DNA from: Chitinivibrio alkaliphilus ACht1 | Lineage (GTDB): Bacteria; Fibrobacterota; Chitinivibrionia; Chitinivibrionales; Chitinivibrionaceae | Assembly: GCF_000474745.1 (NCBI RefSeq) | Contig: NZ_ASJR01000003.1 | Span: 62,001-126,000 of the forward strand | Length of the DNA: 64,000 nt | Reading direction: 5' to 3' | Shown: positions 1 through 64,000 of the stretch, piece by piece | Position numbering within the stretch: position 1 is the first letter of the stretch | Layout of the letters: every line of letters starts with the position of its first letter | Notes under the pieces: model-generated | Told to the model about the DNA's origin: nothing | Databases searched by the model: none | The model's input: the letters and a program-made list of their open reading frames with translations, nothing else | Translations under genes and position numbers: made by a program

Positions 1-58
1 TGGCTCTTTGGACTTTTCTCTTGAGGGCATGCGAGTAGAGGCGGTGGAGTATGAATAA
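1..58 (+). CDS. C-terminal end of an RND membrane-fusion (HlyD/AcrA-like) protein, partial
   Basis: The frame starting at base 2 stays open to a TAA at 56-58 and encodes the last 18 residues of a protein that enters from the left edge. The tail contains LEGMRVEAVE, which resembles the usual C-terminus of periplasmic adaptor proteins of RND pumps. It overlaps the RND pump start at 51 by 8 nt, the normal order of an efflux operon (adaptor, pump, outer-membrane factor). Only the context and these few residues support the call. Confidence 0.55.
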   Translation, partial: GSLDFSLEGMRVEAVEYE

Positions 59-3000
59 ATGGATTGACTGGATGGTAGAAAACCACGTCACCGTCAACTT
101 ACTCATGCTTCTTATTATTGTTGGCGGGGCCTTATCGTATCTCACTCTCCCTCGGAAAATATTCCCTGATGCGGAGATTCCTGTTGTTACTGTTACCGTT
201 CCCTACCCCGGAGCTTCACCAGATCAAATTGAGCAATCTGTTTTGACGGTTTTTGAAGATGCCTTTGTAGGTATTTCCGGGGTACGACGCATTAGCAGTA
301 CTGCCTCAGAAGGCGTCGGTTCGATTTTTCTTGAAATAGAAGATAACGTTGAGAGTGATCAGGTGCGCACAGATGTTACTGCGGCCATCGATCGCATAGA
401 AACGATACCCGAGGATAGCCGTGAACCTCGTATTTCGGTAATGGAGATAGAAATACCTGTTATGCAGCTGGGTATTTATGGTGATATGAGTGAGCAGGAG
501 CTGGCTGCCTTTGGGGAACGGATGGTTCGTGATCTTCGTGGCCGTTCAGGCATATCCCGGGTTGATCTTTTTGGTGTGCGTGAGTATGAGATGAGTCTTG
601 AAGTTACGCCACAGAAATTGGAGAAATACAATATCTCCTTTGAGGAGATTGAGCAGGCAGTACGTGGAGCAAGCCTTGATTTGCCCGGTGGGAAAATATC
701 CTCATCCCACGGTGAAATAACGCTTCGAACACGTGATCTTTCCCAAACAGCCCGTGACTTTGAGCGTATTATCGTTCGTTCGTGGGATGACGGGTCACAT
801 GTACGGGTTGAAGATCTGGGTACGGTCATTGACGGGTTTGCCGATGTGAACCTGTATACCGGATTTAATGGTAAGGATGGTGCCTTTGTGGTGGTTTCCC
901 GTGTGGGTGATCAAAGTGCTCTTGATATTGCTCAGGAAGTGAATTCTTATGTTGAAGAAACACGGGCTCGCCTTCCCGAGGGAGTTGAACTTATTGTATG
1001 GGAAGATTTTGCTGAAGTATTGCAAGATCGTCTTGGCTTGCTCTTAAAAAACGGTGGTTTGGGCTTTATCCTCGTGCTTCTTGTGCTTGGCATATTTCTT
1101 GATATTCGTCTCGCCTTTTGGGTTGCCGTTGGCATGGCGATCTCTTTTATGGGGGGATTATGGGCCATGACGCTATTCGGGGTCTCCATAAATGTTATTT
1201 CCCTCTTCGGTTTTATTATGGTCTTAGGGATTGTGGTGGATGATGCCATTGTTATCGGGGAGAATATCTTCCAAGAGCGAGAGCGAGGTACGCCGCCTGT
1301 CCTAGCTTCAAAACGAGGAACAAAAAGTATTGCCATTCCGGTAGTATTTGCCGTACTTACCACGGCGGCAACTTTTTCTCCGCTACTTGCCGTGGAAGGG
1401 GTTACGGGACGTATTATGTATTCGGTTCCTGTGGTGGTGATTTCGGTACTCCTTTTCTCTCTGTTTGAGTCCTTATTCATTCTTCCCGCCCATCTGTCTA
1501 CTCTCCGTGAAGAGAGCACCCGCGGTATTTTTCGTATCTCGCAGGAGTTTAGTCGGAAGGCTGATCGAAACCTGCGTGGGTTTATAGAACGAATTTATGT
1601 GCCCCTTTTGCAAAAGTCAATGCGATGGCCTTCTCTGGTAATTGCCCTATCTGTAGCGATTCTTATATTTTTTATTGCCCTTATTGCAGGTGGGCGTGTT
1701 GCGGTGCAGCCAGGTATGGGAAACCGTGAAGGAGTGAGTTTACGCGTGTTTCTTACTATGCCCCAAGGAACCTCTTTGGAGGGAACCCGCGCAATGACAG
1801 ACACCTTGCTTGGGCGGTTTGATATCCTGCGGGAGGAGTTTCAAGATTCTCATGATCGGTATGCCTCCTTCGACGAACACATCTTGGTAAGTATCGGAGA
1901 ACAGCCCAGTCGCGGTTCCATGGGAGGGGATGATCCCACTATTGCGGAGATAAATATCTTGTTTCCAACGGGAGATGAGCGAGATTATTCTCTTGAGCCC
2001 TTGCAGAATCGATTTCGTGAAATAACAGCGGATATTCGTGGGTATGATGAGTTACAGTTTAGTACCGCCTTGGGAAGTGGGCAGGATGATATTAATATCA
2101 GCCTCTCCTTTCCCGATGATGACGCCTTGCTTTCAGCAGTGCATCGCCTTGAGGATACCCTGTCGCGATACGATGGTGTCTTTGATATCTCCAATAATTT
2201 TGAAGGTGGTGCGGAGGAACTCTCTTTGCGTCTTCGTTCTTCGGGACGATCCCTCGGGCTCACTCAAGCAGACCTTGCTCGACAAGTTCGTACCGCCTTT
2301 CATGGCTCAGAGGTACTTCGTGTTTTACGGGATGAACATGATATTCCCTTTATGATTCGGTATCCTGCTGATATACGCGGGGAAGTGGGAACCATCCATT
2401 CCATGAAAATATCGACGCCTGCGGGAGAGCGTGTGCCCATCACGGAAGTTGCTGATATTGTCCATGATCGTGGGTATAGTTTTATTAATCGGGTCAATCA
2501 GAACAGGGTTATTACCGTGACTGCTGCAGTGAATACCTCCGTCAGCAATCCCGGAACAATAACCCGTGAACTTGTGGGATATATTGAAGGAGACATGCAA
2601 CAGACCTATCCCGGTTTAGAACATGTTATCGGCGGTCAACAGGAAGATAGTGACCGCAGCCTTGCCTCCCTTGCCATGGCCTTTATTGTCGCCATGTTTG
2701 TGGTGTATGCCTTATTAGCGATTCCCTTTAAATCGTATCTTGAGCCTTTTATTATTATGTGTGCCATACCTTTTGGAGCCATTGGGGCTTTTATTGGGCA
2801 TATTGTCTTGGGGTATGATTTGCAGTTTATGAGTATTTTTGGTATTGTTGCCCTCTCCGGTGTGGTGGTAAATGATTCTCTTGTCTTTGTTGATTATGTG
2901 AATCGTCAGATGTGCCGTGGGTTGGATGTTCGTTCTGCAATTCTTGCTGCGGGACGAAACCGATTTCGTCCCATTCTCCTGACAACTCTTACCACCTTTG

Positions 3001-3206
3001 CTGGTTTGTTACCCATGCTTTTTGAAACAAGTTTTCAGGCGCAAATGCTTATTCCTATGGCAATTAGTCTTGGTGTGGGCATCCTCTTTGCTTCGGCCAT
3101 AACGCTCTTTCTTGTGCCTGCATATCTTATCCTACTTGACTGGATCCGGACTCTTTTTTCCATACAACGTGTTTGCCTTGGGGAGGATACTCATGAAACG
3201 CATTAA
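51..3206 (+). CDS. RND-family efflux pump, AcrB/MdtB-like inner-membrane transporter
   Basis: This 1051-residue protein has the length and architecture of hydrophobe/amphiphile RND pumps: a first transmembrane helix at residues 10-30, a large periplasmic loop, a helix bundle from about 335, a second periplasmic loop, and a final bundle from about 860. The proton-relay pair is visible in the fourth helix as VVDDAIVIGE, with D397 and D398. By family it exports drugs, metals or lipids from the periplasm or inner leaflet, powered by protons, with an adaptor and an outer-membrane channel. Both partners flank it: the adaptor tail overlaps the start and the outer-membrane lipoprotein gene starts inside its last codons. 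The substrate cannot be read from sequence. Confidence 0.93.
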   Translation: MNKWIDWMVENHVTVNLLMLLIIVGGALSYLTLPRKIFPDAEIPVVTVTVPYPGASPDQIEQSVLTVFEDAFVGISGVRRISSTASEGVGSIFLEIEDNVESDQVRTDVTAAIDRIETIPEDSREPRISVMEIEIPVMQLGIYGDMSEQELAAFGERMVRDLRGRSGISRVDLFGVREYEMSLEVTPQKLEKYNISFEEIEQAVRGASLDLPGGKISSSHGEITLRTRDLSQTARDFERIIVRSWDDGSHVRVEDLGTVIDGFADVNLYTGFNGKDGAFVVVSRVGDQSALDIAQEVNSYVEETRARLPEGVELIVWEDFAEVLQDRLGLLLKNGGLGFILVLLVLGIFLDIRLAFWVAVGMAISFMGGLWAMTLFGVSINVISLFGFIMVLGIVVDDAIVIGENIFQERERGTPPVLASKRGTKSIAIPVVFAVLTTAATFSPLLAVEGVTGRIMYSVPVVVISVLLFSLFESLFILPAHLSTLREESTRGIFRISQEFSRKADRNLRGFIERIYVPLLQKSMRWPSLVIALSVAILIFFIALIAGGRVAVQPGMGNREGVSLRVFLTMPQGTSLEGTRAMTDTLLGRFDILREEFQDSHDRYASFDEHILVSIGEQPSRGSMGGDDPTIAEINILFPTGDERDYSLEPLQNRFREITADIRGYDELQFSTALGSGQDDINISLSFPDDDALLSAVHRLEDTLSRYDGVFDISNNFEGGAEELSLRLRSSGRSLGLTQADLARQVRTAFHGSEVLRVLRDEHDIPFMIRYPADIRGEVGTIHSMKISTPAGERVPITEVADIVHDRGYSFINRVNQNRVITVTAAVNTSVSNPGTITRELVGYIEGDMQQTYPGLEHVIGGQQEDSDRSLASLAMAFIVAMFVVYALLAIPFKSYLEPFIIMCAIPFGAIGAFIGHIVLGYDLQFMSIFGIVALSGVVVNDSLVFVDYVNRQMCRGLDVRSAILAAGRNRFRPILLTTLTTFAGLLPMLFETSFQAQMLIPMAISLGVGILFASAITLFLVPAYLILLDWIRTLFSIQRVCLGEDTHETH

Positions 3207-4610
3207 TAATCTTCTCTATGCCCTGCTGCTTTTTCCTTTTCATGTTCCTTAGCACCTCCGGCAGAAGAGGTTGACCACGGCTTTGATATACCTGATTCTG
3301 CGGTGTATTATGTTGAAGGTGACTACATGCTTCCCGTGGATGACCTCTTTGAAGAGCCGTGGTGGTATGCCTTTGAAGATGAGGCTCTTCGAGATCTTAT
3401 AGATACGGTTTTGGCTCAAAATTTGAATATTGAGATTGCCCATAAAAATATGGAAATTCTTGGTCAGCGTCTTCGCGGGGTAGAATCGAATCTCTTTCCT
3501 CGAATAGAAGCTCAAACGGGATACCGACGGGGAAAGCAACCAGAGCCGACTTTTTCTCCCACTGAAGGGGTACAGACTGAATTGGATGATTTTGAAAACA
3601 TATCTCTCGGGGTGGAACTATCATATCTTCTTGATGTGAGTGGACGAGTACGCCTTGGCAGACAAGCGTTTAGAGAGAATATTGCAGCCAGAGAAGCGGA
3701 GGTTCGTTCTCTCTACAGTGGGATCATTATGCAGACCATAATTCAATGGTATAGTTATGGAGCAGCCCTTGAGCAACTTGCCATAGCTCGGGATCAATAT
3801 GCGTATGCTCAGGAGCAAAAGATCTTGCAAAAGCGAAGGTATATGGCTGGTTTGGGAGATCGGCTCTCCTTTGAACAGGCACGCAGTGCGTACTACGGTG
3901 CTGGGCAAACAGTGACAGATCTTACCCAAGATCGTGACCTTGCTGCCATGAATCTTGCCCTCTTGAGCGGAGATTATCCCCGCAGTGACCGTGAAAAGCC
4001 ATCCCGTTCTTTTACTGCCGTGGAACTTCCTCCTGTCCCCGCGGTGGTGCCTTCCGATCTTCTGCGTCGTCGTCCTGATATTATTGCGGCAGAACACGAG
4101 CTTGAGCAAGCACGGTTAGAGGTTGGGGTGGCCCGCGCAGATCTTTTTCCCACGGTTACACTCAGCGCGTCATACTCACAGGCGACCGACGAGTGGGGTG
4201 ATCTATTCTCTCTGGCAGATTTTACACGTTCCCTTGGGGGGCAGGTCGTGCAGACACTCTTTTCGGGGGGAGAAATACGGAGCTCAATTTCTGAACAAAA
4301 GCTCTCCTATGCTGCGTCAATACTTGAGTATCGGCAAGTAGCACTTGATGCATTTGGGGAAGTGGAAGAAAACTTGGCACGTCTACACACTGCTGAAGAA
4401 AATGCGACTCGCTTGGCAGAACAGGTTTCATCTCTTACGGAGATATATGGAGAAACGGCCCTTCGTTATATGCGGGGGGTGATTCCCTATGATGGGTATG
4501 TCGAGAGTAGAAATGCTGCGGTGGAACTTGAGATGGCCGAAGTAGGGATGACCTTACAACGTATTATTCTTCGCTTAGAACTAATGCACTCCATGGGAGG
4601 ATTGTGGTAA
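3193..4610 (+). CDS. Outer-membrane efflux lipoprotein (NodT/TolC family), apparent one-base frameshift in the signal peptide
   Basis: The mature protein matches outer-membrane factors of RND/MFP efflux systems: EEPWWYAFEDEALRDLI near the N-terminus, long helical repeats, and the RRRPDIIAAEHELEQA motif about halfway. The continuous frame lacks a signal peptide. An ATG at 3193, overlapping the pump gene by 14 nt, encodes MKRINNLLYALLLFPF and then stops at 3250. The other frame reads FSFSCSLAPPAEEV from 3231 onward. Adding one T to the T5 run at 3230-3234 joins them into a normal lipoprotein signal with the lipid-anchored Cys in FSFSC, giving about 472 residues. I infer one gene with a missing base. 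If the shift is real, export would fail. It is the third gene of the efflux operon. Confidence 0.85.
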
Positions 4611-4611
4611 G

Positions 4612-4638
4612 AAAGGACGGAGTAGATTCCGTCCTTTT
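4612..4638. terminator. Bidirectional intrinsic terminator between the efflux operon and serS
   Basis: A perfect 9-bp stem (AAAGGACGG, 4612-4620, with CCGTCCTTT, 4629-4637) encloses an 8-nt loop. T residues follow on the plus strand, and an A-rich left arm supplies a T run on the minus strand. It follows the efflux stop by 1 nt and lies 9 nt beyond the serS stop, so it can end both convergent transcripts. Confidence 0.85.
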
Positions 4639-4646
4639 GCGTATCC

Positions 4647-5921
4647 TTAGGCAGGTCGTATTCCTGTCGAACCGCCCATGTATGGCTGGAGTACTTCCGG
4701 TATACGTACTGCACCCTCTGCGGTTTGATAGGTTTCCAGCAAAGCAACGAGTATGCGCGCTGTTGCCAAGCCAGAGCCGTTGAGCGTATGAACATAGGTG
4801 GGTTTCTTTCCTCCAGCCGGTCGGTAGCGCATGTTCATGCGACGGGCTTGAAAATCTTCAAAATTACTCACCGATGATACCTCAAGCCATTGCTGTTCCC
4901 CTGGCGCCCAAACTTCCAGGTCGTAGCATTTGGCTGCTGCAAAGGATAGGTCTGCATCGCAGAGAGTGAGAATACGGTAGGTCAGCCCCAGTTTCTTTAG
5001 GAGTCGTTCCGCATCTGCGCGAAGCAGCTCTAACTCTTCATAGGAAGTTTCCGGCGTGGCGAGTTTCACCATTTCCACCTTGTCAAACTGATGTAAGCGA
5101 AGAAACCCCTTTGTATCTTTCCCGTAGGATCCAGCCTCGCGGCGAAAACAAGCTGTGTAGGCACACATCTTTTTTGGAAGATCCTGTGCGGCCAGTATTT
5201 CATCGCGATAAATGTTGGTAACAGGAACTTCCGCTGTGGGAATTGCATAGAGCCCGTCTTCGTCAACATGGTACATTTGATCTGCAGATTTGGGTAACTG
5301 CCCCGTTCCGAAGGCACTTTCTGCCGTAACTAAATACGGGGGCTGTACTTCTTCATACCCCGCAGTAATATGTTCATCAAGGAAAAAATTTAGCAAGGCA
5401 CGATTAAGCCGTGCTCCTGCGCCGGTAAGTAAAGGAAACCCGGATCCGCTAATTTTAGCACCCCGTTTTAAGTCAAATAAACGGAGGGATTCCCCAATTT
5501 CAAGATGATCCTTGGGGGTAAAAGAGAAGGAAGGAAGCTCGCCATACACTTCAGAAATAGCATTGTCAGCTTCACTGGCTCCGTGTGGTACGGTTGTATG
5601 AGGCATATTTGGTACGCGGGACAGCTCTTCGCGCAGGGTCGACTCGAGGTTGTGCAAGGTTGCATCGTACTCTTTTATACGAGCCGCCACATCTTGCATG
5701 GTAGCAATACTTTCCGTGGCATCTTCACCCGCTTTCTTTTTGCGCCCAATCTCCTTAGAGGCCTCGTTTCGTTCTTTTTTGAGCTGTTCAGCTGAAAAAA
5801 GGGTTTCGCGAATCTCTGTATCGAGGGCAAGAATACGATCTATATCGGCCGCATCTTTCTTTGTTTCACAATTTTTCTTTACCGCTTCGTGGTGCTCGCG
5901 AATAAACTTGATATCAAGCAT
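4647..5921 (-). CDS. serS: Seryl-tRNA synthetase
   Basis: The 424-residue product is a class II aminoacyl-tRNA synthetase that charges tRNA-Ser, and tRNA-Sec where present. The N-terminal 110 residues form the long antiparallel coiled coil that grips the tRNA arm. The catalytic core follows, with motif 2 around FRREAGSYGKDTKGFLR and motif 3 near GSGLATARILVALLE. The frame extends upstream, but family alignment and an AAGGA ribosome site place the start at 5921, giving the typical MLDIKFIREH beginning. It is divergent from htpG and ends at a shared terminator with the efflux operon. Confidence 0.97.
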   Translation of the reverse strand: MLDIKFIREHHEAVKKNCETKKDAADIDRILALDTEIRETLFSAEQLKKERNEASKEIGRKKKAGEDATESIATMQDVAARIKEYDATLHNLESTLREELSRVPNMPHTTVPHGASEADNAISEVYGELPSFSFTPKDHLEIGESLRLFDLKRGAKISGSGFPLLTGAGARLNRALLNFFLDEHITAGYEEVQPPYLVTAESAFGTGQLPKSADQMYHVDEDGLYAIPTAEVPVTNIYRDEILAAQDLPKKMCAYTACFRREAGSYGKDTKGFLRLHQFDKVEMVKLATPETSYEELELLRADAERLLKKLGLTYRILTLCDADLSFAAAKCYDLEVWAPGEQQWLEVSSVSNFEDFQARRMNMRYRPAGGKKPTYVHTLNGSGLATARILVALLETYQTAEGAVRIPEVLQPYMGGSTGIRPA

Positions 5922-6075
5922 GGAGATTTCCTTATCTTGGTTATGGGTTACGTGAAAAAAATAATAAAAAGTACAATGGAGGTGTCCAAATATTCTCCAA
6001 AACCCCATGGGAGTTGTATCGGAGAGAAAAATAACGTATTTTTGGCACATTATACCATAAACGGAGGTGATTTTC

Positions 6076-7956
6076 ATGGCTGAGAAGATGGAATTTAAGA
6101 GCGAAGCGAAACAGCTGTTAAACCTGGTAATTCACTCACTCTACAGCAATAAGGAGATATTCCTGCGGGAATTAATCTCCAATGCATCGGATGCGCTCGA
6201 TAAATTGCGTTTCCTCTCTCTTACAGAGGAAGGGGTATCCGTAGATCCTGAATCGTTGCGCATAGAAGTTCGTTCTGACAAAGAAAATAAGCGTATTACC
6301 ATTAGCGATAATGGTATTGGGATGGATCGGGATGATCTGATACAAAATATCGGAACTATTGCCAGTAGCGGCTCAAAGGCGTTTTTAGAAAAGCTGTCTG
6401 GGGATCAGAAAAATGATTCCAACCTTATTGGGCAGTTTGGGGTCGGTTTTTACTCAGCCTTTATGGTTGCAGGAAAAGTTGAGGTTGTATCAAAGAAAGT
6501 TGGTAATGATACAGCGTATCGCTGGAGTTCTGAGGGAGATACTACCTTTGAAATTGAAGAAGCGGGGCGTCTTGAGTCCGGTACAGACATCATTGTTCAC
6601 CTTACCGACGAGTATGCTGATTATGCAGAGAATTGGAAATTGCGTTCGATAATCTCCAAGCATTCAAACTTTGTTGCCTTCCCCGTAATGCTTGAAAGCA
6701 CAGATGAAGAGAAAAAGGGTGAGCTTGAGCAAATAAACGAAACAAAGCCTCTTTGGCTTAAGGATAGTAAAGAGGTTGAGGAAGCTGATTACGAAGACTT
6801 TTTCTCCTCTGCCTGCGGTGGGTTTGGAAAACCAATGAAAACCATTCATACCTCTGCCGAAGGGGTAATGTCATATAAGTCACTTCTTTTTATTCCCCAG
6901 TCACTTTCTCCCTTTGAGATGAATAATATTGAGCGGAAGCATGGAGTAAAGCTCTATGTTAAACGTGTATTTATCGATGACAACGTAAAGGATATCATTC
7001 CAGAGTACTTCCGCTTTGTTAAGGGTGTTGTTGATACGGATGATCTACCTTTGAATGTATCTCGGGAGATGATTCAGGAAAACCCTGTTGTGCGGAAAAT
7101 CGGTAAGGCCTTGACAAATAAACTCTTCTCTGAAATTAAAAAGATGGCAAAAAAGAAGCCTGAGGAGTTTTCAAAGTTTTGGAACGAATTTGGACAAATC
7201 ATCAAGGAAGGATTGCACACGGATTACGAAAACCGTGAAAAACTTCTTGAGATTGTGCGATTTAACTCTACCGCTGGTGATTCTGCAGAGTATCGTACCT
7301 CCTTTGACGAGTATGTGGAGCGCATGAAGGAGGGACAGAAGCATATTTACTACCTGTGTGGTGAAGATTACGAAAGCCTGTCAAACAGTCCTCATTTAGA
7401 GCTGTTTAAGCAAAAAGAGATTGAGGTGATGTTGCTTACGGATCCCATTGATCAGTTTGTCTTCCCCGGCCTTGGTACTGTCAAAGAAAAAGAGTTAAAG
7501 TCTGTTACGGCGGGAGATCTTGACTTGGGAGATCTTGACAAAGATGAAAAGGAAAAGGAAGAGCAGGAAGAAAAACGCCTGAAAAAATTTCTGGGTCGTG
7601 TAAAAAATATTCTTGATGACTCCGTTAGCGATGTTAAAGTAACCACTCGTCTTACAGATAGCCCCTCCTGCCTGGTTGCTGGTGAAGGAACCATGAATCC
7701 TCAGATGGAGCAGATGATGCGTGCCATGGGGCAGGAAGTTCCTGAGAGTAAACGTGTCCTTGAGCTTAATGGGACACACCCCATTGTAAATAGCTTGAAT
7801 GAACTCTATAAGAATGATCCTCAGGGAGAGTCTCTGCAAGAGTGGGTGACCTTACTCTATGAGCAGGCTCTCATCGCAGAGGGAGGAAAGGTTCCTGATC
7901 AGGGAGCATACCTTCGTCGTGTAAATGGGCTCTTACAGGATGCATTGAAAAAATAA
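6076..7956 (+). CDS. htpG: Molecular chaperone HtpG (Hsp90 family)
   Basis: This 626-residue cytoplasmic ATP-dependent chaperone carries the GHKL ATPase fold. The helix with the hydrolytic Glu is visible in LRELISNASDALDKL, the adenine-binding DNGIGM follows, and the lid motif GQFGVGFYSAF comes next. A middle domain and a dimerisation domain complete it, and the length is normal. A GTG 9 bases upstream is in frame, but a strong GGAGGTGA site at 6063-6070 points to the ATG at 6076. The 150-bp divergent region with serS shows no CIRCE element and no convincing heat-shock sigma-factor site, so regulation is not visible. Confidence 0.97.
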   Translation: MAEKMEFKSEAKQLLNLVIHSLYSNKEIFLRELISNASDALDKLRFLSLTEEGVSVDPESLRIEVRSDKENKRITISDNGIGMDRDDLIQNIGTIASSGSKAFLEKLSGDQKNDSNLIGQFGVGFYSAFMVAGKVEVVSKKVGNDTAYRWSSEGDTTFEIEEAGRLESGTDIIVHLTDEYADYAENWKLRSIISKHSNFVAFPVMLESTDEEKKGELEQINETKPLWLKDSKEVEEADYEDFFSSACGGFGKPMKTIHTSAEGVMSYKSLLFIPQSLSPFEMNNIERKHGVKLYVKRVFIDDNVKDIIPEYFRFVKGVVDTDDLPLNVSREMIQENPVVRKIGKALTNKLFSEIKKMAKKKPEEFSKFWNEFGQIIKEGLHTDYENREKLLEIVRFNSTAGDSAEYRTSFDEYVERMKEGQKHIYYLCGEDYESLSNSPHLELFKQKEIEVMLLTDPIDQFVFPGLGTVKEKELKSVTAGDLDLGDLDKDEKEKEEQEEKRLKKFLGRVKNILDDSVSDVKVTTRLTDSPSCLVAGEGTMNPQMEQMMRAMGQEVPESKRVLELNGTHPIVNSLNELYKNDPQGESLQEWVTLLYEQALIAEGGKVPDQGAYLRRVNGLLQDALKK

Positions 7957-7975
7957 GCGTTCCAGAGTATATCCT

Positions 7976-8011
7976 CTCCGCTCCTTTACAAAAAGGGGCG
8001 GACTTTTTTTT
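7976..8011 (+). terminator. Intrinsic terminator of htpG
   Basis: A 10-bp stem (7978-7987 with 7992-8001, one G-T pair) has a 4-nt loop and is followed by a run of eight T. It starts about 20 nt after the htpG stop. Confidence 0.9.
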
Positions 8012-8045
8012 GTATAGAAACAGCTATTCCACAGAAGGAGATGCC

Positions 8046-8873
8046 ATGGAGGTGTACGACTCTTTTTTGAAAGAGCAGCTTTGCTCTCAGGAGATTGGGG
8101 TTGCGTCCTACGAGCTTAATCAGCGACGAGTTTGGGTGAAGCGAGCCTTAAAGCGGCACCCCTTCTGGGTGTATTTGCCCTTTTCCTTTCTTGGACACTT
8201 CCTGCGTGTGTCTGCCTTAACCCCTGTCTCCAATAGGGGGGGGCGTCATGCCATTGCCACGGAGGTACGCCGATTACGTCAACTGGGTGCAAAGGGCATT
8301 TCAGTGCCTACTATTCTTGCATCCTCTCCCGATGGCATTCTCCTTGCAGATGTGGGGCAAACTCGTGGTGGGGAGGTTCAAAATCTACGTACGGCCATGA
8401 AGAATGCCACCTCTGAGACCGAGATACTTGCGTGTATTGAATGTGGTGCCCGAGGGATTCGTTCCGTCCATGCACAGGGAGAAGTGCTGAGTGAGGCCTT
8501 TGCAAGAAACATTCTTCTTATAAACAAAGAAGACGTTTCCTTTATCGACTTTGAAACAGATCCACAGGAGTATCTATTCTTTGCTGATGCTGTTGTTCGT
8601 GATTGGACCTGTTTTGCCTTTTCCGTAATGCGTGGATTACAGCCTTTTCCAGAGGCGGAAGAGGCAGGGATGGAACTACTCTATTCAATTATTTCAGAAG
8701 AGCAGAAACAGGTATGTGCTACCATGGATAAACTTGGTAGAACACTTCCTGTGCTTCTTCGCTTCTTCCCCCTTGGTCTTTTGGGTACAGAGGGAGTTCG
8801 TATCGGGCGCCTTTCTACGTTCTTTTCATATTTTCATAGTCGGTATGGGGCTACACACTCTCTCGAGAAGTAG
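8046..8873 (+). CDS. Kinase-like protein of the KdkA/WaaP (lipopolysaccharide kinase-like) group with altered catalytic loop
   Basis: The 275-residue protein resembles small bacterial kinase-fold proteins such as Kdo kinase. It has an N-lobe with EVRRLRQLGAKGISVPTIL, an acidic ILLADVG segment, then IRSVHAQGE, RNILL and the metal-binding-like FIDFE. In active relatives the catalytic loop reads H(G/A)D before RNIL; here the aligned stretch is LSE, so the catalytic Asp would be Glu. The metal-binding Asn and DFE are kept. A TTG start inside the htpG terminator is open but implausible; AAGGAG at 8035-8040 selects the ATG at 8046. It has no obvious partner gene. The fold assignment is from motifs only, and the function could be sugar phosphorylation, small-molecule binding or pseudokinase. 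Confidence 0.55.
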   Translation: MEVYDSFLKEQLCSQEIGVASYELNQRRVWVKRALKRHPFWVYLPFSFLGHFLRVSALTPVSNRGGRHAIATEVRRLRQLGAKGISVPTILASSPDGILLADVGQTRGGEVQNLRTAMKNATSETEILACIECGARGIRSVHAQGEVLSEAFARNILLINKEDVSFIDFETDPQEYLFFADAVVRDWTCFAFSVMRGLQPFPEAEEAGMELLYSIISEEQKQVCATMDKLGRTLPVLLRFFPLGLLGTEGVRIGRLSTFFSYFHSRYGATHSLEK

Positions 8874-8993
8874 ATACGAGCTGAGCAAAGAGGCGGGTTT
8901 TAGCCGGTTCCTTCGGTTTATACAAAAAAGATGCAAAAAATTGTGTATATTATATACTAGGTGAAGAATAACTACACCATTGGCAGAGGGGTT

Positions 8994-10118
8994 ATGAGTT
9001 GTGGCACGATAAAAGGAATGTCTTCTATATGGGTATTGGTGTTTCTGCTTTTCTCCATTTCTCATGGGGAGAAATCAGCTCTTGTCGGTGATTTTACCGG
9101 CGATGGCCTTGTAGGGGCGGCAGATTTTTCTGTTCTCTATCGTGAGTGGCATACCTTTACTTCCACAGGACGACTTCGTTCAGGAGATGAATTAGCTCCG
9201 CTTCGTTCAGAAGCGACCCTGCCCTATACGCAAGAAGATGTGCGTGCCCAGGGACGGTTTGACAGCCTTGATATTGCGGTGTTTAAATCCATGTGGCAGT
9301 GGAGTACCCGCGAAATATCCTTTTCTCCACCTCCCACCTCGGGCGCTTCTTCACTCTCCATATCTCCTTTAAAAGATGGGCAGGGAGAACGTTTGTTTGT
9401 TGAATTATATGGAAAAGAACTTCCTCCTACAACGACAATACAGCTTTTTTATCCCGCAGAGGGTGCTTTGTCCTTGCGAAGCTGTATTTCTGCGGAACTT
9501 CTTGAGGGATCTCAGGCAACACCCCTTGTGTGGGAGAGTGTGTCCCGTGACGGAACGTTTGTACTCCTATCATCCCTTCGCATCGACACAACTTCGCCAC
9601 TTTCCGGAACGGGAGATATAGCCGTCTTGGAGTTTGCGTTCCCCAAACAAGACGCCACCGAAGGAAGAGATTCCCTTTGGTATGCCCTGTATGACTCTAC
9701 GGGAACTTCCTATGAATCAAACTGGCTTTGCGTCAAAGATCTATTTTCTTCGACCGCTGCATCTATGGATGTTCTGGTGGGGCCAAACCCTGCAAAAACT
9801 GCAGACACACCCTTTGGTGTACGTTTTGCGACGGATCCCCATATATCCTACGATGGAGGAGTTGTTTTTTCTTTTGTTCTTGGCGATAAAGCGCCGCCGC
9901 ACACTGCCCATATCCGCATCTATGATGCTACGGGTACACGCCGTGTTTCCAGCAAGAATAGTCATAATACTGCAGGTATCCATAGTATATATTGGGATGG
10001 CCGTACTGCTTCGGGACGTCCCTTACCACCAGGGGCCTACAAGGCTATCATAACACTTTCCGGAGAGTTAGGGACGCACACCTTTGAACGGGTTGTGGGT
10101 ATCCGCGAAACAAACTAA
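8994..10118 (+). CDS. Secreted protein with dockerin-like, cohesin-like and FlgD-Ig-like C-terminal domains
   Basis: A signal peptide (IWVLVFLLFSISHG) is followed by a dockerin-type segment. The first calcium loop, DFTGDGLVGAAD, has acidic or hydroxyl ligands at positions 1, 3, 5 and 12. A second half-repeat ending FDSLDIAVF is more degenerate. The middle, roughly residues 110-250, looks like a cohesin beta sandwich: a YPAEGALSLRSC strand, then DGTFVLLSSL and GTGDIAVLEFAF. The last 90 residues match FlgD-Ig-like C-terminal domains (IRIYDATG, WDGRTASGRPLPPGAY) and end in VVGIR plus a short tail, as in the chitinase and protease downstream. I infer a surface or secreted assembly protein linked to chitin degradation. 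Start choice is uncertain between 8994 and 9018. A 13-bp palindrome GTATATTATATAC lies upstream at 8945-8957. Confidence 0.62.
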   Translation: MSCGTIKGMSSIWVLVFLLFSISHGEKSALVGDFTGDGLVGAADFSVLYREWHTFTSTGRLRSGDELAPLRSEATLPYTQEDVRAQGRFDSLDIAVFKSMWQWSTREISFSPPPTSGASSLSISPLKDGQGERLFVELYGKELPPTTTIQLFYPAEGALSLRSCISAELLEGSQATPLVWESVSRDGTFVLLSSLRIDTTSPLSGTGDIAVLEFAFPKQDATEGRDSLWYALYDSTGTSYESNWLCVKDLFSSTAASMDVLVGPNPAKTADTPFGVRFATDPHISYDGGVVFSFVLGDKAPPHTAHIRIYDATGTRRVSSKNSHNTAGIHSIYWDGRTASGRPLPPGAYKAIITLSGELGTHTFERVVGIRETN

Positions 10119-10144
10119 CTGCTTTTTTACAAAGGTATGTATGT

Positions 10145-12706
10145 ATGAATTATACAATTACGGACTGGCGTATTTCCATGCCCGGCGAGACAGGGTTTAT
10201 TCCTGAAGATGTTGCATCTCTCTCCTTTGATGTTTCTCACTGGGTGCCTGCCAAAACCCCCGGAACAATTGTTGGCCATTTAAGTGAGGCCGGGGTATAT
10301 GCAGATCCTTATATCGGAACGAATATGCAAAAACTGCCTGGGTATAAGGCGGATAAGACGACTCATTTTGCATTTCATGCCATGCCAAAAGATTCCCCCT
10401 TTCGTCACCCTGTGTGGTATCGAACAACCTTTGATGTGAGTGATGATAAGGCGCGGAACCGACGATATTTCTTACATTTCATGGGAATTAATTATCGTGC
10501 GGAGGTTTGGGTAAATGCAAAGCGAGTGGCAGGCACAGCATATCTATGCGGAAGTTATCGTCGGTATAAAATTGATGTGACGCGATATGTAAAACGATAC
10601 GGAACGAACTGTCTTGCTGTTCAGGTATGGCCTCAGCGGCCTGATGATCTCGGTATTACCTTTATTGATTGGAGTCCTGTTCCACCGGATGATTCTGCCG
10701 GCATATGGCAGCCGGTTCATGTGGCTGAGAAAGGTCCCGCTACTTTGGAAGACCTTTTCCTTGACTATACCTTGTCAGATTCCTTTTCCGTGGCAAATCT
10801 ATCGCCACGGGGGCGTATTCAGAACCATTCGTCCAAGCCATTTTATGGTCGAGTAGAGCTTCGTGTTGGAGCACATACTTTTCTCACAAAGCCCATTGAG
10901 CTTGCCCCGTATGAGGAGCTTTCTTTTTCTACAGATCTTTTTACTGTCCCCTGTGTGGTGGAACAACCTGAGTTGTGGTGGCCGTGGGATATGGGAGAGC
11001 CTGTGCAGTATCCGGTCTCCTGGGTGTTATATGAGACGCCGCAGGAAAAAGTAAGTGATGAGGCCGCCTTTTCTGTGGGATTTCGCCGTGTTACGGCACA
11101 GATAAATGATCATGGTGCTTTTCATATTACCGTCAACGGTGAAAAGGTGCAGATACGTGGAACAGCTTGGTCACCGGATTTGCTTCTTCGGCAGTCGAAA
11201 AAACAGGATGAGATTGATACGGCATATGTGCGGGCCATGAATTTGAATACAATACGCCTTGAAGGTAAACTTGGAAGTGATTATTTTTGGGAACAGTGCA
11301 ATCTTCGTGGTATTCTCGTCTTGGCAGGCTGGGCATGCTGTACGCATTGGGAGCAGTGGGAGAAGTGGAAGCCCGATGACTACGGTGTAGCAGAGGCGTC
11401 CTTACGAGATCAGCTCCGCCGAATACGGAACCACCCTTCGTGTATTGCGTGGTTTTATGGGAGTGATTTTCCCCCCATACCTCCTGTGGAAAAACTCTAT
11501 CTTCGGGTCTTGAATGAAGAGTATCCATCCTTGGTACATGTATCAAGTGCATCAGCCCATACATCTTCCCTCACGGGAGAAACAGGTGTCAAGATGTCTG
11601 GACCCTATGGATATGTCCCTCCCGCCTATTGGTACGATTCTGCTATGTCGGGGCATGCCGATTCCTTTAACACTGAAACTGGACCGGATGCGTCTTTCCC
11701 GCGGTATGAATCTGTTTGTAAGATGATACCCGATGCTTCTCAGCGCTATGTGGGATCCCCCGCGTGGAATCATCATGCGGGGCTTGCCTCCTTCATGGAT
11801 ACGGAGGTGATGAATTTGGCGATTGAGCGAAGATATGGGGTGTCACGGGAGGACTTACCCCGTTTCCTTGAGGCTGCACAATGGTGTGCCTATGAGGCAT
11901 GGCGCGCTATGTATGAAGCATACAACCGGGAGTATCCTCGAGGTACGGGGGTGATTAGCTGGATGCAGAATGGTCATTGGCCCTCCCTTATTTGGCAGCT
12001 CTATGATTATTGGAACGTGCCGACGGGTGGTTTTTTTGGTGCTCAGAAAGCGTGTGAATTGCTTCATTGCCAATACTCCTATGATGATCACTCTATTTGG
12101 GCGGTAAACGCCGGACGATCATCCTTCCCTACTCTTACCTGTACTATCACGATATGTCGTGTTGACGGTACGATTTTTCATACAGAGAGTACGTCTTTCC
12201 ATCTTGATTCATACGAACGGAAAGCCCTCTGTACCCCGCCGCTTCCTTCGGAAGAAGAGTTGTTTTTTCTCCACCTTACCATGACTGGTGAAGAGGGGGA
12301 ATATTCCCGAAATGTCTACTGGCTTTCCACAGCTAAGGCAGATACATTTGTGCAGGAGCGAACCAAAGAGACGTGGTTTTACCAGCCTCTTGCCACGTGG
12401 AGTGACTTTTCTTCTCTGCAATCCCTTCCCCGTACGCAGGTTGTGGTTCGCCATCTTCCCGAAGAGAGAGCTGGTGGGGTGGTGCGTCTTACAAATAGCG
12501 GTTCGACTCCTGCCTTTGCAGTACAGCTTGATTTACAGACCCATGAAGGAGAACTTTTTGCTCCCCTTATTTGGAGTGATAATTTATTGACCCTGCTCCC
12601 CGGAGAGAGTCTCGAGGTTTCCTACCACTTCCTTGCAGATGATTGTCCCGAGGAGCCCGTATGCTTAGTTTTGAGTTCACCCAATAGTGAAAGCGAGATA
12701 GAATGA
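10145..12706 (+). CDS. GH2 exo-beta-D-glucosaminidase-like glycoside hydrolase
   Basis: The 853-residue protein has the GH2 plan: N-terminal jelly-roll (GINYRAEVWVNAKRVAG), Ig-like domains, a TIM barrel and C-terminal beta domains. The DWSPVPPDDSAGIW segment is typical of the CsxA exo-glucosaminidase branch, as are YGSDFPP and NTETGPD. In CsxA the acid/base is Asp and the nucleophile Glu; the matching residues here are D441 and E511, with the same spacing within a couple of residues. By family it removes glucosamine from the non-reducing end of chitosan oligomers. No signal peptide is present, so it would act in the cytoplasm on imported oligomers. Its stop overlaps the argC start (ATGA), so the two are translationally coupled. 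Beta-mannosidase activity is the main alternative. Confidence 0.82.
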   Translation: MNYTITDWRISMPGETGFIPEDVASLSFDVSHWVPAKTPGTIVGHLSEAGVYADPYIGTNMQKLPGYKADKTTHFAFHAMPKDSPFRHPVWYRTTFDVSDDKARNRRYFLHFMGINYRAEVWVNAKRVAGTAYLCGSYRRYKIDVTRYVKRYGTNCLAVQVWPQRPDDLGITFIDWSPVPPDDSAGIWQPVHVAEKGPATLEDLFLDYTLSDSFSVANLSPRGRIQNHSSKPFYGRVELRVGAHTFLTKPIELAPYEELSFSTDLFTVPCVVEQPELWWPWDMGEPVQYPVSWVLYETPQEKVSDEAAFSVGFRRVTAQINDHGAFHITVNGEKVQIRGTAWSPDLLLRQSKKQDEIDTAYVRAMNLNTIRLEGKLGSDYFWEQCNLRGILVLAGWACCTHWEQWEKWKPDDYGVAEASLRDQLRRIRNHPSCIAWFYGSDFPPIPPVEKLYLRVLNEEYPSLVHVSSASAHTSSLTGETGVKMSGPYGYVPPAYWYDSAMSGHADSFNTETGPDASFPRYESVCKMIPDASQRYVGSPAWNHHAGLASFMDTEVMNLAIERRYGVSREDLPRFLEAAQWCAYEAWRAMYEAYNREYPRGTGVISWMQNGHWPSLIWQLYDYWNVPTGGFFGAQKACELLHCQYSYDDHSIWAVNAGRSSFPTLTCTITICRVDGTIFHTESTSFHLDSYERKALCTPPLPSEEELFFLHLTMTGEEGEYSRNVYWLSTAKADTFVQERTKETWFYQPLATWSDFSSLQSLPRTQVVVRHLPEERAGGVVRLTNSGSTPAFAVQLDLQTHEGELFAPLIWSDNLLTLLPGESLEVSYHFLADDCPEEPVCLVLSSPNSESEIE

Positions 12707-13659
12707 GAAAGCGAGTGTTTATTGATGGACAGGTCGGTACTACGGGCCTGCAGATACACGAACGGCTCAAAGAGCGTTCTGACATAGAAATTGTTGAGAT
12801 AGATCATGAGCTGCGTAAATCTAAAACGGAGAAAGCGGCGATACTTAATTCGGTTGATCTTGCAATTCTCTGTCTTCCCGATGAACCCGCTCGTGAAGCC
12901 GTAGCGTTACTTGATTCTCATGCACACACGAAAATTATTGATGCATCCACAGCCCATCGTACTGCACCAGGCTGGACCTATGGCTTCCCAGAGCTTGATT
13001 CCTCTTTTCGTAATGCCCTTCGTGAGAGCAGGTTTATTTCAAATCCCGGTTGTCATGCAAGTGGTTTTATCGCCTTGATATATCCTCTTATTTCCGATGG
13101 CATTCTTGGTATAGAGCAGTGTCTAAGCCTTACTTCTCTTACAGGATATAGCGGTGGGGGAAAAGGATTAATTGCCGAATATGAAGAACAACGTTCGGAA
13201 AGTCATGCAGTTCCACCACGACCTTACGCCTTGAACCTGTCCCATAAGCATCTTCCTGAAATGCAAGGGCATACCGGGCTGATCCACGCGCCTCACTTTT
13301 TTCCTGTGGTGGGAGATTTTTATCGTGGCATGTTGGTATCGGTGCCACTGTTTCTCCGGGATTGCCACCGTTCTGTATCGGTGAAAAATATCCGAGAGAT
13401 TTATCAGGAGTATTACGACCAAGAACCTTTTATGAAAGTGTATGAGGAGAACAGTGACTCTGTATTGGAAGCAGGGAAATTTCTTTCTCCCACGGCCTGT
13501 AATGAAACCAATACTATGGAGCTGTTTGTATATGGCAGTGAGGAGCAGGCCCTGCTCATGGCGCGGTTTGACAACCTTGGAAAAGGTGCCAGTGGTGCCG
13601 CTGTTCAAAATATGAATATTGCCCTTGGACTCGACGAACAGGTTGGCTTAATCTCGTAG
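12703..13659 (+). CDS. argC: N-acetyl-gamma-glutamyl-phosphate reductase (short type)
   Basis: The 318-residue protein begins with the NADP-binding FIDGQVGTTGLQI loop of the shorter AGPR class. It carries the catalytic cysteine in SNPGCHASG (about residue 107) and the SGGGKG loop. It reduces N-acetylglutamyl phosphate to the semialdehyde in arginine biosynthesis, in the cytoplasm. It overlaps the glucosaminidase gene by 4 nt, an unusual partner; no other arg gene is in the window. Its stop abuts the stop of the convergent beta-helix gene with no spacer. Confidence 0.93.
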   Translation: MRKRVFIDGQVGTTGLQIHERLKERSDIEIVEIDHELRKSKTEKAAILNSVDLAILCLPDEPAREAVALLDSHAHTKIIDASTAHRTAPGWTYGFPELDSSFRNALRESRFISNPGCHASGFIALIYPLISDGILGIEQCLSLTSLTGYSGGGKGLIAEYEEQRSESHAVPPRPYALNLSHKHLPEMQGHTGLIHAPHFFPVVGDFYRGMLVSVPLFLRDCHRSVSVKNIREIYQEYYDQEPFMKVYEENSDSVLEAGKFLSPTACNETNTMELFVYGSEEQALLMARFDNLGKGASGAAVQNMNIALGLDEQVGLIS

Positions 13660-14409
13660 CTATTCCTCAGGTGGTGAGAAGGTGATGCCATACTCGGGAT
13701 GGCTACTGCTTTGGTAGTCACGTCGTCTTCGTCGCAAGGAGGTAATGCGGAGCTGTTCTGCGCGTATTCCTGCAGAGAACGATGTATCGGGAGCAGGGGA
13801 TGCCACGGATCGCTCCACCTCCACGGTGCCCGGTGTGGCCACCATGCCTGTTGCAAAAAAGAGACTCGTGCTCACGGTGGGGGTTGCTTCTCCCGCAATA
13901 TCCATGGCGCCCTGTGTATTTCGGATAAAGGAGAGGTTTTGGGCGGGAGGTGCCGTGCCAATATCTTCACCCTTAATGCCATGTCGCCCGTTATTCACAA
14001 AGGCGGTGTTGTGTACATGCGGCAGGTGATGAATGGAAATAATACCGGAAAGACGATTGTTTTCGATAATACAGTGGGATATTTCCACGCCTTCATGGTG
14101 TACCAAAATGCCATTGAGCCCACCCGTAATGGTGCTTCCGGAAATGGAGCTATTCCGATTCATGGTGAGAACAGGATCACGGTTTGTGCCGACAATTTCT
14201 GTGGTGTAGGGATTCTTACCTCGTACATGTATGGCCGGGGGAATTGTAATTGCTCCTCGGTAGGTTCCAGGGGCAAGATGCAGGGTATCGCCGGGGTTCA
14301 TTTGCACAAACGCTTTTTCTAGGGATTCACCGGGGGATATATGATGGCCGGTGCCGGCTATGACCGTTGTGGCATATACGAGAAGGAATAGAATACTACC
14401 TTGTTTCAT
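13660..14409 (-). CDS. Exported right-handed beta-helix protein
   Basis: The 249-residue product has a signal peptide (MKQGSILFLLVYATTVIA) and then the DUF1565/pectate-lyase-like pattern. GESLEKAFVQMNPGDTLHLAPGTY is the usual first rung, and repeated short strands such as GGLNGILVHHEGVEISHCII follow. Such helices bind or cleave polysaccharides, but no catalytic site could be identified. A basic stretch of five arginines sits near the C-terminus. A longer frame runs upstream to 14574, but the signal peptide and AGGAGC site favour 14409. It lies divergent to the GH19 chitinase gene, so a role on the cell surface or on carbohydrate is a guess from context. Confidence 0.7.
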   Translation of the reverse strand: MKQGSILFLLVYATTVIAGTGHHISPGESLEKAFVQMNPGDTLHLAPGTYRGAITIPPAIHVRGKNPYTTEIVGTNRDPVLTMNRNSSISGSTITGGLNGILVHHEGVEISHCIIENNRLSGIISIHHLPHVHNTAFVNNGRHGIKGEDIGTAPPAQNLSFIRNTQGAMDIAGEATPTVSTSLFFATGMVATPGTVEVERSVASPAPDTSFSAGIRAEQLRITSLRRRRRDYQSSSHPEYGITFSPPEE

Positions 14410-14734
14410 CGGGTGCTCCTGTGATATAGGTTCACATGTTCCTACAGGTAGTAATATATGTTTCTGTTTTGCTAAAATGACGACCAAGGGTGCTTTCCAC
14501 ATAATTGCTTTGAACTTTGTTTTTGCACTTCCGAGGCTTGTGAAAAAGAATCGGGAAAATGTGAATTTTCTCATTTTTATGGTAAAAACAGTAGCTGCTT
14601 TGTAAAAGCTTGTTCATTCTTCTCTTCTAATAATGAGTTGTGGTTTTCTTTTGGTTTGGGTATATATTATTTGTAGGTGATGGAGGGCTGTTCCACCATC
14701 TCAGATGACAATTTACCGTATTACTGGGGGGACT
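14410..14734. other. 325-bp divergent intergenic region
   Basis: This gap separates the beta-helix gene from the chitinase gene. No RNA gene or conserved element is recognised. It is AT-rich and should carry the promoters of both genes. The best chitinase promoter candidate is listed separately. Confidence 0.5.
14638..14666 (+). promoter_or_regulatory. Candidate sigma-70-type promoter of the chitinase gene
   Basis: TTGTGG at 14638-14643 and TATATA at 14661-14666 are separated by 17 bp, and the start codon is 68 bp downstream. The -35 box matches the consensus at only three or four positions, so this is a weak call. Confidence 0.35.
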
Positions 14735-16306
14735 ATGCGATATAGCCGCATTGTAGTGGGTGTTCTTTTTTGTGTATACACGACTGTACATGCCTTAAAC
14801 ATTATTGATAACGGAGATGGTACGTATTCCGTACGGAAGTCTGAGCTTCTTGCAGAAAAGCATGAGCAGATGGCTGACCCATTGTACGATGAAGTGAAAG
14901 AGACTGTCCGTACTATTCCAAACGAAGAGGTAGAACGCATAGAACCTGGTCGTACAGATAATCCGGCTAATGTTCGTCGCGTTGAGGAAATCGTCACGCC
15001 GGAGATTTGGGAGTATGTGTTTCCCCGACGGGCCGATGAGTACACTTATACCGGGTTTCTGCAAGCCGTTGGCAAGTTTCCCGCCTTTTGCGGCGACTAT
15101 GATGATGGACGGGATGCCGAAGAGGTATGTCGTCGGGTGATTGCCACTTCCTTTGCCCATTTTGCCCAAGAAACCGGTATGGGCTGTGATTATACTGCGC
15201 GAGAAGAGGACTTACCCCGGTGGCGACAGGGGTTGTACTATGTCCGTGAAATGGATCATGAAGAGGGTGATGGTGGTTATAATTCGGAGTGTAGTGAGGA
15301 TAATTGGCAAACTGAGAAATGGCCGTGTGGTGTGGATGAGTCGGGAAACTATCTGGGATATTTTGGACGGGGAGCAAAGCAGCTTTCGTATCATTACAAC
15401 TATGGTCCTTTTTCAGAAGTGATGTTTGATGGCGATGCAACGGTGCTACTTGATAACCCCGGTCTCGTTGCAGATACATGGTTAAATCTGGCTTCGGCAA
15501 TCTTTTTTTATGTCACCCCGCAGCCACCAAAACCGAGCATGCTTCATGTTGCTGATGGTACGTGGCAGCCCAACGAGGTGGATAAAGAGCAAGGGATAAA
15601 ACCAGGCTTTGGTGCTACAATTAATGTTATTAACGGTGGGGTTGAGTGTGGCCATGGTGAGCGAGCACAGGCGGTAAACCGTATTCGGTATTATCGTGAA
15701 TTTGCACCGCTCTTTGATGTTCCCATTGCAGAAGATGAGGAGCTTGGGTGTGAATCCCAAAAAGATTTTATCGTCGGTGGTGCCGGTGCCATGCTTATTC
15801 AATGGGAAGATGATTGGGAGTATCGAGAGGAGCGAGATATGGGAAACTTTCGATGCCAGCTGGTGGGATATCAGACACCGGAGTCTGCTTTGGTAGAAGG
15901 GGATTATCTGCGCTGTGTCATGCGGCATTACGGAGATATACTTACAATTATTGATGATGATGAGGTGCCTATTACGATTATCGATGATCGGGTGGAAGAT
16001 GCCTATGGCAAACGAGGGATTGCCTTCCTGGAGAACCCTGTTTCTGTTGATCAGGGTGGTGCTTCCATTATGGTCGTGACAGAAGCTCCTGCAGAAATTC
16101 GTTTGGCAATTTATGATGCCACGGGAAACCTTCTTGATGAGCAGGATGATCCCCGTTCATATGCGGAGGCGGGATTGTTTCGATGGGATTTGCGAGATCA
16201 TCGCGGGCGGTTGGTTCCGTCTGGGTCCTATGCGGTCATAGCAGAAATCTCTTTTGAAGATGGTCGTGTAGAACGATATAAGCGTGTCTTAGGTGTTCGT
16301 CGATAA
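14735..16306 (+). CDS. Secreted GH19 chitinase with FlgD-Ig-like C-terminal domain
   Basis: The 523-residue protein starts with a signal peptide (MRYSRIVVGVLFCVYTTVHA). Its GH19 catalytic domain covers about residues 100-340. The first catalytic glutamate is E146 in AHFAQETGMG. The family signature YFGRGAKQLSYHYNYG follows, with a cysteine-rich insertion between, and the INGG-type motif appears as NVINGGVECGHG. GH19 enzymes cleave chitin with inversion of configuration outside the cell. The last 85 residues form the same FlgD-Ig-like tail (IYDATGNLLDEQDDP, FRWDLRDHRGRLVPSGSY, end in VLGVRR) as two neighbouring secreted proteins, so it probably serves secretion or attachment. An upstream in-frame ATG at 14705 exists, but a GGGGGA site favours 14735. 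Confidence 0.9.
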   Translation: MRYSRIVVGVLFCVYTTVHALNIIDNGDGTYSVRKSELLAEKHEQMADPLYDEVKETVRTIPNEEVERIEPGRTDNPANVRRVEEIVTPEIWEYVFPRRADEYTYTGFLQAVGKFPAFCGDYDDGRDAEEVCRRVIATSFAHFAQETGMGCDYTAREEDLPRWRQGLYYVREMDHEEGDGGYNSECSEDNWQTEKWPCGVDESGNYLGYFGRGAKQLSYHYNYGPFSEVMFDGDATVLLDNPGLVADTWLNLASAIFFYVTPQPPKPSMLHVADGTWQPNEVDKEQGIKPGFGATINVINGGVECGHGERAQAVNRIRYYREFAPLFDVPIAEDEELGCESQKDFIVGGAGAMLIQWEDDWEYREERDMGNFRCQLVGYQTPESALVEGDYLRCVMRHYGDILTIIDDDEVPITIIDDRVEDAYGKRGIAFLENPVSVDQGGASIMVVTEAPAEIRLAIYDATGNLLDEQDDPRSYAEAGLFRWDLRDHRGRLVPSGSYAVIAEISFEDGRVERYKRVLGVRR

Positions 16307-16605
16307 TCATCACATGCGTAGCGGGGGACGTGACAGTTCCCCTCCCTTCAAGAATCGGTTTAGCAAAGTCATGTTTGAATAGTTTGCAAAAATGATTCAT
16401 ACGAGGGGAAAAGAGAAGTCTTTGTACTGAATTATACGAAGATCTCAGGGGGGTGAACCATTTCTTTGAGGGGAGTTTTCTTGTTCACTGGCATAGGCAA
16501 ACCCTTTCTTTTCACGATTTCTTCTTGTTCTTTTTTTATCAATTGCTCCTTTTCTCTAACGGGGCTATTTTAGAGGTATGTAGAACACAAATCTTTGGTG
16601 GGTTT
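16307..16605. other. 299-bp gap between chitinase and protease genes
   Basis: A GC-rich hairpin (GGGGGAC / GTTCCCC, about 16324-16342) follows the chitinase stop but lacks a T tract. The rest is AT-rich and open in the protease frame back to 16453, yet has no signal-peptide-like start there. I see no other feature. Confidence 0.4.
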
Positions 16606-19600
16606 ATGAAGTATTTACACATGAGAGCATGGTTTCATGCTCTGAGTCGTCGCAGCTTTGTTTTTATTGCCCTGTTGGCTTTTAGTATCTTTGTTCAGTT
16701 GCAGGGGGCTCCCCGCAGAACTGCTGAAGTGCCACCGGTTGTACTCTCAGAAGTGTCAGATTCGGCCTATTACCCTGGGCGTATCCGCATTAAAGTGCGC
16801 GAAGAAGCACAAAAACTCCTCCAAAAAGAACCGCTTCGTACGGTGGATCACGGGGCGGTTCAAACGGGTATTGCCGATTTGGATGTCCTCAACGAGTCCT
16901 TTGCGGTATCACGATATAAGCAAACCTTCAGTGGCCTTGCTGAAGCAGCTGCCTTGCGGAGCCCTGCCGTGCGCGCACGCCATGAATTATGGGGGTTTTA
17001 TCGTTGGTATGACCTCACTCTCAGCGATTCTGCATCGGTTATTTCAGCGGTAGAATCCTTTGCACAGCACCCCGATGTTCTAATTGCCGAGCCTGTCTAT
17101 CGAATTGTACGGTATGGAGATGAGTCGCGCACCTGGCGTCCAAATGATCCAGAATTTACAAATCAATGGCATTACCACAACACGGGGCAAAATTTCGGTA
17201 CTGTGGGAAGTGATATTTCGCTGAAAGAGGCATGGACCATAGAACGAGGGCATGCAGATGTTCTTGTTGCTATTATAGATGATGGGGTTGACCATAGCCA
17301 TCCTGATTTACAGGGAAACATGTGGGATGGGATTGGAAAAAATTTTGCTGATGATCATACCGATGATATTATTCCCGGAAATCACGGTACCCATGTTGCG
17401 GGCACTGTGGCAGCTATGAATAATAATGGTATTGGTGTTGCAGGAATTGCCGGAGGTGATGAAACTGAGCGTGGAGTGACCCTCATGGGGTTACAAATTC
17501 TCGGGGGAGAGGAAGAAGCCTTTGGCGGTGGCGGGGTCGCCCCTGTTTTTGCAGCAGACAACGGTAGTGCCATATCTCAGAATAGCTGGGGATATGATGC
17601 GCCTGACGTATACAACCAAGCCGATCTCGATGCAATTGACTATTTTAATGAGCATGGTGGGGGAGCGGTGATGAATGGTGGTATTTCTATTTTTGCCGCC
17701 GGAAACGATGGCGAGAAGGCAGAGTATTATCCCGCAGCATATGAAGCAACTCTTTCTGTGGCAGCTACGAACAACAAGGATGAACGGGCCTCCTACTCAA
17801 ACTATGGTGAAACCGTTGACATCTCTGCTCCCGGAGGTGGTTTTGGTCATCGTGTGATCAGTACGGTTGCCGGTGGCGGATACGGAGGAATGCAGGGAAC
17901 TTCCATGGCCTGTCCCCATGTCTCTGGTGTTGCTGCACTTGTCCTTTCAGCTGCGCATCGTAATGGCGTAACCTTGGATTCAGAAGAGTTGCGCACAATT
18001 CTCTTGGAAACCACTGATCCGATTGATGATGAGAACCCTGACTTTATCGGAATGTTGGGAACAGGGCGTTTAAACGCGGCCGCAGCATTACATCGGCTTC
18101 AGGATGAGTATCTTCCTGATCTCATTGCTCCTGCTTTTTTTACTGCCTCTTCCCCTAATGTAGAGCGAGTTGAGCTTGCGTGGGAGAAGAATTCTGCGCA
18201 GCATGATGTGCTGATACTCCGCTCTGAAGACGCAGTGTTCGGTACTCCCGAAGATGCGTACTCCTATGCGCCCGGTGACTCCCTTGCTGGTGGTGGCGTT
18301 GTTGTGTATACTGGAGGTGGCACAGAGGTTGTTGATGAGGGGCTTCAAAAAGGAACAACCTATTACTACCGTGCATTTTCTGTAGATTCCGAGGGGGGGT
18401 ACTCTCAAGCCTGGCAAAATGCTTCTGCCACAACATGGCATTTTACCGAAGCGGGAACAGCGGATGATCCTCGTATTATTGATAGTGAAGATAAATTGAA
18501 AGCCTTAAGTTCTTTTTCTCGCTACTGGGATGGTCACTATCGTCAAAAGGGTGATTTAGACGTGGCTGGAACGACAAAATGGAACGACGGTGCCGGCTTT
18601 ATGCCCATTGGGAGTGAGGAGACACCCTTTACCGGAGCCTATCACGGTGGAGGTCATCGACTCGTAAATCTCACGATTGATGCCGGACAAGATTATGTTG
18701 GATTCTTTGGGTTTATCAAAGATGGGTATGTGGACAGTCTTGGTATTGTTGATGCCGATATTTCCGGTGGGAGCCAAACCGGGGCATTGGTCGGAAGTCT
18801 CCGTGGAGGAGAAATATACAGCTCTTTTACGACGGGGAACGTATCAGGTGCAATATTAACGGGTGGTTTTGTGGGAGGTGCCCACGATGGAAGTCGTATA
18901 GAAAACTCATATGCCAAAACCAGTGTGACGGGTTCTCAGTATGTGGGTGGGTTTATAGGCTCTGCACAAAAAGTAGAGTTGGAAAATGTCTTTTCCACCC
19001 AGAGTGTCGATGCAGATTTTGGAGCTGGAGGATTTGCCGGGACTGCTGGTAATGAGGCTATAGCTACTGCCGCATACTGGGATATGGAATCTTCCGCTGT
19101 GGCTACCTCAAACTTAGGTGAAGGAAAAACCACTGCGCAGATGACTGATTCTGAAACCTTTGACGAGTGGGATACAACCCAATGGATGCTGCCGGGAGAG
19201 ACACACGAAGGCTACCCCTTTCTTCTGTGGGAGGATAAGAATACAATTCTTTTCACGGAGATTGAAGAAAAGGTGTTCGGCGATCTTCCCTTCATGCTTT
19301 CCGTATCTGCCAGTTCCGGTTTGCCCGTTTCTCTCTCCCTCTCTCGGGATGATGTTATCTCCCTTGACGGGACGGAAGTAACTATTTTGAATGCTGGGGA
19401 AGTAGATATTATTGCTACGCAGGAGGGGGATGATCTGTACGATCCTGCTGAGGAAGTTCGCCAAACCTTCACAGTACTTCCTGCACCGGTGAAAATCGAA
19501 ATTCGTCATACCCAACAGACCTACGATGGGACGCCCCGTTCTGTATCGGTATACACCGAACCTGAAGATATTTCTCATAGTATACGGTACGACGGTGAAG

Positions 19601-20040
19601 AGAATGCTCCCTTTGAGAAGGGGACATACGAGGTTGTCGTAGAAGTGACGGAGAAAAACTATATTGGCGTGGATACTGCAGAGCTTCGTATTGAGGCAGA
19701 AACGGAGATTATCCATGTTGATACCATTGGGGACACACCGGGCAGAGCGGGACTATTTCCGGTGAAAAACCCCGCATCTCTTGCGGATGAACAGTTTAAA
19801 TTTGCCCTCACTGCTCCTGAAGCAGTTACTGCCTCCATTCGTATTTTTGATGCCTTGGGTAATCTAATTGATACGCAGGAAGATCCTTCACCACAAGGAT
19901 CGGGACATCTCTTTTCATGGGATATGACAAACCGTCGTGGTCAGCAAGTTGGTCCCGGAACCTATGTTATTATTGCCACCGTAGAAACAGAAACGGGGCA
20001 GGTACAACAGTTTCGTGAGGTTATTGGCCTACGGAAATAA
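16606..20040 (+). CDS. Secreted subtilisin-like serine protease (S8) with GLUG, MBG and FlgD-Ig-like domains
   Basis: The 1144-residue protein has an N-terminal export signal ending near LQGAP. A pro-region opens with YYPGRIRIKVREEAQ, and an S8 domain follows with a complete triad: D225 in AIIDDGVDHSHPDL, H260 in HGTHVAGTVAA and S433 in GTSMACPHVSG. After it come a fibronectin-like region, GLUG-type repeats (VGFFGF, TGALVGSL, GGFVGGA, VGGFIGSA), an MBG-type Ig domain with QTYDGTP, and a FlgD-Ig-like C-terminus ending in VIGLRK. By family it degrades proteins outside the cell, possibly those embedding chitin. The frame is open from 16453, but the signal peptide favours 16606. A terminator follows. 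Confidence 0.9.
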   Translation: MKYLHMRAWFHALSRRSFVFIALLAFSIFVQLQGAPRRTAEVPPVVLSEVSDSAYYPGRIRIKVREEAQKLLQKEPLRTVDHGAVQTGIADLDVLNESFAVSRYKQTFSGLAEAAALRSPAVRARHELWGFYRWYDLTLSDSASVISAVESFAQHPDVLIAEPVYRIVRYGDESRTWRPNDPEFTNQWHYHNTGQNFGTVGSDISLKEAWTIERGHADVLVAIIDDGVDHSHPDLQGNMWDGIGKNFADDHTDDIIPGNHGTHVAGTVAAMNNNGIGVAGIAGGDETERGVTLMGLQILGGEEEAFGGGGVAPVFAADNGSAISQNSWGYDAPDVYNQADLDAIDYFNEHGGGAVMNGGISIFAAGNDGEKAEYYPAAYEATLSVAATNNKDERASYSNYGETVDISAPGGGFGHRVISTVAGGGYGGMQGTSMACPHVSGVAALVLSAAHRNGVTLDSEELRTILLETTDPIDDENPDFIGMLGTGRLNAAAALHRLQDEYLPDLIAPAFFTASSPNVERVELAWEKNSAQHDVLILRSEDAVFGTPEDAYSYAPGDSLAGGGVVVYTGGGTEVVDEGLQKGTTYYYRAFSVDSEGGYSQAWQNASATTWHFTEAGTADDPRIIDSEDKLKALSSFSRYWDGHYRQKGDLDVAGTTKWNDGAGFMPIGSEETPFTGAYHGGGHRLVNLTIDAGQDYVGFFGFIKDGYVDSLGIVDADISGGSQTGALVGSLRGGEIYSSFTTGNVSGAILTGGFVGGAHDGSRIENSYAKTSVTGSQYVGGFIGSAQKVELENVFSTQSVDADFGAGGFAGTAGNEAIATAAYWDMESSAVATSNLGEGKTTAQMTDSETFDEWDTTQWMLPGETHEGYPFLLWEDKNTILFTEIEEKVFGDLPFMLSVSASSGLPVSLSLSRDDVISLDGTEVTILNAGEVDIIATQEGDDLYDPAEEVRQTFTVLPAPVKIEIRHTQQTYDGTPRSVSVYTEPEDISHSIRYDGEENAPFEKGTYEVVVEVTEKNYIGVDTAELRIEAETEIIHVDTIGDTPGRAGLFPVKNPASLADEQFKFALTAPEAVTASIRIFDALGNLIDTQEDPSPQGSGHLFSWDMTNRRGQQVGPGTYVIIATVETETGQVQQFREVIGLRK

Positions 20041-20075
20041 TGCGATCTATTGTTAGGGAGAGATTCTCTGTTGAT

Positions 20076-20111
20076 ACGGGGGGAGGCGATCTCCTCCCGT
20101 TTTCCTTTTCT
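20076..20111 (+). terminator. Intrinsic terminator after the S8 protease
   Basis: A 10-bp GC-rich stem (20076-20085 with 20091-20100, one G-T pair) with a 5-nt loop is followed by TTTTCCTTTT. It also shows that the open frame upstream of 20167 is not part of the transpeptidase gene. Confidence 0.85.
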
Positions 20112-20166
20112 GCCCCTTCTAAATGTAGGGCCCCCAACATATATTTATCAAAAACCGGTAGGTAGT

Positions 20167-20688
20167 ATGGAACCCCATGAGAATACAAATTTGCATACCC
20201 CGTGTCGAAGTCACTCTCGTATGGTACTTCTGAGGCCGGCGTCCTTTTCAGGTGCTTTGTATGTTTCCGGCAGAAGAGTATTCTCCTTTTCCCTTTCCGC
20301 AGGTCGCGCAGGTCGTGGAGAAGAGGAGGGGTCGGGGAAAACTCCCCGGGGCTTGCATACCATTGCTGAGAAAATAGGCGCCCATGCACCGGAGGGGATG
20401 CGATTTGTCAGTCGCCTCCCTACGGGAGAAGTGATACATGATCGGGAAAGTCATGGTGGAGAAAACTATATTCTCACTCGAATCATTCGTCTTGCGGGAT
20501 GTGAAGAGGGAAAAAACAGGGGCAACGGCGTGGATTCATTTGCACGATATATTTATATTCACGGCACTAATAAAGAGACCTTCGTGGGTAGCCGTCACTT
20601 TTCTCATGGATGTATTGTTATGAAAAATTGCGATATCATATCTCTGTTTGAACGTGTTGAGGAGGGGGAGTATGTCTATATTGATTGA
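20167..20688 (+). CDS. L,D-transpeptidase (YkuD domain)
   Basis: The 173-residue protein is essentially a YkuD domain: substrate-side TPRGLHTI, then IHGT and the catalytic SHGC motif in FSHGCIVMKN, where the cysteine is the nucleophile. Such enzymes crosslink peptidoglycan at meso-diaminopimelate or attach lipoproteins to it. No clear signal peptide is present from the ATG at 20167, which has only a weak ribosome site, so the true N-terminus or location is uncertain. The gene overlaps the Mur ligase gene by 17 nt, and that pairing points to peptidoglycan remodelling or recycling. Confidence 0.85.
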   Translation: MEPHENTNLHTPCRSHSRMVLLRPASFSGALYVSGRRVFSFSLSAGRAGRGEEEGSGKTPRGLHTIAEKIGAHAPEGMRFVSRLPTGEVIHDRESHGGENYILTRIIRLAGCEEGKNRGNGVDSFARYIYIHGTNKETFVGSRHFSHGCIVMKNCDIISLFERVEEGEYVYID

Positions 20689-22045
20689 GGGGGTATCCTG
20701 TTCTCGCCTTCATTTTGCGGGAATCTTTGGGGTAGGAATGAGTGCTCTTGCTCAGTATCTTGCACCGCAGCTTTCTATTAGCGGATCAGATCGGGATTAT
20801 GGGAAACCACATCGTGCTGATATGGCAGAGAAATTACGCTCGCAGCATATTTCCATTACTCCGCAGGATGGGTCTGCCCTTGTGCCCGAAGTGGATGCCC
20901 TGGTTGTCTCCACTGCTGTGGATGAAGATACTCCTGACGTTCAGGCGGCTCGCCGGCTGGCTATTCCCGTGCTTCATAGATCTCAGGTTTTGGCCGCCGT
21001 GGTACGGGCAAATAAAACTATTGCAGTCACGGGAACTAGTGGAAAATCAACCGTATCTGCGCAAATTTTTCATATCCTTCAGTGCTGTGGGTACGCCCCC
21101 TCCTATATTGGTGGAGCAAATCTTACAACACTTGTCAAAGAAGGCCTGGTGGGCAATAGCTACCGGGGTAGTTCTTCTATTCTTGTCATCGAGGCCGATG
21201 AGAGTGATGGTACGGTGGTTCGTTATCATGCCGATACCTTGGTGGTTCTCAATGTATCCCGGGATCACCGTGAGGAAGAAGAGGTGGTATCCCTTATGAA
21301 CACCGCTGCACGGCAGGCTCGTCACGTGGTGGTCCCCCATGGTGATGATCGTCTGAGGGAGATTGGAAACATAACCTTCGGGGCGTTCTCTGAAGCTGAT
21401 TTCTCTGTCTCCCATGGGCAGTTTTCTCAGGGGGCATATTCCTTTTGTATTAACACTGAAACTGTTTCCATGTCCATACCAGGACGATATGTTGCAGAAA
21501 ATTGCGCAGCAGCGGCAGCGGGGGTTTCTCCCCTTGGAGTACCTCTTAAAAGAGCATTGCAGGCTCTTGAAAGCTACGGTGGCATAGAACGACGATTTGA
21601 TATTATTGGGACAGATCCCGTAACGGTTATTGATGATTATGCACATAATCCGGATAAGCTCAAAAATGCCATGGAAGGCGCGCGTTTTTTTACGGCCCCC
21701 CTCACAGTAGTGTTTCAGCCCCATGGCTATGGCCCCTTGCGGTTCCTTTTTGAAGATCTTCGCCGTCTCTTCGAAGAAGAGATTGGACAGGATGATTCTC
21801 TCATAGTTCTTCCGGTGTTTTATGCCGGAGGACGGGTTGACCGCAGGGTTACATCACAAGATCTTGCTAAAGCGCTTGATCGATCGATTCGGGTATATGC
21901 CCCGCGAGATAAAAACGAGGCCCGGAAAATCATCTGTCGCACGGTTTCAGCAGGAACGGTGCTTGTTGCTGGAGCACGTGATGTTCACCTTTCTGATTTT
22001 GCACGTGGTATTTATTCTTCCCTTCGAGGTAGTCATGACAAATAA
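20672..22045 (+). CDS. Mur ligase family protein, MurC/Mpl type
   Basis: The 457-residue cytoplasmic ligase has an N-terminal Rossmann region with FAGIFGVGMSALAQYL, a phosphate loop TGTSGKST, the EADESDGT motif, and the C-terminal IDDYAHNPDKL signature. MurC adds L-alanine to UDP-MurNAc; Mpl reattaches recycled tripeptide. The loop has GTSGKST where both usually have GTHGKT, so neither name is certain. Because murC usually lies in the dcw cluster and this gene follows an L,D-transpeptidase, a recycling role (Mpl-like) is attractive but inferred. A GGAGGGGGAG site fixes the start at 20672. Confidence 0.8.
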   Translation: MSILIEGVSCSRLHFAGIFGVGMSALAQYLAPQLSISGSDRDYGKPHRADMAEKLRSQHISITPQDGSALVPEVDALVVSTAVDEDTPDVQAARRLAIPVLHRSQVLAAVVRANKTIAVTGTSGKSTVSAQIFHILQCCGYAPSYIGGANLTTLVKEGLVGNSYRGSSSILVIEADESDGTVVRYHADTLVVLNVSRDHREEEEVVSLMNTAARQARHVVVPHGDDRLREIGNITFGAFSEADFSVSHGQFSQGAYSFCINTETVSMSIPGRYVAENCAAAAAGVSPLGVPLKRALQALESYGGIERRFDIIGTDPVTVIDDYAHNPDKLKNAMEGARFFTAPLTVVFQPHGYGPLRFLFEDLRRLFEEEIGQDDSLIVLPVFYAGGRVDRRVTSQDLAKALDRSIRVYAPRDKNEARKIICRTVSAGTVLVAGARDVHLSDFARGIYSSLRGSHDK

Positions 22046-22553
22046 TACTTCCTATCCAGATCTTCTCATTCCCCCATTCTGGGGAAATAGTGATATTCTT
22101 ACCCTTACCTGTGCAGAAACGCCGTGCCGTGCGCTGTACGCATTTTTTCCTCTCTTTCGGGAAGCAGGAAAACTCGTTGTTATGGATGCCTTGGAGCCGG
22201 GGCGTATTGTGGCAGAAATTGCAGAAACAGAGCACAATCGTACTGTACTTCATCGTTTTTCACCTGAATCTGATGTTCTTGCAATTGCAGCTGCTGCTGT
22301 TGCCCCTGAATTTCAGTTTCCGTGTCGGGAGATAGGGGAATTTCTCGGTAGAGAAATTAGACGGGGGCTCCAGTTGCCTGATACCCGTGGGGAGCTTTTA
22401 TATTTAGGGGAACATCCCCTTATGACCGGAGAAGAACTCTCCAGTCTTGAACGGGAAATGACCTTTAAAGATCGTCTCGGCATTACTCTTCCCCGTGATG
22501 CTTCTCGCGCCGGAGTGTTTTTCTTTGTACATAATTCACAGCCCCAGGCCTAA
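22035..22553 (+). CDS. Hypothetical protein, 172 residues
   Basis: I do not recognise this protein. It starts MTNNTSYPDLLIPPFWG, has no signal peptide or membrane segment, and is moderately acidic. The second half is helical (REIGEFLGREIRRGLQL, EELSSLEREMTFKDRLGI) and ends with a hydrophobic strand VFFFVHN. It overlaps the Mur ligase stop by 11 nt and precedes the lipoate-ligase-like gene by 17 nt, so it is probably in the same operon. The frame is open in a longer form into the Mur ligase gene, but overlap-coupled initiation at 22035 is more likely. Confidence 0.6.
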   Translation: MTNNTSYPDLLIPPFWGNSDILTLTCAETPCRALYAFFPLFREAGKLVVMDALEPGRIVAEIAETEHNRTVLHRFSPESDVLAIAAAAVAPEFQFPCREIGEFLGREIRRGLQLPDTRGELLYLGEHPLMTGEELSSLEREMTFKDRLGITLPRDASRAGVFFFVHNSQPQA

Positions 22554-22570
22554 TACTACGGGGGAAGAAC

Positions 22571-23311
22571 GTGTGTTTTCAACAGTTATCAACATCGCCT
22601 GTTGATACATTATTTCCCGCGGTATGCAGAGAAGAGTATGCCTGTGATCCACATAGAGCAATGGAGCGGGATACAGAGCTTCTTCATGAATCAAACCGCT
22701 CGGGGTATGCCCAATTTCGTGTGTATACTTGGGCTCATCCAACTCTGTCATATGGGCGGTTACAGAAAAAAACAGATCTTGATATCTCTGCCATGGATGG
22801 GGCAGGAATATACTGTATACAGCGTCCCACAGGGGGGCGTGCTCTGTTTCATGAGGGAGATCTTTGTTTTTCCTTTGCCTTGGGAAGAGCTCTTTCTAGG
22901 GAAGGTCGACTGAATCGAAAGAATGTGTATCACATGGTGTCTCACCGTATTGTGTCCTATCTTACCGCCCTGGGAATTTCCGTTCAGCCCTTTTTACCAA
23001 AAACGACCACTCATCGGGCTGGGGTAAGCTGTTTTCTGATACAAAACGGGTATGAGATTGGAAGTACAGGAAAAAAATGTGTGGGTATTGCCCTTGCCAT
23101 TTCGGCAGAGGGGATTCTTTTACAAGGTAGTATTCCCCTTACCCCATCGTATGAGAAGATTGTTGCCTACGTAGTGGGATCAGAGAAAGAGAAGCAAATC
23201 TTTTTGTCTCGTCTACAGCAAAAAACCGTCTGTCTTGAAACCCTTCTTGGACGGCCCATATCTTCCCGTTCTGTCGGAGCTGGACTCTGCCGTATCTTTG
23301 GGATAGGGTGA
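22571..23311 (+). CDS. Lipoate-protein ligase A-like protein (BPL/LplA/LipB domain)
   Basis: The 246-residue protein has the LplA signature RPTGGRALFHEGDLCFSF, preceded by YTWAHPTLSYGR. The lysine region GSTGKKCVGIALAIS and the strand LLQGSIPL follow, as expected for the acyl-adenylate pocket. Family members attach lipoate or octanoate to E2 and GcvH proteins; some act on biotin or fatty acids. No lipoyl-domain protein is in the window. The start is a GTG after GGGGAAG; the N-terminal region is unusual compared with LplA. The stop abuts the convergent biotin operon. Confidence 0.78.
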   Translation: MCFQQLSTSPVDTLFPAVCREEYACDPHRAMERDTELLHESNRSGYAQFRVYTWAHPTLSYGRLQKKTDLDISAMDGAGIYCIQRPTGGRALFHEGDLCFSFALGRALSREGRLNRKNVYHMVSHRIVSYLTALGISVQPFLPKTTTHRAGVSCFLIQNGYEIGSTGKKCVGIALAISAEGILLQGSIPLTPSYEKIVAYVVGSEKEKQIFLSRLQQKTVCLETLLGRPISSRSVGAGLCRIFGIG

Positions 23312-23941
23312 TTACAAAAGGGTATACATTATGTCTATATGGTGGGGGGCTTTGTGCACCGTACAGGGAATATCCAGATGGTGTGCCAAGTCCTCTCCTG
23401 CACGAAGAGGAAGTATTCGATCTTGATTTCCATGGTGGAGTGACGTGATGCGGCTTTTTTCTGGCAGGGAGTGCATCTCCACAGCCGCAAGAAAAGAAAG
23501 TCCCTGCATCAAGGTGTTTGGTGTGTAGGGACACCCCTCTGGTGGCGATGTAAATCCACAGTTTATATAAAAGCGACGAAGGGTTTCTTTTGGCTGATAT
23601 TCCATGGTTTTTTGCATCTTTGCAAGAATACGGGGTGAAACTCCCGGAGCATTCTTTCGAGCGATGAATGAGCGTGTTGCAGCAAAAAGATGAATTTCTG
23701 GAAAAGAGAAAAAACGTGCTGCAGCAAGGGCAAAGAAGCTTCCGCTTGACCATGCGACCAATCGATGATCTGTATAGGGGGCTAGAAGTTCAGCGGCTGT
23801 TTCTTCCCATGAACCAAAACTGTTGTTCCCGGCAAGAAGGGCCATATGAGTTGTTGTATCAAACCACGCAGTGGTTGAAGAAAGGGGGTGGGGAAGATGC
23901 GTTTTATGCACAGCCCATCCCGAAAGAAAGAGTGTTTTCAT
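23312..23941 (-). CDS. BioH/BioG-like alpha/beta-hydrolase, putative pimeloyl-ACP methyl esterase
   Basis: The 209-residue hydrolase has a nucleophile elbow WSSGSFFAL and a late histidine in HKAPHHIDI. Its small size and last position after bioC and bioF, overlapping bioF by 4 nt, indicate the esterase that frees pimeloyl-ACP from its methyl ester before BioF acts. Sequence alone would only say small esterase; the pathway role comes from operon context. It may correspond to BioH, BioG or a lineage-specific replacement. Confidence 0.75.
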   Translation of the reverse strand: MKTLFLSGWAVHKTHLPHPLSSTTAWFDTTTHMALLAGNNSFGSWEETAAELLAPYTDHRLVAWSSGSFFALAAARFFSFPEIHLFAATRSFIARKNAPGVSPRILAKMQKTMEYQPKETLRRFYINCGFTSPPEGCPYTPNTLMQGLSFLAAVEMHSLPEKSRITSLHHGNQDRILPLRAGEDLAHHLDIPCTVHKAPHHIDIMYTLL

Positions 23942-25068
23942 GGTGAAAACCTCCTCAGAGACTCGACGAGATAGTCCATATCAGTGTATGAGCAGTTGCT
24001 TTTGAGAGATATCCGTACGCGGGAGCTATTTTCCGGTACTGTGGGAGGGCGTATGGCCGGAGCAAGAATGCCTTGTCGGCGTAGATGTTGAGAAAGAGCC
24101 AGGGCCGCGGCGGCGTTTTGGGTCATGAGGGGGATAATATGGGTTTGTTCTGTGCTATTACCATAGGCGAGTGCCGATATTTCCCGATGAAAATAGGCCG
24201 TACGATCGAGGAGCTTTTTGGTTTGACGTGCATTGGTCATAACAAAGCGGAGGGCTTCCATATTCCATCGGAGCACTGAGCAGGGCAGGGCCGTTGAGTA
24301 TATAAGGCTGCGGGCTGTGTTAAGAAGGTAGGAGCGTATGAGCGATGATCCGCCAAAAAAACCACCACATCCTGCCAAGGCTTTACTAAAGGTTCCCATG
24401 TGGATATCAATGTCTGATTCGGTTCCCTGTTGCTCCATAATTCCCCGGCGATGTTTTCCATATATACCGGTGGCGTGTGCTTCATCAACCATGGTGAGAG
24501 CGCCATATTTCTGGGCCAGTTCTGCCATGGCTGCGGTATCTGCCATATCGCCGTCCATACTGAAGAGAGAATCGCTCACAATTATTTTATAGGGAGAACG
24601 TCCCCTTTGCAACCGTTGTTCCAAGTGGTGGTAGTCTCTGTGGCGATAGCGGATATGTCGAGAGCCTGAAAGAATAATTCCGTCTACAATGGAAGCATGA
24701 TTGAGACGGTCGGAGTATATCTCCACATCTCGGCCTCCCAGGGCTTGCAGTATCCCTGTATTTGCCGCGTAGCCGGAGTTAAAGAGCAGGGCGGCGGGAA
24801 GGTTGAGAAACCGTGTAAGTAAGGATTCTATTTCTTCAAAGAGGGGAGTGTTTTCATATACCAAGCGTGAGGCCCTATTCCCCGAGAGGCTTTCGGGAGA
24901 TCGTTTACACGATGAATGAATTTCATCGCACTCCTCCAGGGAGAGATAGCTGTTGGTAGAGAAGTTTAAGAGGCTTGAACGGGGACGGGGAGGAATTTTT
25001 CGCAGACTATCCGTTTCTCTTCGACGGGCAAGGCGTGTTTCAAGACGTTCATAGAATGGTATAGTCAT
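23938..25068 (-). CDS. bioF: 8-amino-7-oxononanoate synthase
   Basis: The 376-residue PLP enzyme condenses pimeloyl-ACP with alanine in biotin synthesis. The glycine-rich FNSGYAANTGIL loop, the VDEAHATGIYG strand that contacts PLP, and the lysine in MGTFSKALAGCGG that forms the Schiff base are all visible. The start overlaps the bioC stop by 4 nt and the stop overlaps the esterase start by 4 nt. The closely related 2-amino-3-ketobutyrate CoA ligase is excluded by context. Confidence 0.93.
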   Translation of the reverse strand: MTIPFYERLETRLARRRETDSLRKIPPRPRSSLLNFSTNSYLSLEECDEIHSSCKRSPESLSGNRASRLVYENTPLFEEIESLLTRFLNLPAALLFNSGYAANTGILQALGGRDVEIYSDRLNHASIVDGIILSGSRHIRYRHRDYHHLEQRLQRGRSPYKIIVSDSLFSMDGDMADTAAMAELAQKYGALTMVDEAHATGIYGKHRRGIMEQQGTESDIDIHMGTFSKALAGCGGFFGGSSLIRSYLLNTARSLIYSTALPCSVLRWNMEALRFVMTNARQTKKLLDRTAYFHREISALAYGNSTEQTHIIPLMTQNAAAALALSQHLRRQGILAPAIRPPTVPENSSRVRISLKSNCSYTDMDYLVESLRRFSP

Positions 25069-25823
25069 AGGCGAACCACACTTCTGATGTAGGTGTATCG
25101 GTTAATATACGAACGTCCCCGGCGTGCTCGCCGTCCATAGGCGGAAAGAAAGTCCATGAGCCGAGCCCGGGAAAGGGGAGGGCTTGTATGGGTTGTTGCG
25201 CCAATCTCAGAGAGCGATCGAAGGGCTTCTGCAGGAGAAGAAAACCGATCTTCATATGCATGAATTGTATGAGAGGTAACGGTTCCCAGAGAGGCGAGTA
25301 TGTGGTGCTGCTCCTCTGGCGTAAAGTATCGCACGGGTGGTGAGAGATTAAACTCGCGTTGTGTTTCACGCAGGGCCTGTAAGGTTGTATCTCCCAAGTT
25401 GTTTACCACCAAATAGCCCCCCGGTTGTACAAGCGTGCATGCCTGTTTGAGCACCTCAGTAGGATCGTGTGCCCAGTGAAGAGCCGTAGAACTTATGAGC
25501 AGTGCAAGGTGGCGTGGAGAAAGGGGGAGGGTGTCCATGGAAGCGCAGATACACTGTTCGGCATACGCTGCCCGGAGCAGGGAGTCATAGGCAATGTCAA
25601 GAAGTATGGGGCGTAGGGGGATATTATGCCGATACAAGGCTTCCGAAACAACTCCGGGACCACTGCCTAGATCGAGGCATGGTCCAGAGGGAATATGGGG
25701 AAGAATCTCCTGTAGTTGGTGCGATATGAGGTCATCTATGGCTGCTTGCTGAACCCGGGCGTAGGTGGCATAGCTATGCGATTTTCGAGAGAAAAAGCGG
25801 GAGATTCTTTGGCGGGGGGTCAT
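25065..25823 (-). CDS. bioC: Malonyl-[acyl-carrier protein] O-methyltransferase
   Basis: The 252-residue SAM methyltransferase has motif I CLDLGSGPGVVSEAL, an acidic end of strand two in ILLDIAYDSL, and the BioC-type STALHWAHDP. It methylates malonyl-ACP to start pimelate assembly in the fatty-acid cycle. The N-terminal RFSRKSHSYATYARVQ segment is also typical of BioC. It is the second gene of a four-gene operon with 4-nt overlaps on both sides. Confidence 0.9.
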   Translation of the reverse strand: MTPRQRISRFFSRKSHSYATYARVQQAAIDDLISHQLQEILPHIPSGPCLDLGSGPGVVSEALYRHNIPLRPILLDIAYDSLLRAAYAEQCICASMDTLPLSPRHLALLISSTALHWAHDPTEVLKQACTLVQPGGYLVVNNLGDTTLQALRETQREFNLSPPVRYFTPEEQHHILASLGTVTSHTIHAYEDRFSSPAEALRSLSEIGATTHTSPPLSRARLMDFLSAYGRRARRGRSYINRYTYIRSVVRL

Positions 25824-26674
25824 GGGGTTGCAGCGCGACTCCAGCGAAGAATCTTAGGAGCGTTGGTCCGGAGCCACTCCTGCCATCGTTCGTAGTAGGG
25901 AAATTGTTGTTCCCGCTGTTGAAATTCCCGATGATGCACCTGTCTTCGTCCTCCTTTTTTCCGTGGAGGACAGGCTATATGGAGCATCTCGTGATAACAT
26001 ACAGAAAGAAGGGCATAATAGGGCACACTGGGGTGATTATACAGCCCGGCAATGGTGATGAGGTGGTGGGTTTGTCCGTGCGTATCGCAAATCTGCATGT
26101 GGCTTGAGGTTTTACTGCCAAAGCGCCCCCACCGCATGTAGGATGAAAGTGTTCCTGAAAAATAGCCTTGATTGAGCTCGGCAAAGGCGGCGTAGAGGTC
26201 ATAGCGTGTTCCCGTAGCATCGTAGAAACGTCGCTCCGGCATAGCAACACAGGGGTATGATAGTTGCGTATTCGTATTCTGTAAATACCCCCAAATTACA
26301 TCTTCAATTTGGCGAAGATTTCGTCGTTTTTCCGGAGAGAGGGCTCCTTTCCTCAGGCCTGCGCCAATGAGGGCATCACTCCATGTGAGCAGGGCTTTTT
26401 TTATGGAGACGGGGGCTTTATACAGAGGGGAGGGAAGGGTGAGGAAGAACTGTTCTTTTTCTTGGGATATACGCCAGGTTTTCTTGAGCCTTCGATTTTC
26501 CACCACATTGATATTGCTTGTGTTTCCTAAAAGCTCGGTAAAGCTTTTTTCATCGTATATTGGTAATGTTCCCTGCACAGCACCTCTCTTTTCGGAATAA
26601 GAAAATATTTTTTGTTCACCTTGAATAAAACTATTATTTTCTCTATGGAGTTCTTTTACGAATGTTAGGGTCAT
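25820..26674 (-). CDS. SprT/M48-like zinc metalloprotein
   Basis: The 284-residue protein carries a zinc-binding HExxH (H228, E229, H232 in CYHEMLHIACP) and a third candidate ligand in HHREF about 15 residues later, the layout of SprT-like or small gluzincin proteins. No signal peptide is present. It opens the biotin operon, overlapping bioC by 4 nt, yet has no known link to biotin. The start is uncertain: the ATG at 26674 lacks a ribosome site and lies 2 nt from the divergent TPR start, so a shorter form is possible. Substrate unknown. Confidence 0.7.
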   Translation of the reverse strand: MTLTFVKELHRENNSFIQGEQKIFSYSEKRGAVQGTLPIYDEKSFTELLGNTSNINVVENRRLKKTWRISQEKEQFFLTLPSPLYKAPVSIKKALLTWSDALIGAGLRKGALSPEKRRNLRQIEDVIWGYLQNTNTQLSYPCVAMPERRFYDATGTRYDLYAAFAELNQGYFSGTLSSYMRWGRFGSKTSSHMQICDTHGQTHHLITIAGLYNHPSVPYYALLSVCYHEMLHIACPPRKKGGRRQVHHREFQQREQQFPYYERWQEWLRTNAPKILRWSRAATP

Positions 26675-26676
26675 CC

Positions 26677-29600
26677 ATGAAGTCTATCCCCCTGTTTTTT
26701 TTCCTTCTTTTTGTATTGCTGTCCGCCTCTGTTTCAGCACAGGATGCATCATCATTTCTTAATTTTGGGAACCGTTTTTACAACGATTCTCTCTATGATC
26801 AAGCCCTGGAACAGTATAACCGGTATATCCAACATGGCGATGATCTGCCCGATCGCGATCTTGTCTTACTGCGACGGGGGCGTATTTTGTCACGTCAACA
26901 GCAGTATGGGCAAGCCATTGAAAGCTATTCACATCTTATTCGTGAAGATGCGTCTTCGGTGTATTATCGTGACGCTCTGTATGAACGGGGACGCTTGTAC
27001 TTTGACCGGGGAGAGTATCGCCGTGCGGCCGCAGACTTTGATATTGTTTCTTCGCGCTTTGGGGGGGCATCTCAAGGCCGGCGTGCCCAATTCTATCTTG
27101 CCCGGTCTCTTGAAGAGAGTGGGGTTCATGACCGAGCCAAAGAAACCTACGCCCGGTTTCTCCGAAGTCATCCAGAAGATCGTCGTGCGGGAGCAGCTCG
27201 GGTGGCCTTGGTAGATCTTTATATTGATCATGGTGAGTACAACGATGCACGTGCTCTTATGAGAGCGGCAGAGGACTTCGATCAGGATGATCGGAGTACC
27301 TTCGCCTTACAGAGTAGGGTCGCCCATATTCACTACCGCACCCGTTCTTATGATTCCGCCCGTACAATGTATCGAACACTCTTTACCACAGCTACCGACA
27401 CATTCCCGGGAGCATCTCAGGCCCTACATGAATATGCGACGATTCTTGTGGATCTCAATGATGTTGATAAGGATGAGGCGAAGATCCTTGAGAATGCAAT
27501 GGAGCAGTTTATTCCCGATATAAAAGCGCTTTCTGCAGAGGACTATTTTCTCTTTGGACAGGTTTTCCTTGCGGGAGAATTTTTATCACGGGGTATCCCC
27601 TTTCTTGAAGAAGGGCTGTTACGCTATGATGATATCGATTCGGCACAGGTGTATTACCATATGGCCCGTGCTATTGCACGGCAGGGAGACAATCTTCGCA
27701 GTGTAGAGTATCTGCGTCTTATTGCTCCCCACCATGGAACACTATATGCGGAGGCTCAGCTTCGTATTGCCCAGCTCTATGCTCGTAGTGGACTTTTCTC
27801 AAATGCCGTAAGCTATTATCGTTCCTATGCGGGACTGGCAGATGCATCTCACGTCGATCGTGCTCTCTTTGCCATTGCTCGTATTTATCGTCAAGAGCTT
27901 TCTTCTTCAGCGGCGGCCCTGGCTACCTATGAAGAGTTAATTCGTACCTACCCGGAAAGTCCCTATGTAGAACGGGCTTTCCTTGAAACGGCCCAAATAC
28001 AGCAGGAGCAGGGGCGGTATGAAGATGCTCGTAATACCTACGAACATTTAGGAACGCTCTTTGCAGATACAGAGACGGGGCGTACAGCGCAAAAATCAGC
28101 AGAATATCTTGAACGGTTTCGCATTGTTCAAACTGATCGGGCTCTTTATGAGCTGACAAGACAACTCTACGGCTCCATGGCCGATCAGCCCGATATTCTT
28201 CGAGGAGCCTATATATACAGTACATACCTTAAGCGTTTTGACGATGCCGTAGATTTAGTAGGAACGGCCCTTTCAGAAGGGAATCTCTCTCCGGATGAAA
28301 GAGAGGATGCGCTCTTTTTAAAGGCAAGCCTTTGGGGAAGTATCTATGAGAAAATGACCTTTGAAGGTGCTTCACAGAGTGCAGATCTTGCTTTACAACG
28401 GGCCTTTGCTATGTATGATACGCTTCGTTTTGAAGAAGAAAACGAGCCCCGTGCCGCTCGTGCACAGTTTAAAAAAGCACGTCTTGTAGATAGTCTTCCC
28501 CTGTATGAAGAGTATCTCTCCCGGTTTCCCGAGGGTGAACATCTTGGTGCGGTTCTTGTGCGAAGCGCAGCCTTACTTCTCAAAAAAGGCGAGCGGGGAG
28601 ATACCACTCATGATCAGGCGCGTGCCTATTATCGACGAGCCTTTGAAGAAGGTCGTCCTGCTCAGCAGGGCACGGCCTTGGTCTTTTTGATAGAAGATCA
28701 TCTTCATGAAGGTGAGTATGATTCTGCTCAGGTCTATCTGACCCATTTAGAGTCCCTTGATCTGGGAGATTCCCAGCAGAGAAGTATCTGGTGGTATGGG
28801 GGTGAACTGGCTCTGAAAACAGGGGACTATGAACAGGCAGCACGTGAATACCAAAAGATACTTGATCACTACCCTTCCTATGGTGGTGCAATGCGTGTTC
28901 GTTTACGTTTTGCTGAGGCAAAGATGCGGCGGGAACATATTTCTGCGGCACAACGAGCCTATACCCGTGCGTTTCATGAAGCTGCCACAGATACCATGCG
29001 TGCTCAGGCGTTATATGGAATGGTTCGTACCATGCGCTTACAGGGTGAAGTGAATACTGCCATAGAACAGGTAGAACATCATTTAGAAGCCTCCCCGAAA
29101 CTCTTCACGGCATATGCGCCGCTGTTGTATGAACAGGGTCGACTCTATGGTCTCTCGGAAGAACGGTATGCTGCTGTAGGGGTCTATGAGTCATTTCTGC
29201 AGAAAACAGAGGCCGAGAAACATCCCCTTCGTACAGCTGCCATGGAGGAGCTCGCCGGGCTCTTATATGAGCTTGAAGAGTATGGCCGGGCTACGCCGCT
29301 GTATGAAGAACTTCGTCATGGAGCACAATCCTCGCAGGATTCGCTTCGCTTTGAAGCGCGCTATCTTTCCTCAGCCATTCTTCATGGCGATATGGAAGAG
29401 GTGAGCCGTGAATATCGCAGTTTTCGCCGGGGAAGTGGGGCGGATCATGATGAGTATTTTGCCAAGGTTGTTTTTGCCGAAGGGCTTCGCGCTTTTCAAG
29501 AACGAGATTTTCGCCGAGCACAGCGTCGGTTTTCCTATGTTGAAGATCGTATTGATCCTACATCGTTCACGGATAAGGCTGTGTATTATCAGGGGTTCTT

Positions 29601-30297
29601 ACAGTACGAAAATGAGGAATACTCCGATGCAATTTCTCATCTTCGCTCATTTATTAAAAACTATCCGGCAAGTTCCATGATTCACCAGGCCCGCTTTGTT
29701 ATTGCCACGGCATTTCTTCGTCAGGAAGAGTATGTTCGAGCAGGAACATACTTTACAAAAGTAGCACAGGCCGAAGATGCAGATGATGACCTTGTGTTCC
29801 GGGCCCTTATGAATGGTGCCATGGCGTGGCAACGAGCTTCTCAGTGGGAGCAAGCCGGCGAGGCATACAGCGCGGTGTTGCGTGATTTTAGTGAGAATAT
29901 TCAGCCGGGAGAATTTTATCTTACCACGGGGTTTGCGTGGTATCAAGCAGGGCGAGTTGGTGTTGCCCTTGACTACTTTAAATCGGCTCAGGAAGAAGTT
30001 ACGGGTAGCGATAGGGCTGAAGTTGAGTATTGGATTGCCATGTCGCATAAAGAACTTGGCAATACGGCTCGTGCCTTAGAGCTGTTTCTGAAAATACCCT
30101 ATACTCATGGGTACGAAGGAAAATGGGGTGTAACAGCGGAGTTTCAGGCGGCACAGATGTACCATCAGCGTGAGCAGTATGATCATGCACGAAGACTCTA
30201 TGAGAGCGTTGTTCGACGAGAAGGTTCTTCCTCCGGCATGGGAGCAGATGCCCATGAAGCTCTCTCTGATCTTGAGACGGTTTCCCAGGATCGCTAA
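26677..30297 (+). CDS. Large exported TPR-repeat protein
   Basis: A signal peptide (IPLFFFLLFVLLSASVSAQ) leads into about 1180 residues of tetratricopeptide-like helical repeats, for example FYNDSLYDQALEQYNRYI, YFDRGEYRRAAADFDIV and YYQGFLQYENEEYSDAI. The repeats match the YbgF/outer-membrane assembly TPR style. Proteins like this scaffold envelope complexes in the periplasm; no enzymatic domain is seen. It is the first gene of an envelope operon, 0 nt from the Crp-like regulator. The upstream ATG at 26662 would precede the signal peptide by five residues and is less likely. Confidence 0.85.
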   Translation: MKSIPLFFFLLFVLLSASVSAQDASSFLNFGNRFYNDSLYDQALEQYNRYIQHGDDLPDRDLVLLRRGRILSRQQQYGQAIESYSHLIREDASSVYYRDALYERGRLYFDRGEYRRAAADFDIVSSRFGGASQGRRAQFYLARSLEESGVHDRAKETYARFLRSHPEDRRAGAARVALVDLYIDHGEYNDARALMRAAEDFDQDDRSTFALQSRVAHIHYRTRSYDSARTMYRTLFTTATDTFPGASQALHEYATILVDLNDVDKDEAKILENAMEQFIPDIKALSAEDYFLFGQVFLAGEFLSRGIPFLEEGLLRYDDIDSAQVYYHMARAIARQGDNLRSVEYLRLIAPHHGTLYAEAQLRIAQLYARSGLFSNAVSYYRSYAGLADASHVDRALFAIARIYRQELSSSAAALATYEELIRTYPESPYVERAFLETAQIQQEQGRYEDARNTYEHLGTLFADTETGRTAQKSAEYLERFRIVQTDRALYELTRQLYGSMADQPDILRGAYIYSTYLKRFDDAVDLVGTALSEGNLSPDEREDALFLKASLWGSIYEKMTFEGASQSADLALQRAFAMYDTLRFEEENEPRAARAQFKKARLVDSLPLYEEYLSRFPEGEHLGAVLVRSAALLLKKGERGDTTHDQARAYYRRAFEEGRPAQQGTALVFLIEDHLHEGEYDSAQVYLTHLESLDLGDSQQRSIWWYGGELALKTGDYEQAAREYQKILDHYPSYGGAMRVRLRFAEAKMRREHISAAQRAYTRAFHEAATDTMRAQALYGMVRTMRLQGEVNTAIEQVEHHLEASPKLFTAYAPLLYEQGRLYGLSEERYAAVGVYESFLQKTEAEKHPLRTAAMEELAGLLYELEEYGRATPLYEELRHGAQSSQDSLRFEARYLSSAILHGDMEEVSREYRSFRRGSGADHDEYFAKVVFAEGLRAFQERDFRRAQRRFSYVEDRIDPTSFTDKAVYYQGFLQYENEEYSDAISHLRSFIKNYPASSMIHQARFVIATAFLRQEEYVRAGTYFTKVAQAEDADDDLVFRALMNGAMAWQRASQWEQAGEAYSAVLRDFSENIQPGEFYLTTGFAWYQAGRVGVALDYFKSAQEEVTGSDRAEVEYWIAMSHKELGNTARALELFLKIPYTHGYEGKWGVTAEFQAAQMYHQREQYDHARRLYESVVRREGSSSGMGADAHEALSDLETVSQDR

Positions 30298-30993
30298 ATG
30301 GCGTGTGAACGGGTTGAGAAATTTGTTAACTTCATGATGACCCTTCCCATGTTTCAGGCCTTGGAGTTTTGGCAGATACGTTTGTTGTACAACGATGTGA
30401 ATATACGACGCTTTGTGCAGGGAGAAATGGTTGTCCATGAGGAGGATCCCTGTAGCAAAAACGGTTTCTTTATTATTTTTAGTGGACGGGTTAAGGTCTT
30501 TAGTGTTGATGATAAGGGAGAACAGATTTACGCAATCCTCGGAAAGGGTGATTTCTTTGGGGAGATGTCCATTCTCGAGGAAAAACCGCGGAGCGCATCC
30601 GTGGCGGCTTTACATCCCTGTGAAATATTTGTATGGGACTGTCGTGCTTTTATTCGAATGCTTGAGAAGTATCCCTCAATTTCTCTTGCCTTTATGCGAA
30701 TATTAAGTGAGCGTCTTCGCCGTGCCAATCGGAGAATCAATAATTTTTCTTTTATGTCGGCTCGGGAGCGTCTCATTGTATATTTGCGGGAAGAGGTGCA
30801 TCGTCGTGGTATTCTGCAAGAAGACGGTACGTACCTCATTGAAATACCTCCTCAAAAGGCGATTGGTTCAACCATGGGAATCGCTCGGGAGACGGTTTCG
30901 CGAGTGTTTGCAGAGTTTGCAGAAGATGGTATTATTATAAAAAAAGGTTATAAAAAGGTGTTGGTTCCTGATGAAACGTTATTACAAATTTGA
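30298..30993 (+). CDS. Crp/Fnr-family transcriptional regulator with intact cNMP pocket
   Basis: The 231-residue protein has a cyclic-nucleotide-binding beta roll and a C-terminal winged helix. The phosphate-binding cassette is FFGEMSILEEKPRSASV, with the Glu and Arg-Ser residues that contact cAMP in Crp. The recognition helix lies in MGIARETVSRVFAEF. It starts directly after the stop of the TPR gene and overlaps the PASTA gene by 23 nt, so it is co-expressed with envelope proteins it may regulate. No cysteine cluster for Fe-S is apparent. Ligand and targets are unknown. Confidence 0.9.
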   Translation: MACERVEKFVNFMMTLPMFQALEFWQIRLLYNDVNIRRFVQGEMVVHEEDPCSKNGFFIIFSGRVKVFSVDDKGEQIYAILGKGDFFGEMSILEEKPRSASVAALHPCEIFVWDCRAFIRMLEKYPSISLAFMRILSERLRRANRRINNFSFMSARERLIVYLREEVHRRGILQEDGTYLIEIPPQKAIGSTMGIARETVSRVFAEFAEDGIIIKKGYKKVLVPDETLLQI

Positions 30994-31744
30994 AATTTCC
31001 CGAATGAAGTTTTGGACCGTTGTGGTTCCCAGCTTCATTGGCCTGTGTCTTGTGGCGGTGGCTCTTTCCTATTACCTTATAAATAGCGTAATTATGCCTC
31101 GACATATTGACCTTTCTGCTCGTAATATTGTGGAAGTTCCTTCCTTAGAGGGCATGTCCTTTGCTGATGCACGGCAGGAGTGTTATAACTTAGGGCTTCG
31201 TTTAACCGTATCTGCTCAGGAGTATAACGATACTATTCCGCAAAATGTGGTCATGCGGCACACCCCCGAAGAAGGTGAGCAAGTAAAACGGGGACGAGTT
31301 CTCTCTGCTACGGTCAGTCGGGGCAGTGAGATTGGTACGGTCCCGGAGATCGCAAATCTCCCCTTTGGTCCTGCACGGACAGAATTGCATAGTGCTGGTT
31401 TTCGAAATATCACCCGTGAAAGTGTTTATAGTGATGAAATAAACCAGGGGCGCGTTGTTTCTGTCACTCCTGAAAGCGGGTTACAGGTATCGAAGGAACA
31501 ATCCATAACGGTGGCCATCTCCAAGGGAGCTCGGGCCAGCTCTGCGACAATGCCGAATGTGGTGGGAGAAATGTTTTCAACGGCTCGTGATGAGATTGTT
31601 TCGCGCGGTCTTGAGATTGGGTCGGTAGAGTATGAAGTTGTGCAAGATCGTCGTCCCGGTATTGTGCTTCGTCAATCCGTATCGCCGAACCGAAGCGTAG
31701 ATTTAAATACAAAGGTGGATTTGGTTGTTACCGTTACCGAATAG
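30971..31744 (+). CDS. Membrane-anchored PASTA-domain protein
   Basis: The 257-residue protein has one N-terminal membrane helix (residues about 14-37) and three PASTA repeats outside: from about 52 (VEVPSLEGMSFADARQE), 118 (IGTVPEIANLPFGPA) and 190 (ATMPNVVGEMFSTARDE). PASTA domains sense peptidoglycan fragments or beta-lactams, normally as the ectodomain of Ser/Thr kinases or on penicillin-binding proteins. Here the module stands alone without a kinase. It overlaps the regulator upstream by 23 nt and the TPR lipoprotein downstream by 20 nt. Confidence 0.9.
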   Translation: MKRYYKFEISRMKFWTVVVPSFIGLCLVAVALSYYLINSVIMPRHIDLSARNIVEVPSLEGMSFADARQECYNLGLRLTVSAQEYNDTIPQNVVMRHTPEEGEQVKRGRVLSATVSRGSEIGTVPEIANLPFGPARTELHSAGFRNITRESVYSDEINQGRVVSVTPESGLQVSKEQSITVAISKGARASSATMPNVVGEMFSTARDEIVSRGLEIGSVEYEVVQDRRPGIVLRQSVSPNRSVDLNTKVDLVVTVTE

Positions 31745-33557
31745 GTTTTTCTATATACTGCTTTCGCTCCTTCTTTTTTCCTGCGCCACGGTGCGTGACA
31801 CCGCACGGGATGATGATCGTCGTGCAGCCCCAAAACAGCTTCGTGACAGTGTCGATTTGCGGGTCTCTTCATATCTATTTGTTGAAGCAAAGAATATGGA
31901 ACGCCGAGAGCGATATTACGAAGCATTTCGATTTTATAAAGGGGCCTTTTCCTATGATCCCTATTCTGAATATCTCATGGATCTTCTGCCGGAATATGCG
32001 GTTCAGCTGAATCTGCCCGAAGAGGCCGTGAACATTATCTCTCAGGGAAAAGGGCGTGGTGATTGGTCCGATACAATAGTTCGACAAGCCATGGGTATTT
32101 ATCGAAGAACTGCTGGGTATGAAAAAATACCTCAGTTTTTTGAATATCTTGAAGAGCCACACTTCTATGACACCCTTGTATATCTTGATGCTCTGGAAAA
32201 AACGGCTCGTCATATGGAAGCCATAACAGTGTACAAGAAAATTGCTGAGTCTTCTACAATTGACAGTCTTGTCAGTCTTCCTGCGGATGATCCGGGACGG
32301 GTTAATCCACGTGATTTTGATATACAGATTGGAGACCTCTATCGTCGGGAGGAGCTCTATGATTCAGCACTCGTCTATTATGAAAAAGCTCGAACGGAAG
32401 AAGAAACACGCCTTCCGGCGTTGCGCGGTATTGCCTTGTCGAAATATTTCATGGGAGAAAATATTCCTGAGGCGGTGGCACGAATGGAAGAGGTGTATGC
32501 TGAAGCTTTGGAAGAGTCAGTATATTTTCCGGTGCTCATGGAACTTCTCGCATGGCATTATGCGTCTGTTGAACAAGAGTATGTTCGTGCTGTAGAAATA
32601 CTCACTCCTCTCTATCAGTATGTCCTTTCCCGTGAAAATAGAGATTTACTTGTGTATTACGGTAAAGCCCTTGTTCTTTTTATGAACAGTGCTGAGCTGT
32701 TTGAACAAAGCGAAAATCTTCTGACAGAACTCCGTACATATTCAGATACGAATTTTTATCTTCTGCTTTATTCAGGAATTACCGCTACATCACTTGGCAA
32801 GGTTGAAGAGGCAGAACGGTGGTTTAATCGCGCCTTTTCCACTGAAGATGTATCCACGGAAGATCTTCTTGGAGCGTATCGCTATGCGATTTGGAATGCC
32901 GTTGCCATGGAGCAAAACGAGTTGGCCCATACCTATATTTATGAGATGCTTGACCGATTTCCAGGATCGCCCCATGCGTACTATATCGCTGGTGTTGCTC
33001 AGATGCGCATGGGGGAGTATTCCACAGGCGTAGGTTGTTTTGGCCGTGCTGCCGAGCTTTCAAAGGATGATTTTTCTGACCTCTATTTTTCAGTCCTCTT
33101 TCAAAAAGCTGTTGCCCATGATAGTCGGGGAGATTTCTCTGCGGCCGAAGAAATTCTTGAGGAAATTATTGCGCAAGACTCCACGCAACATCTTGCTGCG
33201 AATTATCTCGGATATTCCTGGGCAGAACGCGGCGAGAATTTGGATAAGGCCTTGCGGCTTTTGGAGCTTGCTCTCTCACAAGAGCCAACCAACGGCGCAT
33301 ATCTAGACTCGTATGCCTGGATTTTATATCAGAAGGGGGAGTATGAAGAGGCCTTAACCTACATTACAAAGGCAGTTCGGTATCTTGATGAGCACTATGT
33401 CGTCCATTATCATACGGCGGATATTTTGGTGCAGTTAGGGCGATATGATGAGGCACAAACCTCGTACGAGGAGGCCTTGCGTTTGATACCTGAAGGCAAA
33501 GAGGACGATCGTCGTTCTATTACAGAAAAATTAAACACCCTCAAGGATCGCAATTGA
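31725..33557 (+). CDS. TPR-repeat outer-membrane lipoprotein
   Basis: The 610-residue product begins with a lipoprotein signal (FFYILLSLLLFSCATV), with the lipidated Cys in LFSC. About ten TPR-like helical pairs follow, for example AEEILEEIIAQDSTQHLAANYLGYSWAERGENLDKAL. The start is TTG, 7 nt after AAAGGTGG, inside the end of the PASTA gene. The strong ribosome site and signal peptide support it. By context it probably scaffolds an envelope or secretion complex together with the small lipoprotein and PorQ-like protein downstream. Confidence 0.85.
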   Translation: MLPLPNRFFYILLSLLLFSCATVRDTARDDDRRAAPKQLRDSVDLRVSSYLFVEAKNMERRERYYEAFRFYKGAFSYDPYSEYLMDLLPEYAVQLNLPEEAVNIISQGKGRGDWSDTIVRQAMGIYRRTAGYEKIPQFFEYLEEPHFYDTLVYLDALEKTARHMEAITVYKKIAESSTIDSLVSLPADDPGRVNPRDFDIQIGDLYRREELYDSALVYYEKARTEEETRLPALRGIALSKYFMGENIPEAVARMEEVYAEALEESVYFPVLMELLAWHYASVEQEYVRAVEILTPLYQYVLSRENRDLLVYYGKALVLFMNSAELFEQSENLLTELRTYSDTNFYLLLYSGITATSLGKVEEAERWFNRAFSTEDVSTEDLLGAYRYAIWNAVAMEQNELAHTYIYEMLDRFPGSPHAYYIAGVAQMRMGEYSTGVGCFGRAAELSKDDFSDLYFSVLFQKAVAHDSRGDFSAAEEILEEIIAQDSTQHLAANYLGYSWAERGENLDKALRLLELALSQEPTNGAYLDSYAWILYQKGEYEEALTYITKAVRYLDEHYVVHYHTADILVQLGRYDEAQTSYEEALRLIPEGKEDDRRSITEKLNTLKDRN

Positions 33558-34123
33558 AAGTAGTTTTCCTAGCAGGGGTGCTGCTTGCTTTGTTTCTCGG
33601 CTGTGCACCACGCTTTCAACGAGGGCCCATAGAGCGTGAGGGAGAGTTGAAATTAAGTGGGTCCTTTCTTCTGCGCACGGAAGAGACGTATTACGAAGGT
33701 ACCCTGGCAGCCATTCGTGATTCAGTTCAGACAAGTGTACATTTATACTCAAATTTCGGGGTTCGTTACCTCTCTGTTATTGCACAAAATGACTCCGTTA
33801 CCCTTGACATGCGGGGGCATGAGCCCGTGAGATTTCATGGGGAGAGTCGGGCGGTCTTGGGAGATTTTCTTACCTTTGATCTCTCATATACTGAGGTGGT
33901 ACTTCTTCTTACTGGCTACATCCCCCCTCGTTTTGAGGATTCGGCCCAGCTCCCTGATGGGGTTCGTGCATATTCCCGTGAGCGATTTGGACAACGTATT
34001 GAAGGGTACGATTTTATGTATGAGGGGATGAAGATAGCCCTCTCCGATCCCGATGCGTATCATTTTACAGAGATTTATGTAGGAGTAGATAGCAGCAATT
34101 ATATTACTATAAGCTATAATTGA
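33554..34123 (+). CDS. Small lipoprotein, LolB/DUF4292-like
   Basis: The 189-residue protein has a lipoprotein signal (VVFLAGVLLALFLGC) and an all-beta mature part with GVRYLSVIAQNDSVTLDM. This resembles the half-barrel of DUF4292 proteins that follow TPR genes in Bacteroidetes. The TTG start overlaps the upstream stop and follows AAGGAT. LolB-like folds bind lipids or lipoproteins, so a chaperone role at the outer membrane is possible. The family link is by eye and tentative. Confidence 0.65.
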   Translation: MKVVFLAGVLLALFLGCAPRFQRGPIEREGELKLSGSFLLRTEETYYEGTLAAIRDSVQTSVHLYSNFGVRYLSVIAQNDSVTLDMRGHEPVRFHGESRAVLGDFLTFDLSYTEVVLLLTGYIPPRFEDSAQLPDGVRAYSRERFGQRIEGYDFMYEGMKIALSDPDAYHFTEIYVGVDSSNYITISYN

Positions 34124-34138
34124 CGCGTTGAGGTTTCG

Positions 34139-35158
34139 GTGAAAACGACTCTACTCATATATATTCTTTTTTTCTGTGCATATCAAGTAGATGCGCAGGG
34201 AAGCAACGTTTCATCTGGAGCGATGTTCGAATATCTTCTTTCACCAGGCTATTCTGCTCGCTCACGTTCCTTAGGAGGTGTTCACTCACTTCTTCTTACG
34301 GATGATCCCTCAGCTCTCTTTCATGCTCCGGCTCTGTTACCTTCTTCAAAGCAGCAGCAGGGAGCAATAACCTACGAGCCATATCTCCTTTCTATGGATC
34401 GCTACGCCCTTGGATATACCCAACCTATTTCAGATTCTCTTGTTGTGGGGGGAGTAATACGCTCTGTAAGTCGTGGGAGCATTAATGCCTATGATGAGTT
34501 CGGTACGCCCCTTGATATCTCAATTGCTCCTTTTGGAATATCCCTTTCCGCTGTGAGTGGATATGCCTTTTCAGAAGATTTTTTTCTGGGGAGCGCGATA
34601 CATCTTGCCCACGACCATCTAGCCCCCTCTTCAGACTATGTTTCATCCACTGTCTCAGCCACGGCACTTCTCTTTGATGCCGGGCTTCTTTACCGCATCT
34701 CCGGGGCGGCGCATTTGTCTTCGGGCGTACGACACATAGGATTTATATTGGATGATCATGGTGAGCAGGGCAGCAGTTCACTGCCGGCGTCGCTGTATGC
34801 GGGGATATCTGGGGCTATTCGTAATGAGCTGCTTTCTGTGTGGTATCTTGAGGGGGAGTATTATACTGTGGGCGATTTGCATATAAAAACTGCAGTAGAA
34901 CTTGTTTTTCCTCAATATCTTACTGTGCGGAGCGGTATGCGCTTTACCCCGCAAGATGTTGAAAATCTATTTGAAACAATCTCTGGTGATCGGCCAGTGC
35001 GTGCCAAATATTCGAAGAAGACCGTAGATCTTTTTTCTCTCGGAGCAGGCCTTGCCTTTCCTATTAATACGGCCCTAATCACTGTTGATATGGCTGTGAC
35101 ATTTCATACTGATGCCCTTGATCCTACTACAACTGTGACCCTTGGGTTTGCCCCTTAA
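34139..35158 (+). CDS. PorV/PorQ-family outer-membrane beta-barrel protein
   Basis: The 339-residue protein has a signal peptide ending in VDAQG and then YLLSPGYSARSRSLGGVHSLLLTDDPSALFHAPALL, arranged as in PorV/PorQ proteins (SARSxxLGG, then DPSAxxxNPA-like). The rest is amphipathic beta strands typical of a 14-strand barrel. PorV and PorQ belong to the type IX secretion pathway and help anchor or process cargo with C-terminal sorting domains, and this window contains such cargo. The start is GTG after GAGG. The 3' end overlaps rodA by 4 nt on the opposite strand. Confidence 0.72.
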   Translation: MKTTLLIYILFFCAYQVDAQGSNVSSGAMFEYLLSPGYSARSRSLGGVHSLLLTDDPSALFHAPALLPSSKQQQGAITYEPYLLSMDRYALGYTQPISDSLVVGGVIRSVSRGSINAYDEFGTPLDISIAPFGISLSAVSGYAFSEDFFLGSAIHLAHDHLAPSSDYVSSTVSATALLFDAGLLYRISGAAHLSSGVRHIGFILDDHGEQGSSSLPASLYAGISGAIRNELLSVWYLEGEYYTVGDLHIKTAVELVFPQYLTVRSGMRFTPQDVENLFETISGDRPVRAKYSKKTVDLFSLGAGLAFPINTALITVDMAVTFHTDALDPTTTVTLGFAP

Positions 35159-36417
35159 TAGTTAGCTCGATCTCCCCGTGCATTCATAATAAGTCCTACA
35201 AGTAGAGCCATGGTGAGCGTAAATGATCCCCCGTAGCTCAGAAAGGGCAGGGGTAATCCAGTCACCGGCATCATACCTACCACCATGGCGATATTTATGA
35301 TAACGTGAAAGGCTGTCATTGAAGCTGCCCCCACGAGAAGGATATTGGCAAAGCGGTTTCTGATATTACGAGTAGAAGAGAGAGCTCGAATAATAAGCAG
35401 GAGATAGAGTATAAGAACGAGGGCGCTTCCTACAAGGCCAAATTGTTCTCCCAGTACCGCGAAAATAAAGTCGGTGTGTGCTTCTGGAAGATATTGCAGG
35501 TTTACTTGAGAACCTTGAAGAAATCCTTTTCCGTATTCCTGTCCCGAGCCAAGGGCTATCATCGATTGAATCACCTGATACCCTGCTCCACGGGGGTCTG
35601 CCTGTGGGTTAATAAAACTCACCACACGCATTTTTTGATAATCTTGGAGGACATTATTCCACACTAAGTTTGTCATGGTAGCGGCAATGAGTGAGAGGGA
35701 GAAAGAGAGGATCATTATTTTCAGGGGAGGGCGTAAAATACGAAATGACAAAAGGTGGATAAACACAAATATGCCCCATGGAATAGATGCCCAGAGAGAA
35801 AAGTGGGTATCCCCATCGGCGTAGAATGAGAGAATAAGGGGAATTGCACTCAGAACCAAGGAGATACAAGGGGTAATAAGATAGAAAATTTCACCGAGAC
35901 TCATGCCTGCCCAGTAAAACATTGGCAGGGATATGGAAAGAAAAATAAGGGCTGTACCGAGATCAGGTTGTTGCATTACCAATACGAAGGGGATTGTAAT
36001 AATAATAGCCGGAACAATCATTGTGCGTAGTCGATACAAGGAAACATCTCGTTTTGTGAGGTAGCGGGACAGCATGAGAAGCAGGCCAATTTTAGCAAAC
36101 TCTGATGGCTGAATACGCAATCCGCCGAAGACAAGCCAGCGCGCAGCACCCATAGCCGCTTCACCAGAAAAAAGAATTGTAATAAGGAGGAGGATGGTGA
36201 CAACGTAAAAGAGATGGGCACTTTTGTAGAAAAATGCCGTGGGAATACTCACGGTGATAAGTATGAGTAAAATCCCCATAATACCCCACAGAATCTGTTG
36301 GTTGAAAACATGAAAACTTGCGGAACTGTACACAAGGGCAAGACCAATAGTCCAAAGAATAAGGGCAATGATAAACAGAAAAACATCAAATTTGCCCGTA
36401 AGAAAATACGATTTCAT
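35155..36417 (-). CDS. rodA: Rod-shape SEDS glycosyltransferase RodA
   Basis: The 420-residue integral membrane protein has about ten hydrophobic helices and SEDS motifs such as RIQPSEFAKI, QQPDLGTALIF and LPFLSYGGSF. It polymerises lipid II into glycan strands during elongation together with PBP2. The gene follows mrdA with an ATGA overlap at 36417; a second ATG nine bases upstream sits directly on the ribosome site and is less likely. It is the last gene of mreBCD-mrdA-rodA. Confidence 0.95.
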   Translation of the reverse strand: MKSYFLTGKFDVFLFIIALILWTIGLALVYSSASFHVFNQQILWGIMGILLILITVSIPTAFFYKSAHLFYVVTILLLITILFSGEAAMGAARWLVFGGLRIQPSEFAKIGLLLMLSRYLTKRDVSLYRLRTMIVPAIIITIPFVLVMQQPDLGTALIFLSISLPMFYWAGMSLGEIFYLITPCISLVLSAIPLILSFYADGDTHFSLWASIPWGIFVFIHLLSFRILRPPLKIMILSFSLSLIAATMTNLVWNNVLQDYQKMRVVSFINPQADPRGAGYQVIQSMIALGSGQEYGKGFLQGSQVNLQYLPEAHTDFIFAVLGEQFGLVGSALVLILYLLLIIRALSSTRNIRNRFANILLVGAASMTAFHVIINIAMVVGMMPVTGLPLPFLSYGGSFTLTMALLVGLIMNARGDRANY

Positions 36418-38573
36418 TGTGCCCATTCCTTTCCATCCCAGTCGTCGTAGTCTGTGCGTATAGACTCTCCTTGGGGTGTTTCTGTAAAAAAGTAGTCAAA
36501 CACTTTTTGTGCAACCGGAGCGGCGTTTACACCACCGCCTCCGGCATGGGCAAGAAGTACCGATACCACAATGGCGGGTTCATCGAGGGGGGCGGCCGCA
36601 ACATATACTGCATGATTTTCACCGTGCGGGTTTTGTGCCGTTCCGGTTTTTCCTCCTACGGGGATTCCAGAAACTCGCGATCGCCAGCCCGTACCACCCG
36701 GAACATGTACCGTTCGCCACATTCCCTCCTTAATTGATTCTATGGTAGAGCTGTCAAACGGGAGGGGGCTAATGGGGGTTGGTGGCGTTGCTGTAATAAA
36801 GGCATTTTCGGGAGAACGGATTTCCTTAAGCAGATGTGGTGCGTAGAGGCTATCCTGCCCAGAGAGCGATGCCGGTATTAAGGCCATTTGTAAAGGGGTG
36901 AGATCTTGTGACTGCCCTATGGCCATATTGAGTAGAAGCCCTCGTGTCCATCTCCATCCGGGACCACGGTTGGCGTGGCGGAGGTTGTGGGCGATACTCC
37001 CGGATAAATATCCACGTGATTCACCGGGGAGGTCAATGCCCGTGCGATCACCGAGAGAGAGGGGACCAGCGAAATGATTAATCTGTTCATCCCCAAGAAG
37101 AAGGCCGAGTTGATAGAAGTATACATTGCAAGAAGTTTTTAAGGCATCTTCCAGGGAAAGTCTTCCATGCCCTTGCCGATACCAGCAGCGGTAGTAGCGG
37201 TTTCCAAAACGCATGCCACCGTCACAGGATTTATCCATATACCCCCCAGGGCTCACCACACCTGCTTCCAAGCCGGCAAGGGCGGTAATGAGTTTGAAGG
37301 TTGATCCTGGAGAGTAATTGCTTGCAATAGCTTTGTTTATTAACGGCCGGCGTGGATTATGCTGTGCCTGTCGCCACTCTTGCCCCACAATTTTTTCTGC
37401 CAAAGAGAAGGTGTTAGCATCAAAGGATGGGTTACTGTACATGGCTAATACTTCGCCATTTCGAGGATCCATGGCAACCACTGCCCCTTGGAGGGTATCA
37501 TCAAACTGTTCAGCAATAATGCGTTGCAGTTCTGCATCAATGGTGAGGTAGATATTATTTCCCGGTGTTGGAGCAATGTAGGGCATACCCTCAACGATGC
37601 CCAGACGAGTTCCCCGTGAATTTCGCTCTACAAAGGCCCACCCTTTTTCTCCCATGAGGAGTGTATCATAATAGGCTTCAATTCCGGATTTGCCAATTTG
37701 ATCACCGCGATGATACTCATAGTCTGAAAATCGCGTCAGTTCTTCCTGATTTATTTCAGATAGATAGCCGAGTACATGGAAGAGTTTTTTTCCATAGGGG
37801 TATTCTCGTCGGGATTCTATTTCGATAGAAATACCGGGAAGTAGGGTACTATGTTCTTCAAGAATACTGACATATTCAAGAGATATATCTTCTGCTATCA
37901 TTGTTTGAGTACGAGGGCTTCTTCGTGCATGGGCGAGTCGCTCATCCAAATAGGTTGTATCAAAAAGAGGGGATCCATGAGAGTCTGCGATGGTAAGAAG
38001 GCGTTCACGTATTCGTGTAAAAGAGTTCTGGGAAAAGGCTTTGCGCATGCTGTATTCTGTGGGATGTGTTACGGAGAAAAGACTATCCAGTATTGTTCGT
38101 GGAAAGAGTGGGGAGCCATCTTCATCTTTCATGGCAGTGAGGTACTCATAGAGTCGGTGAGGGGTTTGTTCTTCCACAGGGAGAGTAAGGGTATGAGTTC
38201 GCAGGGATCGTGTAAGAAGCTTTCGGGGAAAAAAGGGTTTTGACTCGGGGGTTTTCAGATGCGCAAGTTGTGTAAAAAGATCTTTTTCACGGGGGATGTG
38301 TGCCGGAGTAATGTAGAGAGAGTAGGAGGGGCGGTTTTGGGCAATAATGCGCCCCATTCTGTCATAAATAAGACCTCGTTCAGGTCGTAACATTTCTCGC
38401 GAAAAGCGATTTTCCTTGGAAAGACGAAGGTATTTTTCTCCTAAATGAATTTGAATATAGGCAATACGTACAAGGAGGAATGCGAAAATAAGACTGAAAA
38501 TTACAATTAATACCTTGGACTTTGAAAGCCGCTCAAGATAGACCCCATCGATGGTATCTTTACGTAATTCCAC
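36414..38573 (-). CDS. mrdA: Penicillin-binding protein 2, elongasome transpeptidase
   Basis: The 719-residue protein has one N-terminal membrane helix (KVLIVIFSLIFAFLLVRI), a dimerisation region beginning RPERGLIYDRMGRIIAQNRP, and a class B transpeptidase domain. The active serine is S424 in SPGSTFK; SCN and GGKTGTAQNP complete the penicillin-binding motifs. It crosslinks peptidoglycan in cell elongation. The start is GTG at 38573, 4 nt after the mreD stop; the open frame upstream lies inside mreD. It is coupled to rodA downstream. Confidence 0.95.
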   Translation of the reverse strand: MELRKDTIDGVYLERLSKSKVLIVIFSLIFAFLLVRIAYIQIHLGEKYLRLSKENRFSREMLRPERGLIYDRMGRIIAQNRPSYSLYITPAHIPREKDLFTQLAHLKTPESKPFFPRKLLTRSLRTHTLTLPVEEQTPHRLYEYLTAMKDEDGSPLFPRTILDSLFSVTHPTEYSMRKAFSQNSFTRIRERLLTIADSHGSPLFDTTYLDERLAHARRSPRTQTMIAEDISLEYVSILEEHSTLLPGISIEIESRREYPYGKKLFHVLGYLSEINQEELTRFSDYEYHRGDQIGKSGIEAYYDTLLMGEKGWAFVERNSRGTRLGIVEGMPYIAPTPGNNIYLTIDAELQRIIAEQFDDTLQGAVVAMDPRNGEVLAMYSNPSFDANTFSLAEKIVGQEWRQAQHNPRRPLINKAIASNYSPGSTFKLITALAGLEAGVVSPGGYMDKSCDGGMRFGNRYYRCWYRQGHGRLSLEDALKTSCNVYFYQLGLLLGDEQINHFAGPLSLGDRTGIDLPGESRGYLSGSIAHNLRHANRGPGWRWTRGLLLNMAIGQSQDLTPLQMALIPASLSGQDSLYAPHLLKEIRSPENAFITATPPTPISPLPFDSSTIESIKEGMWRTVHVPGGTGWRSRVSGIPVGGKTGTAQNPHGENHAVYVAAAPLDEPAIVVSVLLAHAGGGGVNAAPVAQKVFDYFFTETPQGESIRTDYDDWDGKEWAQ

Positions 38574-38577
38574 AGAC

Positions 38578-39051
38578 CTATCTTCTCCTGTGTGGGGTGA
38601 GATAGTGGGCAGCAAAGAGTATGAATGATGACAGAATTGCTGTATACAGAGCACCGGGGATTCCATTGGCCAGTATGGTTACCGCGGAGACTCCTTCTGT
38701 TTCAACAGAATAATAGATAAAGGAGTGGAGGAGAGAGGCTATCACTAAAATACTAATTTGAAAGACGGGACCGGGGTTTAATTTCTCCCGTGAAAACAGC
38801 CCTACAAATCCACCGAGAATACTATTTGCCAGGGCATTTACACCAAGGGTTCCTCCTGAATAAAGGTCGATAATGAGACCGACAAAAAAACCGACCCAGA
38901 TGCCGGCAAATCTTCCATGTTCTATGGTAAGTATAAAAAGCAGTATTAGTACCGCATTCGGGTACACTCCCGCAATTGCTATTTGAGAGATGATTGTTGC
39001 TTGTAACACAAGGGCAAAGCAGAAGTAGAGGAACCATTTTAGAAAGAGCAT
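38578..39051 (-). CDS. mreD: Rod-shape-determining membrane protein MreD
   Basis: The 157-residue protein has about five membrane helices and the MreD pattern GFFVGLIIDLYSGGTLGVNAL. It is a small inner-membrane part of the elongasome that works with MreC. GAGGT precedes the ATG. It lies 11 nt after mreC and 4 nt before mrdA. Confidence 0.92.
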   Translation of the reverse strand: MLFLKWFLYFCFALVLQATIISQIAIAGVYPNAVLILLFILTIEHGRFAGIWVGFFVGLIIDLYSGGTLGVNALANSILGGFVGLFSREKLNPGPVFQISILVIASLLHSFIYYSVETEGVSAVTILANGIPGALYTAILSSFILFAAHYLTPHRRR

Positions 39052-39062
39052 ACTAACCTCAT

Positions 39063-39893
39063 TTACTCTTCAGATTCAAGATGTTTTATGTCTTTACTAA
39101 AGGGGGCCCACCGGCTTTCAAGGGATATGACATTGATAAAGCGGAGGTTGTGCAAGTCTGCAAAAGGACGTATCCATATACGTTGGTAGAGGGGGTTTTC
39201 CGCTTCAGCAATGTCTGTAATCGTTCCCACAGGAAGATAAGGGGGGTAAATGCCTCCAAGGCCGGAAGTGACAATCGTATCTCCCAGGGTGAGGTCACGG
39301 GCATTACTCACATCGATGGAGAGGTTCAGTCCGTCATTTGATTTCAAAATGCCAATTGCTCCCGATGCCTCGTGGAGTACACTGAGTTTTTCATCGGGCA
39401 TACGCATAAGTTGTACACGAGAACAATTAGAAAGGGCCATGGATACTTTTCCCACAACACCGTGATGGTCTATGACGGGCATATTTTCTCGCACCCCCTG
39501 TTTACGACCGATGTTAATGGTCATGGTGCGATGAATAGGGACCGGCTCATAGGAGATTACCTCTCCTTGAATGAGTTCGTAGGGAATTTCCTCTGCAAGG
39601 TGCGTAAACTCTCGTTGTAAACTATCGGTGCTAATGGTGTATTTTAGATTAGAGTACTGCATCTGCAGTTGCGCTACCTGTTCAGCCAAGAGTTCATTTT
39701 CAGCAAAGAGATTACGAATCTTGTTTGTGTGGTTCACCGCCGATTCAATGGGGAAGAGAATCGTTGTGAGAGTCGCCGTAATCTGCTGTTGCTGGGTCTC
39801 TCCTGAGTTAATGAGCATCCACGATATAACCACCGTTACAAAAAGGGAAGATCCATTTTTATGCTCAAGGAGAAAGGAGACTATCCAGTGCAT
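39063..39893 (-). CDS. mreC: Rod-shape-determining protein MreC
   Basis: The 276-residue protein has an N-terminal membrane helix, a coiled coil at about residues 55-95 (NKIRNLFAENELLAEQVAQL), and the periplasmic beta domain with VVGKVSMALSNCSRVQLM and GLGGIYPPYLPVGTI. It bridges MreB and PBP2 in the elongasome. GGGGAG precedes the start, and the gene is 11 nt downstream of mreB. Confidence 0.95.
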   Translation of the reverse strand: MHWIVSFLLEHKNGSSLFVTVVISWMLINSGETQQQQITATLTTILFPIESAVNHTNKIRNLFAENELLAEQVAQLQMQYSNLKYTISTDSLQREFTHLAEEIPYELIQGEVISYEPVPIHRTMTINIGRKQGVRENMPVIDHHGVVGKVSMALSNCSRVQLMRMPDEKLSVLHEASGAIGILKSNDGLNLSIDVSNARDLTLGDTIVTSGLGGIYPPYLPVGTITDIAEAENPLYQRIWIRPFADLHNLRFINVISLESRWAPFSKDIKHLESEE

Positions 39894-39904
39894 GAATCTC
39901 CCCG

Positions 39905-40942
39905 TTATCGTTTATTTCTGCTGCTATTGAGAAGAACATCCTTGTAGAGGGCTTTGTTTTCAACCACCTTCAAGGCACCGCGAGCTACACAGGTCATGGG
40001 GTCATCTGTACCGCATACGGGGAGGTTTGTTTCCTGCCGGATACGTTCATCTAATCCACGTAATTGAGATGAGCCCCCCGTAAGGACAATGCCTTTATCC
40101 AAAATATCTGCTGAGAGTTCTGCCGGAGTTCTTTCAAGGGCACTCAAAACTGCTCGTTCGACCTTTGCAACGGGCTCCTTTAAGGCATCCCTGATTTCTT
40201 CGGATGTGATTCTCATGGTTTTGGGAATACCGGCGACCTGGTCTCGTCCACGTACTTCCATTTCCAACTCTTGCTGGAGTGGGTAGGCAGATCCGATTTT
40301 GATTTTGACCTCTTCCGCAGTATTCTCCCCAATAATAAGATTGTAGGTTTTCTTGAGATACTCCACTATTGCTTCATCAAATTCATTGCCCCCAACTTTT
40401 TCCGAAATATCACAGACCATTCCCCCCATGGAAATAACTGCGATTTCAGAGGTGCCTCCACCGATGTCAATAATCATATTTCCTGAGGATTCTAAGACGG
40501 GAATCTCCATGCCAATCGCGGCTGCCATGGGTTCGGCAATTAGGTCAGCTTCCAGTATGCCTGCTTGTTCGGCAGAGTCAATAACTGAACGCATTTCCGC
40601 CTTCGTAATGCCCGAAGGTACTCCAATGACTGCACGGGGTCGAAAGAGTCGATTGGTTTGTACTTTCCGAATAAAGCGACTCAGCATTTCTTCTACAAGG
40701 TCAACATCAGCTATCACCCCGTCTTTCATGGGTTTTATTGCTTCTATTTTGCCGGGCGTTCGACCAAACATCTTTTTTGCTTCGCGGCCAATGGCAAGAG
40801 GCTCTCCGTTAGAGCTGTCAATGGCAATTACGGATGGTTCGTCAATGAGCAAACCACGCCCTCTTGCATAAATAAGTGTGTTTGCCGTACCCAGATCTAT
40901 GCCGAGGGCAGTTCCGGTAAAAGAAAAAGAGAAGATGCTCAT
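39905..40942 (-). CDS. mreB: Rod-shape-determining actin homologue MreB
   Basis: The 345-residue protein is a bacterial actin. It contains phosphate-1 GIDLGTANTLIY, the connecting segment with VIGVPSGIT, phosphate-2 MIIDIGGGTSEIAVI and the adenosine motif ILTGGSSQLRGLDERI. It forms membrane-bound filaments that direct elongation in rod-shaped cells, so the organism is probably rod-shaped or curved. It heads the mreBCD-mrdA-rodA operon; the 136-bp upstream gap is AT-rich, but I found no convincing promoter. Confidence 0.97.
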   Translation of the reverse strand: MSIFSFSFTGTALGIDLGTANTLIYARGRGLLIDEPSVIAIDSSNGEPLAIGREAKKMFGRTPGKIEAIKPMKDGVIADVDLVEEMLSRFIRKVQTNRLFRPRAVIGVPSGITKAEMRSVIDSAEQAGILEADLIAEPMAAAIGMEIPVLESSGNMIIDIGGGTSEIAVISMGGMVCDISEKVGGNEFDEAIVEYLKKTYNLIIGENTAEEVKIKIGSAYPLQQELEMEVRGRDQVAGIPKTMRITSEEIRDALKEPVAKVERAVLSALERTPAELSADILDKGIVLTGGSSQLRGLDERIRQETNLPVCGTDDPMTCVARGALKVVENKALYKDVLLNSSRNKR

Positions 40943-41078
40943 ATTTTTACTCCGTTATCTAACTGTTTTGCCCGTTGTTATACACCTAAAATAGTTTTTA
41001 TTTTGTTACCGTTGCAGAAGAATCAATATTTCTCGAGATTCTTTTTTACTACTCTTGTCTGACTCTATCCTTTTTTTC

Positions 41079-41450
41079 TCACTTTGCAAGCATAATCCTG
41101 TTCTTACGAAAAAAAACGTTCTTATAATGAGTGATTTTTCCTGCGGATATGGTGATAACATCGATCCGTTCGGGGGAAGGAGCATGGTGTTTTTCTTTCA
41201 CATAGCGCTCAGCCGTTCGGCGGATTCGTTCAAGCTTTGCCGGGGTTATTTTATCTTCGGCAAGCCCCACTTTTTTACTGCGGAGCAACTTCACTTCAAC
41301 AAAGACAAGGCGGTTTTCGGGGGAAATTGTAACAAGATCAATTTCTCCAAATCGATCTGCCCAATTACGGCATATGATTCGGTAGCCCCGCCGTAACAAA
41401 TACGCTGAGGCTGCATCTTCCCCGGACTTTCCGGTCTCACGGGTATTCAT
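41079..41450 (-). CDS. yraN: YraN/UPF0102 family nuclease-like protein
   Basis: The 123-residue protein matches the YraN family with GEDAASAYLLRRGYRIICRN and then the PD-(D/E)xK-like FGEIDLVTI...VFVEVK core. The family has a restriction-endonuclease fold and probably acts on DNA, though its role is poorly defined. The ATG at 41450 overlaps the kinase stop (ATGA); a longer frame upstream has no start support. It is the last gene of a five-gene operon. Confidence 0.88.
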   Translation of the reverse strand: MNTRETGKSGEDAASAYLLRRGYRIICRNWADRFGEIDLVTISPENRLVFVEVKLLRSKKVGLAEDKITPAKLERIRRTAERYVKEKHHAPSPERIDVITISAGKITHYKNVFFRKNRIMLAK

Positions 41451-42484
41451 TGGACAATAAGATGTATTCCCAAGAGAATAAGAAGGATGAGAGAAATCCA
41501 CTGCTGTCGCAGCGTATAGTACCAAAAGGATGTGCTGAAAAGGGGGTACACAAAGGGGTCTACCTGAATTTTGCCGGTGGCGGCACCGCGTCGATCTCCC
41601 ATACGTCGATCCGTAATTCGTCGATTTATCGGAGTATCCTCTTTTTCTGGTTTCGCATATACACCGATATGTTCTTCCTGTTCAACCGTATCAAGATCAT
41701 TTAATATTTCACCCACGGAGGAGTAGCGCTCTGTGCGCCCCTTTTTTAGACATTTAAGAATAATGAGTTCTAATCGTTGTGGCATGTTCTTGCGATGTCG
41801 TGAGGGGTGCTGCGGAATATCATGAACGTGGCTGTATACAATAGACAGTGGTTTCTCTCCGGAGAAGGGGACATCTCCTGTGAGCATTTCATAGAGAACT
41901 ATGCCGAGGGAGTAAATGTCGGTACGATAGTCAAGGGGGTCTCCCGAGGCCTGTTCTGGTGACATGTACTCAGGAGTGCCCACGGCCATTCCGGCTCGGG
42001 TTATTTTTTCCGTAAATAACTGGGCAATGCCAAAGTCTGATATCTTACACACGCCAGACGAATCAATTAAAATGTTTTGCGGTTTAATGTCCCGATGGAC
42101 GATTTTTCGAGCATGGGCATATTGAAGGCCGCGGCAGATCTGTTTTGCATAATCAATAACAAGCTCTATATGAAGGCCTTCAGCAGGAATGGCTTGGTCA
42201 AGTGAAAATCCGTCGATGTACTGCATGGAAAAATAGGAGAGACCATTTTCCTGCCCATAATTGTAGAGGGAGACCACATTGGTATGATCGAGCCGTGATA
42301 TTGCCTGTGCTTCAAGGTGAAACCGCTGCCGCGCCGTAGGATCTTTTTCGCCACGATCAAGGAGCACCTTTAGGGCAACTTTACGCCCAAGCGGTTCCTG
42401 TATGGCGCTATACACATCTCCCATGCCCCCTTTACCGAGATGTTCGAGGATGGTGAAATCTCCTACTTTTTTCAGAGCCGGCAT
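41447..42484 (-). CDS. Membrane-anchored Ser/Thr protein kinase (Hanks type) without sensor domain
   Basis: The 345-residue protein has a complete kinase domain over residues 10-270: GKGGMGDVY loop, catalytic lysine K39 in VALKVLL, HRDIKPQN catalytic loop, DFG, and the GTPEYMSPEQ activation segment. A basic linker (NRRITDRRMGDRRG) leads to one C-terminal membrane helix (ISLILLILLGIHLIV) with almost nothing outside. Most bacterial relatives carry PASTA repeats there. It lies 2 nt downstream of gmk. Partners are unknown; the separate PASTA protein at 30971 is one candidate. Confidence 0.93.
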   Translation of the reverse strand: MPALKKVGDFTILEHLGKGGMGDVYSAIQEPLGRKVALKVLLDRGEKDPTARQRFHLEAQAISRLDHTNVVSLYNYGQENGLSYFSMQYIDGFSLDQAIPAEGLHIELVIDYAKQICRGLQYAHARKIVHRDIKPQNILIDSSGVCKISDFGIAQLFTEKITRAGMAVGTPEYMSPEQASGDPLDYRTDIYSLGIVLYEMLTGDVPFSGEKPLSIVYSHVHDIPQHPSRHRKNMPQRLELIILKCLKKGRTERYSSVGEILNDLDTVEQEEHIGVYAKPEKEDTPINRRITDRRMGDRRGAATGKIQVDPFVYPLFSTSFWYYTLRQQWISLILLILLGIHLIVQ

Positions 42485-42486
42485 AC

Positions 42487-43056
42487 TTAACCTTTATTCA
42501 GGGTTATTATTTTTTCAACCTTCCGTACTGTCTCTTCTAAGACATCATTAATAATATAATACGTGTAATTGCCGGCGTGGCGTGCAAAGTCCGTTTCTTT
42601 TTTTGCGTTCTCCAGGCGGATACGCAAGGCTTCCGGAGATTCCGTATCCCGCATTTGGAGTCGTTTTTTAAGTTCTTCAAATGAGGGAGGTTCGATAAAT
42701 ATGCCAATGCTGTTTCGGTAATGTTTATCCAGCTGAACTTTTCCCTGAACGTCAATATCCAGAAGGACGGTTTTGCCTTCTTCTATCATCTTATCGATAA
42801 AAAAACGAGGCGTGCCGTAATAATTGCCATGAACTTGCGCCCACTCTATAAAACCGTGGCGTGCGACCTCAGCTTCAAATTCCTTAGGAGTGTAAAAGAA
42901 GTAATCAACCCCATGTTTTTCTCCGGCTCTGGGTGCGCGCGTTGTTCCTGATATGGAGTATACCAAGTGGGGAAGCCGTTTTTTAAGCTCTCGAAGTACC
43001 GTGGTTTTTCCTGCTCCTGAGGGGGACGAAAATACGAAGAGCTTTCCCTGTGTCAT
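42487..43056 (-). CDS. gmk: Guanylate kinase
   Basis: The 189-residue cytoplasmic enzyme phosphorylates GMP to GDP. The P-loop SSPSGAGKTT is near residue 10, the GMP-binding region shows SGTTRAPRAGEKHGVDYFF, and the lid and DIDVQGK strands follow. Length and order match the family. It overlaps the trpR-like gene upstream by 4 nt. Confidence 0.96.
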   Translation of the reverse strand: MTQGKLFVFSSPSGAGKTTVLRELKKRLPHLVYSISGTTRAPRAGEKHGVDYFFYTPKEFEAEVARHGFIEWAQVHGNYYGTPRFFIDKMIEEGKTVLLDIDVQGKVQLDKHYRNSIGIFIEPPSFEELKKRLQMRDTESPEALRIRLENAKKETDFARHAGNYTYYIINDVLEETVRKVEKIITLNKG

Positions 43057-43319
43057 GCGAGTGTCCTTTCCAGAAATTTTCGTGATATTGAGTTTGGATC
43101 TTTGAGTATCTTGTTTCCTCGGGTTACCTTGCAGAGGCTGATCTTTAAGTCCTTGGCAATTTTACGCTGCGTATCGCCACGGTGGAGTCGTTTTATGAGC
43201 TCCCACCTGAGCAGTAGGGTTTCTTGTTCCTTGTCGGTAAGGAGCTCGCTGAATAGTTGCGGGATCTCCTCAGGGTGAGTTTGTTGGAAAATTTCTGCAA
43301 ATTCTTCGAGAGACGTCAT
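43053..43319 (-). CDS. TrpR-family repressor-like protein
   Basis: The 88-residue protein matches TrpR. LLTDKEQETLLLRWELIKRL corresponds to the core helices, and the helix-turn-helix reads TQRKIAKDLKISLCKVTRG, equivalent to the QREL...ITRGSN region of TrpR. The family represses tryptophan genes when bound to tryptophan, but some Gram-positive members (YerC) differ in ligand. No trp gene is present here. It is coupled by 4-nt overlaps to the methyltransferase upstream and gmk downstream, which is unusual for a TrpR. Confidence 0.82.
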   Translation of the reverse strand: MTSLEEFAEIFQQTHPEEIPQLFSELLTDKEQETLLLRWELIKRLHRGDTQRKIAKDLKISLCKVTRGNKILKDPNSISRKFLERTLA

Positions 43320-43867
43320 GGGGTATTCCTTTCTGTAAAGACCTCCATTTTTTCAAGGATGGTATATCCCAGAACGGAGCATGCCGTAGCAACGTTCAGG
43401 GAGTTTTTATATCCAAATGTTGGTATTTCAATAAGCAAATCACACGCTTTTAAAACGGGCTCGCTGATTCCGAGGGCCTCGTTTCCAAGAATAAGGGCAA
43501 CCTTGCGAGGGGGGCGAACCTCTGTGTAGAGGTGGGAGTGGGAGGTTGTTTCTGCTCCCCAGAGATGAATGTCCTGTGCGCGGCAATGGGCAACAGCGTC
43601 CATGGTTGTAGGAAAATGCCGCCATGGTACGTAGTCGATGGTTCCCAGAGAGGTTTTTGCAAGTTTTGTATGGGGGGGGTAGGCGGTGTAGCCACAAAGA
43701 AAAAGCTCTGCCACTCGCATGGTATCGGCTAAGCGAAAAATCGCACCGACATTGAACGCACTTCGGAGATTATCCAGGATTATATAGAGGTTGTGACGTG
43801 GCAGAGCACGATACTCTTCTACGGGGATATCTACATCAAAGGTACGAACTGTGAAGTTTGTTTCCAT
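43316..43867 (-). CDS. SpoU/TrmH-family RNA 2'-O-methyltransferase
   Basis: The 183-residue SPOUT enzyme shows motif 1 NLRSAFNVGAIFRLAD, motif 2 ALILGNEALGI and motif 3 IPTFGYKNSLNVATACSV, which form the SAM-binding trefoil knot. It methylates ribose in tRNA or rRNA; the exact target is not clear from sequence. AAAGGTG supports the ATG at 43867 over a GTG seven codons upstream. It begins the operon that continues to yraN. Confidence 0.9.
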   Translation of the reverse strand: METNFTVRTFDVDIPVEEYRALPRHNLYIILDNLRSAFNVGAIFRLADTMRVAELFLCGYTAYPPHTKLAKTSLGTIDYVPWRHFPTTMDAVAHCRAQDIHLWGAETTSHSHLYTEVRPPRKVALILGNEALGISEPVLKACDLLIEIPTFGYKNSLNVATACSVLGYTILEKMEVFTERNTP

Positions 43868-43907
43868 ATCACCTTTTTTTAATGCCACGGGAAAGCCCTT
43901 TCATGTT

Positions 43908-43925
43908 ATATTTTGTATAAAATAT
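43908..43925. promoter_or_regulatory. AT-rich 18-bp palindrome in a divergent promoter region
   Basis: ATATTTT at 43908-43914 and AAAATAT at 43919-43925 flank GTAT, in the 75-bp gap between the spoU-trpR operon and the TIM-barrel gene. It could be an operator for the TrpR-like protein or simply paired -10 boxes. It does not contain the CTAG core of enteric trp operators. Confidence 0.35.
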
Positions 43926-43942
43926 GTTATCAAAGGAGTAAG

Positions 43943-44749
43943 ATGGGAGCTCAAAAAATTGGGGTTGCCACCTCGATATATAAAGACTGTGGTTTTGATT
44001 CTCAGAAAACAATTGATTTTGTTCGTGAGACTGGTCTTTCTTTGGTGCAGTTGTATATGAATGAAGAGTTGGAAAAAGATGCGGCCGAGACGGAGCGTCT
44101 GCGCGACCTCTGCTCTACTGAAAAAATAACACTTCTCTGCCATTCTCCCTACGACCTTAACAAAGCAGTTTTATCGCACAGTAGGCATATTGCATCTCTT
44201 AACAGAATCTTTCCAAGAAATCAAAAAAAATACGTGGTATTTCATTTTGATGAGACAGCCTCGGTGGATGATGCTCTGTCAGTTATGGAGATTCTCAACA
44301 ATAATGGGATAACGGTCTGTTTAGAAAATTACTTCCGGTTTCATGACAGAGATAGTCTAGTGAGTAATATTACTCTCTATACCCGGCTTATCCACCGTGC
44401 TGCGGAATTAAAACGGGATTTTGTTCCTCTAATAGATATCCCCCGTTTTTTCATAGCACCCTTTGCGGTGTTTGATCCGCTCTTTATTTGCGAACTTGTT
44501 TTAAATAATATTGCCTATGCACGAAAAGAGATTTTCCTCCATCTCATTGATGTAACAGATACTCGTCAACGCCGTGAAGATTGGTGTCCTGTAGGAGAAG
44601 GGATTCTTTCCTATGATACGATTTTTACCCTGTTACAGCGATATGCCATATCTGTTCCCTACACAATCCTCGAATATGAAGAGGTAGAGCCGGCCTTAGC
44701 AAGTTTGCCGGAGGTGTCTCGTTTGCTTAATATTCTTCATGTGGAATAA
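43943..44749 (+). CDS. TIM-barrel sugar-phosphate isomerase/AP-endonuclease-like protein
   Basis: The 268-residue protein resembles xylose-isomerase-like TIM barrels: VATSIYKDCGFD, then LCHSPYDLNKA, FHFDE, CLENYF, LIDI and LHLIDV at the ends of successive strands. These could supply metal ligands (His, Asp, Glu). Family members include endonuclease IV and sugar epimerases, and the sequence does not decide. AAAGGAG sets the start at 43943. It lies 12 nt upstream of tsaB. Confidence 0.7.
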   Translation: MGAQKIGVATSIYKDCGFDSQKTIDFVRETGLSLVQLYMNEELEKDAAETERLRDLCSTEKITLLCHSPYDLNKAVLSHSRHIASLNRIFPRNQKKYVVFHFDETASVDDALSVMEILNNNGITVCLENYFRFHDRDSLVSNITLYTRLIHRAAELKRDFVPLIDIPRFFIAPFAVFDPLFICELVLNNIAYARKEIFLHLIDVTDTRQRREDWCPVGEGILSYDTIFTLLQRYAISVPYTILEYEEVEPALASLPEVSRLLNILHVE

Positions 44750-44761
44750 GAAGGAGGAGTT

Positions 44762-45445
44762 GTGATTTGGAGCTTGGGAATTGATACCTCATCTATTGCG
44801 TTGAGCGTAGGACTTTACAAAGATACCGCCCCCTTTTTAAGTAATACCCGGTATGAACAGCACGGCCACTCGCGACATATTGTTGCCATGGTGCGTTCTC
44901 TTTTTTCTGCAGGTGAGCTTTCAATGGCAGATATTTCCCGAGTGGGCATTACTACAGGGCCGGGGTCTTTCACAGGGCTTCGAGTGGGAATTGCCTTTGT
45001 GAAGGGACTCTGTATGGAGTCAAACACGCCCATTTATTCCTTCAATACCCTGGAGATAATAGCCAACTCCCTCGGGTGGTTTTCCGGTGTCCTTGGCATC
45101 GCCCTTGATGCGCGGCAAGATCATGTGTTTTTTGCTACCTACACACGGGAAGGAAGCACCATTGTTCCTGTGCAGGCACTAGAACGTATTCCCGCAGACA
45201 GCTTCTATACTGCCGCTAAAGCGTGTGATACCGTGGTCTACGATACCATGGGGTTTACCCGTAGCACTGTTTTTAGCCCGCTGCCGGATATCACCAATAC
45301 TATCGATCTTGCCCAGTTGCATCTTTCACGTGGCCTTGGCGTGGCAAAATGTGCCGCTGGTACTCAGAGATCACCCCTGTCATCTCTTGAAGTATGCCCA
45401 GATTATATGCAGGAATCCTATGCAGAAAGGAACCGCCCTCGGTGA
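44762..45445 (+). CDS. tsaB: tRNA threonylcarbamoyladenosine biosynthesis protein TsaB
   Basis: The 227-residue protein has the ASKHA-fold N-terminus LGIDTSSIALSVGLY and the TsaB hallmark GITTGPGSFTGLRVGIAFVKG. It lacks the metal-binding histidines of its paralogue TsaD, as expected for the scaffold subunit. It supports formation of t6A37 on ANN-decoding tRNAs. The start is GTG after a perfect AAGGAGGAG. Its 3' end overlaps the next gene by 26 nt. Confidence 0.93.
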   Translation: MIWSLGIDTSSIALSVGLYKDTAPFLSNTRYEQHGHSRHIVAMVRSLFSAGELSMADISRVGITTGPGSFTGLRVGIAFVKGLCMESNTPIYSFNTLEIIANSLGWFSGVLGIALDARQDHVFFATYTREGSTIVPVQALERIPADSFYTAAKACDTVVYDTMGFTRSTVFSPLPDITNTIDLAQLHLSRGLGVAKCAAGTQRSPLSSLEVCPDYMQESYAERNRPR

Positions 45446-46199
45446 TTTTTTCGTTGCTATTTTTCTTTTTTTGCTTGGGAATCTTTACGGTGGAGAGGAA
45501 TCTGTTGAAACCACGGAGGTGGCGTATCACGGCTTTCACCTTGGTGCTGGCTGGCAGTTTGGTTCTTGCGACATAACCGCTTCTTGGGTGCGTGCATATA
45601 CAGACGTGGGAGAGAAGCGTCTTGATTCATTGCGTGAAATGGAAGCCGGCAACTATCGATTACGTTCGTTACAGGATCCGGGGAGTCATGCCAATAGTTT
45701 TTCCATATCTCTGGGATATACCTTTCATATTGATTCACTACAGGCTATTTCCGTGAGCGGACTGTACGGTTTTAGCCGTAAAACCCTCTCTTATGAAATT
45801 CGCGATCTTCTTGATACCTCGTTTGCATTGCATGAGGAGTATCGTCTCTGGCATCATCGGGGCGGAGTACGAGTCCGTTTTTTTCACGGGTTTCTCCCGG
45901 AACTTTTCTCTATTTCAGGTTATGAGCAGGGTGGTATTTCTTTTTCAGCAGGACTCCGTACGGATCTGTTTTCTCACGGAAGTCGTTCTCTTGGGTGGGG
46001 GGGGCTTTGGGGCGCTTCTCTCTATGGGGTGCGTCAGAGCAATTTTGGATCTGCTCGAAGAATATCCCTCGGCTATGAAGGGGGACGAACGATCTCTCAA
46101 GGATCTCTGGAAAAGCTTATCCCGGGTAAGGATGAAGCTGGGGGACATTTTTTTCATACCATGATACTTCATGTGGAGGTCTTTTTAACGGATGAATAA
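45420..46199 (+). CDS. Exported protein of unknown function, probable outer-membrane beta structure
   Basis: The 259-residue protein starts inside the tsaB gene with AGGA and a signal peptide (LGDFFVAIFLFLLGNLYG). The mature part has alternating aromatic strands such as FHLGAGWQFGSCDITASWV, NSFSISLGYTFHI and GISFSAGLRTDLF, as in small outer-membrane barrels. I do not recognise the family. The frame is open further upstream to 45225, but that part only shadows tsaB. The stop overlaps the nth start by 8 nt. Confidence 0.65.
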   Translation: MQKGTALGDFFVAIFLFLLGNLYGGEESVETTEVAYHGFHLGAGWQFGSCDITASWVRAYTDVGEKRLDSLREMEAGNYRLRSLQDPGSHANSFSISLGYTFHIDSLQAISVSGLYGFSRKTLSYEIRDLLDTSFALHEEYRLWHHRGGVRVRFFHGFLPELFSISGYEQGGISFSAGLRTDLFSHGSRSLGWGGLWGASLYGVRQSNFGSARRISLGYEGGRTISQGSLEKLIPGKDEAGGHFFHTMILHVEVFLTDE

Positions 46200-46851
46200 G
46201 GAAGAACGACTTGCTCGTATTTATACCTATCTTGAAAGGCTGTTCTATTCCCATAAAATGCCTGTTATTGACCTTATGAAAGTGGGAGGTGAGTCTCCAT
46301 TCCGCCTTCTCGTTGCAACGATTTTGAGCAGTAGAACAAAAGATGAGGTGACCTCTCAAGCAGCAGCGCGGCTCTTTGAGAAAGCTGATACCCTTGAAGC
46401 GTTGGCGCGTCTTTCTGAAAGCGAAATAGCTCAACGTATTTATCCCGTGGGGTTTTATAAAACAAAGGCACGACATCTTAGAAAATTGCCGGAGGTTGTG
46501 TTACATCAGTTTGGAGGAATCATTCCCCACACGATGGACGAACTTGTGTGTCTTCCTGGGGTTGGTAGAAAAACAGCTGCTCTTGTTGCGGCCACGGCTT
46601 TTGATCAAGATACAATTTGTGTTGATACCCATGTGCATCGTATTACAAATCGTCTTGGCTTTGTGAGCACGAAAACGCCGGCTGAAACAGAGCGTGCTCT
46701 CATGGAATATCTCCCTGTACAGTATTGGAAAAAGACGAACGCCTATTTTGTTTCTTTTGGACAGAATATCTGTCGGCCCGTGGGGCCACGGTGTACGGAG
46801 TGTTCCTTACAGGATTTATGCCCATATTATGCGGGCAAAGATCAGTCATAA
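46192..46851 (+). CDS. nth: Endonuclease III, DNA glycosylase/AP lyase
   Basis: The 219-residue enzyme has the helix-hairpin-helix LPGVGRKTA with the lyase lysine K127, the catalytic D145 in VDTHVHR, and a C-terminal 4Fe-4S site with Cys spacing C-x6-C-x2-C-x5-C (CRPVGPRCTECSLQDLC). It removes oxidised pyrimidines. It is the last gene of the tsaB group and converges on the haem operon. Confidence 0.96.
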   Translation: MNKEERLARIYTYLERLFYSHKMPVIDLMKVGGESPFRLLVATILSSRTKDEVTSQAAARLFEKADTLEALARLSESEIAQRIYPVGFYKTKARHLRKLPEVVLHQFGGIIPHTMDELVCLPGVGRKTAALVAATAFDQDTICVDTHVHRITNRLGFVSTKTPAETERALMEYLPVQYWKKTNAYFVSFGQNICRPVGPRCTECSLQDLCPYYAGKDQS

Positions 46852-46918
46852 GAGGCGACTTCGGGGGGGGAAGCCGTTTCTCTTCCGCCGCATACTCTTC
46901 TTCCTTGTTTTGCTTTTT

Positions 46919-48865
46919 TTATAATGTGTGTTTCCTCATGGGCCATCGTACGATGCGGGAGGAGGGTACTCCCTGGTTCATAAGATGCTTCTTTGTGGGA
47001 TCGCCGTATACAAGGCAGGTGCAGTGAGAGGGTATTTCTGTGTAGATATCAAGAAAGGCATCCACGGTACTGGCGGAGGTAAAAAACAGTGCATCAAAGC
47101 GGGTCAGGGATATCTTTGGCTGGGTGCGAAAAAGAGTGTCATACACGGCAAGGGGATATACCTTCTCAATGCTATGGAGGATATTGTCTGAACGATTTGA
47201 GCAGGGGTACAGCCACGATGCGGCATCGCTTCTTATTATTTCCTCGGCAAGATGCTGAGAATCGGCCACGGGGGGGATGTAGTCAACGGATATGTTTCGG
47301 CGCTGCAATTCATGAGCTGTATGGGGCCCCACGGCAGCTACACGTACCTTTGACGGGATGTCCCAGCGGGAAAGGTAGTGTTCCACGCCCCCGTGGGAGG
47401 TGAAGAGTATTCCCTCAAAATCAACTGACGGAAAGGTTGCCCTGCGCGACTGGAGCTGTATGAGAGGATAGGGGCAGATCCGGCGGGGAAGATAGACCCG
47501 CTCCGGTGAAATTCCCGTAAAAAGAATGCGGGGAGATTCTTCTACAGAGGTGGCACAGGGGCCGGCGATATAGATTCCCGGCGGGCGAAGCTCAATCTGA
47601 GGAAGGGCTTCCACGGTGGTGTGTTCAATTTGTTCGTCAGGCCAGGCGGTGCGATGGACCGCCACAACGGGATCGGCGGGATCAAGGCCGCGGCGAAGAA
47701 GCTCTGCCTTCACCTCTTCAGGACGGGAGGTACCCATAAATACAGCCTGGGTTGTCCGATGCTTTTCTTCTTCCGTGGTGTTTTTCCCGTAATGAGCGGA
47801 AAAGGCGGCAAAGCCGCCGGCGGTTTCACGAAGGGTAAGGGGTATACGGGCCGCAGCGGCGGCTGCCTGAAAAGAACTGATTCCGGGAATCACCTCACAA
47901 TGGATATGTTCCCGTCGGGCCGCCCGTATCTCCTCCCCACCCCGTGAAAAAAGCAATGGATCTCCGCCCTTGAGGCGCACCACCCGTTTTCCCCTTCGTG
48001 CTGCTGCAAGGAGCCGCGCTGTTATATCCTCCTGGGGATGCGAATGTTTTCCCTTTCGCTTCCCAACAAAGACAGTCTCACGGGTACAGTAGTCCAGGAG
48101 ACGGGGGTCAAGGAGGGCGTCGTAGAACACAATATCTGCACTTTTCAGGGCAGAAACGCCCCGCAGGGTGAGGAGGTCCGGTGCACCGGGGCCAGCTCCC
48201 ACAAGGGTGATACGTCCCAGATTTTTACGGCTGTCATGTTCGTGAAGGAGTGCAAGGAGCGGATAATTATTCTCACGGCAGACAAGGCCCAGTTTCCCCT
48301 GCAGGGGATGCGTTTTAAGGGGAAGCCGTTCTGTTATAAGATCTTTTTTCCCCAGGCGAAGAAGGGCACACGTTGCGACGATTATGGCATCAACCTCTTC
48401 CCGCTCAAGATAGGCAAGACGCTCTTCTATGGAGCCGCGGATGGATACAATCTCAAGGTCGGGACGCAGGGCAAGAATCTGATCGCGGCGGCTTTGGGAG
48501 CTGGTGCCGAGGCGAGCCTTTTTGGGGAGTTTTGCAAGGGAGAGTCCGGAGCGGCTCACCAGGGCATCCGATGAGTCTTTTCCCTCTGTATGAGCCCCAA
48601 GGACAAGGCCGGAGGGGAGTTTTTCGGGCATATCCTTGGCCGCATGAGCTCCTATGTCAATGGTTCCCTGCAGTATTTTTTCATCAATATCGGCGGTAAA
48701 AAAATCGTCCCGCAGCCCTGACGTCATAAGGGAGGTTGTTTTATCCCGGTCGCCGGGGGAGTCAAACCAGTGAGGTTCCCATTCCACGTGCGGGAAAAGG
48801 GCGGATATCTCCTCTACCTGAGCCCGGGCAAGGGGGCTTTTACGACTTCCGATTCGTAGCTTCAT
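46919..48865 (-). CDS. HemC-CobA-HemD triple fusion with truncated HemC domain
   Basis: This 648-residue protein joins three tetrapyrrole enzymes. Residues 1-216 match porphobilinogen deaminase domains 1 and 2 (IGSRKSPLARAQ, AAKDMPEKLPSG, GTSSQSRRDQI, RGSIEERLAYL). Residues 217-438 are uroporphyrinogen-III C-methyltransferase (VGAGPGAPDLLTLRG, VRLKGGDPLLFSRGGEE, PGISSF). Residues 445-648 match uroporphyrinogen-III synthase (ILFTSHGGVEHYL, ALFFTSASTVDAFL). The third HemC domain, which carries the cysteine for the dipyrromethane cofactor, appears absent; the next domain starts right after LLHEHDSRKNLG. Either it works without that domain, another protein supplies it, or this branch is inactive. 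GGAGG supports the start at 48865, overlapping hemA by 26 nt. The pathway leads to sirohaem, needed for sulfite reductase. Confidence 0.88.
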   Translation of the reverse strand: MKLRIGSRKSPLARAQVEEISALFPHVEWEPHWFDSPGDRDKTTSLMTSGLRDDFFTADIDEKILQGTIDIGAHAAKDMPEKLPSGLVLGAHTEGKDSSDALVSRSGLSLAKLPKKARLGTSSQSRRDQILALRPDLEIVSIRGSIEERLAYLEREEVDAIIVATCALLRLGKKDLITERLPLKTHPLQGKLGLVCRENNYPLLALLHEHDSRKNLGRITLVGAGPGAPDLLTLRGVSALKSADIVFYDALLDPRLLDYCTRETVFVGKRKGKHSHPQEDITARLLAAARRGKRVVRLKGGDPLLFSRGGEEIRAARREHIHCEVIPGISSFQAAAAAARIPLTLRETAGGFAAFSAHYGKNTTEEEKHRTTQAVFMGTSRPEEVKAELLRRGLDPADPVVAVHRTAWPDEQIEHTTVEALPQIELRPPGIYIAGPCATSVEESPRILFTGISPERVYLPRRICPYPLIQLQSRRATFPSVDFEGILFTSHGGVEHYLSRWDIPSKVRVAAVGPHTAHELQRRNISVDYIPPVADSQHLAEEIIRSDAASWLYPCSNRSDNILHSIEKVYPLAVYDTLFRTQPKISLTRFDALFFTSASTVDAFLDIYTEIPSHCTCLVYGDPTKKHLMNQGVPSSRIVRWPMRKHTL

Positions 48866-49763
48866 GATAGTGGCCTCCGTAGAAGAGTTGACGGGTAAAA
48901 CAGGAGCGTTCGAAGGCGGCGTATTCCTCATCAATAATTTTCATGGCAGGGAAAATCTCTTTTTGCCGTTGTCCAAGGGAGTGGGAAATCTTTTCCTCCA
49001 CATCCTCTGTGTTGTAGAGGGTGTAGCTGTGGCCGGTTCCAATTTCCGGGGGAATATCCCGGGGAACGGCAAGATCAATAATCAGGCGGTGCACCCTGTC
49101 CCGGGGGAAATCTTCCGGGGTAAGGAGGTAGTGCGGTGCCCCTGTTGCCGAGACAATAACAGTCTGTGCGGGAAGTATGGTTGCAAGATTTTTGAGGGGA
49201 ACCCACGATGCATTATAGGTGCCGCAAAGGGGGAGGGCATGTTCCTTTGTCCGGTTGCAGAGGGTGAGGAAAAAACACTCACGGCGAAACAGATGGGCCA
49301 GAATCTGCCGGGTTATATCCGTTGTACCCACTACGAGAAACCGATTTTCCGGCCTGAGGAATCCCGTTTCCTCCATTACTTTCAGTGCTCCGTGGGCATG
49401 GGAGATGGCACCCCGGGAGAGGTTGGTTTCCCGGCGTACGCGCTTTCCCGTCCGCAGGGCTGCCTGAAACAAATGATGGAGTCCCGGTGAAATATATCCC
49501 TCCCGGACAGCGCTCATGTAGGCACGTTTTACCTGCCCCTGGATGTGATTCTCCCCGATAAGGGAGGATTCCAGACCGGCAGTTACCCTGAACAGGTGGA
49601 GCGCCACTTCTCTGGGGGCTCGTCCGGTTCCCCGATAGAGCTCCACGCGGTTGCAGGTATGGAGAAGAACATGCGGCCCCGTGCACAGCGGCTGTATCTG
49701 GTGCAGGAGGTCTTCCCGCTCTTCCAGTGTCAGAAGCTGGTCACCGCCGATCTTCTCAATCAT
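48840..49763 (-). CDS. hemA: Glutamyl-tRNA reductase, short form
   Basis: The 307-residue protein has the catalytic cysteine in LLHTCNRVELY, the LIGENHIQGQVKRAY loop, and an NADPH domain with FLVVGTTDITRQIL. It makes glutamate-1-semialdehyde for tetrapyrroles. It is about 100 residues shorter than typical HemA: the N-terminal GINHKTAP-type strand is missing and the C-terminal dimerisation helices are reduced. The start at 49763 overlaps sirC by 8 nt; the longer frame runs inside sirC and shows no family similarity. Confidence 0.85.
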   Translation of the reverse strand: MIEKIGGDQLLTLEEREDLLHQIQPLCTGPHVLLHTCNRVELYRGTGRAPREVALHLFRVTAGLESSLIGENHIQGQVKRAYMSAVREGYISPGLHHLFQAALRTGKRVRRETNLSRGAISHAHGALKVMEETGFLRPENRFLVVGTTDITRQILAHLFRRECFFLTLCNRTKEHALPLCGTYNASWVPLKNLATILPAQTVIVSATGAPHYLLTPEDFPRDRVHRLIIDLAVPRDIPPEIGTGHSYTLYNTEDVEEKISHSLGQRQKEIFPAMKIIDEEYAAFERSCFTRQLFYGGHYHEATNRKS

Positions 49764-50208
49764 TCCTTCCCCCTGCGAGAAAATCCCTGATGCGATTTCG
49801 CAGGGCAATGGATGCCCGCGGATTTGTTGCGTTTGAAGTGACCCCCACACTCATTTCCCCCTCGCGGTACAGGGCAGGAGAGACAAAGTCACAGTGGGAA
49901 GGGTCGTCCACCACATTTACCAAAATCCGTCGTTGCTGTGCATCATGGCCGATTTGCTGGTTTTTGCTGCGATCGTTTGTGGCTGCATAGACAATATGGG
50001 CTCCCTGAAGAAGATCAGGGTGATATTCCCGCTGCTCATGCCAGATAAGGGGAAGCTGGCGAATTTCCCCGCATACCTCCCGGGCAAAGAGCTCCACAGA
50101 GGCCTCATAGGCACAGAGGGTGCGTGCCTTTTGCAATGCCACGGATCCGCCGCCGATAATAACAACCCGCCTGTTTTTGAGATTGAGTCCCACCGGAAGA
50201 TATGCCAT
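49756..50208 (-). CDS. Precorrin-2 dehydrogenase / sirohydrochlorin ferrochelatase-like (CysG N-terminal domain)
   Basis: The 150-residue protein is a single Rossmann-domain CysG-A/Met8 homologue: LPVGLNLKNRRVVIIGGGSVALQKA, then YAATNDRSKNQQIGHDA and VNVVDDPSHCDFVSPALYREGEMSVGVTSNATNP. It oxidises precorrin-2 with NAD and may insert iron to finish sirohaem. At 150 residues it lacks the C-terminal helices of full-length Met8 or SirC, so the chelatase step may belong elsewhere. TAGGAG precedes the ATG. It sits 8 nt behind cysN. Confidence 0.88.
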   Translation of the reverse strand: MAYLPVGLNLKNRRVVIIGGGSVALQKARTLCAYEASVELFAREVCGEIRQLPLIWHEQREYHPDLLQGAHIVYAATNDRSKNQQIGHDAQQRRILVNVVDDPSHCDFVSPALYREGEMSVGVTSNATNPRASIALRNRIRDFLAGGRND

Positions 50209-50216
50209 TACTTCTC

Positions 50217-52053
50217 CTAAATAGTGTATTCCGGTAATATATCTTCTTCCTTCAGCTGTTCATATATCCTTATGACAGCCTTGTCTACGGAGATATCCTC
50301 AGGGAGGATCAGGTTGATTTCTTTACGGGGGAGGGGCGTGTCGCCGCAGGAAATGACGAAAAACTCATGAGGTGCTGCAAGGTGGCGCATCTGTTTCAGG
50401 TCGTAGGCATGAACCAGATCCAAGGGAGTGATAAAAATAAGACCTGCATCGGTGAGGATCCGGGATAGCTCCCCCAAACGACGGATATGTTCATCCCTGT
50501 TAAAGGATGCATCCTGCACATCAGAATCAAGGCCGCCCTTTATATTTGACATGCCGAGATAGTAGGGAGCAAAGCCGGCGGAAAAAAGGTATTTTTCAAG
50601 GGCCCGGGCTATGTCCCGCTTTAGCCCCCTGTCTGTACCAATACACAGGACCGTTTTTCCCCGATGGCCATACCGCGCATGGCGTTTTTTTTGTGTTACC
50701 AGCCCCGTTTCCCAGAAGAATTCACGACGCTGAACATGTGCCTCCAGACTTTCGTCACCGGTGTCGTCAAAGCTCTTTCCCTCCAACACCATACCGGCTG
50801 CGACAGTACCATGATGGAGGGGATCGATAATTATAAATGCGCCGGTTTGAGGGTTTTTGCTGAAGGGGTCAATATATATCGGCTGGGTGGTACTGAGGCG
50901 GATGCGACCGATTCCGTTGAGGGGGAGGGAGTTGGCCTCTTCTTTCTCCAGAGTGTTTACATTCACGGCATAGACAAGGGAGTCCACCCGCGCTTTTATG
51001 GTACGTCCGCAATGGCGAAGCAAAACGGGGGTTCCCGGGTGAAGGGGGGATTCACTCATCCAGACGGTGACCGCTTCAAAAAGAGAACGTACCTGTGGGG
51101 GATTGTGGGGATGTACCAGCATATCACCGCTGCTGATATCAACCTCATCTGAGAGGACAAGGGTTACGGCCTGACCGGCAAAGGCTGAATCCAATGAGCC
51201 GTCGGCAGTAACAATTTCCTGTACCGTGGTTTCCCGGCGCGAGGGAAGGACCTGTATTTTGTCTCCCCGGTGTATCGCGCCTGAGGCAACAGTTCCTGAA
51301 AAACCGCGAAAATCAAGGGTTGGTCGGTTTACATACTGCACGGGGTAGCGGAAATCCGTAAAATTTTCCCCCTTATGAACGGGGACTTTTTCCAGACGTG
51401 GCAAGAGAGGTTCATCCGTATACCAGGGGGTATTGGAAGACGGGTTAACCACATTGTCGCCCTTGAGGGCGGAAAGGGGTATAAAATAGATGTCTTCAAA
51501 ATCCATCTCCCGAGAAAACTCCTCAAAATCTTTGCGAATACGTGCAAAGACCTCTTCGGAATAGTCCACAAGATCCATTTTGTTTATCGCCACCACCACC
51601 TGTTGTATACCCAAAAGAGATACGATAAAGCTGTGGCGTTTTGTCTGAGTGATTACTCCCTTTCGGGCATCAATCAAAACAACGGCAAGTTTTGCCGTGG
51701 ATGCCCCCGTTGCCATATTACGGGTGTACTGTTCATGTCCCGGCGTGTCGGCAATAATAAATTTTTCGTGCCGGAGTGGAGAAGTAGCGGTAGGCAACAT
51801 CAATAGTAATTCCCTGTTCGCGCTCGGCCTTTAATCCATCAAGGAGCAGGGAGTAGTCAAACTCTTCGTCCCCCTTATTTTCGCGGTTTTTGCTTTCCTC
51901 CCCCAGCTTAGCCAACTGGTCGTCATAGATTAGCTTGCTGTCAAAGAGCAGGCGGCCAATGAGGGTGGATTTTCCGTCATCCACGGAACCGCAGGTGATG
52001 AAGCGAAGAAGGTCCTTGTGTTCGTGCGTATCAAGAAAGGTGTCGATATTCAT
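50217..52053 (-). CDS. cysN: Sulfate adenylyltransferase large subunit with degenerate APS-kinase domain (CysN-CysC-like), one-base frameshift
   Basis: The N-terminal frame (52053 to about 51767) encodes the GTPase start with [18 protein letters not shown] and ends [11 protein letters not shown], then runs out of frame. The second frame continues [22 protein letters not shown]. Removing one base from the five-T run at 51762-51766 joins them into about 611 residues. EF-Tu-like domains are followed by a C-terminal 150-residue region aligned to APS kinase, but its P-loop reads GTDRGLKRD instead of GLSGSGKST and the DGDNVR motif is lost. CysN with CysD makes APS from sulfate and ATP, driven by GTP. 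The frameshift is probably a sequencing error. AGAGGA precedes the start. Confidence 0.88.
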
Positions 52054-52077
52054 GGTGTATCCTCTTTACCGGTTGAT

Positions 52078-52986
52078 TTAGAAGTATCCTTCCCGTTTTT
52101 TCTGCTCCATGGAACTGTCTCCATCATGGTCGATAACCCGTGTGGATCGTTCGGAATCACGGGTTTCCATCATTTCTGCAACGATTTTTTCCACCGTATC
52201 TGCCTCAGACTCCACCGCCCCTGTCAGGGGATAGCACCCCAGGGTTCTGAAACGGACTTTCTTCATGTGGACCTCCTCCCCTTTCCTGAGGGGAAATCTC
52301 TCATCATCCACCATAATGAGGGTGCCGTCACGTTCCACTACGGGGCGCTCCTTTGCAAAATAGAGGGGGACAATCGGGATTTTTTCAAGGCGGATATACT
52401 GCCAGATATCAAGCTCTGTCCAGTTTGACAGGGGAAAAACACGGACGCTTTCCCCTATGTTGAGTTTGCCGTTATAGATATTCCACAGTTCGGGACGCTG
52501 ATTTTTGGGATCCCACTGGTGGTGGGTATCGCGAAAGGAGTAGATACGTTCCTTTGCCCGGGACCGTTCTTCGTCGCGGCGCGCGCCCCCAAATGCACAG
52601 TCGTAGCGCCCCTTATTCAGTGCCTGAAGCAGGGCCTGGGTTTTCATAATGTCGGTATATTTTCTGCTTCCCAGTGTAAAGGGGGTTGCTCCCATTTCAA
52701 TGCCGTCGCGGTTGATGTGTTCCAAGCATTCCAGACCGTTTTCTTCGCAAAAGCGATCACGGAAGCTGATCATCTCCCGAAACTTCCAGGTGGTATTTAT
52801 ATGGAGCAGTTTAAAGGGGATTTTTCCCGGATAAAAGGCTTTTTGCGCCAGGCGGACCATAACCCCTGAGTCCTTCCCAATGGAGTAGAGCATGACAGGG
52901 TTTTCAAACTGGCTGACGGCGTCACGAATAATATGGATGCTTTCTGCTTCCAGTTGTTTCAGCTGGCTGAGGGAATAATCGGTCAT
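52078..52986 (-). CDS. cysD: Sulfate adenylyltransferase small subunit
   Basis: The 302-residue protein belongs to the PP-loop ATP pyrophosphatase group with [18 protein letters not shown], then [19 protein letters not shown] and the C-terminal [14 protein letters not shown]. It adenylates sulfate together with CysN. The longer frame upstream overlaps cysH; the ATG at 52986 follows AAAGGAAAGG and gives the standard N-terminus ([20 protein letters not shown]). Confidence 0.96.
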
Positions 52987-52999
52987 AGCCTTTCCTTTC

Positions 53000-53701
53000 C
53001 TATTGTTTATGCAATCCGCACTCTTTGTGCTCAGGATCTTCCCACCACCACCGTCCGGCACGGATATCTTCGTCGGGGCCTATGGCGCGGGTACAGCAGG
53101 CACACCCAAGACTGCGAAACCCCTTTTTCTGCAGGGGATTAAAGGGTATATTCTCACGGTGGATAATTTCCCACACCTCTTGTTCGCTCCATTCCAAAAG
53201 GGGATTGATTTTCCATATATTCCAGTTATTGTCCCATTCGACGCGTTTCATAGATGTCCTCGTGGGGGCTTGCTCGCGTCTTAGGCCGGTAATCCAGCAG
53301 TCTGCCGTGTAAAGAATTTTCTTCAGGGGTTCTGTTTTCCGTATGCGGCAGCACTCCTTACGGGCTTCCACGGAGGTTCTGAAAAAATTGGGCCCCTCCC
53401 TGGCAATAACCGGTGCAAGCTCTGCTGCATCGGGAAATCCCACTTCACAGGAGTAATTATATTTTTGCAGGGTATAATCCATGACATCGTAGGTCTCCTG
53501 AAAAAGGCGTCCCGTATCCAGGGTGAAAATCCGGGCATTTTTCTCCTGTGAGAGAAACATCCAGGTGAGAAGCTGGTCTTCAATGGAAAAACTGCTGGCC
53601 AGGACAAGCCGTTTCGGCGAAAATGTTTGTAGTGCCCAGGTAAGGAGCTCCTCTGTTGTGAGTTTTTTTGTGTCTGCTTCATAGGTTGTGGGTGTACTCA
53701 T
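53000..53701 (-). CDS. cysH: Assimilatory APS reductase (thioredoxin-dependent)
   Basis: The 233-residue protein has the CysH fold ([27 protein letters not shown]). It has the CC...CxxC pattern of the Fe-S class: [22 protein letters not shown], plus the catalytic cysteine near the end in ECGLH. These cysteines mark APS rather than PAPS reductases. The enzyme reduces APS to sulfite with thioredoxin. It heads the sulfate/sirohaem operon, and AAGGA supports the ATG at 53701. Confidence 0.94.
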
Positions 53702-53728
53702 AACCAAATCCTTATAAAATACATGTGC

Positions 53729-53757
53729 AAGATATACATTTGTGGTTTTTATGTCAA
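53729..53757 (-). promoter_or_regulatory. Candidate promoter of the cysH operon
   Basis: On the minus strand a perfect TTGACA (53752-53757) stands 17 bp before TATCTT (53729-53734), and the start codon is about 28 bp further. The -35 box is consensus and the -10 moderate. A separate plus-strand TTGACA at 53772-53777 with TAATAT at 53793-53798 (15-bp spacing) may serve the divergent outer-membrane gene. Confidence 0.5.
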
Positions 53758-53879
53758 CTTTTTTTTAGAGTTTGACAGTATTAAAGTGATTCTAATATCC
53801 ATAGCACGTTTTTTATTGTAATTTTGGTTTTTATAGTACTATCTATGCACTTACAAATAACGTATCAGTGAGGTTTCTC

Positions 53880-54746
53880 ATGTATATTACGATGATAGCG
53901 GTTGCAGCAGTGCTCATGGCTATGACGTCTCTCTATGGTGAAGAACGGTATTATGACTGGATTCATGATCAGGAGGTGGGGGTTTCACAAGATCCTTCTA
54001 ACCCGATTGTATCGGATATCCAGATTGATCTGCAGGATTTTGATTTTTCTCAGCGTGAAGTAGATTTAGGAACCGGGGTTGAGTTTACCTTTGGAGAGCG
54101 TGGCACCTCTCTGACCATTCCCGTACGCTATGCTCCTCTCTGGGCCCCGGGGTTTAGTTTGCAATCCTATATTCCGATTATCTTTGGCAAGGAATATATA
54201 AACGATGATTTGGAAGAAGATACTAAGACCGGTTTGGGAGATATCTCCTTACGAGTTACCTATTTTCAGATTCTGGCAAACAACCTGCATATTGGTGGGG
54301 GTATTGGTACTATGTTGCCCACAGGCGAAGACTATATCCTTGGTGCAGGTACATTTGGGTTCAATACAAACCTCACCATTCATTATCCAACGCCTCAGGG
54401 GTTGCTTACGGCATCAGCCTATTATAGCTGGCGACTTGATGACGATATGGAGTATGAGACTTTTAAACACCCGTCCATTTGGAGTTTTAATCAAGGGTAT
54501 AAGCATTTTATCTGGCAGGGGTTGTCTGTTTCTGCGGTATCCAAGGTTAGTATGCTTGTGGGAAGAGACTCATGGGGAGACGACGACAATTTTGTTTTTT
54601 GGGATCTCTCACCGGTTATGGCATATGAAACACAGATTCCTCTTGTAAATTCTGTCTATGGGCGGGCACAATTTCCCGTGGCAGAAAGCGAAGATTGGAT
54701 TGAACGGGATCCTTCCTTTCATATTGGGTTTAACTCATTCTTCTAA
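53880..54746 (+). CDS. Outer-membrane beta-barrel protein, transporter-like
   Basis: The 288-residue protein has a signal peptide (MIAVAAVLMAMTSLYG) and a beta-barrel pattern with long amphipathic strands, for example TGLGDISLRVTYFQI, LHIGGGIGTMLPTGEDY and GFNTNLTIHYPT. It ends in aromatic F as outer-membrane proteins do. It resembles MetA-pathway or generic outer-membrane transporters, with no clear substrate. A GTG four codons upstream is open, but GAGG before the ATG at 53880 is better placed. It is divergent from cysH, which hints at but does not prove a link to sulfur compounds. Confidence 0.72.
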   Translation: MYITMIAVAAVLMAMTSLYGEERYYDWIHDQEVGVSQDPSNPIVSDIQIDLQDFDFSQREVDLGTGVEFTFGERGTSLTIPVRYAPLWAPGFSLQSYIPIIFGKEYINDDLEEDTKTGLGDISLRVTYFQILANNLHIGGGIGTMLPTGEDYILGAGTFGFNTNLTIHYPTPQGLLTASAYYSWRLDDDMEYETFKHPSIWSFNQGYKHFIWQGLSVSAVSKVSMLVGRDSWGDDDNFVFWDLSPVMAYETQIPLVNSVYGRAQFPVAESEDWIERDPSFHIGFNSFF

Positions 54747-54752
54747 GGATGA

Positions 54753-54774
54753 ACGCCGGGGTAATTCCCGGCGT
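54753..54774. terminator. GC-rich hairpin between convergent genes
   Basis: A perfect 8-bp stem ACGCCGGG / CCCGGCGT with a 6-nt loop lies just after the outer-membrane gene and 12 nt beyond the zinc-ribbon stop on the other strand. It has no T tract, so it may slow or protect transcript ends rather than terminate classically. Confidence 0.5.
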
Positions 54775-54786
54775 GTGAGTAGCACT

Positions 54787-55023
54787 CTACGGTGCTATGC
54801 ATACAATTGCAGAAGCGTCATGTCCATGACACGGTGTGACGGCATGAATAGCTCCGCAGGAGGGGCATGGTGTCTCATACCGCTCAAAGAAAATCTTTTC
54901 GCCACACTGCTTACACGCGATATGTAGCGGCATGGGAAGATAGTGATTTGAAAACCCCATCATCCGAACTTTTTCTACCACTTCGATATTTTCTGCAAAA
55001 CTTCCTGAACATCCTTCGTGCAT
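54787..55023 (-). CDS. Small zinc-ribbon protein of the DUF1858/ABC operon
   Basis: The 78-residue protein has two CxxC pairs (IACKQCGEKIF and TPCPSCGAIHAV), a zinc or iron ribbon, plus two extra cysteines and histidines in TPCHGHDASA near the end. It has no signal peptide. AAAGGAG precedes the ATG. It is the last gene of the operon, 13 nt after the ABC ATPase. The closely spaced Cys and His suggest metal carriage or scaffold function, but I do not recognise an assigned function. Confidence 0.75.
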   Translation of the reverse strand: MHEGCSGSFAENIEVVEKVRMMGFSNHYLPMPLHIACKQCGEKIFFERYETPCPSCGAIHAVTPCHGHDASAIVCIAP

Positions 55024-55036
55024 TACATACTCCTTT

Positions 55037-56050
55037 TTAAATAATACATTTTGTTAAGCGTTCTCCCTGTCGCAGCAGTGTTCGCATTCGCTGTATGGCA
55101 GTATCTACGGCTTGTATTTCTTGCAACACCTGTTGTTCGGCAGCATCGGTGTACATGCGTTGGGCAATGCCTCCGTTTCGTATGACGAGACGCACATCTC
55201 CCATAAGTGCAAGAAGGGGATCGTGTGTAGCCATGAGCACAATCTTTTCTTTTGAGAGAAGCAGGGATAGCGCTTTCTCACGATCTATACCGGCATTCTC
55301 AATTTCATCAATTAAGACAATGGGAGAGCTGCTCAATATGGCGGTGTCTGCAATCATCAAGGCACGAGACTGTCCCCCAGAAAGACTTGTAATTGGGGTG
55401 GTTTTGTCAAATTCCTCTCCTGCCAAATTATTTGCTTCTGCGATAATAGACGTGACTACCTTTTCCTTTTCTGTTATGAGGCGGCTTTCTGCGTGAAGGG
55501 TTATAAATTCTTCCACAGAGAGATCCATAACAAAGTTCATATTTTGAGAGAGTTGGGCCACCATCTTATGCGTGTGAGAGTAGCGCCACTCCATTTTTGG
55601 CGGTTGCCCATTTATTAAGAGTGACCGTCCCGTGGGGGTATCACCCTGGGCGAGCCACTCAATATCTGCGAGAAGACGGCTTTTGCCAGATCCTGTGGGG
55701 CCCACAATAGAAATTATTTCTCCCTTTGAAATAGTAATTTCATCAAAGGATTCGGGGTGGCCGCCTTTATCTCGTCCCGGAAGAAGCGTTAGGGTATCCA
55801 GGGAAAAGCTGTCGGTATCAAGAAAGGCCGCCATCTGTTCCAGATAGGTTTCTGCATCGGTCATAAGCGTTTCTTTATTTGTTCCCATATCTTCAAAAAA
55901 ATCGGGATCTTGGTGTGCAAGATAGTCTGCAAGTGTTTGGGTCGTGTTGGGAACTTGAGGAAACAGTGCGGCAAAATACTCCTCCATGAAGGGGTAGTGC
56001 TGCAAAAGATCACTTAGGGGGTATGTACGAAGGGCATTATGAGGTTTCAT
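55037..56050 (-). CDS. ABC-type ATPase with N-terminal DUF1858-like module
   Basis: The 337-residue protein has an N-terminal helical part (ALRTYPLSDLLQHYPFMEEY), which resembles the DUF1858 module of the first gene in this operon. An ABC ATPase follows: Walker A GPTGSGKS at 117-124, signature LSGGQSRAL, Walker B IVLIDEIE and switch His in ATHDPL. No permease is present anywhere near. The C-terminus (QVLQEIQAVDTAIQRMRTLL) is helical and may form a coiled coil. It is likely a soluble ATPase driving a conformational change, as in cofactor or cluster maturation. The start at ATG 56050 uses GGAG; the TTG at 56062 overlaps the GTPase. Confidence 0.82.
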   Translation of the reverse strand: MKPHNALRTYPLSDLLQHYPFMEEYFAALFPQVPNTTQTLADYLAHQDPDFFEDMGTNKETLMTDAETYLEQMAAFLDTDSFSLDTLTLLPGRDKGGHPESFDEITISKGEIISIVGPTGSGKSRLLADIEWLAQGDTPTGRSLLINGQPPKMEWRYSHTHKMVAQLSQNMNFVMDLSVEEFITLHAESRLITEKEKVVTSIIAEANNLAGEEFDKTTPITSLSGGQSRALMIADTAILSSSPIVLIDEIENAGIDREKALSLLLSKEKIVLMATHDPLLALMGDVRLVIRNGGIAQRMYTDAAEQQVLQEIQAVDTAIQRMRTLLRQGERLTKCII

Positions 56051-56744
56051 AGGGGTCTCCAAGGGTTATTTTACGAACATTGCCAAGTTGATATTGATCT
56101 CCAATCTTTTTTTCACCGAGACAGTATGAGCACAGGGCTGAGGGCATAGGGTAACGAAGCTCCTCTTCTTTTACCGTAGAGATATTACGTTCCTTTTCCT
56201 GTAAAAGATGTCCCAGCTCGTAGGCACCCTGCCCCGTGAGGCCATTTACGTGAAGAATGAATGCCGTAGGGTTGACACGACTGACTCGAGCAGCAAATAC
56301 TTCTCGCTCTGCTTGCGACACGATATCTCCTTTCGTGATAACCACAATGTCTGCACTTTTCAGCATGGGACCTATTTTATTGGGTGTATTAATGCCGCTG
56401 AGATTATCGATAACACATACTGCAGATATGTTTTTTATATAGGGAGAGCAGCGATTACACAGTCCGGCTGACTCTGTTATTATGGTCTCAAAGCCGTGTG
56501 TGATTCCCCACTGAACCGATTCTTCAATATTGCTGACAAAGTAGTGGTCGGGGCAGAGAGAGCCAGAAAGTCCTTTTCCCACAGGAATCCCCCGTGATTT
56601 GTACAGGGCCTCGTCGTCAGTGCTGAGACAGTCAAATTTGACAACGCCCACGGCATTTTTCTTTTTTCCCATTTGTTCAATCGTTTTAATAATAACAGCT
56701 GTCTTACCCGATGATGGCGGTCCTGATACGGTAATGAGATTCAT
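56037..56744 (-). CDS. HypB/UreG/CooC-like P-loop GTPase with two cysteine pairs
   Basis: The 235-residue protein is a SIMIBI-class nucleotide-binding protein: P-loop SGPPSSGKT at residues 7-15, an ITESAGLCNRCSPY segment with CxxC in place of the usual ENVG, a VITKGD nucleotide motif, and a second CxxC in LCSYCLGEKK near the end. Relatives insert nickel into urease, hydrogenase or CO dehydrogenase. The cysteine pairs suggest metal or Fe-S binding. Its start overlaps the upstream stop by ATGA, and it overlaps the ABC ATPase by 14 nt. The metal target is unknown. Confidence 0.8.
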   Translation of the reverse strand: MNLITVSGPPSSGKTAVIIKTIEQMGKKKNAVGVVKFDCLSTDDEALYKSRGIPVGKGLSGSLCPDHYFVSNIEESVQWGITHGFETIITESAGLCNRCSPYIKNISAVCVIDNLSGINTPNKIGPMLKSADIVVITKGDIVSQAEREVFAARVSRVNPTAFILHVNGLTGQGAYELGHLLQEKERNISTVKEEELRYPMPSALCSYCLGEKKIGDQYQLGNVRKITLGDPYETS

Positions 56745-57942
56745 TGAGAGCTCCTTTTTGAATACTCGTGATAAAAAAGTTCCTCAGCCCGGGAGATTTC
56801 TTCTCCCATGTTTTTAGTACGCAGGAAATCCCAACCAACCCAGAGAAAGGGGGCTTTTTCCGGTAGCTTATTCTCAACATCTGCATGTAGAGACGGAAAA
56901 AGGCCCTTATGTGCAAGTATCTCTCCTACTTCTTTTGATCCAAAAAACTCTACTATCTGGTCAGCCTCTGGCGGCATATCCCTGCGAGACAACATGAATA
57001 TAGGGCTTAAAACAGCACCATCTTCTGGCCATACAACAGTTACAGTTGAGAGATTTTGGACCGTCTTGGTAAAGAAGTAGGGCATAATTGTAACGGCAGG
57101 TTTTGCCATTTTTCGTTGTGCCGATTTTACCATTTCTGATGGGTGCATATCCTGTTGCATTGCCCGTCCCAGTTGTCTTATAGCGTCGGGGCCATAGGCT
57201 TTTGTGAGGGAGAGAAGTATGGCATTGAATAGATCGAAATCGCCCACGGGGAGAGAGATAGAACCGGCAAACTCCGGAGCAAGTATGTCCTTCCATGATC
57301 GCGGAATATCTCGACCGGCAAGCTCTTCACAGTTTACCAGAAATACAGCGGGAACACCGGAAAGAATGGTGTAATTTCCTTCTGGGTCTTCCATGTCATA
57401 TTGCGCAAAGGCGGGATTTTTACGTGTTCGTTTGAGACGGTCAGAAAAGACCCCTTCCGTGCGAAACCGTCCAATCTTATTCGTATCAAAAAACAGGTCA
57501 AAACCAGCGGAAATGAAAAGATGTGGGAGCTCTGTGGCGCTGGATCTTTGGGATATATTCTCAGCAATCCAGGATGTTCCCATACTTGCTGGTTTTAACT
57601 CAGAATGCAGAGTGAGCCCCGTGGTTTTCATGAATTTTTGAGCAAAGGTATCATAGGTTTCCATAAGAGGGATTTTTACTGGACAGGGGAGTATTCCCAC
57701 AAATTCAATATCTGCGTCTTTATCAGAGGACGAGCGGAGAGTTTCAGTTTGAAGAGTTGCTAGAAATGCTTCTTCGTCGATTCCCTTTGTTTTTAGAATA
57801 GCTCTCAAGGATATTTGTGAACCGAACTGAGCCAGTTTTTCCTCCTGCACGAGGGCTTTTAGCCCTACGGAAATAAGGGCTTTTTTATTTCTGGATGCAT
57901 CTGAAGTAGATGCGCTACGGGGTGTGTACAATCAATCTTCAT
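56741..57942 (-). CDS. DUF1858-fused solute-binding-fold protein, one-base frameshift near the start
   Basis: The main part (about residues 75-395) looks like a periplasmic-binding-protein fold of the iron/thiamine class: FVGILPCPVKIPLMETYDTFAQKF, NYTILSGVPAVFLVN, SWKDILAPEFAGSI. There is no signal peptide, so it should stay in the cytoplasm. The ATG at 57942 after AAAGGAG reads MKIDCTHPVAHLLQMHPEIK and then falls out of frame. The other frame continues KALISVGLKAL. Adding one base to the run at 57881-57886 joins them into a DUF1858 domain and a protein of about 400 residues. Without the correction the protein would start at an unsupported TTG. It heads the four-gene operon and overlaps the GTPase gene by ATGA. 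Confidence 0.8.
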
Positions 57943-57971
57943 GGTATCTCCTTTGGTATACGGGTCTCTCT

Positions 57972-57977
57972 AATATA
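57972..57977 (-). promoter_or_regulatory. Predicted -10 box of the DUF1858 operon
   Basis: TATATT on the minus strand lies 29 bp upstream of the start at 57942. No good -35 box lies 17 bp upstream, as is common at activator-dependent promoters. From this box the +1 would be near 57965, which puts the TGTAA palindrome centre at -41.5. Confidence 0.5.
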
Positions 57978-57998
57978 GCACAAAAAGAAACTCTCTGA

Positions 57999-58014
57999 TG
58001 TAACATCGGTTACA
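57999..58014. promoter_or_regulatory. Crp/Fnr-type operator palindrome
   Basis: TGTAACATCGGTTACA has the geometry TGTAA-N6-TTACA, the 16-bp spacing of Crp/Fnr-family sites (compare TGTGA-N6-TCACA). It lies between the divergent regulator gene and the DUF1858 operon. For the regulator gene it would overlap the -35 region of a TATATA box at 58020-58025, which fits autorepression. For the operon it sits at the class II activator position. Confidence 0.78.
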
Positions 58015-58058
58015 CATTGTATATATTTCTTATGGAAGGGATCAACATTGGAGGTGGC

Positions 58059-58733
58059 ATGGCAGAGACGTCTATTTTACAATTTTCTCCCCTATTTAAG
58101 GGGGTAACAGAGGAGGAGATACTTCTCTTGCTACAGCGGTTTCCCTACCGCATGCATGACTATAAGAAAGAGCAACTGGTGTTGTTAGCAGATACTCCAT
58201 TGAAATATCTCCATATTGTTGTATCGGGAAGCGTGCGTGGGGTGATCCCCCATTTTTCTGGTGATTCAGTATATGTTGAAGATATTACTGCTCCCAATAT
58301 CTTGGCTCCGGCATTTCTTTTTACACAGGAGGCCTTGGTTCCCGTTGATGTAATTGCAAATACAGATGTCCGGCTTTTAAAAATGAAAAAGACGACCTTT
58401 CTTACCCTTCTTCAGGAAGACAGCCGTATCCTTACTAATTTTCTTTCACTGATCTCCCACAAGGCATTGTTTTTGCGCAAAAAAATGGAGTTTCTCTCCC
58501 TCACAACAATTCGACAGAAACTCTCGTACTACCTTTTGAAAAAGTATGAAAAAGAAGGGGAGGTGATTCATATCTCTGAATCGTTGGAAAAACTGTCGCG
58601 TATGTTTGGTATTGCTCGTCCTTCCTTGAGCAGAGAGTTGAAGTATCTGAATGATTCAGGAATAATAGCCCGAGAAAAGAAACGGGTCTGCATTCTAAAT
58701 TCTCGGGCTTTACGTGCATTTCTTGATGCGTAG
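58059..58733 (+). CDS. Crp/Fnr-family regulator without cNMP or Fe-S signature
   Basis: The 224-residue protein has an N-terminal beta roll (LLADTPLKYLHIVVSGSVRGV) and a winged helix with recognition region LSRMFGIARPSLSRELKYL. The cAMP-binding GE...RSA cassette is not conserved (APAFLFTQEALVPV instead), and there is only one cysteine, so neither cyclic nucleotide nor Fnr-type Fe-S sensing is likely. Haem-binding family members such as HcpR or Dnr sense NO, and that is a possible but unproven parallel. GGAGG places the start at 58059 rather than upstream TTG or ATG. It probably controls the divergent operon through the 57999 palindrome. Confidence 0.87.
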   Translation: MAETSILQFSPLFKGVTEEEILLLLQRFPYRMHDYKKEQLVLLADTPLKYLHIVVSGSVRGVIPHFSGDSVYVEDITAPNILAPAFLFTQEALVPVDVIANTDVRLLKMKKTTFLTLLQEDSRILTNFLSLISHKALFLRKKMEFLSLTTIRQKLSYYLLKKYEKEGEVIHISESLEKLSRMFGIARPSLSRELKYLNDSGIIAREKKRVCILNSRALRAFLDA

Positions 58734-58748
58734 GGGGGCTTCTGTCGA

Positions 58749-59060
58749 TTACACCTGTAAGGCATCCCGATAGGTTTGCTCACTTTTGACACCAACAAAT
58801 TGTTCTACCTTCTTACCATTTTTGAACACAAGTACCGATGGTATTGAGGTGATATTATACTCTCCTGCTTTTTGCGGGTTTTCATCAACATTCAGTTTTA
58901 CTACCTTGGCAGCTCCCTCCGTCTTTTCTGAAAGGCTGTCAATGATTGGGCCAACCATTCGACAGGGGCCGCACCACGGTGCCCAAAAGTCAACTAACAC
59001 GGGAAGATCAGATTCTAAAACTTCTGCCGTAAATGTTGCATCACTTATCTCTTTTGCCAT
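58749..59060 (-). CDS. trxA: Thioredoxin
   Basis: The 103-residue protein is a standard thioredoxin with the redox motif WCGPC (C30 and C33), the cis-proline in TSIPSVLVF, and no signal peptide. It reduces cytoplasmic disulfides and could donate electrons to the APS reductase encoded nearby. AAAGGAG precedes the ATG. It converges with the regulator gene, 15 nt apart. Confidence 0.97.
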   Translation of the reverse strand: MAKEISDATFTAEVLESDLPVLVDFWAPWCGPCRMVGPIIDSLSEKTEGAAKVVKLNVDENPQKAGEYNITSIPSVLVFKNGKKVEQFVGVKSEQTYRDALQV

Positions 59061-59095
59061 ACTCGAACTCCTTTAAAATGGGTTTACACCGATAA

Positions 59096-59112
59096 AGCAT
59101 GTTTCATGCCAA
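59096..59112 (-). promoter_or_regulatory. Candidate sigma-54 (-24/-12) promoter of trxA
   Basis: On the minus strand TTGGCATGAAACATGCT matches the consensus YTGGCACGrNNNTTGCW at all but two fixed positions, with exact GG-N10-GC spacing. The start would be near 59085, leaving about 24 nt of leader that contains the AAAGGAG site. GCATG-TTT-CATGC is also palindromic, so chance cannot be excluded. Confidence 0.45.
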
Positions 59113-59220
59113 GGCCTCGCCCCTTCTTTTACAGGCTTGTGGTTCTTCCGGATGATGCATTTTGTATATATGCAACATCCTGCACTGTTGTTGTGTGGGA
59201 AGGTGTCGAACAGGAGAGAA

Positions 59221-59250
59221 AGAAAAAGAGGAGGCATTCCTCCTCTTTCG
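59221..59250 (-). terminator. Intrinsic terminator of the second subtilase gene
   Basis: On the minus strand a perfect 10-bp stem AAAGAGGAGG / CCTCCTCTTT with a 4-nt loop is followed by TTCTTTCT. It lies about 25 nt after the protease stop. Confidence 0.9.
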
Positions 59251-59272
59251 TATGGTGCGAAAGGAGCCTTCC

Positions 59273-61942
59273 TTACGGAAGACGTATTTGTTGCGTCTGT
59301 ATAATTCCAGCATCGGTCATAATGCGAAATAGGTAGACTCCCGCAGGAATGTTTTTCTCACGTAGATTGAGTGTGGCAGTGCCTGGGGAGGCAATCTCTG
59401 CTATACGCCTTCCTGTGACACTGGTAATATGAATCTTCACTGGCTCATCGAGGGTGAGATGAACAGTTCCCTGTGAAAAAAGTATGCCCTCTTTGGGCCG
59501 ATTTTCGTGTACAACGGGAGTAGGATCTTCCCATGAAGGGTCTGCGAAGAAGTTCATCTGAAGTCCTGAGGCATACCCCGGGTTGTTGGAACCTTCATAG
59601 GTAGAGCGGGTTGTAAACCTGATATATCGCGCTGGAGTACGGGGAAAGCCAACTGTGACAATATCTCTTTTTTCACTCCAATCAAAGGCCCCCACAGATA
59701 TGGTGTCCCAAGCGGTGCCATCTGTACTTCCTTCAAGAAGATATTCGTGTATTAGGCTATTTGTACTCTCATCAAGACGGGGGGTATGGGCAAACCCCGT
59801 TGCACCGTACAGGGTATCAAGATCAAAGACGATGGTATGCGGGTGGCTTGGAGCAGGATCAAACCACTCGCCGGTTGAGCTATCAAGCCAGGCGGTGTGC
59901 CACCGTGTCGCCGTAGACATATCAAGAAGATTTGTTGCGTAGGCTTGTTCTCCATGGGTTTCTTCACTGGAGACAGACTCTATGGAAATTGTTTCCTGAT
60001 CTATAAGGACCATATCTTCTGCTAAAGTTGTCTGAATAAGAGAGAATTTCTGGGACGTATCAGCACTGTTTGCGGAGGTAATACTCAAGCGGTACCCCGT
60101 AGCAGTGGGAAGTTTTTTATCAATATCCCATTCGTACTCTTGGTTTGGAGAAAGGTCTGTTTCAATCGTGTCTAATGTTCCAGTGGGATGGATGAGTATG
60201 AGGTGGATTGAATCATCAATGTTGGTGCTGCTCCATTGAATTGTGTGCGAGGTCTCGGTGGCGAACATGCGATCTTGCATGGTGGTTTCAAGGGAGAGCT
60301 CTTCTCCTGTATAGGAAAAATGGGCTTCTACATGTTTGTTGTCGTTCACTACCAGGGTTGTCGGACTTTCATCGCCGGAGAGATCGCCTGTCCACTCTGT
60401 AAAGGTGTAGCCCTCATCTGCTTCGGCTGTGAGAGTGACCACAGAGCCGGAATCATAGCGGGATTTTTGAGGATCCATATCTACAGTACCGTTTTCTGCT
60501 GTGGCATGAAGGGTGTATCTGGGGAGTGTGCCGTGCTCGTTTTCGAGCCATTCAATGGCAGCTTGCACATTAGGCTGTGGTACTATGTTTTCCGCGCCCC
60601 ATCCGCTTCCTTGGGCTGTTCCTGTTTCTATGAGCAGTTCCCGCATTTCCTGCGGCGTAAGAAGAAGGTCCAGTTCGTTTTTTGCAAAGGATTGCACTGC
60701 CACCACTGCCGAGGCTACAATGGGAGTTGCCGAGCTGGTGCCGGAAAAGCTTCCCGTATAAGTTGCATGGGGGCCCCCGTTGTGCAATGCACCGTATCCT
60801 GTTGTCATAACACTCCAGTCACCCCAACCCTGTAAATTAACACGGCTGCCATAGGTGGAAAATCCAGCACGATTTCTGCCTTGAATGGTTCCGGCCCCAA
60901 CAATAATTGCTCCGTTGTCTCCACGGGCATTGTATGAATTGTAAAAGGGGTCATCCAGATTTTCCCCACCATTTCCTGCAGCAGCAACAATAATAACGCC
61001 TGCATCGGAGGCTTCCTGGGTAATATCCCAAACAGCTTGGTTATAATCTGCGGGGACAAACTCCCCCCCCTGTCCACCGGTTTGCATTTCATAGAGAAAC
61101 ACATCTCCTGCGCGAAGACGACGGAGCCCTTCTGTAATTCCTGTAACCCGGCCATGGCGAATTTCGGATATGCCGTAGAAGGTATCAACCTCATGAACCA
61201 TACCGGTAACGCCAAAACCGTTGTCGTGGGCCACCATAACACCAGCAACGGCGGTGCCATGATCGTCATTGCTGTTGTCCGTAGTTGAGATAAGTTCAAC
61301 AAAATTGTCTGCCGCCAGATCTACATGGTCGTAGTCAAACCCCCATTCGATATCGGCAACGCGCACTCCTTGTCCATAAATTCCGCGGTTCCATGCGTAA
61401 TCAATATTAATACCGATAGTGTCGTTTCCGTGATTGTATTTACGATAAAACTGCCGCCAAGTAAAATCGGGGATGTTCTGAGGCGATTCTATTGCGGGAG
61501 GTGGTGGAGGGTCTACCGGCTCAAGGGCTGTGTATTCAACAAAGGAGAGCTGTTCAAACTCTTCAGCCAAATCCAGCACTTCTTCGGGTGTGAGTTCTTC
61601 AGCCTCACGAACATAGACCATCCCTCGAAAAAATGAGAGGTCTACCCTATTCTGTGCCGGGGGTGGTGTTTCACCCCTTCGCATTATCTCTTGTTCTTGC
61701 GGGGTATACCGAACAGCTTGATCGTAGGAAAAGGAGTCGATAAAGGTGTTTTTCTCTGGAGAGATAGTTCGAAGACGGGAAAAGTAAATCTTGTCTTCAT
61801 CCACATCCCATACATAGTCGGGGGAAAATTTCACCAGGAGCCGGTATGCATCAACACCGGGAGTAAGGCTGTTTTGGCCAGAAAGCGTACCGCTATATGC
61901 AATTGACGACACCCATGCAAGGGTGAGTAGAAATTTGAACAT
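59273..61942 (-). CDS. Secreted subtilisin-like protein with Glu at the catalytic Asp position and type IX-like sorting tail
   Basis: The 889-residue protein has a signal peptide (MFKFLLTLAWVSSIAYS) and an S8 domain at about residues 185-470. H228 (HGTAVAG) and S403 (GTSSATP) are intact, but the Asp motif reads VADIEWGFDYDHVDL, so E199 stands where Asp is usual. Some S8 groups have this change. After the protease come an InlB-type repeat (ENGTVDMDPQKSRYDSGS), an Ig-like region, an F5/8 type C (discoidin) domain that could bind sugars, and a C-terminal Por-secretion-like domain (VKIHITSVTGRRIAEI, IPAGVYLFRIMTDAG). GGAGGGG precedes the start. It probably acts at the cell surface or outside. Confidence 0.87.
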   Translation of the reverse strand: MFKFLLTLAWVSSIAYSGTLSGQNSLTPGVDAYRLLVKFSPDYVWDVDEDKIYFSRLRTISPEKNTFIDSFSYDQAVRYTPQEQEIMRRGETPPPAQNRVDLSFFRGMVYVREAEELTPEEVLDLAEEFEQLSFVEYTALEPVDPPPPPAIESPQNIPDFTWRQFYRKYNHGNDTIGINIDYAWNRGIYGQGVRVADIEWGFDYDHVDLAADNFVELISTTDNSNDDHGTAVAGVMVAHDNGFGVTGMVHEVDTFYGISEIRHGRVTGITEGLRRLRAGDVFLYEMQTGGQGGEFVPADYNQAVWDITQEASDAGVIIVAAAGNGGENLDDPFYNSYNARGDNGAIIVGAGTIQGRNRAGFSTYGSRVNLQGWGDWSVMTTGYGALHNGGPHATYTGSFSGTSSATPIVASAVVAVQSFAKNELDLLLTPQEMRELLIETGTAQGSGWGAENIVPQPNVQAAIEWLENEHGTLPRYTLHATAENGTVDMDPQKSRYDSGSVVTLTAEADEGYTFTEWTGDLSGDESPTTLVVNDNKHVEAHFSYTGEELSLETTMQDRMFATETSHTIQWSSTNIDDSIHLILIHPTGTLDTIETDLSPNQEYEWDIDKKLPTATGYRLSITSANSADTSQKFSLIQTTLAEDMVLIDQETISIESVSSEETHGEQAYATNLLDMSTATRWHTAWLDSSTGEWFDPAPSHPHTIVFDLDTLYGATGFAHTPRLDESTNSLIHEYLLEGSTDGTAWDTISVGAFDWSEKRDIVTVGFPRTPARYIRFTTRSTYEGSNNPGYASGLQMNFFADPSWEDPTPVVHENRPKEGILFSQGTVHLTLDEPVKIHITSVTGRRIAEIASPGTATLNLREKNIPAGVYLFRIMTDAGIIQTQQIRLP

Positions 61943-62077
61943 GGACCCCTCCGTTCAAAAAAATATTTATACATAAACTATATAAAAAGGAGAGATTTTT
62001 CATATTTTTCCTCCTGTGCCGGGTGTCTCTTCTCTCTAAAAGAACGGTCTTCTGCGTTTTTTATTATGGGAAGAGGG

Positions 62078-62776
62078 TCAGCGCGACCTTCCGCGAAGGT
62101 TTTTATAGTACTCATAGAGCGCTTCGTCGAGATGTACGTGAGTATCTGTCCGATTTAGTAACACTTGCACAAAGGGTTTTTGGGGCTGTTTCTGTAGGAG
62201 CCACTCAACACAGCATTTTTTTTGTGTACCCGTAATTACCATATGAATTGTGCGCGCGGCAAGAATTGTTTTAAACCCCAAGGTGATACGCGTGCGGATG
62301 CCTCGGGGACTTTCTGTTGCGAGAAAGGGAGAGGTGAAATTTTGTGCGGCGGGGGTGCCAGGAAAGATGCTTGCACAATGCCCGTCATCTCCAACCCCGA
62401 GAAAGACCGTGTCAAGACGGGGAATTCCCTCCGTATCCATGCAGGTGTTGCAGAGACGCTCATAGTCTGCAACACTTTGGGGGTGATTCTGTGCAACATC
62501 GGGGCGGTTACAGGGAAAAAAAAGAGTACGGCAGGCTTCTCCCCAGTTTGATTCAGGGGAGGCGAAGGGGGTAATCCTCTCATCGACGGGGAGGAAGAAC
62601 AATCCGTCTAAGGCAGGGGCCAGACGGCGCCATGACGTACAAAGGGCTGCGTAGGTCGATCCTCCGGAAAGGGCAACCCGTTGTTGGAGAAGGTCAGGGA
62701 TAAGTTTTTTTGCTAAGGTTGGTATGCCTTGAAATGGAACGATATTTGCTTCTTCTATATTTCTTGACGTATTCAT
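62078..62776 (-). CDS. pgl: 6-phosphogluconolactonase
   Basis: The 232-residue protein matches the DevB/Pgl family: VALSGGST, PVDERITPFASPESNWG and VFLGVGDDGHCASIFPG. It hydrolyses 6-phosphogluconolactone in the oxidative pentose phosphate pathway. It is divergent from gnd, the next step, with 74 bp between the two starts; that gap contains a TATAAT at 62812-62817 on the gnd strand but no clear -35. Confidence 0.93.
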   Translation of the reverse strand: MNTSRNIEEANIVPFQGIPTLAKKLIPDLLQQRVALSGGSTYAALCTSWRRLAPALDGLFFLPVDERITPFASPESNWGEACRTLFFPCNRPDVAQNHPQSVADYERLCNTCMDTEGIPRLDTVFLGVGDDGHCASIFPGTPAAQNFTSPFLATESPRGIRTRITLGFKTILAARTIHMVITGTQKKCCVEWLLQKQPQKPFVQVLLNRTDTHVHLDEALYEYYKNLRGRSR

Positions 62777-62850
62777 GGGTAGTACCTTTACGCGTTGGTG
62801 GTATCGATATATATAATATATGGTGTATGGTGATGCACAAGGAGAGAAAT

Positions 62851-64000
62851 ATGGAAAAGAACGAACTGTATGATATTGCGGTGATTGGCCTTGCCGTTAT
62901 GGGGCAAAATCTTATTTTAAACATGGCAGACCACGGATACCGTGTGGTTGCTTTTAATCGAAGCAGAGAAAAGGTGGAGTCGTTCATAGATGGTCCTGCA
63001 AAGGGGTACGACGCTATTTATGGCGCCCGTTCTTTGGAGGATGTCTTTGCACGCCTTGCACGTCCCGCACGAATACTACTTATGGTTCGGGCTGGTGATG
63101 CGGTTGATGCGCTTATTGAACAGCTTCAACCCTGGCTTCAGAATGGGGATGTTGTGATTGACGGGGGCAATGCTAACTATGAAGATACGGTTCGTCGTGA
63201 GCGGACGCTCTCTGAAGCGGGGATTCACTTTATGGGGGTGGGTATCTCCGGTGGTGAAGAAGGCGCGCGTCGGGGCCCATCCATAATGCCCGGGGGGGAT
63301 TTAGCAGGATGGCCCCATGTAGAAGATTTGTTTAAGACTATTTCTGCAACTGCCCATGATGGGGCTCCTTGCTGTGAATGGGTTGGTGCATCTGGGGCGG
63401 GGCATTTTGTAAAAATGGTCCATAATGGTATTGAGTATGGAGATATGCAGTTGATTACCGAGGCGTATCTTTTGTTGAAATATGGTTTAGGAAAATCAAA
63501 TGAAGAGATGGCAGATATATTTGAGGAGTGGAATACTGGCGAGTTAGATAGTTATCTTATTGATATTACAGCGGATATCTTGCGTTATAGCACAGATGAA
63601 GGTCCGCTTATTGATACGATTCTTGACGCGGCTGGTCAAAAGGGTACCGGTAAATGGACGCTTATGAACGGAGCAAATATGGGGGTTCCCCTCACTCTAA
63701 TAGGAGAAGCTGTTTTTGCTCGTTCTCTTTCGGCGCGGGTTGAGGAGCGGCATGTGGCTGAAGAGGCATACGGTGTTCCTGGCACCGCCAATCTGCGTGG
63801 GCAAATTAGTGTGGAGGATATTCGTCGTGCTCTTTTTAGCGCAAAGGTTATCTCCTATGCCCAGGGGTTCATGCTTATCAACACGGCAAATGTGGAAACA
63901 GGATGGGGGATCGATCAAAGCACCGTGGCGCTTATTTGGCGTGGAGGGTGTATTATTCGGAGTGTTTTTCTCGATGATATCTCCCGGGCCGTAGGCCAAA
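62851..64000 (+). CDS. gnd: 6-phosphogluconate dehydrogenase, C-terminal part beyond the window
   Basis: The frame is open from ATG 62851 (after AAGGAG) to the window edge, 383 codons. It begins YDIAVIGLAVMGQNLILNM, the NADP-binding fingerprint (GLAVMG instead of the more common GLGVMG or GLAVMG). Later it has KMVHNGIEYGDMQL and GTGKWT, active-site motifs of the family. It oxidatively decarboxylates 6-phosphogluconate to ribulose-5-phosphate. Roughly 100 residues are missing at the right edge. Confidence 0.96.
   Translation, partial: MEKNELYDIAVIGLAVMGQNLILNMADHGYRVVAFNRSREKVESFIDGPAKGYDAIYGARSLEDVFARLARPARILLMVRAGDAVDALIEQLQPWLQNGDVVIDGGNANYEDTVRRERTLSEAGIHFMGVGISGGEEGARRGPSIMPGGDLAGWPHVEDLFKTISATAHDGAPCCEWVGASGAGHFVKMVHNGIEYGDMQLITEAYLLLKYGLGKSNEEMADIFEEWNTGELDSYLIDITADILRYSTDEGPLIDTILDAAGQKGTGKWTLMNGANMGVPLTLIGEAVFARSLSARVEERHVAEEAYGVPGTANLRGQISVEDIRRALFSAKVISYAQGFMLINTANVETGWGIDQSTVALIWRGGCIIRSVFLDDISRAVGQ

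Follow-up and report, generated by a model that had tools for sequence, protein, structure and literature searches.

A HemC-CobA-HemD fusion among shortened enzymes

The window, a stretch of 64,000 nucleotides from the draft genome of Chitinivibrio alkaliphilus ACht1 (a soda-lake chitin fermenter with a 2.6 Mb genome, PMC4704652), carries on its minus strand, from 48865 to 46919, a single intact open reading frame that begins with ATG and encodes 648 amino acids plus a stop codon. The N-terminal part (residues 1–212; 48230–48865) is HemC, matched by Porphobil_deam (PF01379) at residues 3 to 200 (8e-49; 166.4 bits against a cut-off of 22.1). The CobA/SUMT part (approximately residues 216–440; 47546–48220) is matched by TP_methylase (PF00590) at residues 218 to 421 (2e-51, far above cut-off) and passes the SUMT model TIGR01469 (207.8 bits; curated cut-off 185), and the HemD part (approximately residues 444–648; 46922–47536) is matched by HEM4 (PF02602) at residues 467 to 635 (7e-23; 81.5 bits against 27.5). 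The triple fusion proposed in an earlier sequence-only reading of this DNA is therefore borne out by one frame and three Pfam matches. The accompanying view that three enzymes in one chain are less usual is tempered: the arrangement is real here, but chains of HemC with CobA-HemD are reported in Euryarchaeota (PMC11237513). A single-sequence AlphaFold model of the fusion reached a mean pLDDT of 38.5 and was left unused. The SAM-site motif of CobA (48182–48220) reads GAGPGAPDLLT in the window and GAGPGDPELLT or GGGPGDPDLLT in the relatives introduced below (G026 and G006, both with GDP); GAP in place of GDP may hint at incipient decay.

The hemA gene (glutamyl-tRNA reductase; 48840–49763, minus strand; PF05201 and PF01488) overlaps the 5′ end of the fusion gene by 26 bases; its own start was placed at the Met common to the aligned relatives, the longest open frame reaching 49850. 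It is preceded on the same strand by a gene for a short Met8/CysG-N-like protein of 150 residues (49756–50208; PF13241, 105 bits), by cysN (50217–52053), and by cysD and cysH upstream in the same run (52078–53707), the last two assigned from their open frames, by eye and from the matching gene order in G006. Compared by eye with the unbroken CysN of G006, cysN has a frameshift near 51765, close to a short A run, that splits it into frames of 528 and 106 amino acids; the shift could be genuine or an error of sequencing. The dimerization domain PF00745 is absent from HemA of the window, G026 and G006 (291–298 residues in the relatives), and Met8 in the same three genomes is a protein of only 147 to 150 residues that consists of just the NAD-binding domain (the two genes together at L034:5560–6871 and L036:7316–8639 in the relatives). 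The entire cassette, not HemC alone, is pared down to shortened enzymes.

Absence of domain 3 and residues of the pyrrole cleft

HMBS is presented as needing a dipyrromethane primer that self-assembles on a cysteine of domain 3. As the sequence-only reading had proposed, the HemC part of the fusion stops after domain 2: the match to TIGR00212 (hemC), narrowly above cut-off, is confined to profile positions 1 to 218 of 293, and no match to PF03900 (HemC domain 3) was found in the fusion protein, or anywhere in the window genome, at E ≤ 10. Alignment with solved HMBS structures stops at chain residue 219 to 224 of 312 to 313, close to the last inter-domain hinge of E. coli HMBS (218–221; PMC3945110). 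PF03900 is a weak family that also misses some HemCs with frames of normal length (e.g., that of G019), so its non-match alone is a weak argument. The gap between the HemC and CobA matches is only ∼17 amino acids, with HemC ending near residue 212 and CobA starting near 216, and the junction lies at the identical place in two intact relatives that share only 38 to 44% overall identity with the window protein. A divergent third domain or a frameshift inside the fusion, either of which the sequence-only reading had allowed for as a source of error, was looked for and is ruled out by the short gap and conserved junction together with the absence of PF03900. PF01379 was matched exactly once in the window genome (2,591,328 bases in 99 contigs), so the suggestion of a second HemC can be set aside within an assembly that is 96.65% complete.

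Conservation of the cleft was compared in an alignment of 41 full-length and four short HemCs, with E. coli HMBS numbering. All four short HemCs retain twelve cleft residues (R11, S13, K83, D84, T127, S129, R132, R149, R155, R176, Q198, and G199). Among 54 columns that are at least 95% identical in the full-length HemCs and the same in E. coli, 13 differ in every short HemC (10, 58, 60, 64, 101, 131, 154, 158, 169, 172, 173, 195, and 197); the short HemCs have thereby lost R131, R101, and the 58–64 loop, which every full-length HemC of the phylum conserves. Position 172, which lines the pyrrole cleft, is Cys in 4/4 short and Ala in 41/41 full-length HemCs, and the Cys is accompanied by changes at 173 (Ala instead of Gly), 193, and 195. 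In simulations of E. coli HMBS, A172 touches the chain at four, five, and six pyrroles and G173 at three and four (PMC3945110). Given these contacts, the equivalent residue in the window, Cys166 (codon at 48368–48370, minus strand), is the best candidate for a relocated anchor and may, tentatively, hold the primer or chain in place of the domain-3 Cys. Cys555, in the HemD part, is likewise invariant in the three intact fusions.

NCBIfam NF002202 (PRK01066), an HMBS model with a length of just 241 positions, describes a stand-alone protein that also lacks domain 3 and is apparently chlamydial HemC. The window HemC was matched at positions 20 to 231 of this model with 173.3 bits, compared to 171.7 bits on TIGR00212, and the curated cut-off of 251 bits was missed by the three intact short HemCs (153–173 bits). 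When single window residues were reverted and rescored against both models, NF002202 lost 1.6 to 3.7 bits with each of A167G, H186L, L188A, F55L, T57V, G95R, and S7T, all of which, except for T57V, which lowered both scores, raised that of TIGR00212; C166A and S125R raised the NF002202 score by 2.7 and 3.9 bits, respectively. By this probe, the short clade and NF002202 have in common S10, F61, A173, H193, and L195, as well as a residue other than Arg at 101; at 172 and 131, unlike the clade, the model favors Ala and Arg, respectively. The probe is independent of a provisional Chlamydia trachomatis HemC sequence, used only as a lead to the origin of the model, which scored 431.5 bits to NF002202, had no PF03900 match at E ≤ 10, and joined the short clade with support of 100/98 on a very long branch. 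Because NF002202 lacks domain 3 and has Ala at 172, loss of the domain is wider than the fusion, and Cys172 is not a general replacement for it. HMBS without domain 3 is a known but apparently uncharacterized kind of enzyme, of which the fused Cys172 form is a variant; no biochemical study of NF002202-type or other HMBS lacking domain 3 was found in the open literature searched.

Relatives, siroheme genes, and the state of the pathway

Among 168 genomes of the phylum, 129 with a HemC match, a short HemC was found in four: the window genome, G026 and G027 from the same family, and G006 from another family of the same order. The loss is thus shared by relatives, a point that the sequence-only reading had left to comparison, and the fusion is the sole HemC in each of the three. 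Intact fusions of 643 and 645 residues are present in G026 and G006. The copy in G027, on a 3.8-kb contig (L035; G027:C308), has two in-frame stops and adjoins a split hemA, and fragments of sulfite reductase in this genome also carry stops, consistent with parallel decay of the route or a poor assembly; the stops in the fusion point to a gene that is dispensable in at least one relative. In a tree of HemC domains 1 and 2, the four short HemCs form one clade with support of 100/100. The normal HemC of G005, from the same genus as G006, is placed elsewhere, which suggests that the cassette was probably transferred or replaced. Of the three parts of the fusion, HemC is conserved best (pairwise identity 46–52%, compared to 37–45% for CobA and 33–37% for HemD), and differences between G026 and G027 fall mostly at third codon positions (95/49/189), both of which argue against a relic domain in the clade. 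Accelerated decay of the window fusion was considered and is mild only (Tajima chi-square of 5.1 for the whole fusion and 3.2 for HemC). One scan of genomic contigs beyond the phylum returned two matches only, both to the CobA region and both in Algoriphagus; no relatives of the fusion were found in viral contigs, and a plasmid search returned HemC beside CobA-HemD rather than short fusions.

Gene context was read in G006, whose genome is 97% complete, compared to only 69% for G026. On contig C113 of G006, the run begins with cysteine synthase, sulfhydrylase, ThiF-like and JAB-like proteins, and a sulfite reductase fused to TusA and continues with CysH, a second cysteine synthase, CysD, CysN, Met8, HemA, the fusion, and HemB; HemB, HemA, Met8, sulfite reductase, CysH, and the fusion were identified by Pfam and the remaining genes by eye. 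An intact HemL (614 bits) lies elsewhere in this genome, and intact HemL, HemB, and sulfite reductase are also present in G026. The make-up of the G006 cluster suggests that it supplies siroheme specifically to sulfite reduction. Since the fusion is the only HemC match in G006, this 97% complete genome offers no other candidate for HMB synthesis; that HMB is made without domain 3 in the relatives would be the best inference from these gene sets.

The pathway appears to be broken in the window genome. Of HemL, only the C-terminal half remains (profile positions 217–418 of 423; L088:5727–6323, contig C3 150745–151338), ∼25 kb past the end of the window, and this remnant, whose missing N-terminal half corresponds to the 5′ half of the gene, directly adjoins a divergent gene for a mechanosensitive-channel-like protein. 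HemB, whose presence the sequence-only reading had proposed to check, was not found in this genome by family model or with the G026 protein as query, and sulfite reductase (PF01077) had no match there. Truncated HemL, frameshifted cysN, and the missing HemB and sulfite reductase together suggest that the whole tetrapyrrole route is probably idle in this organism and that the fusion would be an unfed remnant whose frame has stayed intact. Open frames also persist for HemA and Met8, so any decay would be recent, unless gaps hide the missing genes. The cysH and cysD genes are kept in the window genome, in which no sulfite reductase was found.

A separate conserved cluster with a second type of HemB was read in six genomes, with G024 left out (L063:3048–12538, L062:4950–12547, L061, L064, L060, and L065). 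Its order is HemA, a HemL-like aminotransferase (seen in L063), a protein of ∼540 residues with no Pfam match and a weak phenylacetate-CoA-ligase likeness, the second HemB type, a glycosyltransferase, an FAD oxidase, and a UbiD decarboxylase; the glycosyltransferase and FAD oxidase were not seen in L065. The second HemB type or a similar one occurs in five genomes with no HemC match (G016, G017, G024, G025, and G038), and the cluster may therefore use PBG or ALA to make a natural product without a link to tetrapyrroles.

Possible activity of the short HemC and comparison with known systems

The explanation favored overall, with a probability of roughly 0.6, is that the fusion joins a branch of HMBS lacking domain 3 to CobA-HemD and would be active in the intact relatives but is probably unfed in the window genome. 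HMB from the short HemC would be converted by HemD to uroporphyrinogen III and by CobA to precorrin-2 for siroheme, all in one chain, and in the intact relatives the siroheme would serve sulfite reductase. The HemC part would use the ordinary cleft between domains 1 and 2, in which D84, K83, R132, R149, and R155 are kept, and the pyrrole chain would be anchored or primed without domain 3, the likeliest anchor in the clade being cleft Cys166. The window genome would since have lost the 5′ half of hemL, HemB, and sulfite reductase. Of the three options offered by the sequence-only reading (altered chemistry, a second HemC, or a relic domain), the relatives are best explained by the first, a changed way of priming or anchoring, as HemC is the best conserved part, its catalytic residues are mostly kept, and the full siroheme and sulfite-reduction gene set is present; the same conservation speaks against a relic in the clade.

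How the chain might be held is a matter of lesser confidence. That the primer anchor has moved to Cys166 in the domain-2 cleft, such that domain 3 is dispensable and the domain-3 dipyrromethane mechanism not universal, is put forward tentatively and is on balance doubtful. It is possible, if on the unlikely side, that salt bridges in domains 1 and 2 keep a free primer or the growing chain in place without any covalent Cys, and that Cys172 is incidental to the clade; most arginines that contact pyrrole side chains have been retained, and NF002202, itself without domain 3, shares A173, H193, L195, and F61 yet prefers Ala at 172. However, four diverged short HemCs all have Cys172, which occurs in none of the 41 full-length ones, and HMBS chemistry as known relies on covalent dipyrromethane (PMC3945110). 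Another Cys of the same chain, e.g., Cys555 of HemD, might reach the HemC cleft, the fusion itself restoring the anchor. The invariance of Cys555 is compatible with this arrangement, which would account for HemC being fused, but the NF002202 enzyme is modeled as a stand-alone protein, and the low-confidence structural model lends no support, making this very improbable.

Two further alternatives concern whether the route operates at all. Absence of domain 3 and R131, along with a pathway that is decayed in the window genome and apparently in G027, would be expected if HemC had no HMBS activity throughout the clade and served as a scaffold or relic, with tetrapyrroles obtained elsewhere. This is distinctly unlikely, given that no other third of the fusion is as well conserved as HemC, that the five cleft residues named above are invariant, and that G006 keeps HemL, HemB, Met8, and sulfite reductase without another HemC. 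For the window genome only, it is unlikely that the pathway is complete and that HemB, sulfite reductase, and the rest of HemL were lost to assembly gaps or errors. The 99-contig draft falls short of completeness, the fusion, HemA, and Met8 frames are intact, and the A run beside the cysN frameshift could reflect sequencing error; yet the truncated HemL lies ∼16 kb within an N-free contig of 167,847 bases, abutting its divergent neighbor, and three separate genes would all need to fall in gaps.

The preferred reading, activity without domain 3 in the intact relatives, suggests from gene content and residue conservation that the textbook anchoring domain of HMBS can be done without. A clade in which such a HemC is the sole one beside a complete siroheme gene set makes the requirement for domain 3 directly testable with one small protein, could show how small the working core of HMBS, a central enzyme in the making of heme, siroheme, and B12, can be, and draws attention to the short NF002202 model.

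Compared to canonical HMBS (TIGR00212; E. coli 1PDA and Bacillus megaterium 4MLQ), the window HemC has domains 1 and 2 with R11, S13, K83, D84, T127, S129, R132, R149, R155, R176, and Q198 in common but is without domain 3 and an equivalent of C242, has lost R131 and R101, and carries Cys172 and Ala173. NF002202/PRK01066 ends at about the same place and shares S10, F61, A173, H193, and L195; it differs as a stand-alone model with Ala172 and Arg131, on which the window HemC scores 173 bits, below the cut-off of 251. The window HemC is thus neither a canonical HMBS, since domain 3 was sought and is absent, nor a member of NF002202 as defined, since the cut-off is missed. The same three activities, in the same order, are encoded by adjacent hemC and cobA-hemD in Fusobacterium, Ilyobacter, and clostridia-type bacteria; the homologous stretch is ∼2.2 kb in Fusobacterium and Ilyobacter compared to ∼1.8 kb in the window, and cobA and hemC are annotated as separate genes in Ilyobacter and Peptoclostridium. 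The Euryarchaeota fusions share all three enzymes per chain (PMC11237513). Triple chains in archaea and, as a database model, HMBS lacking domain 3 are already known; within the literature searched, the combination of a new, invariant cleft Cys with loss of R131, in the sole HemC of a genome whose siroheme genes are complete, appears to be new.
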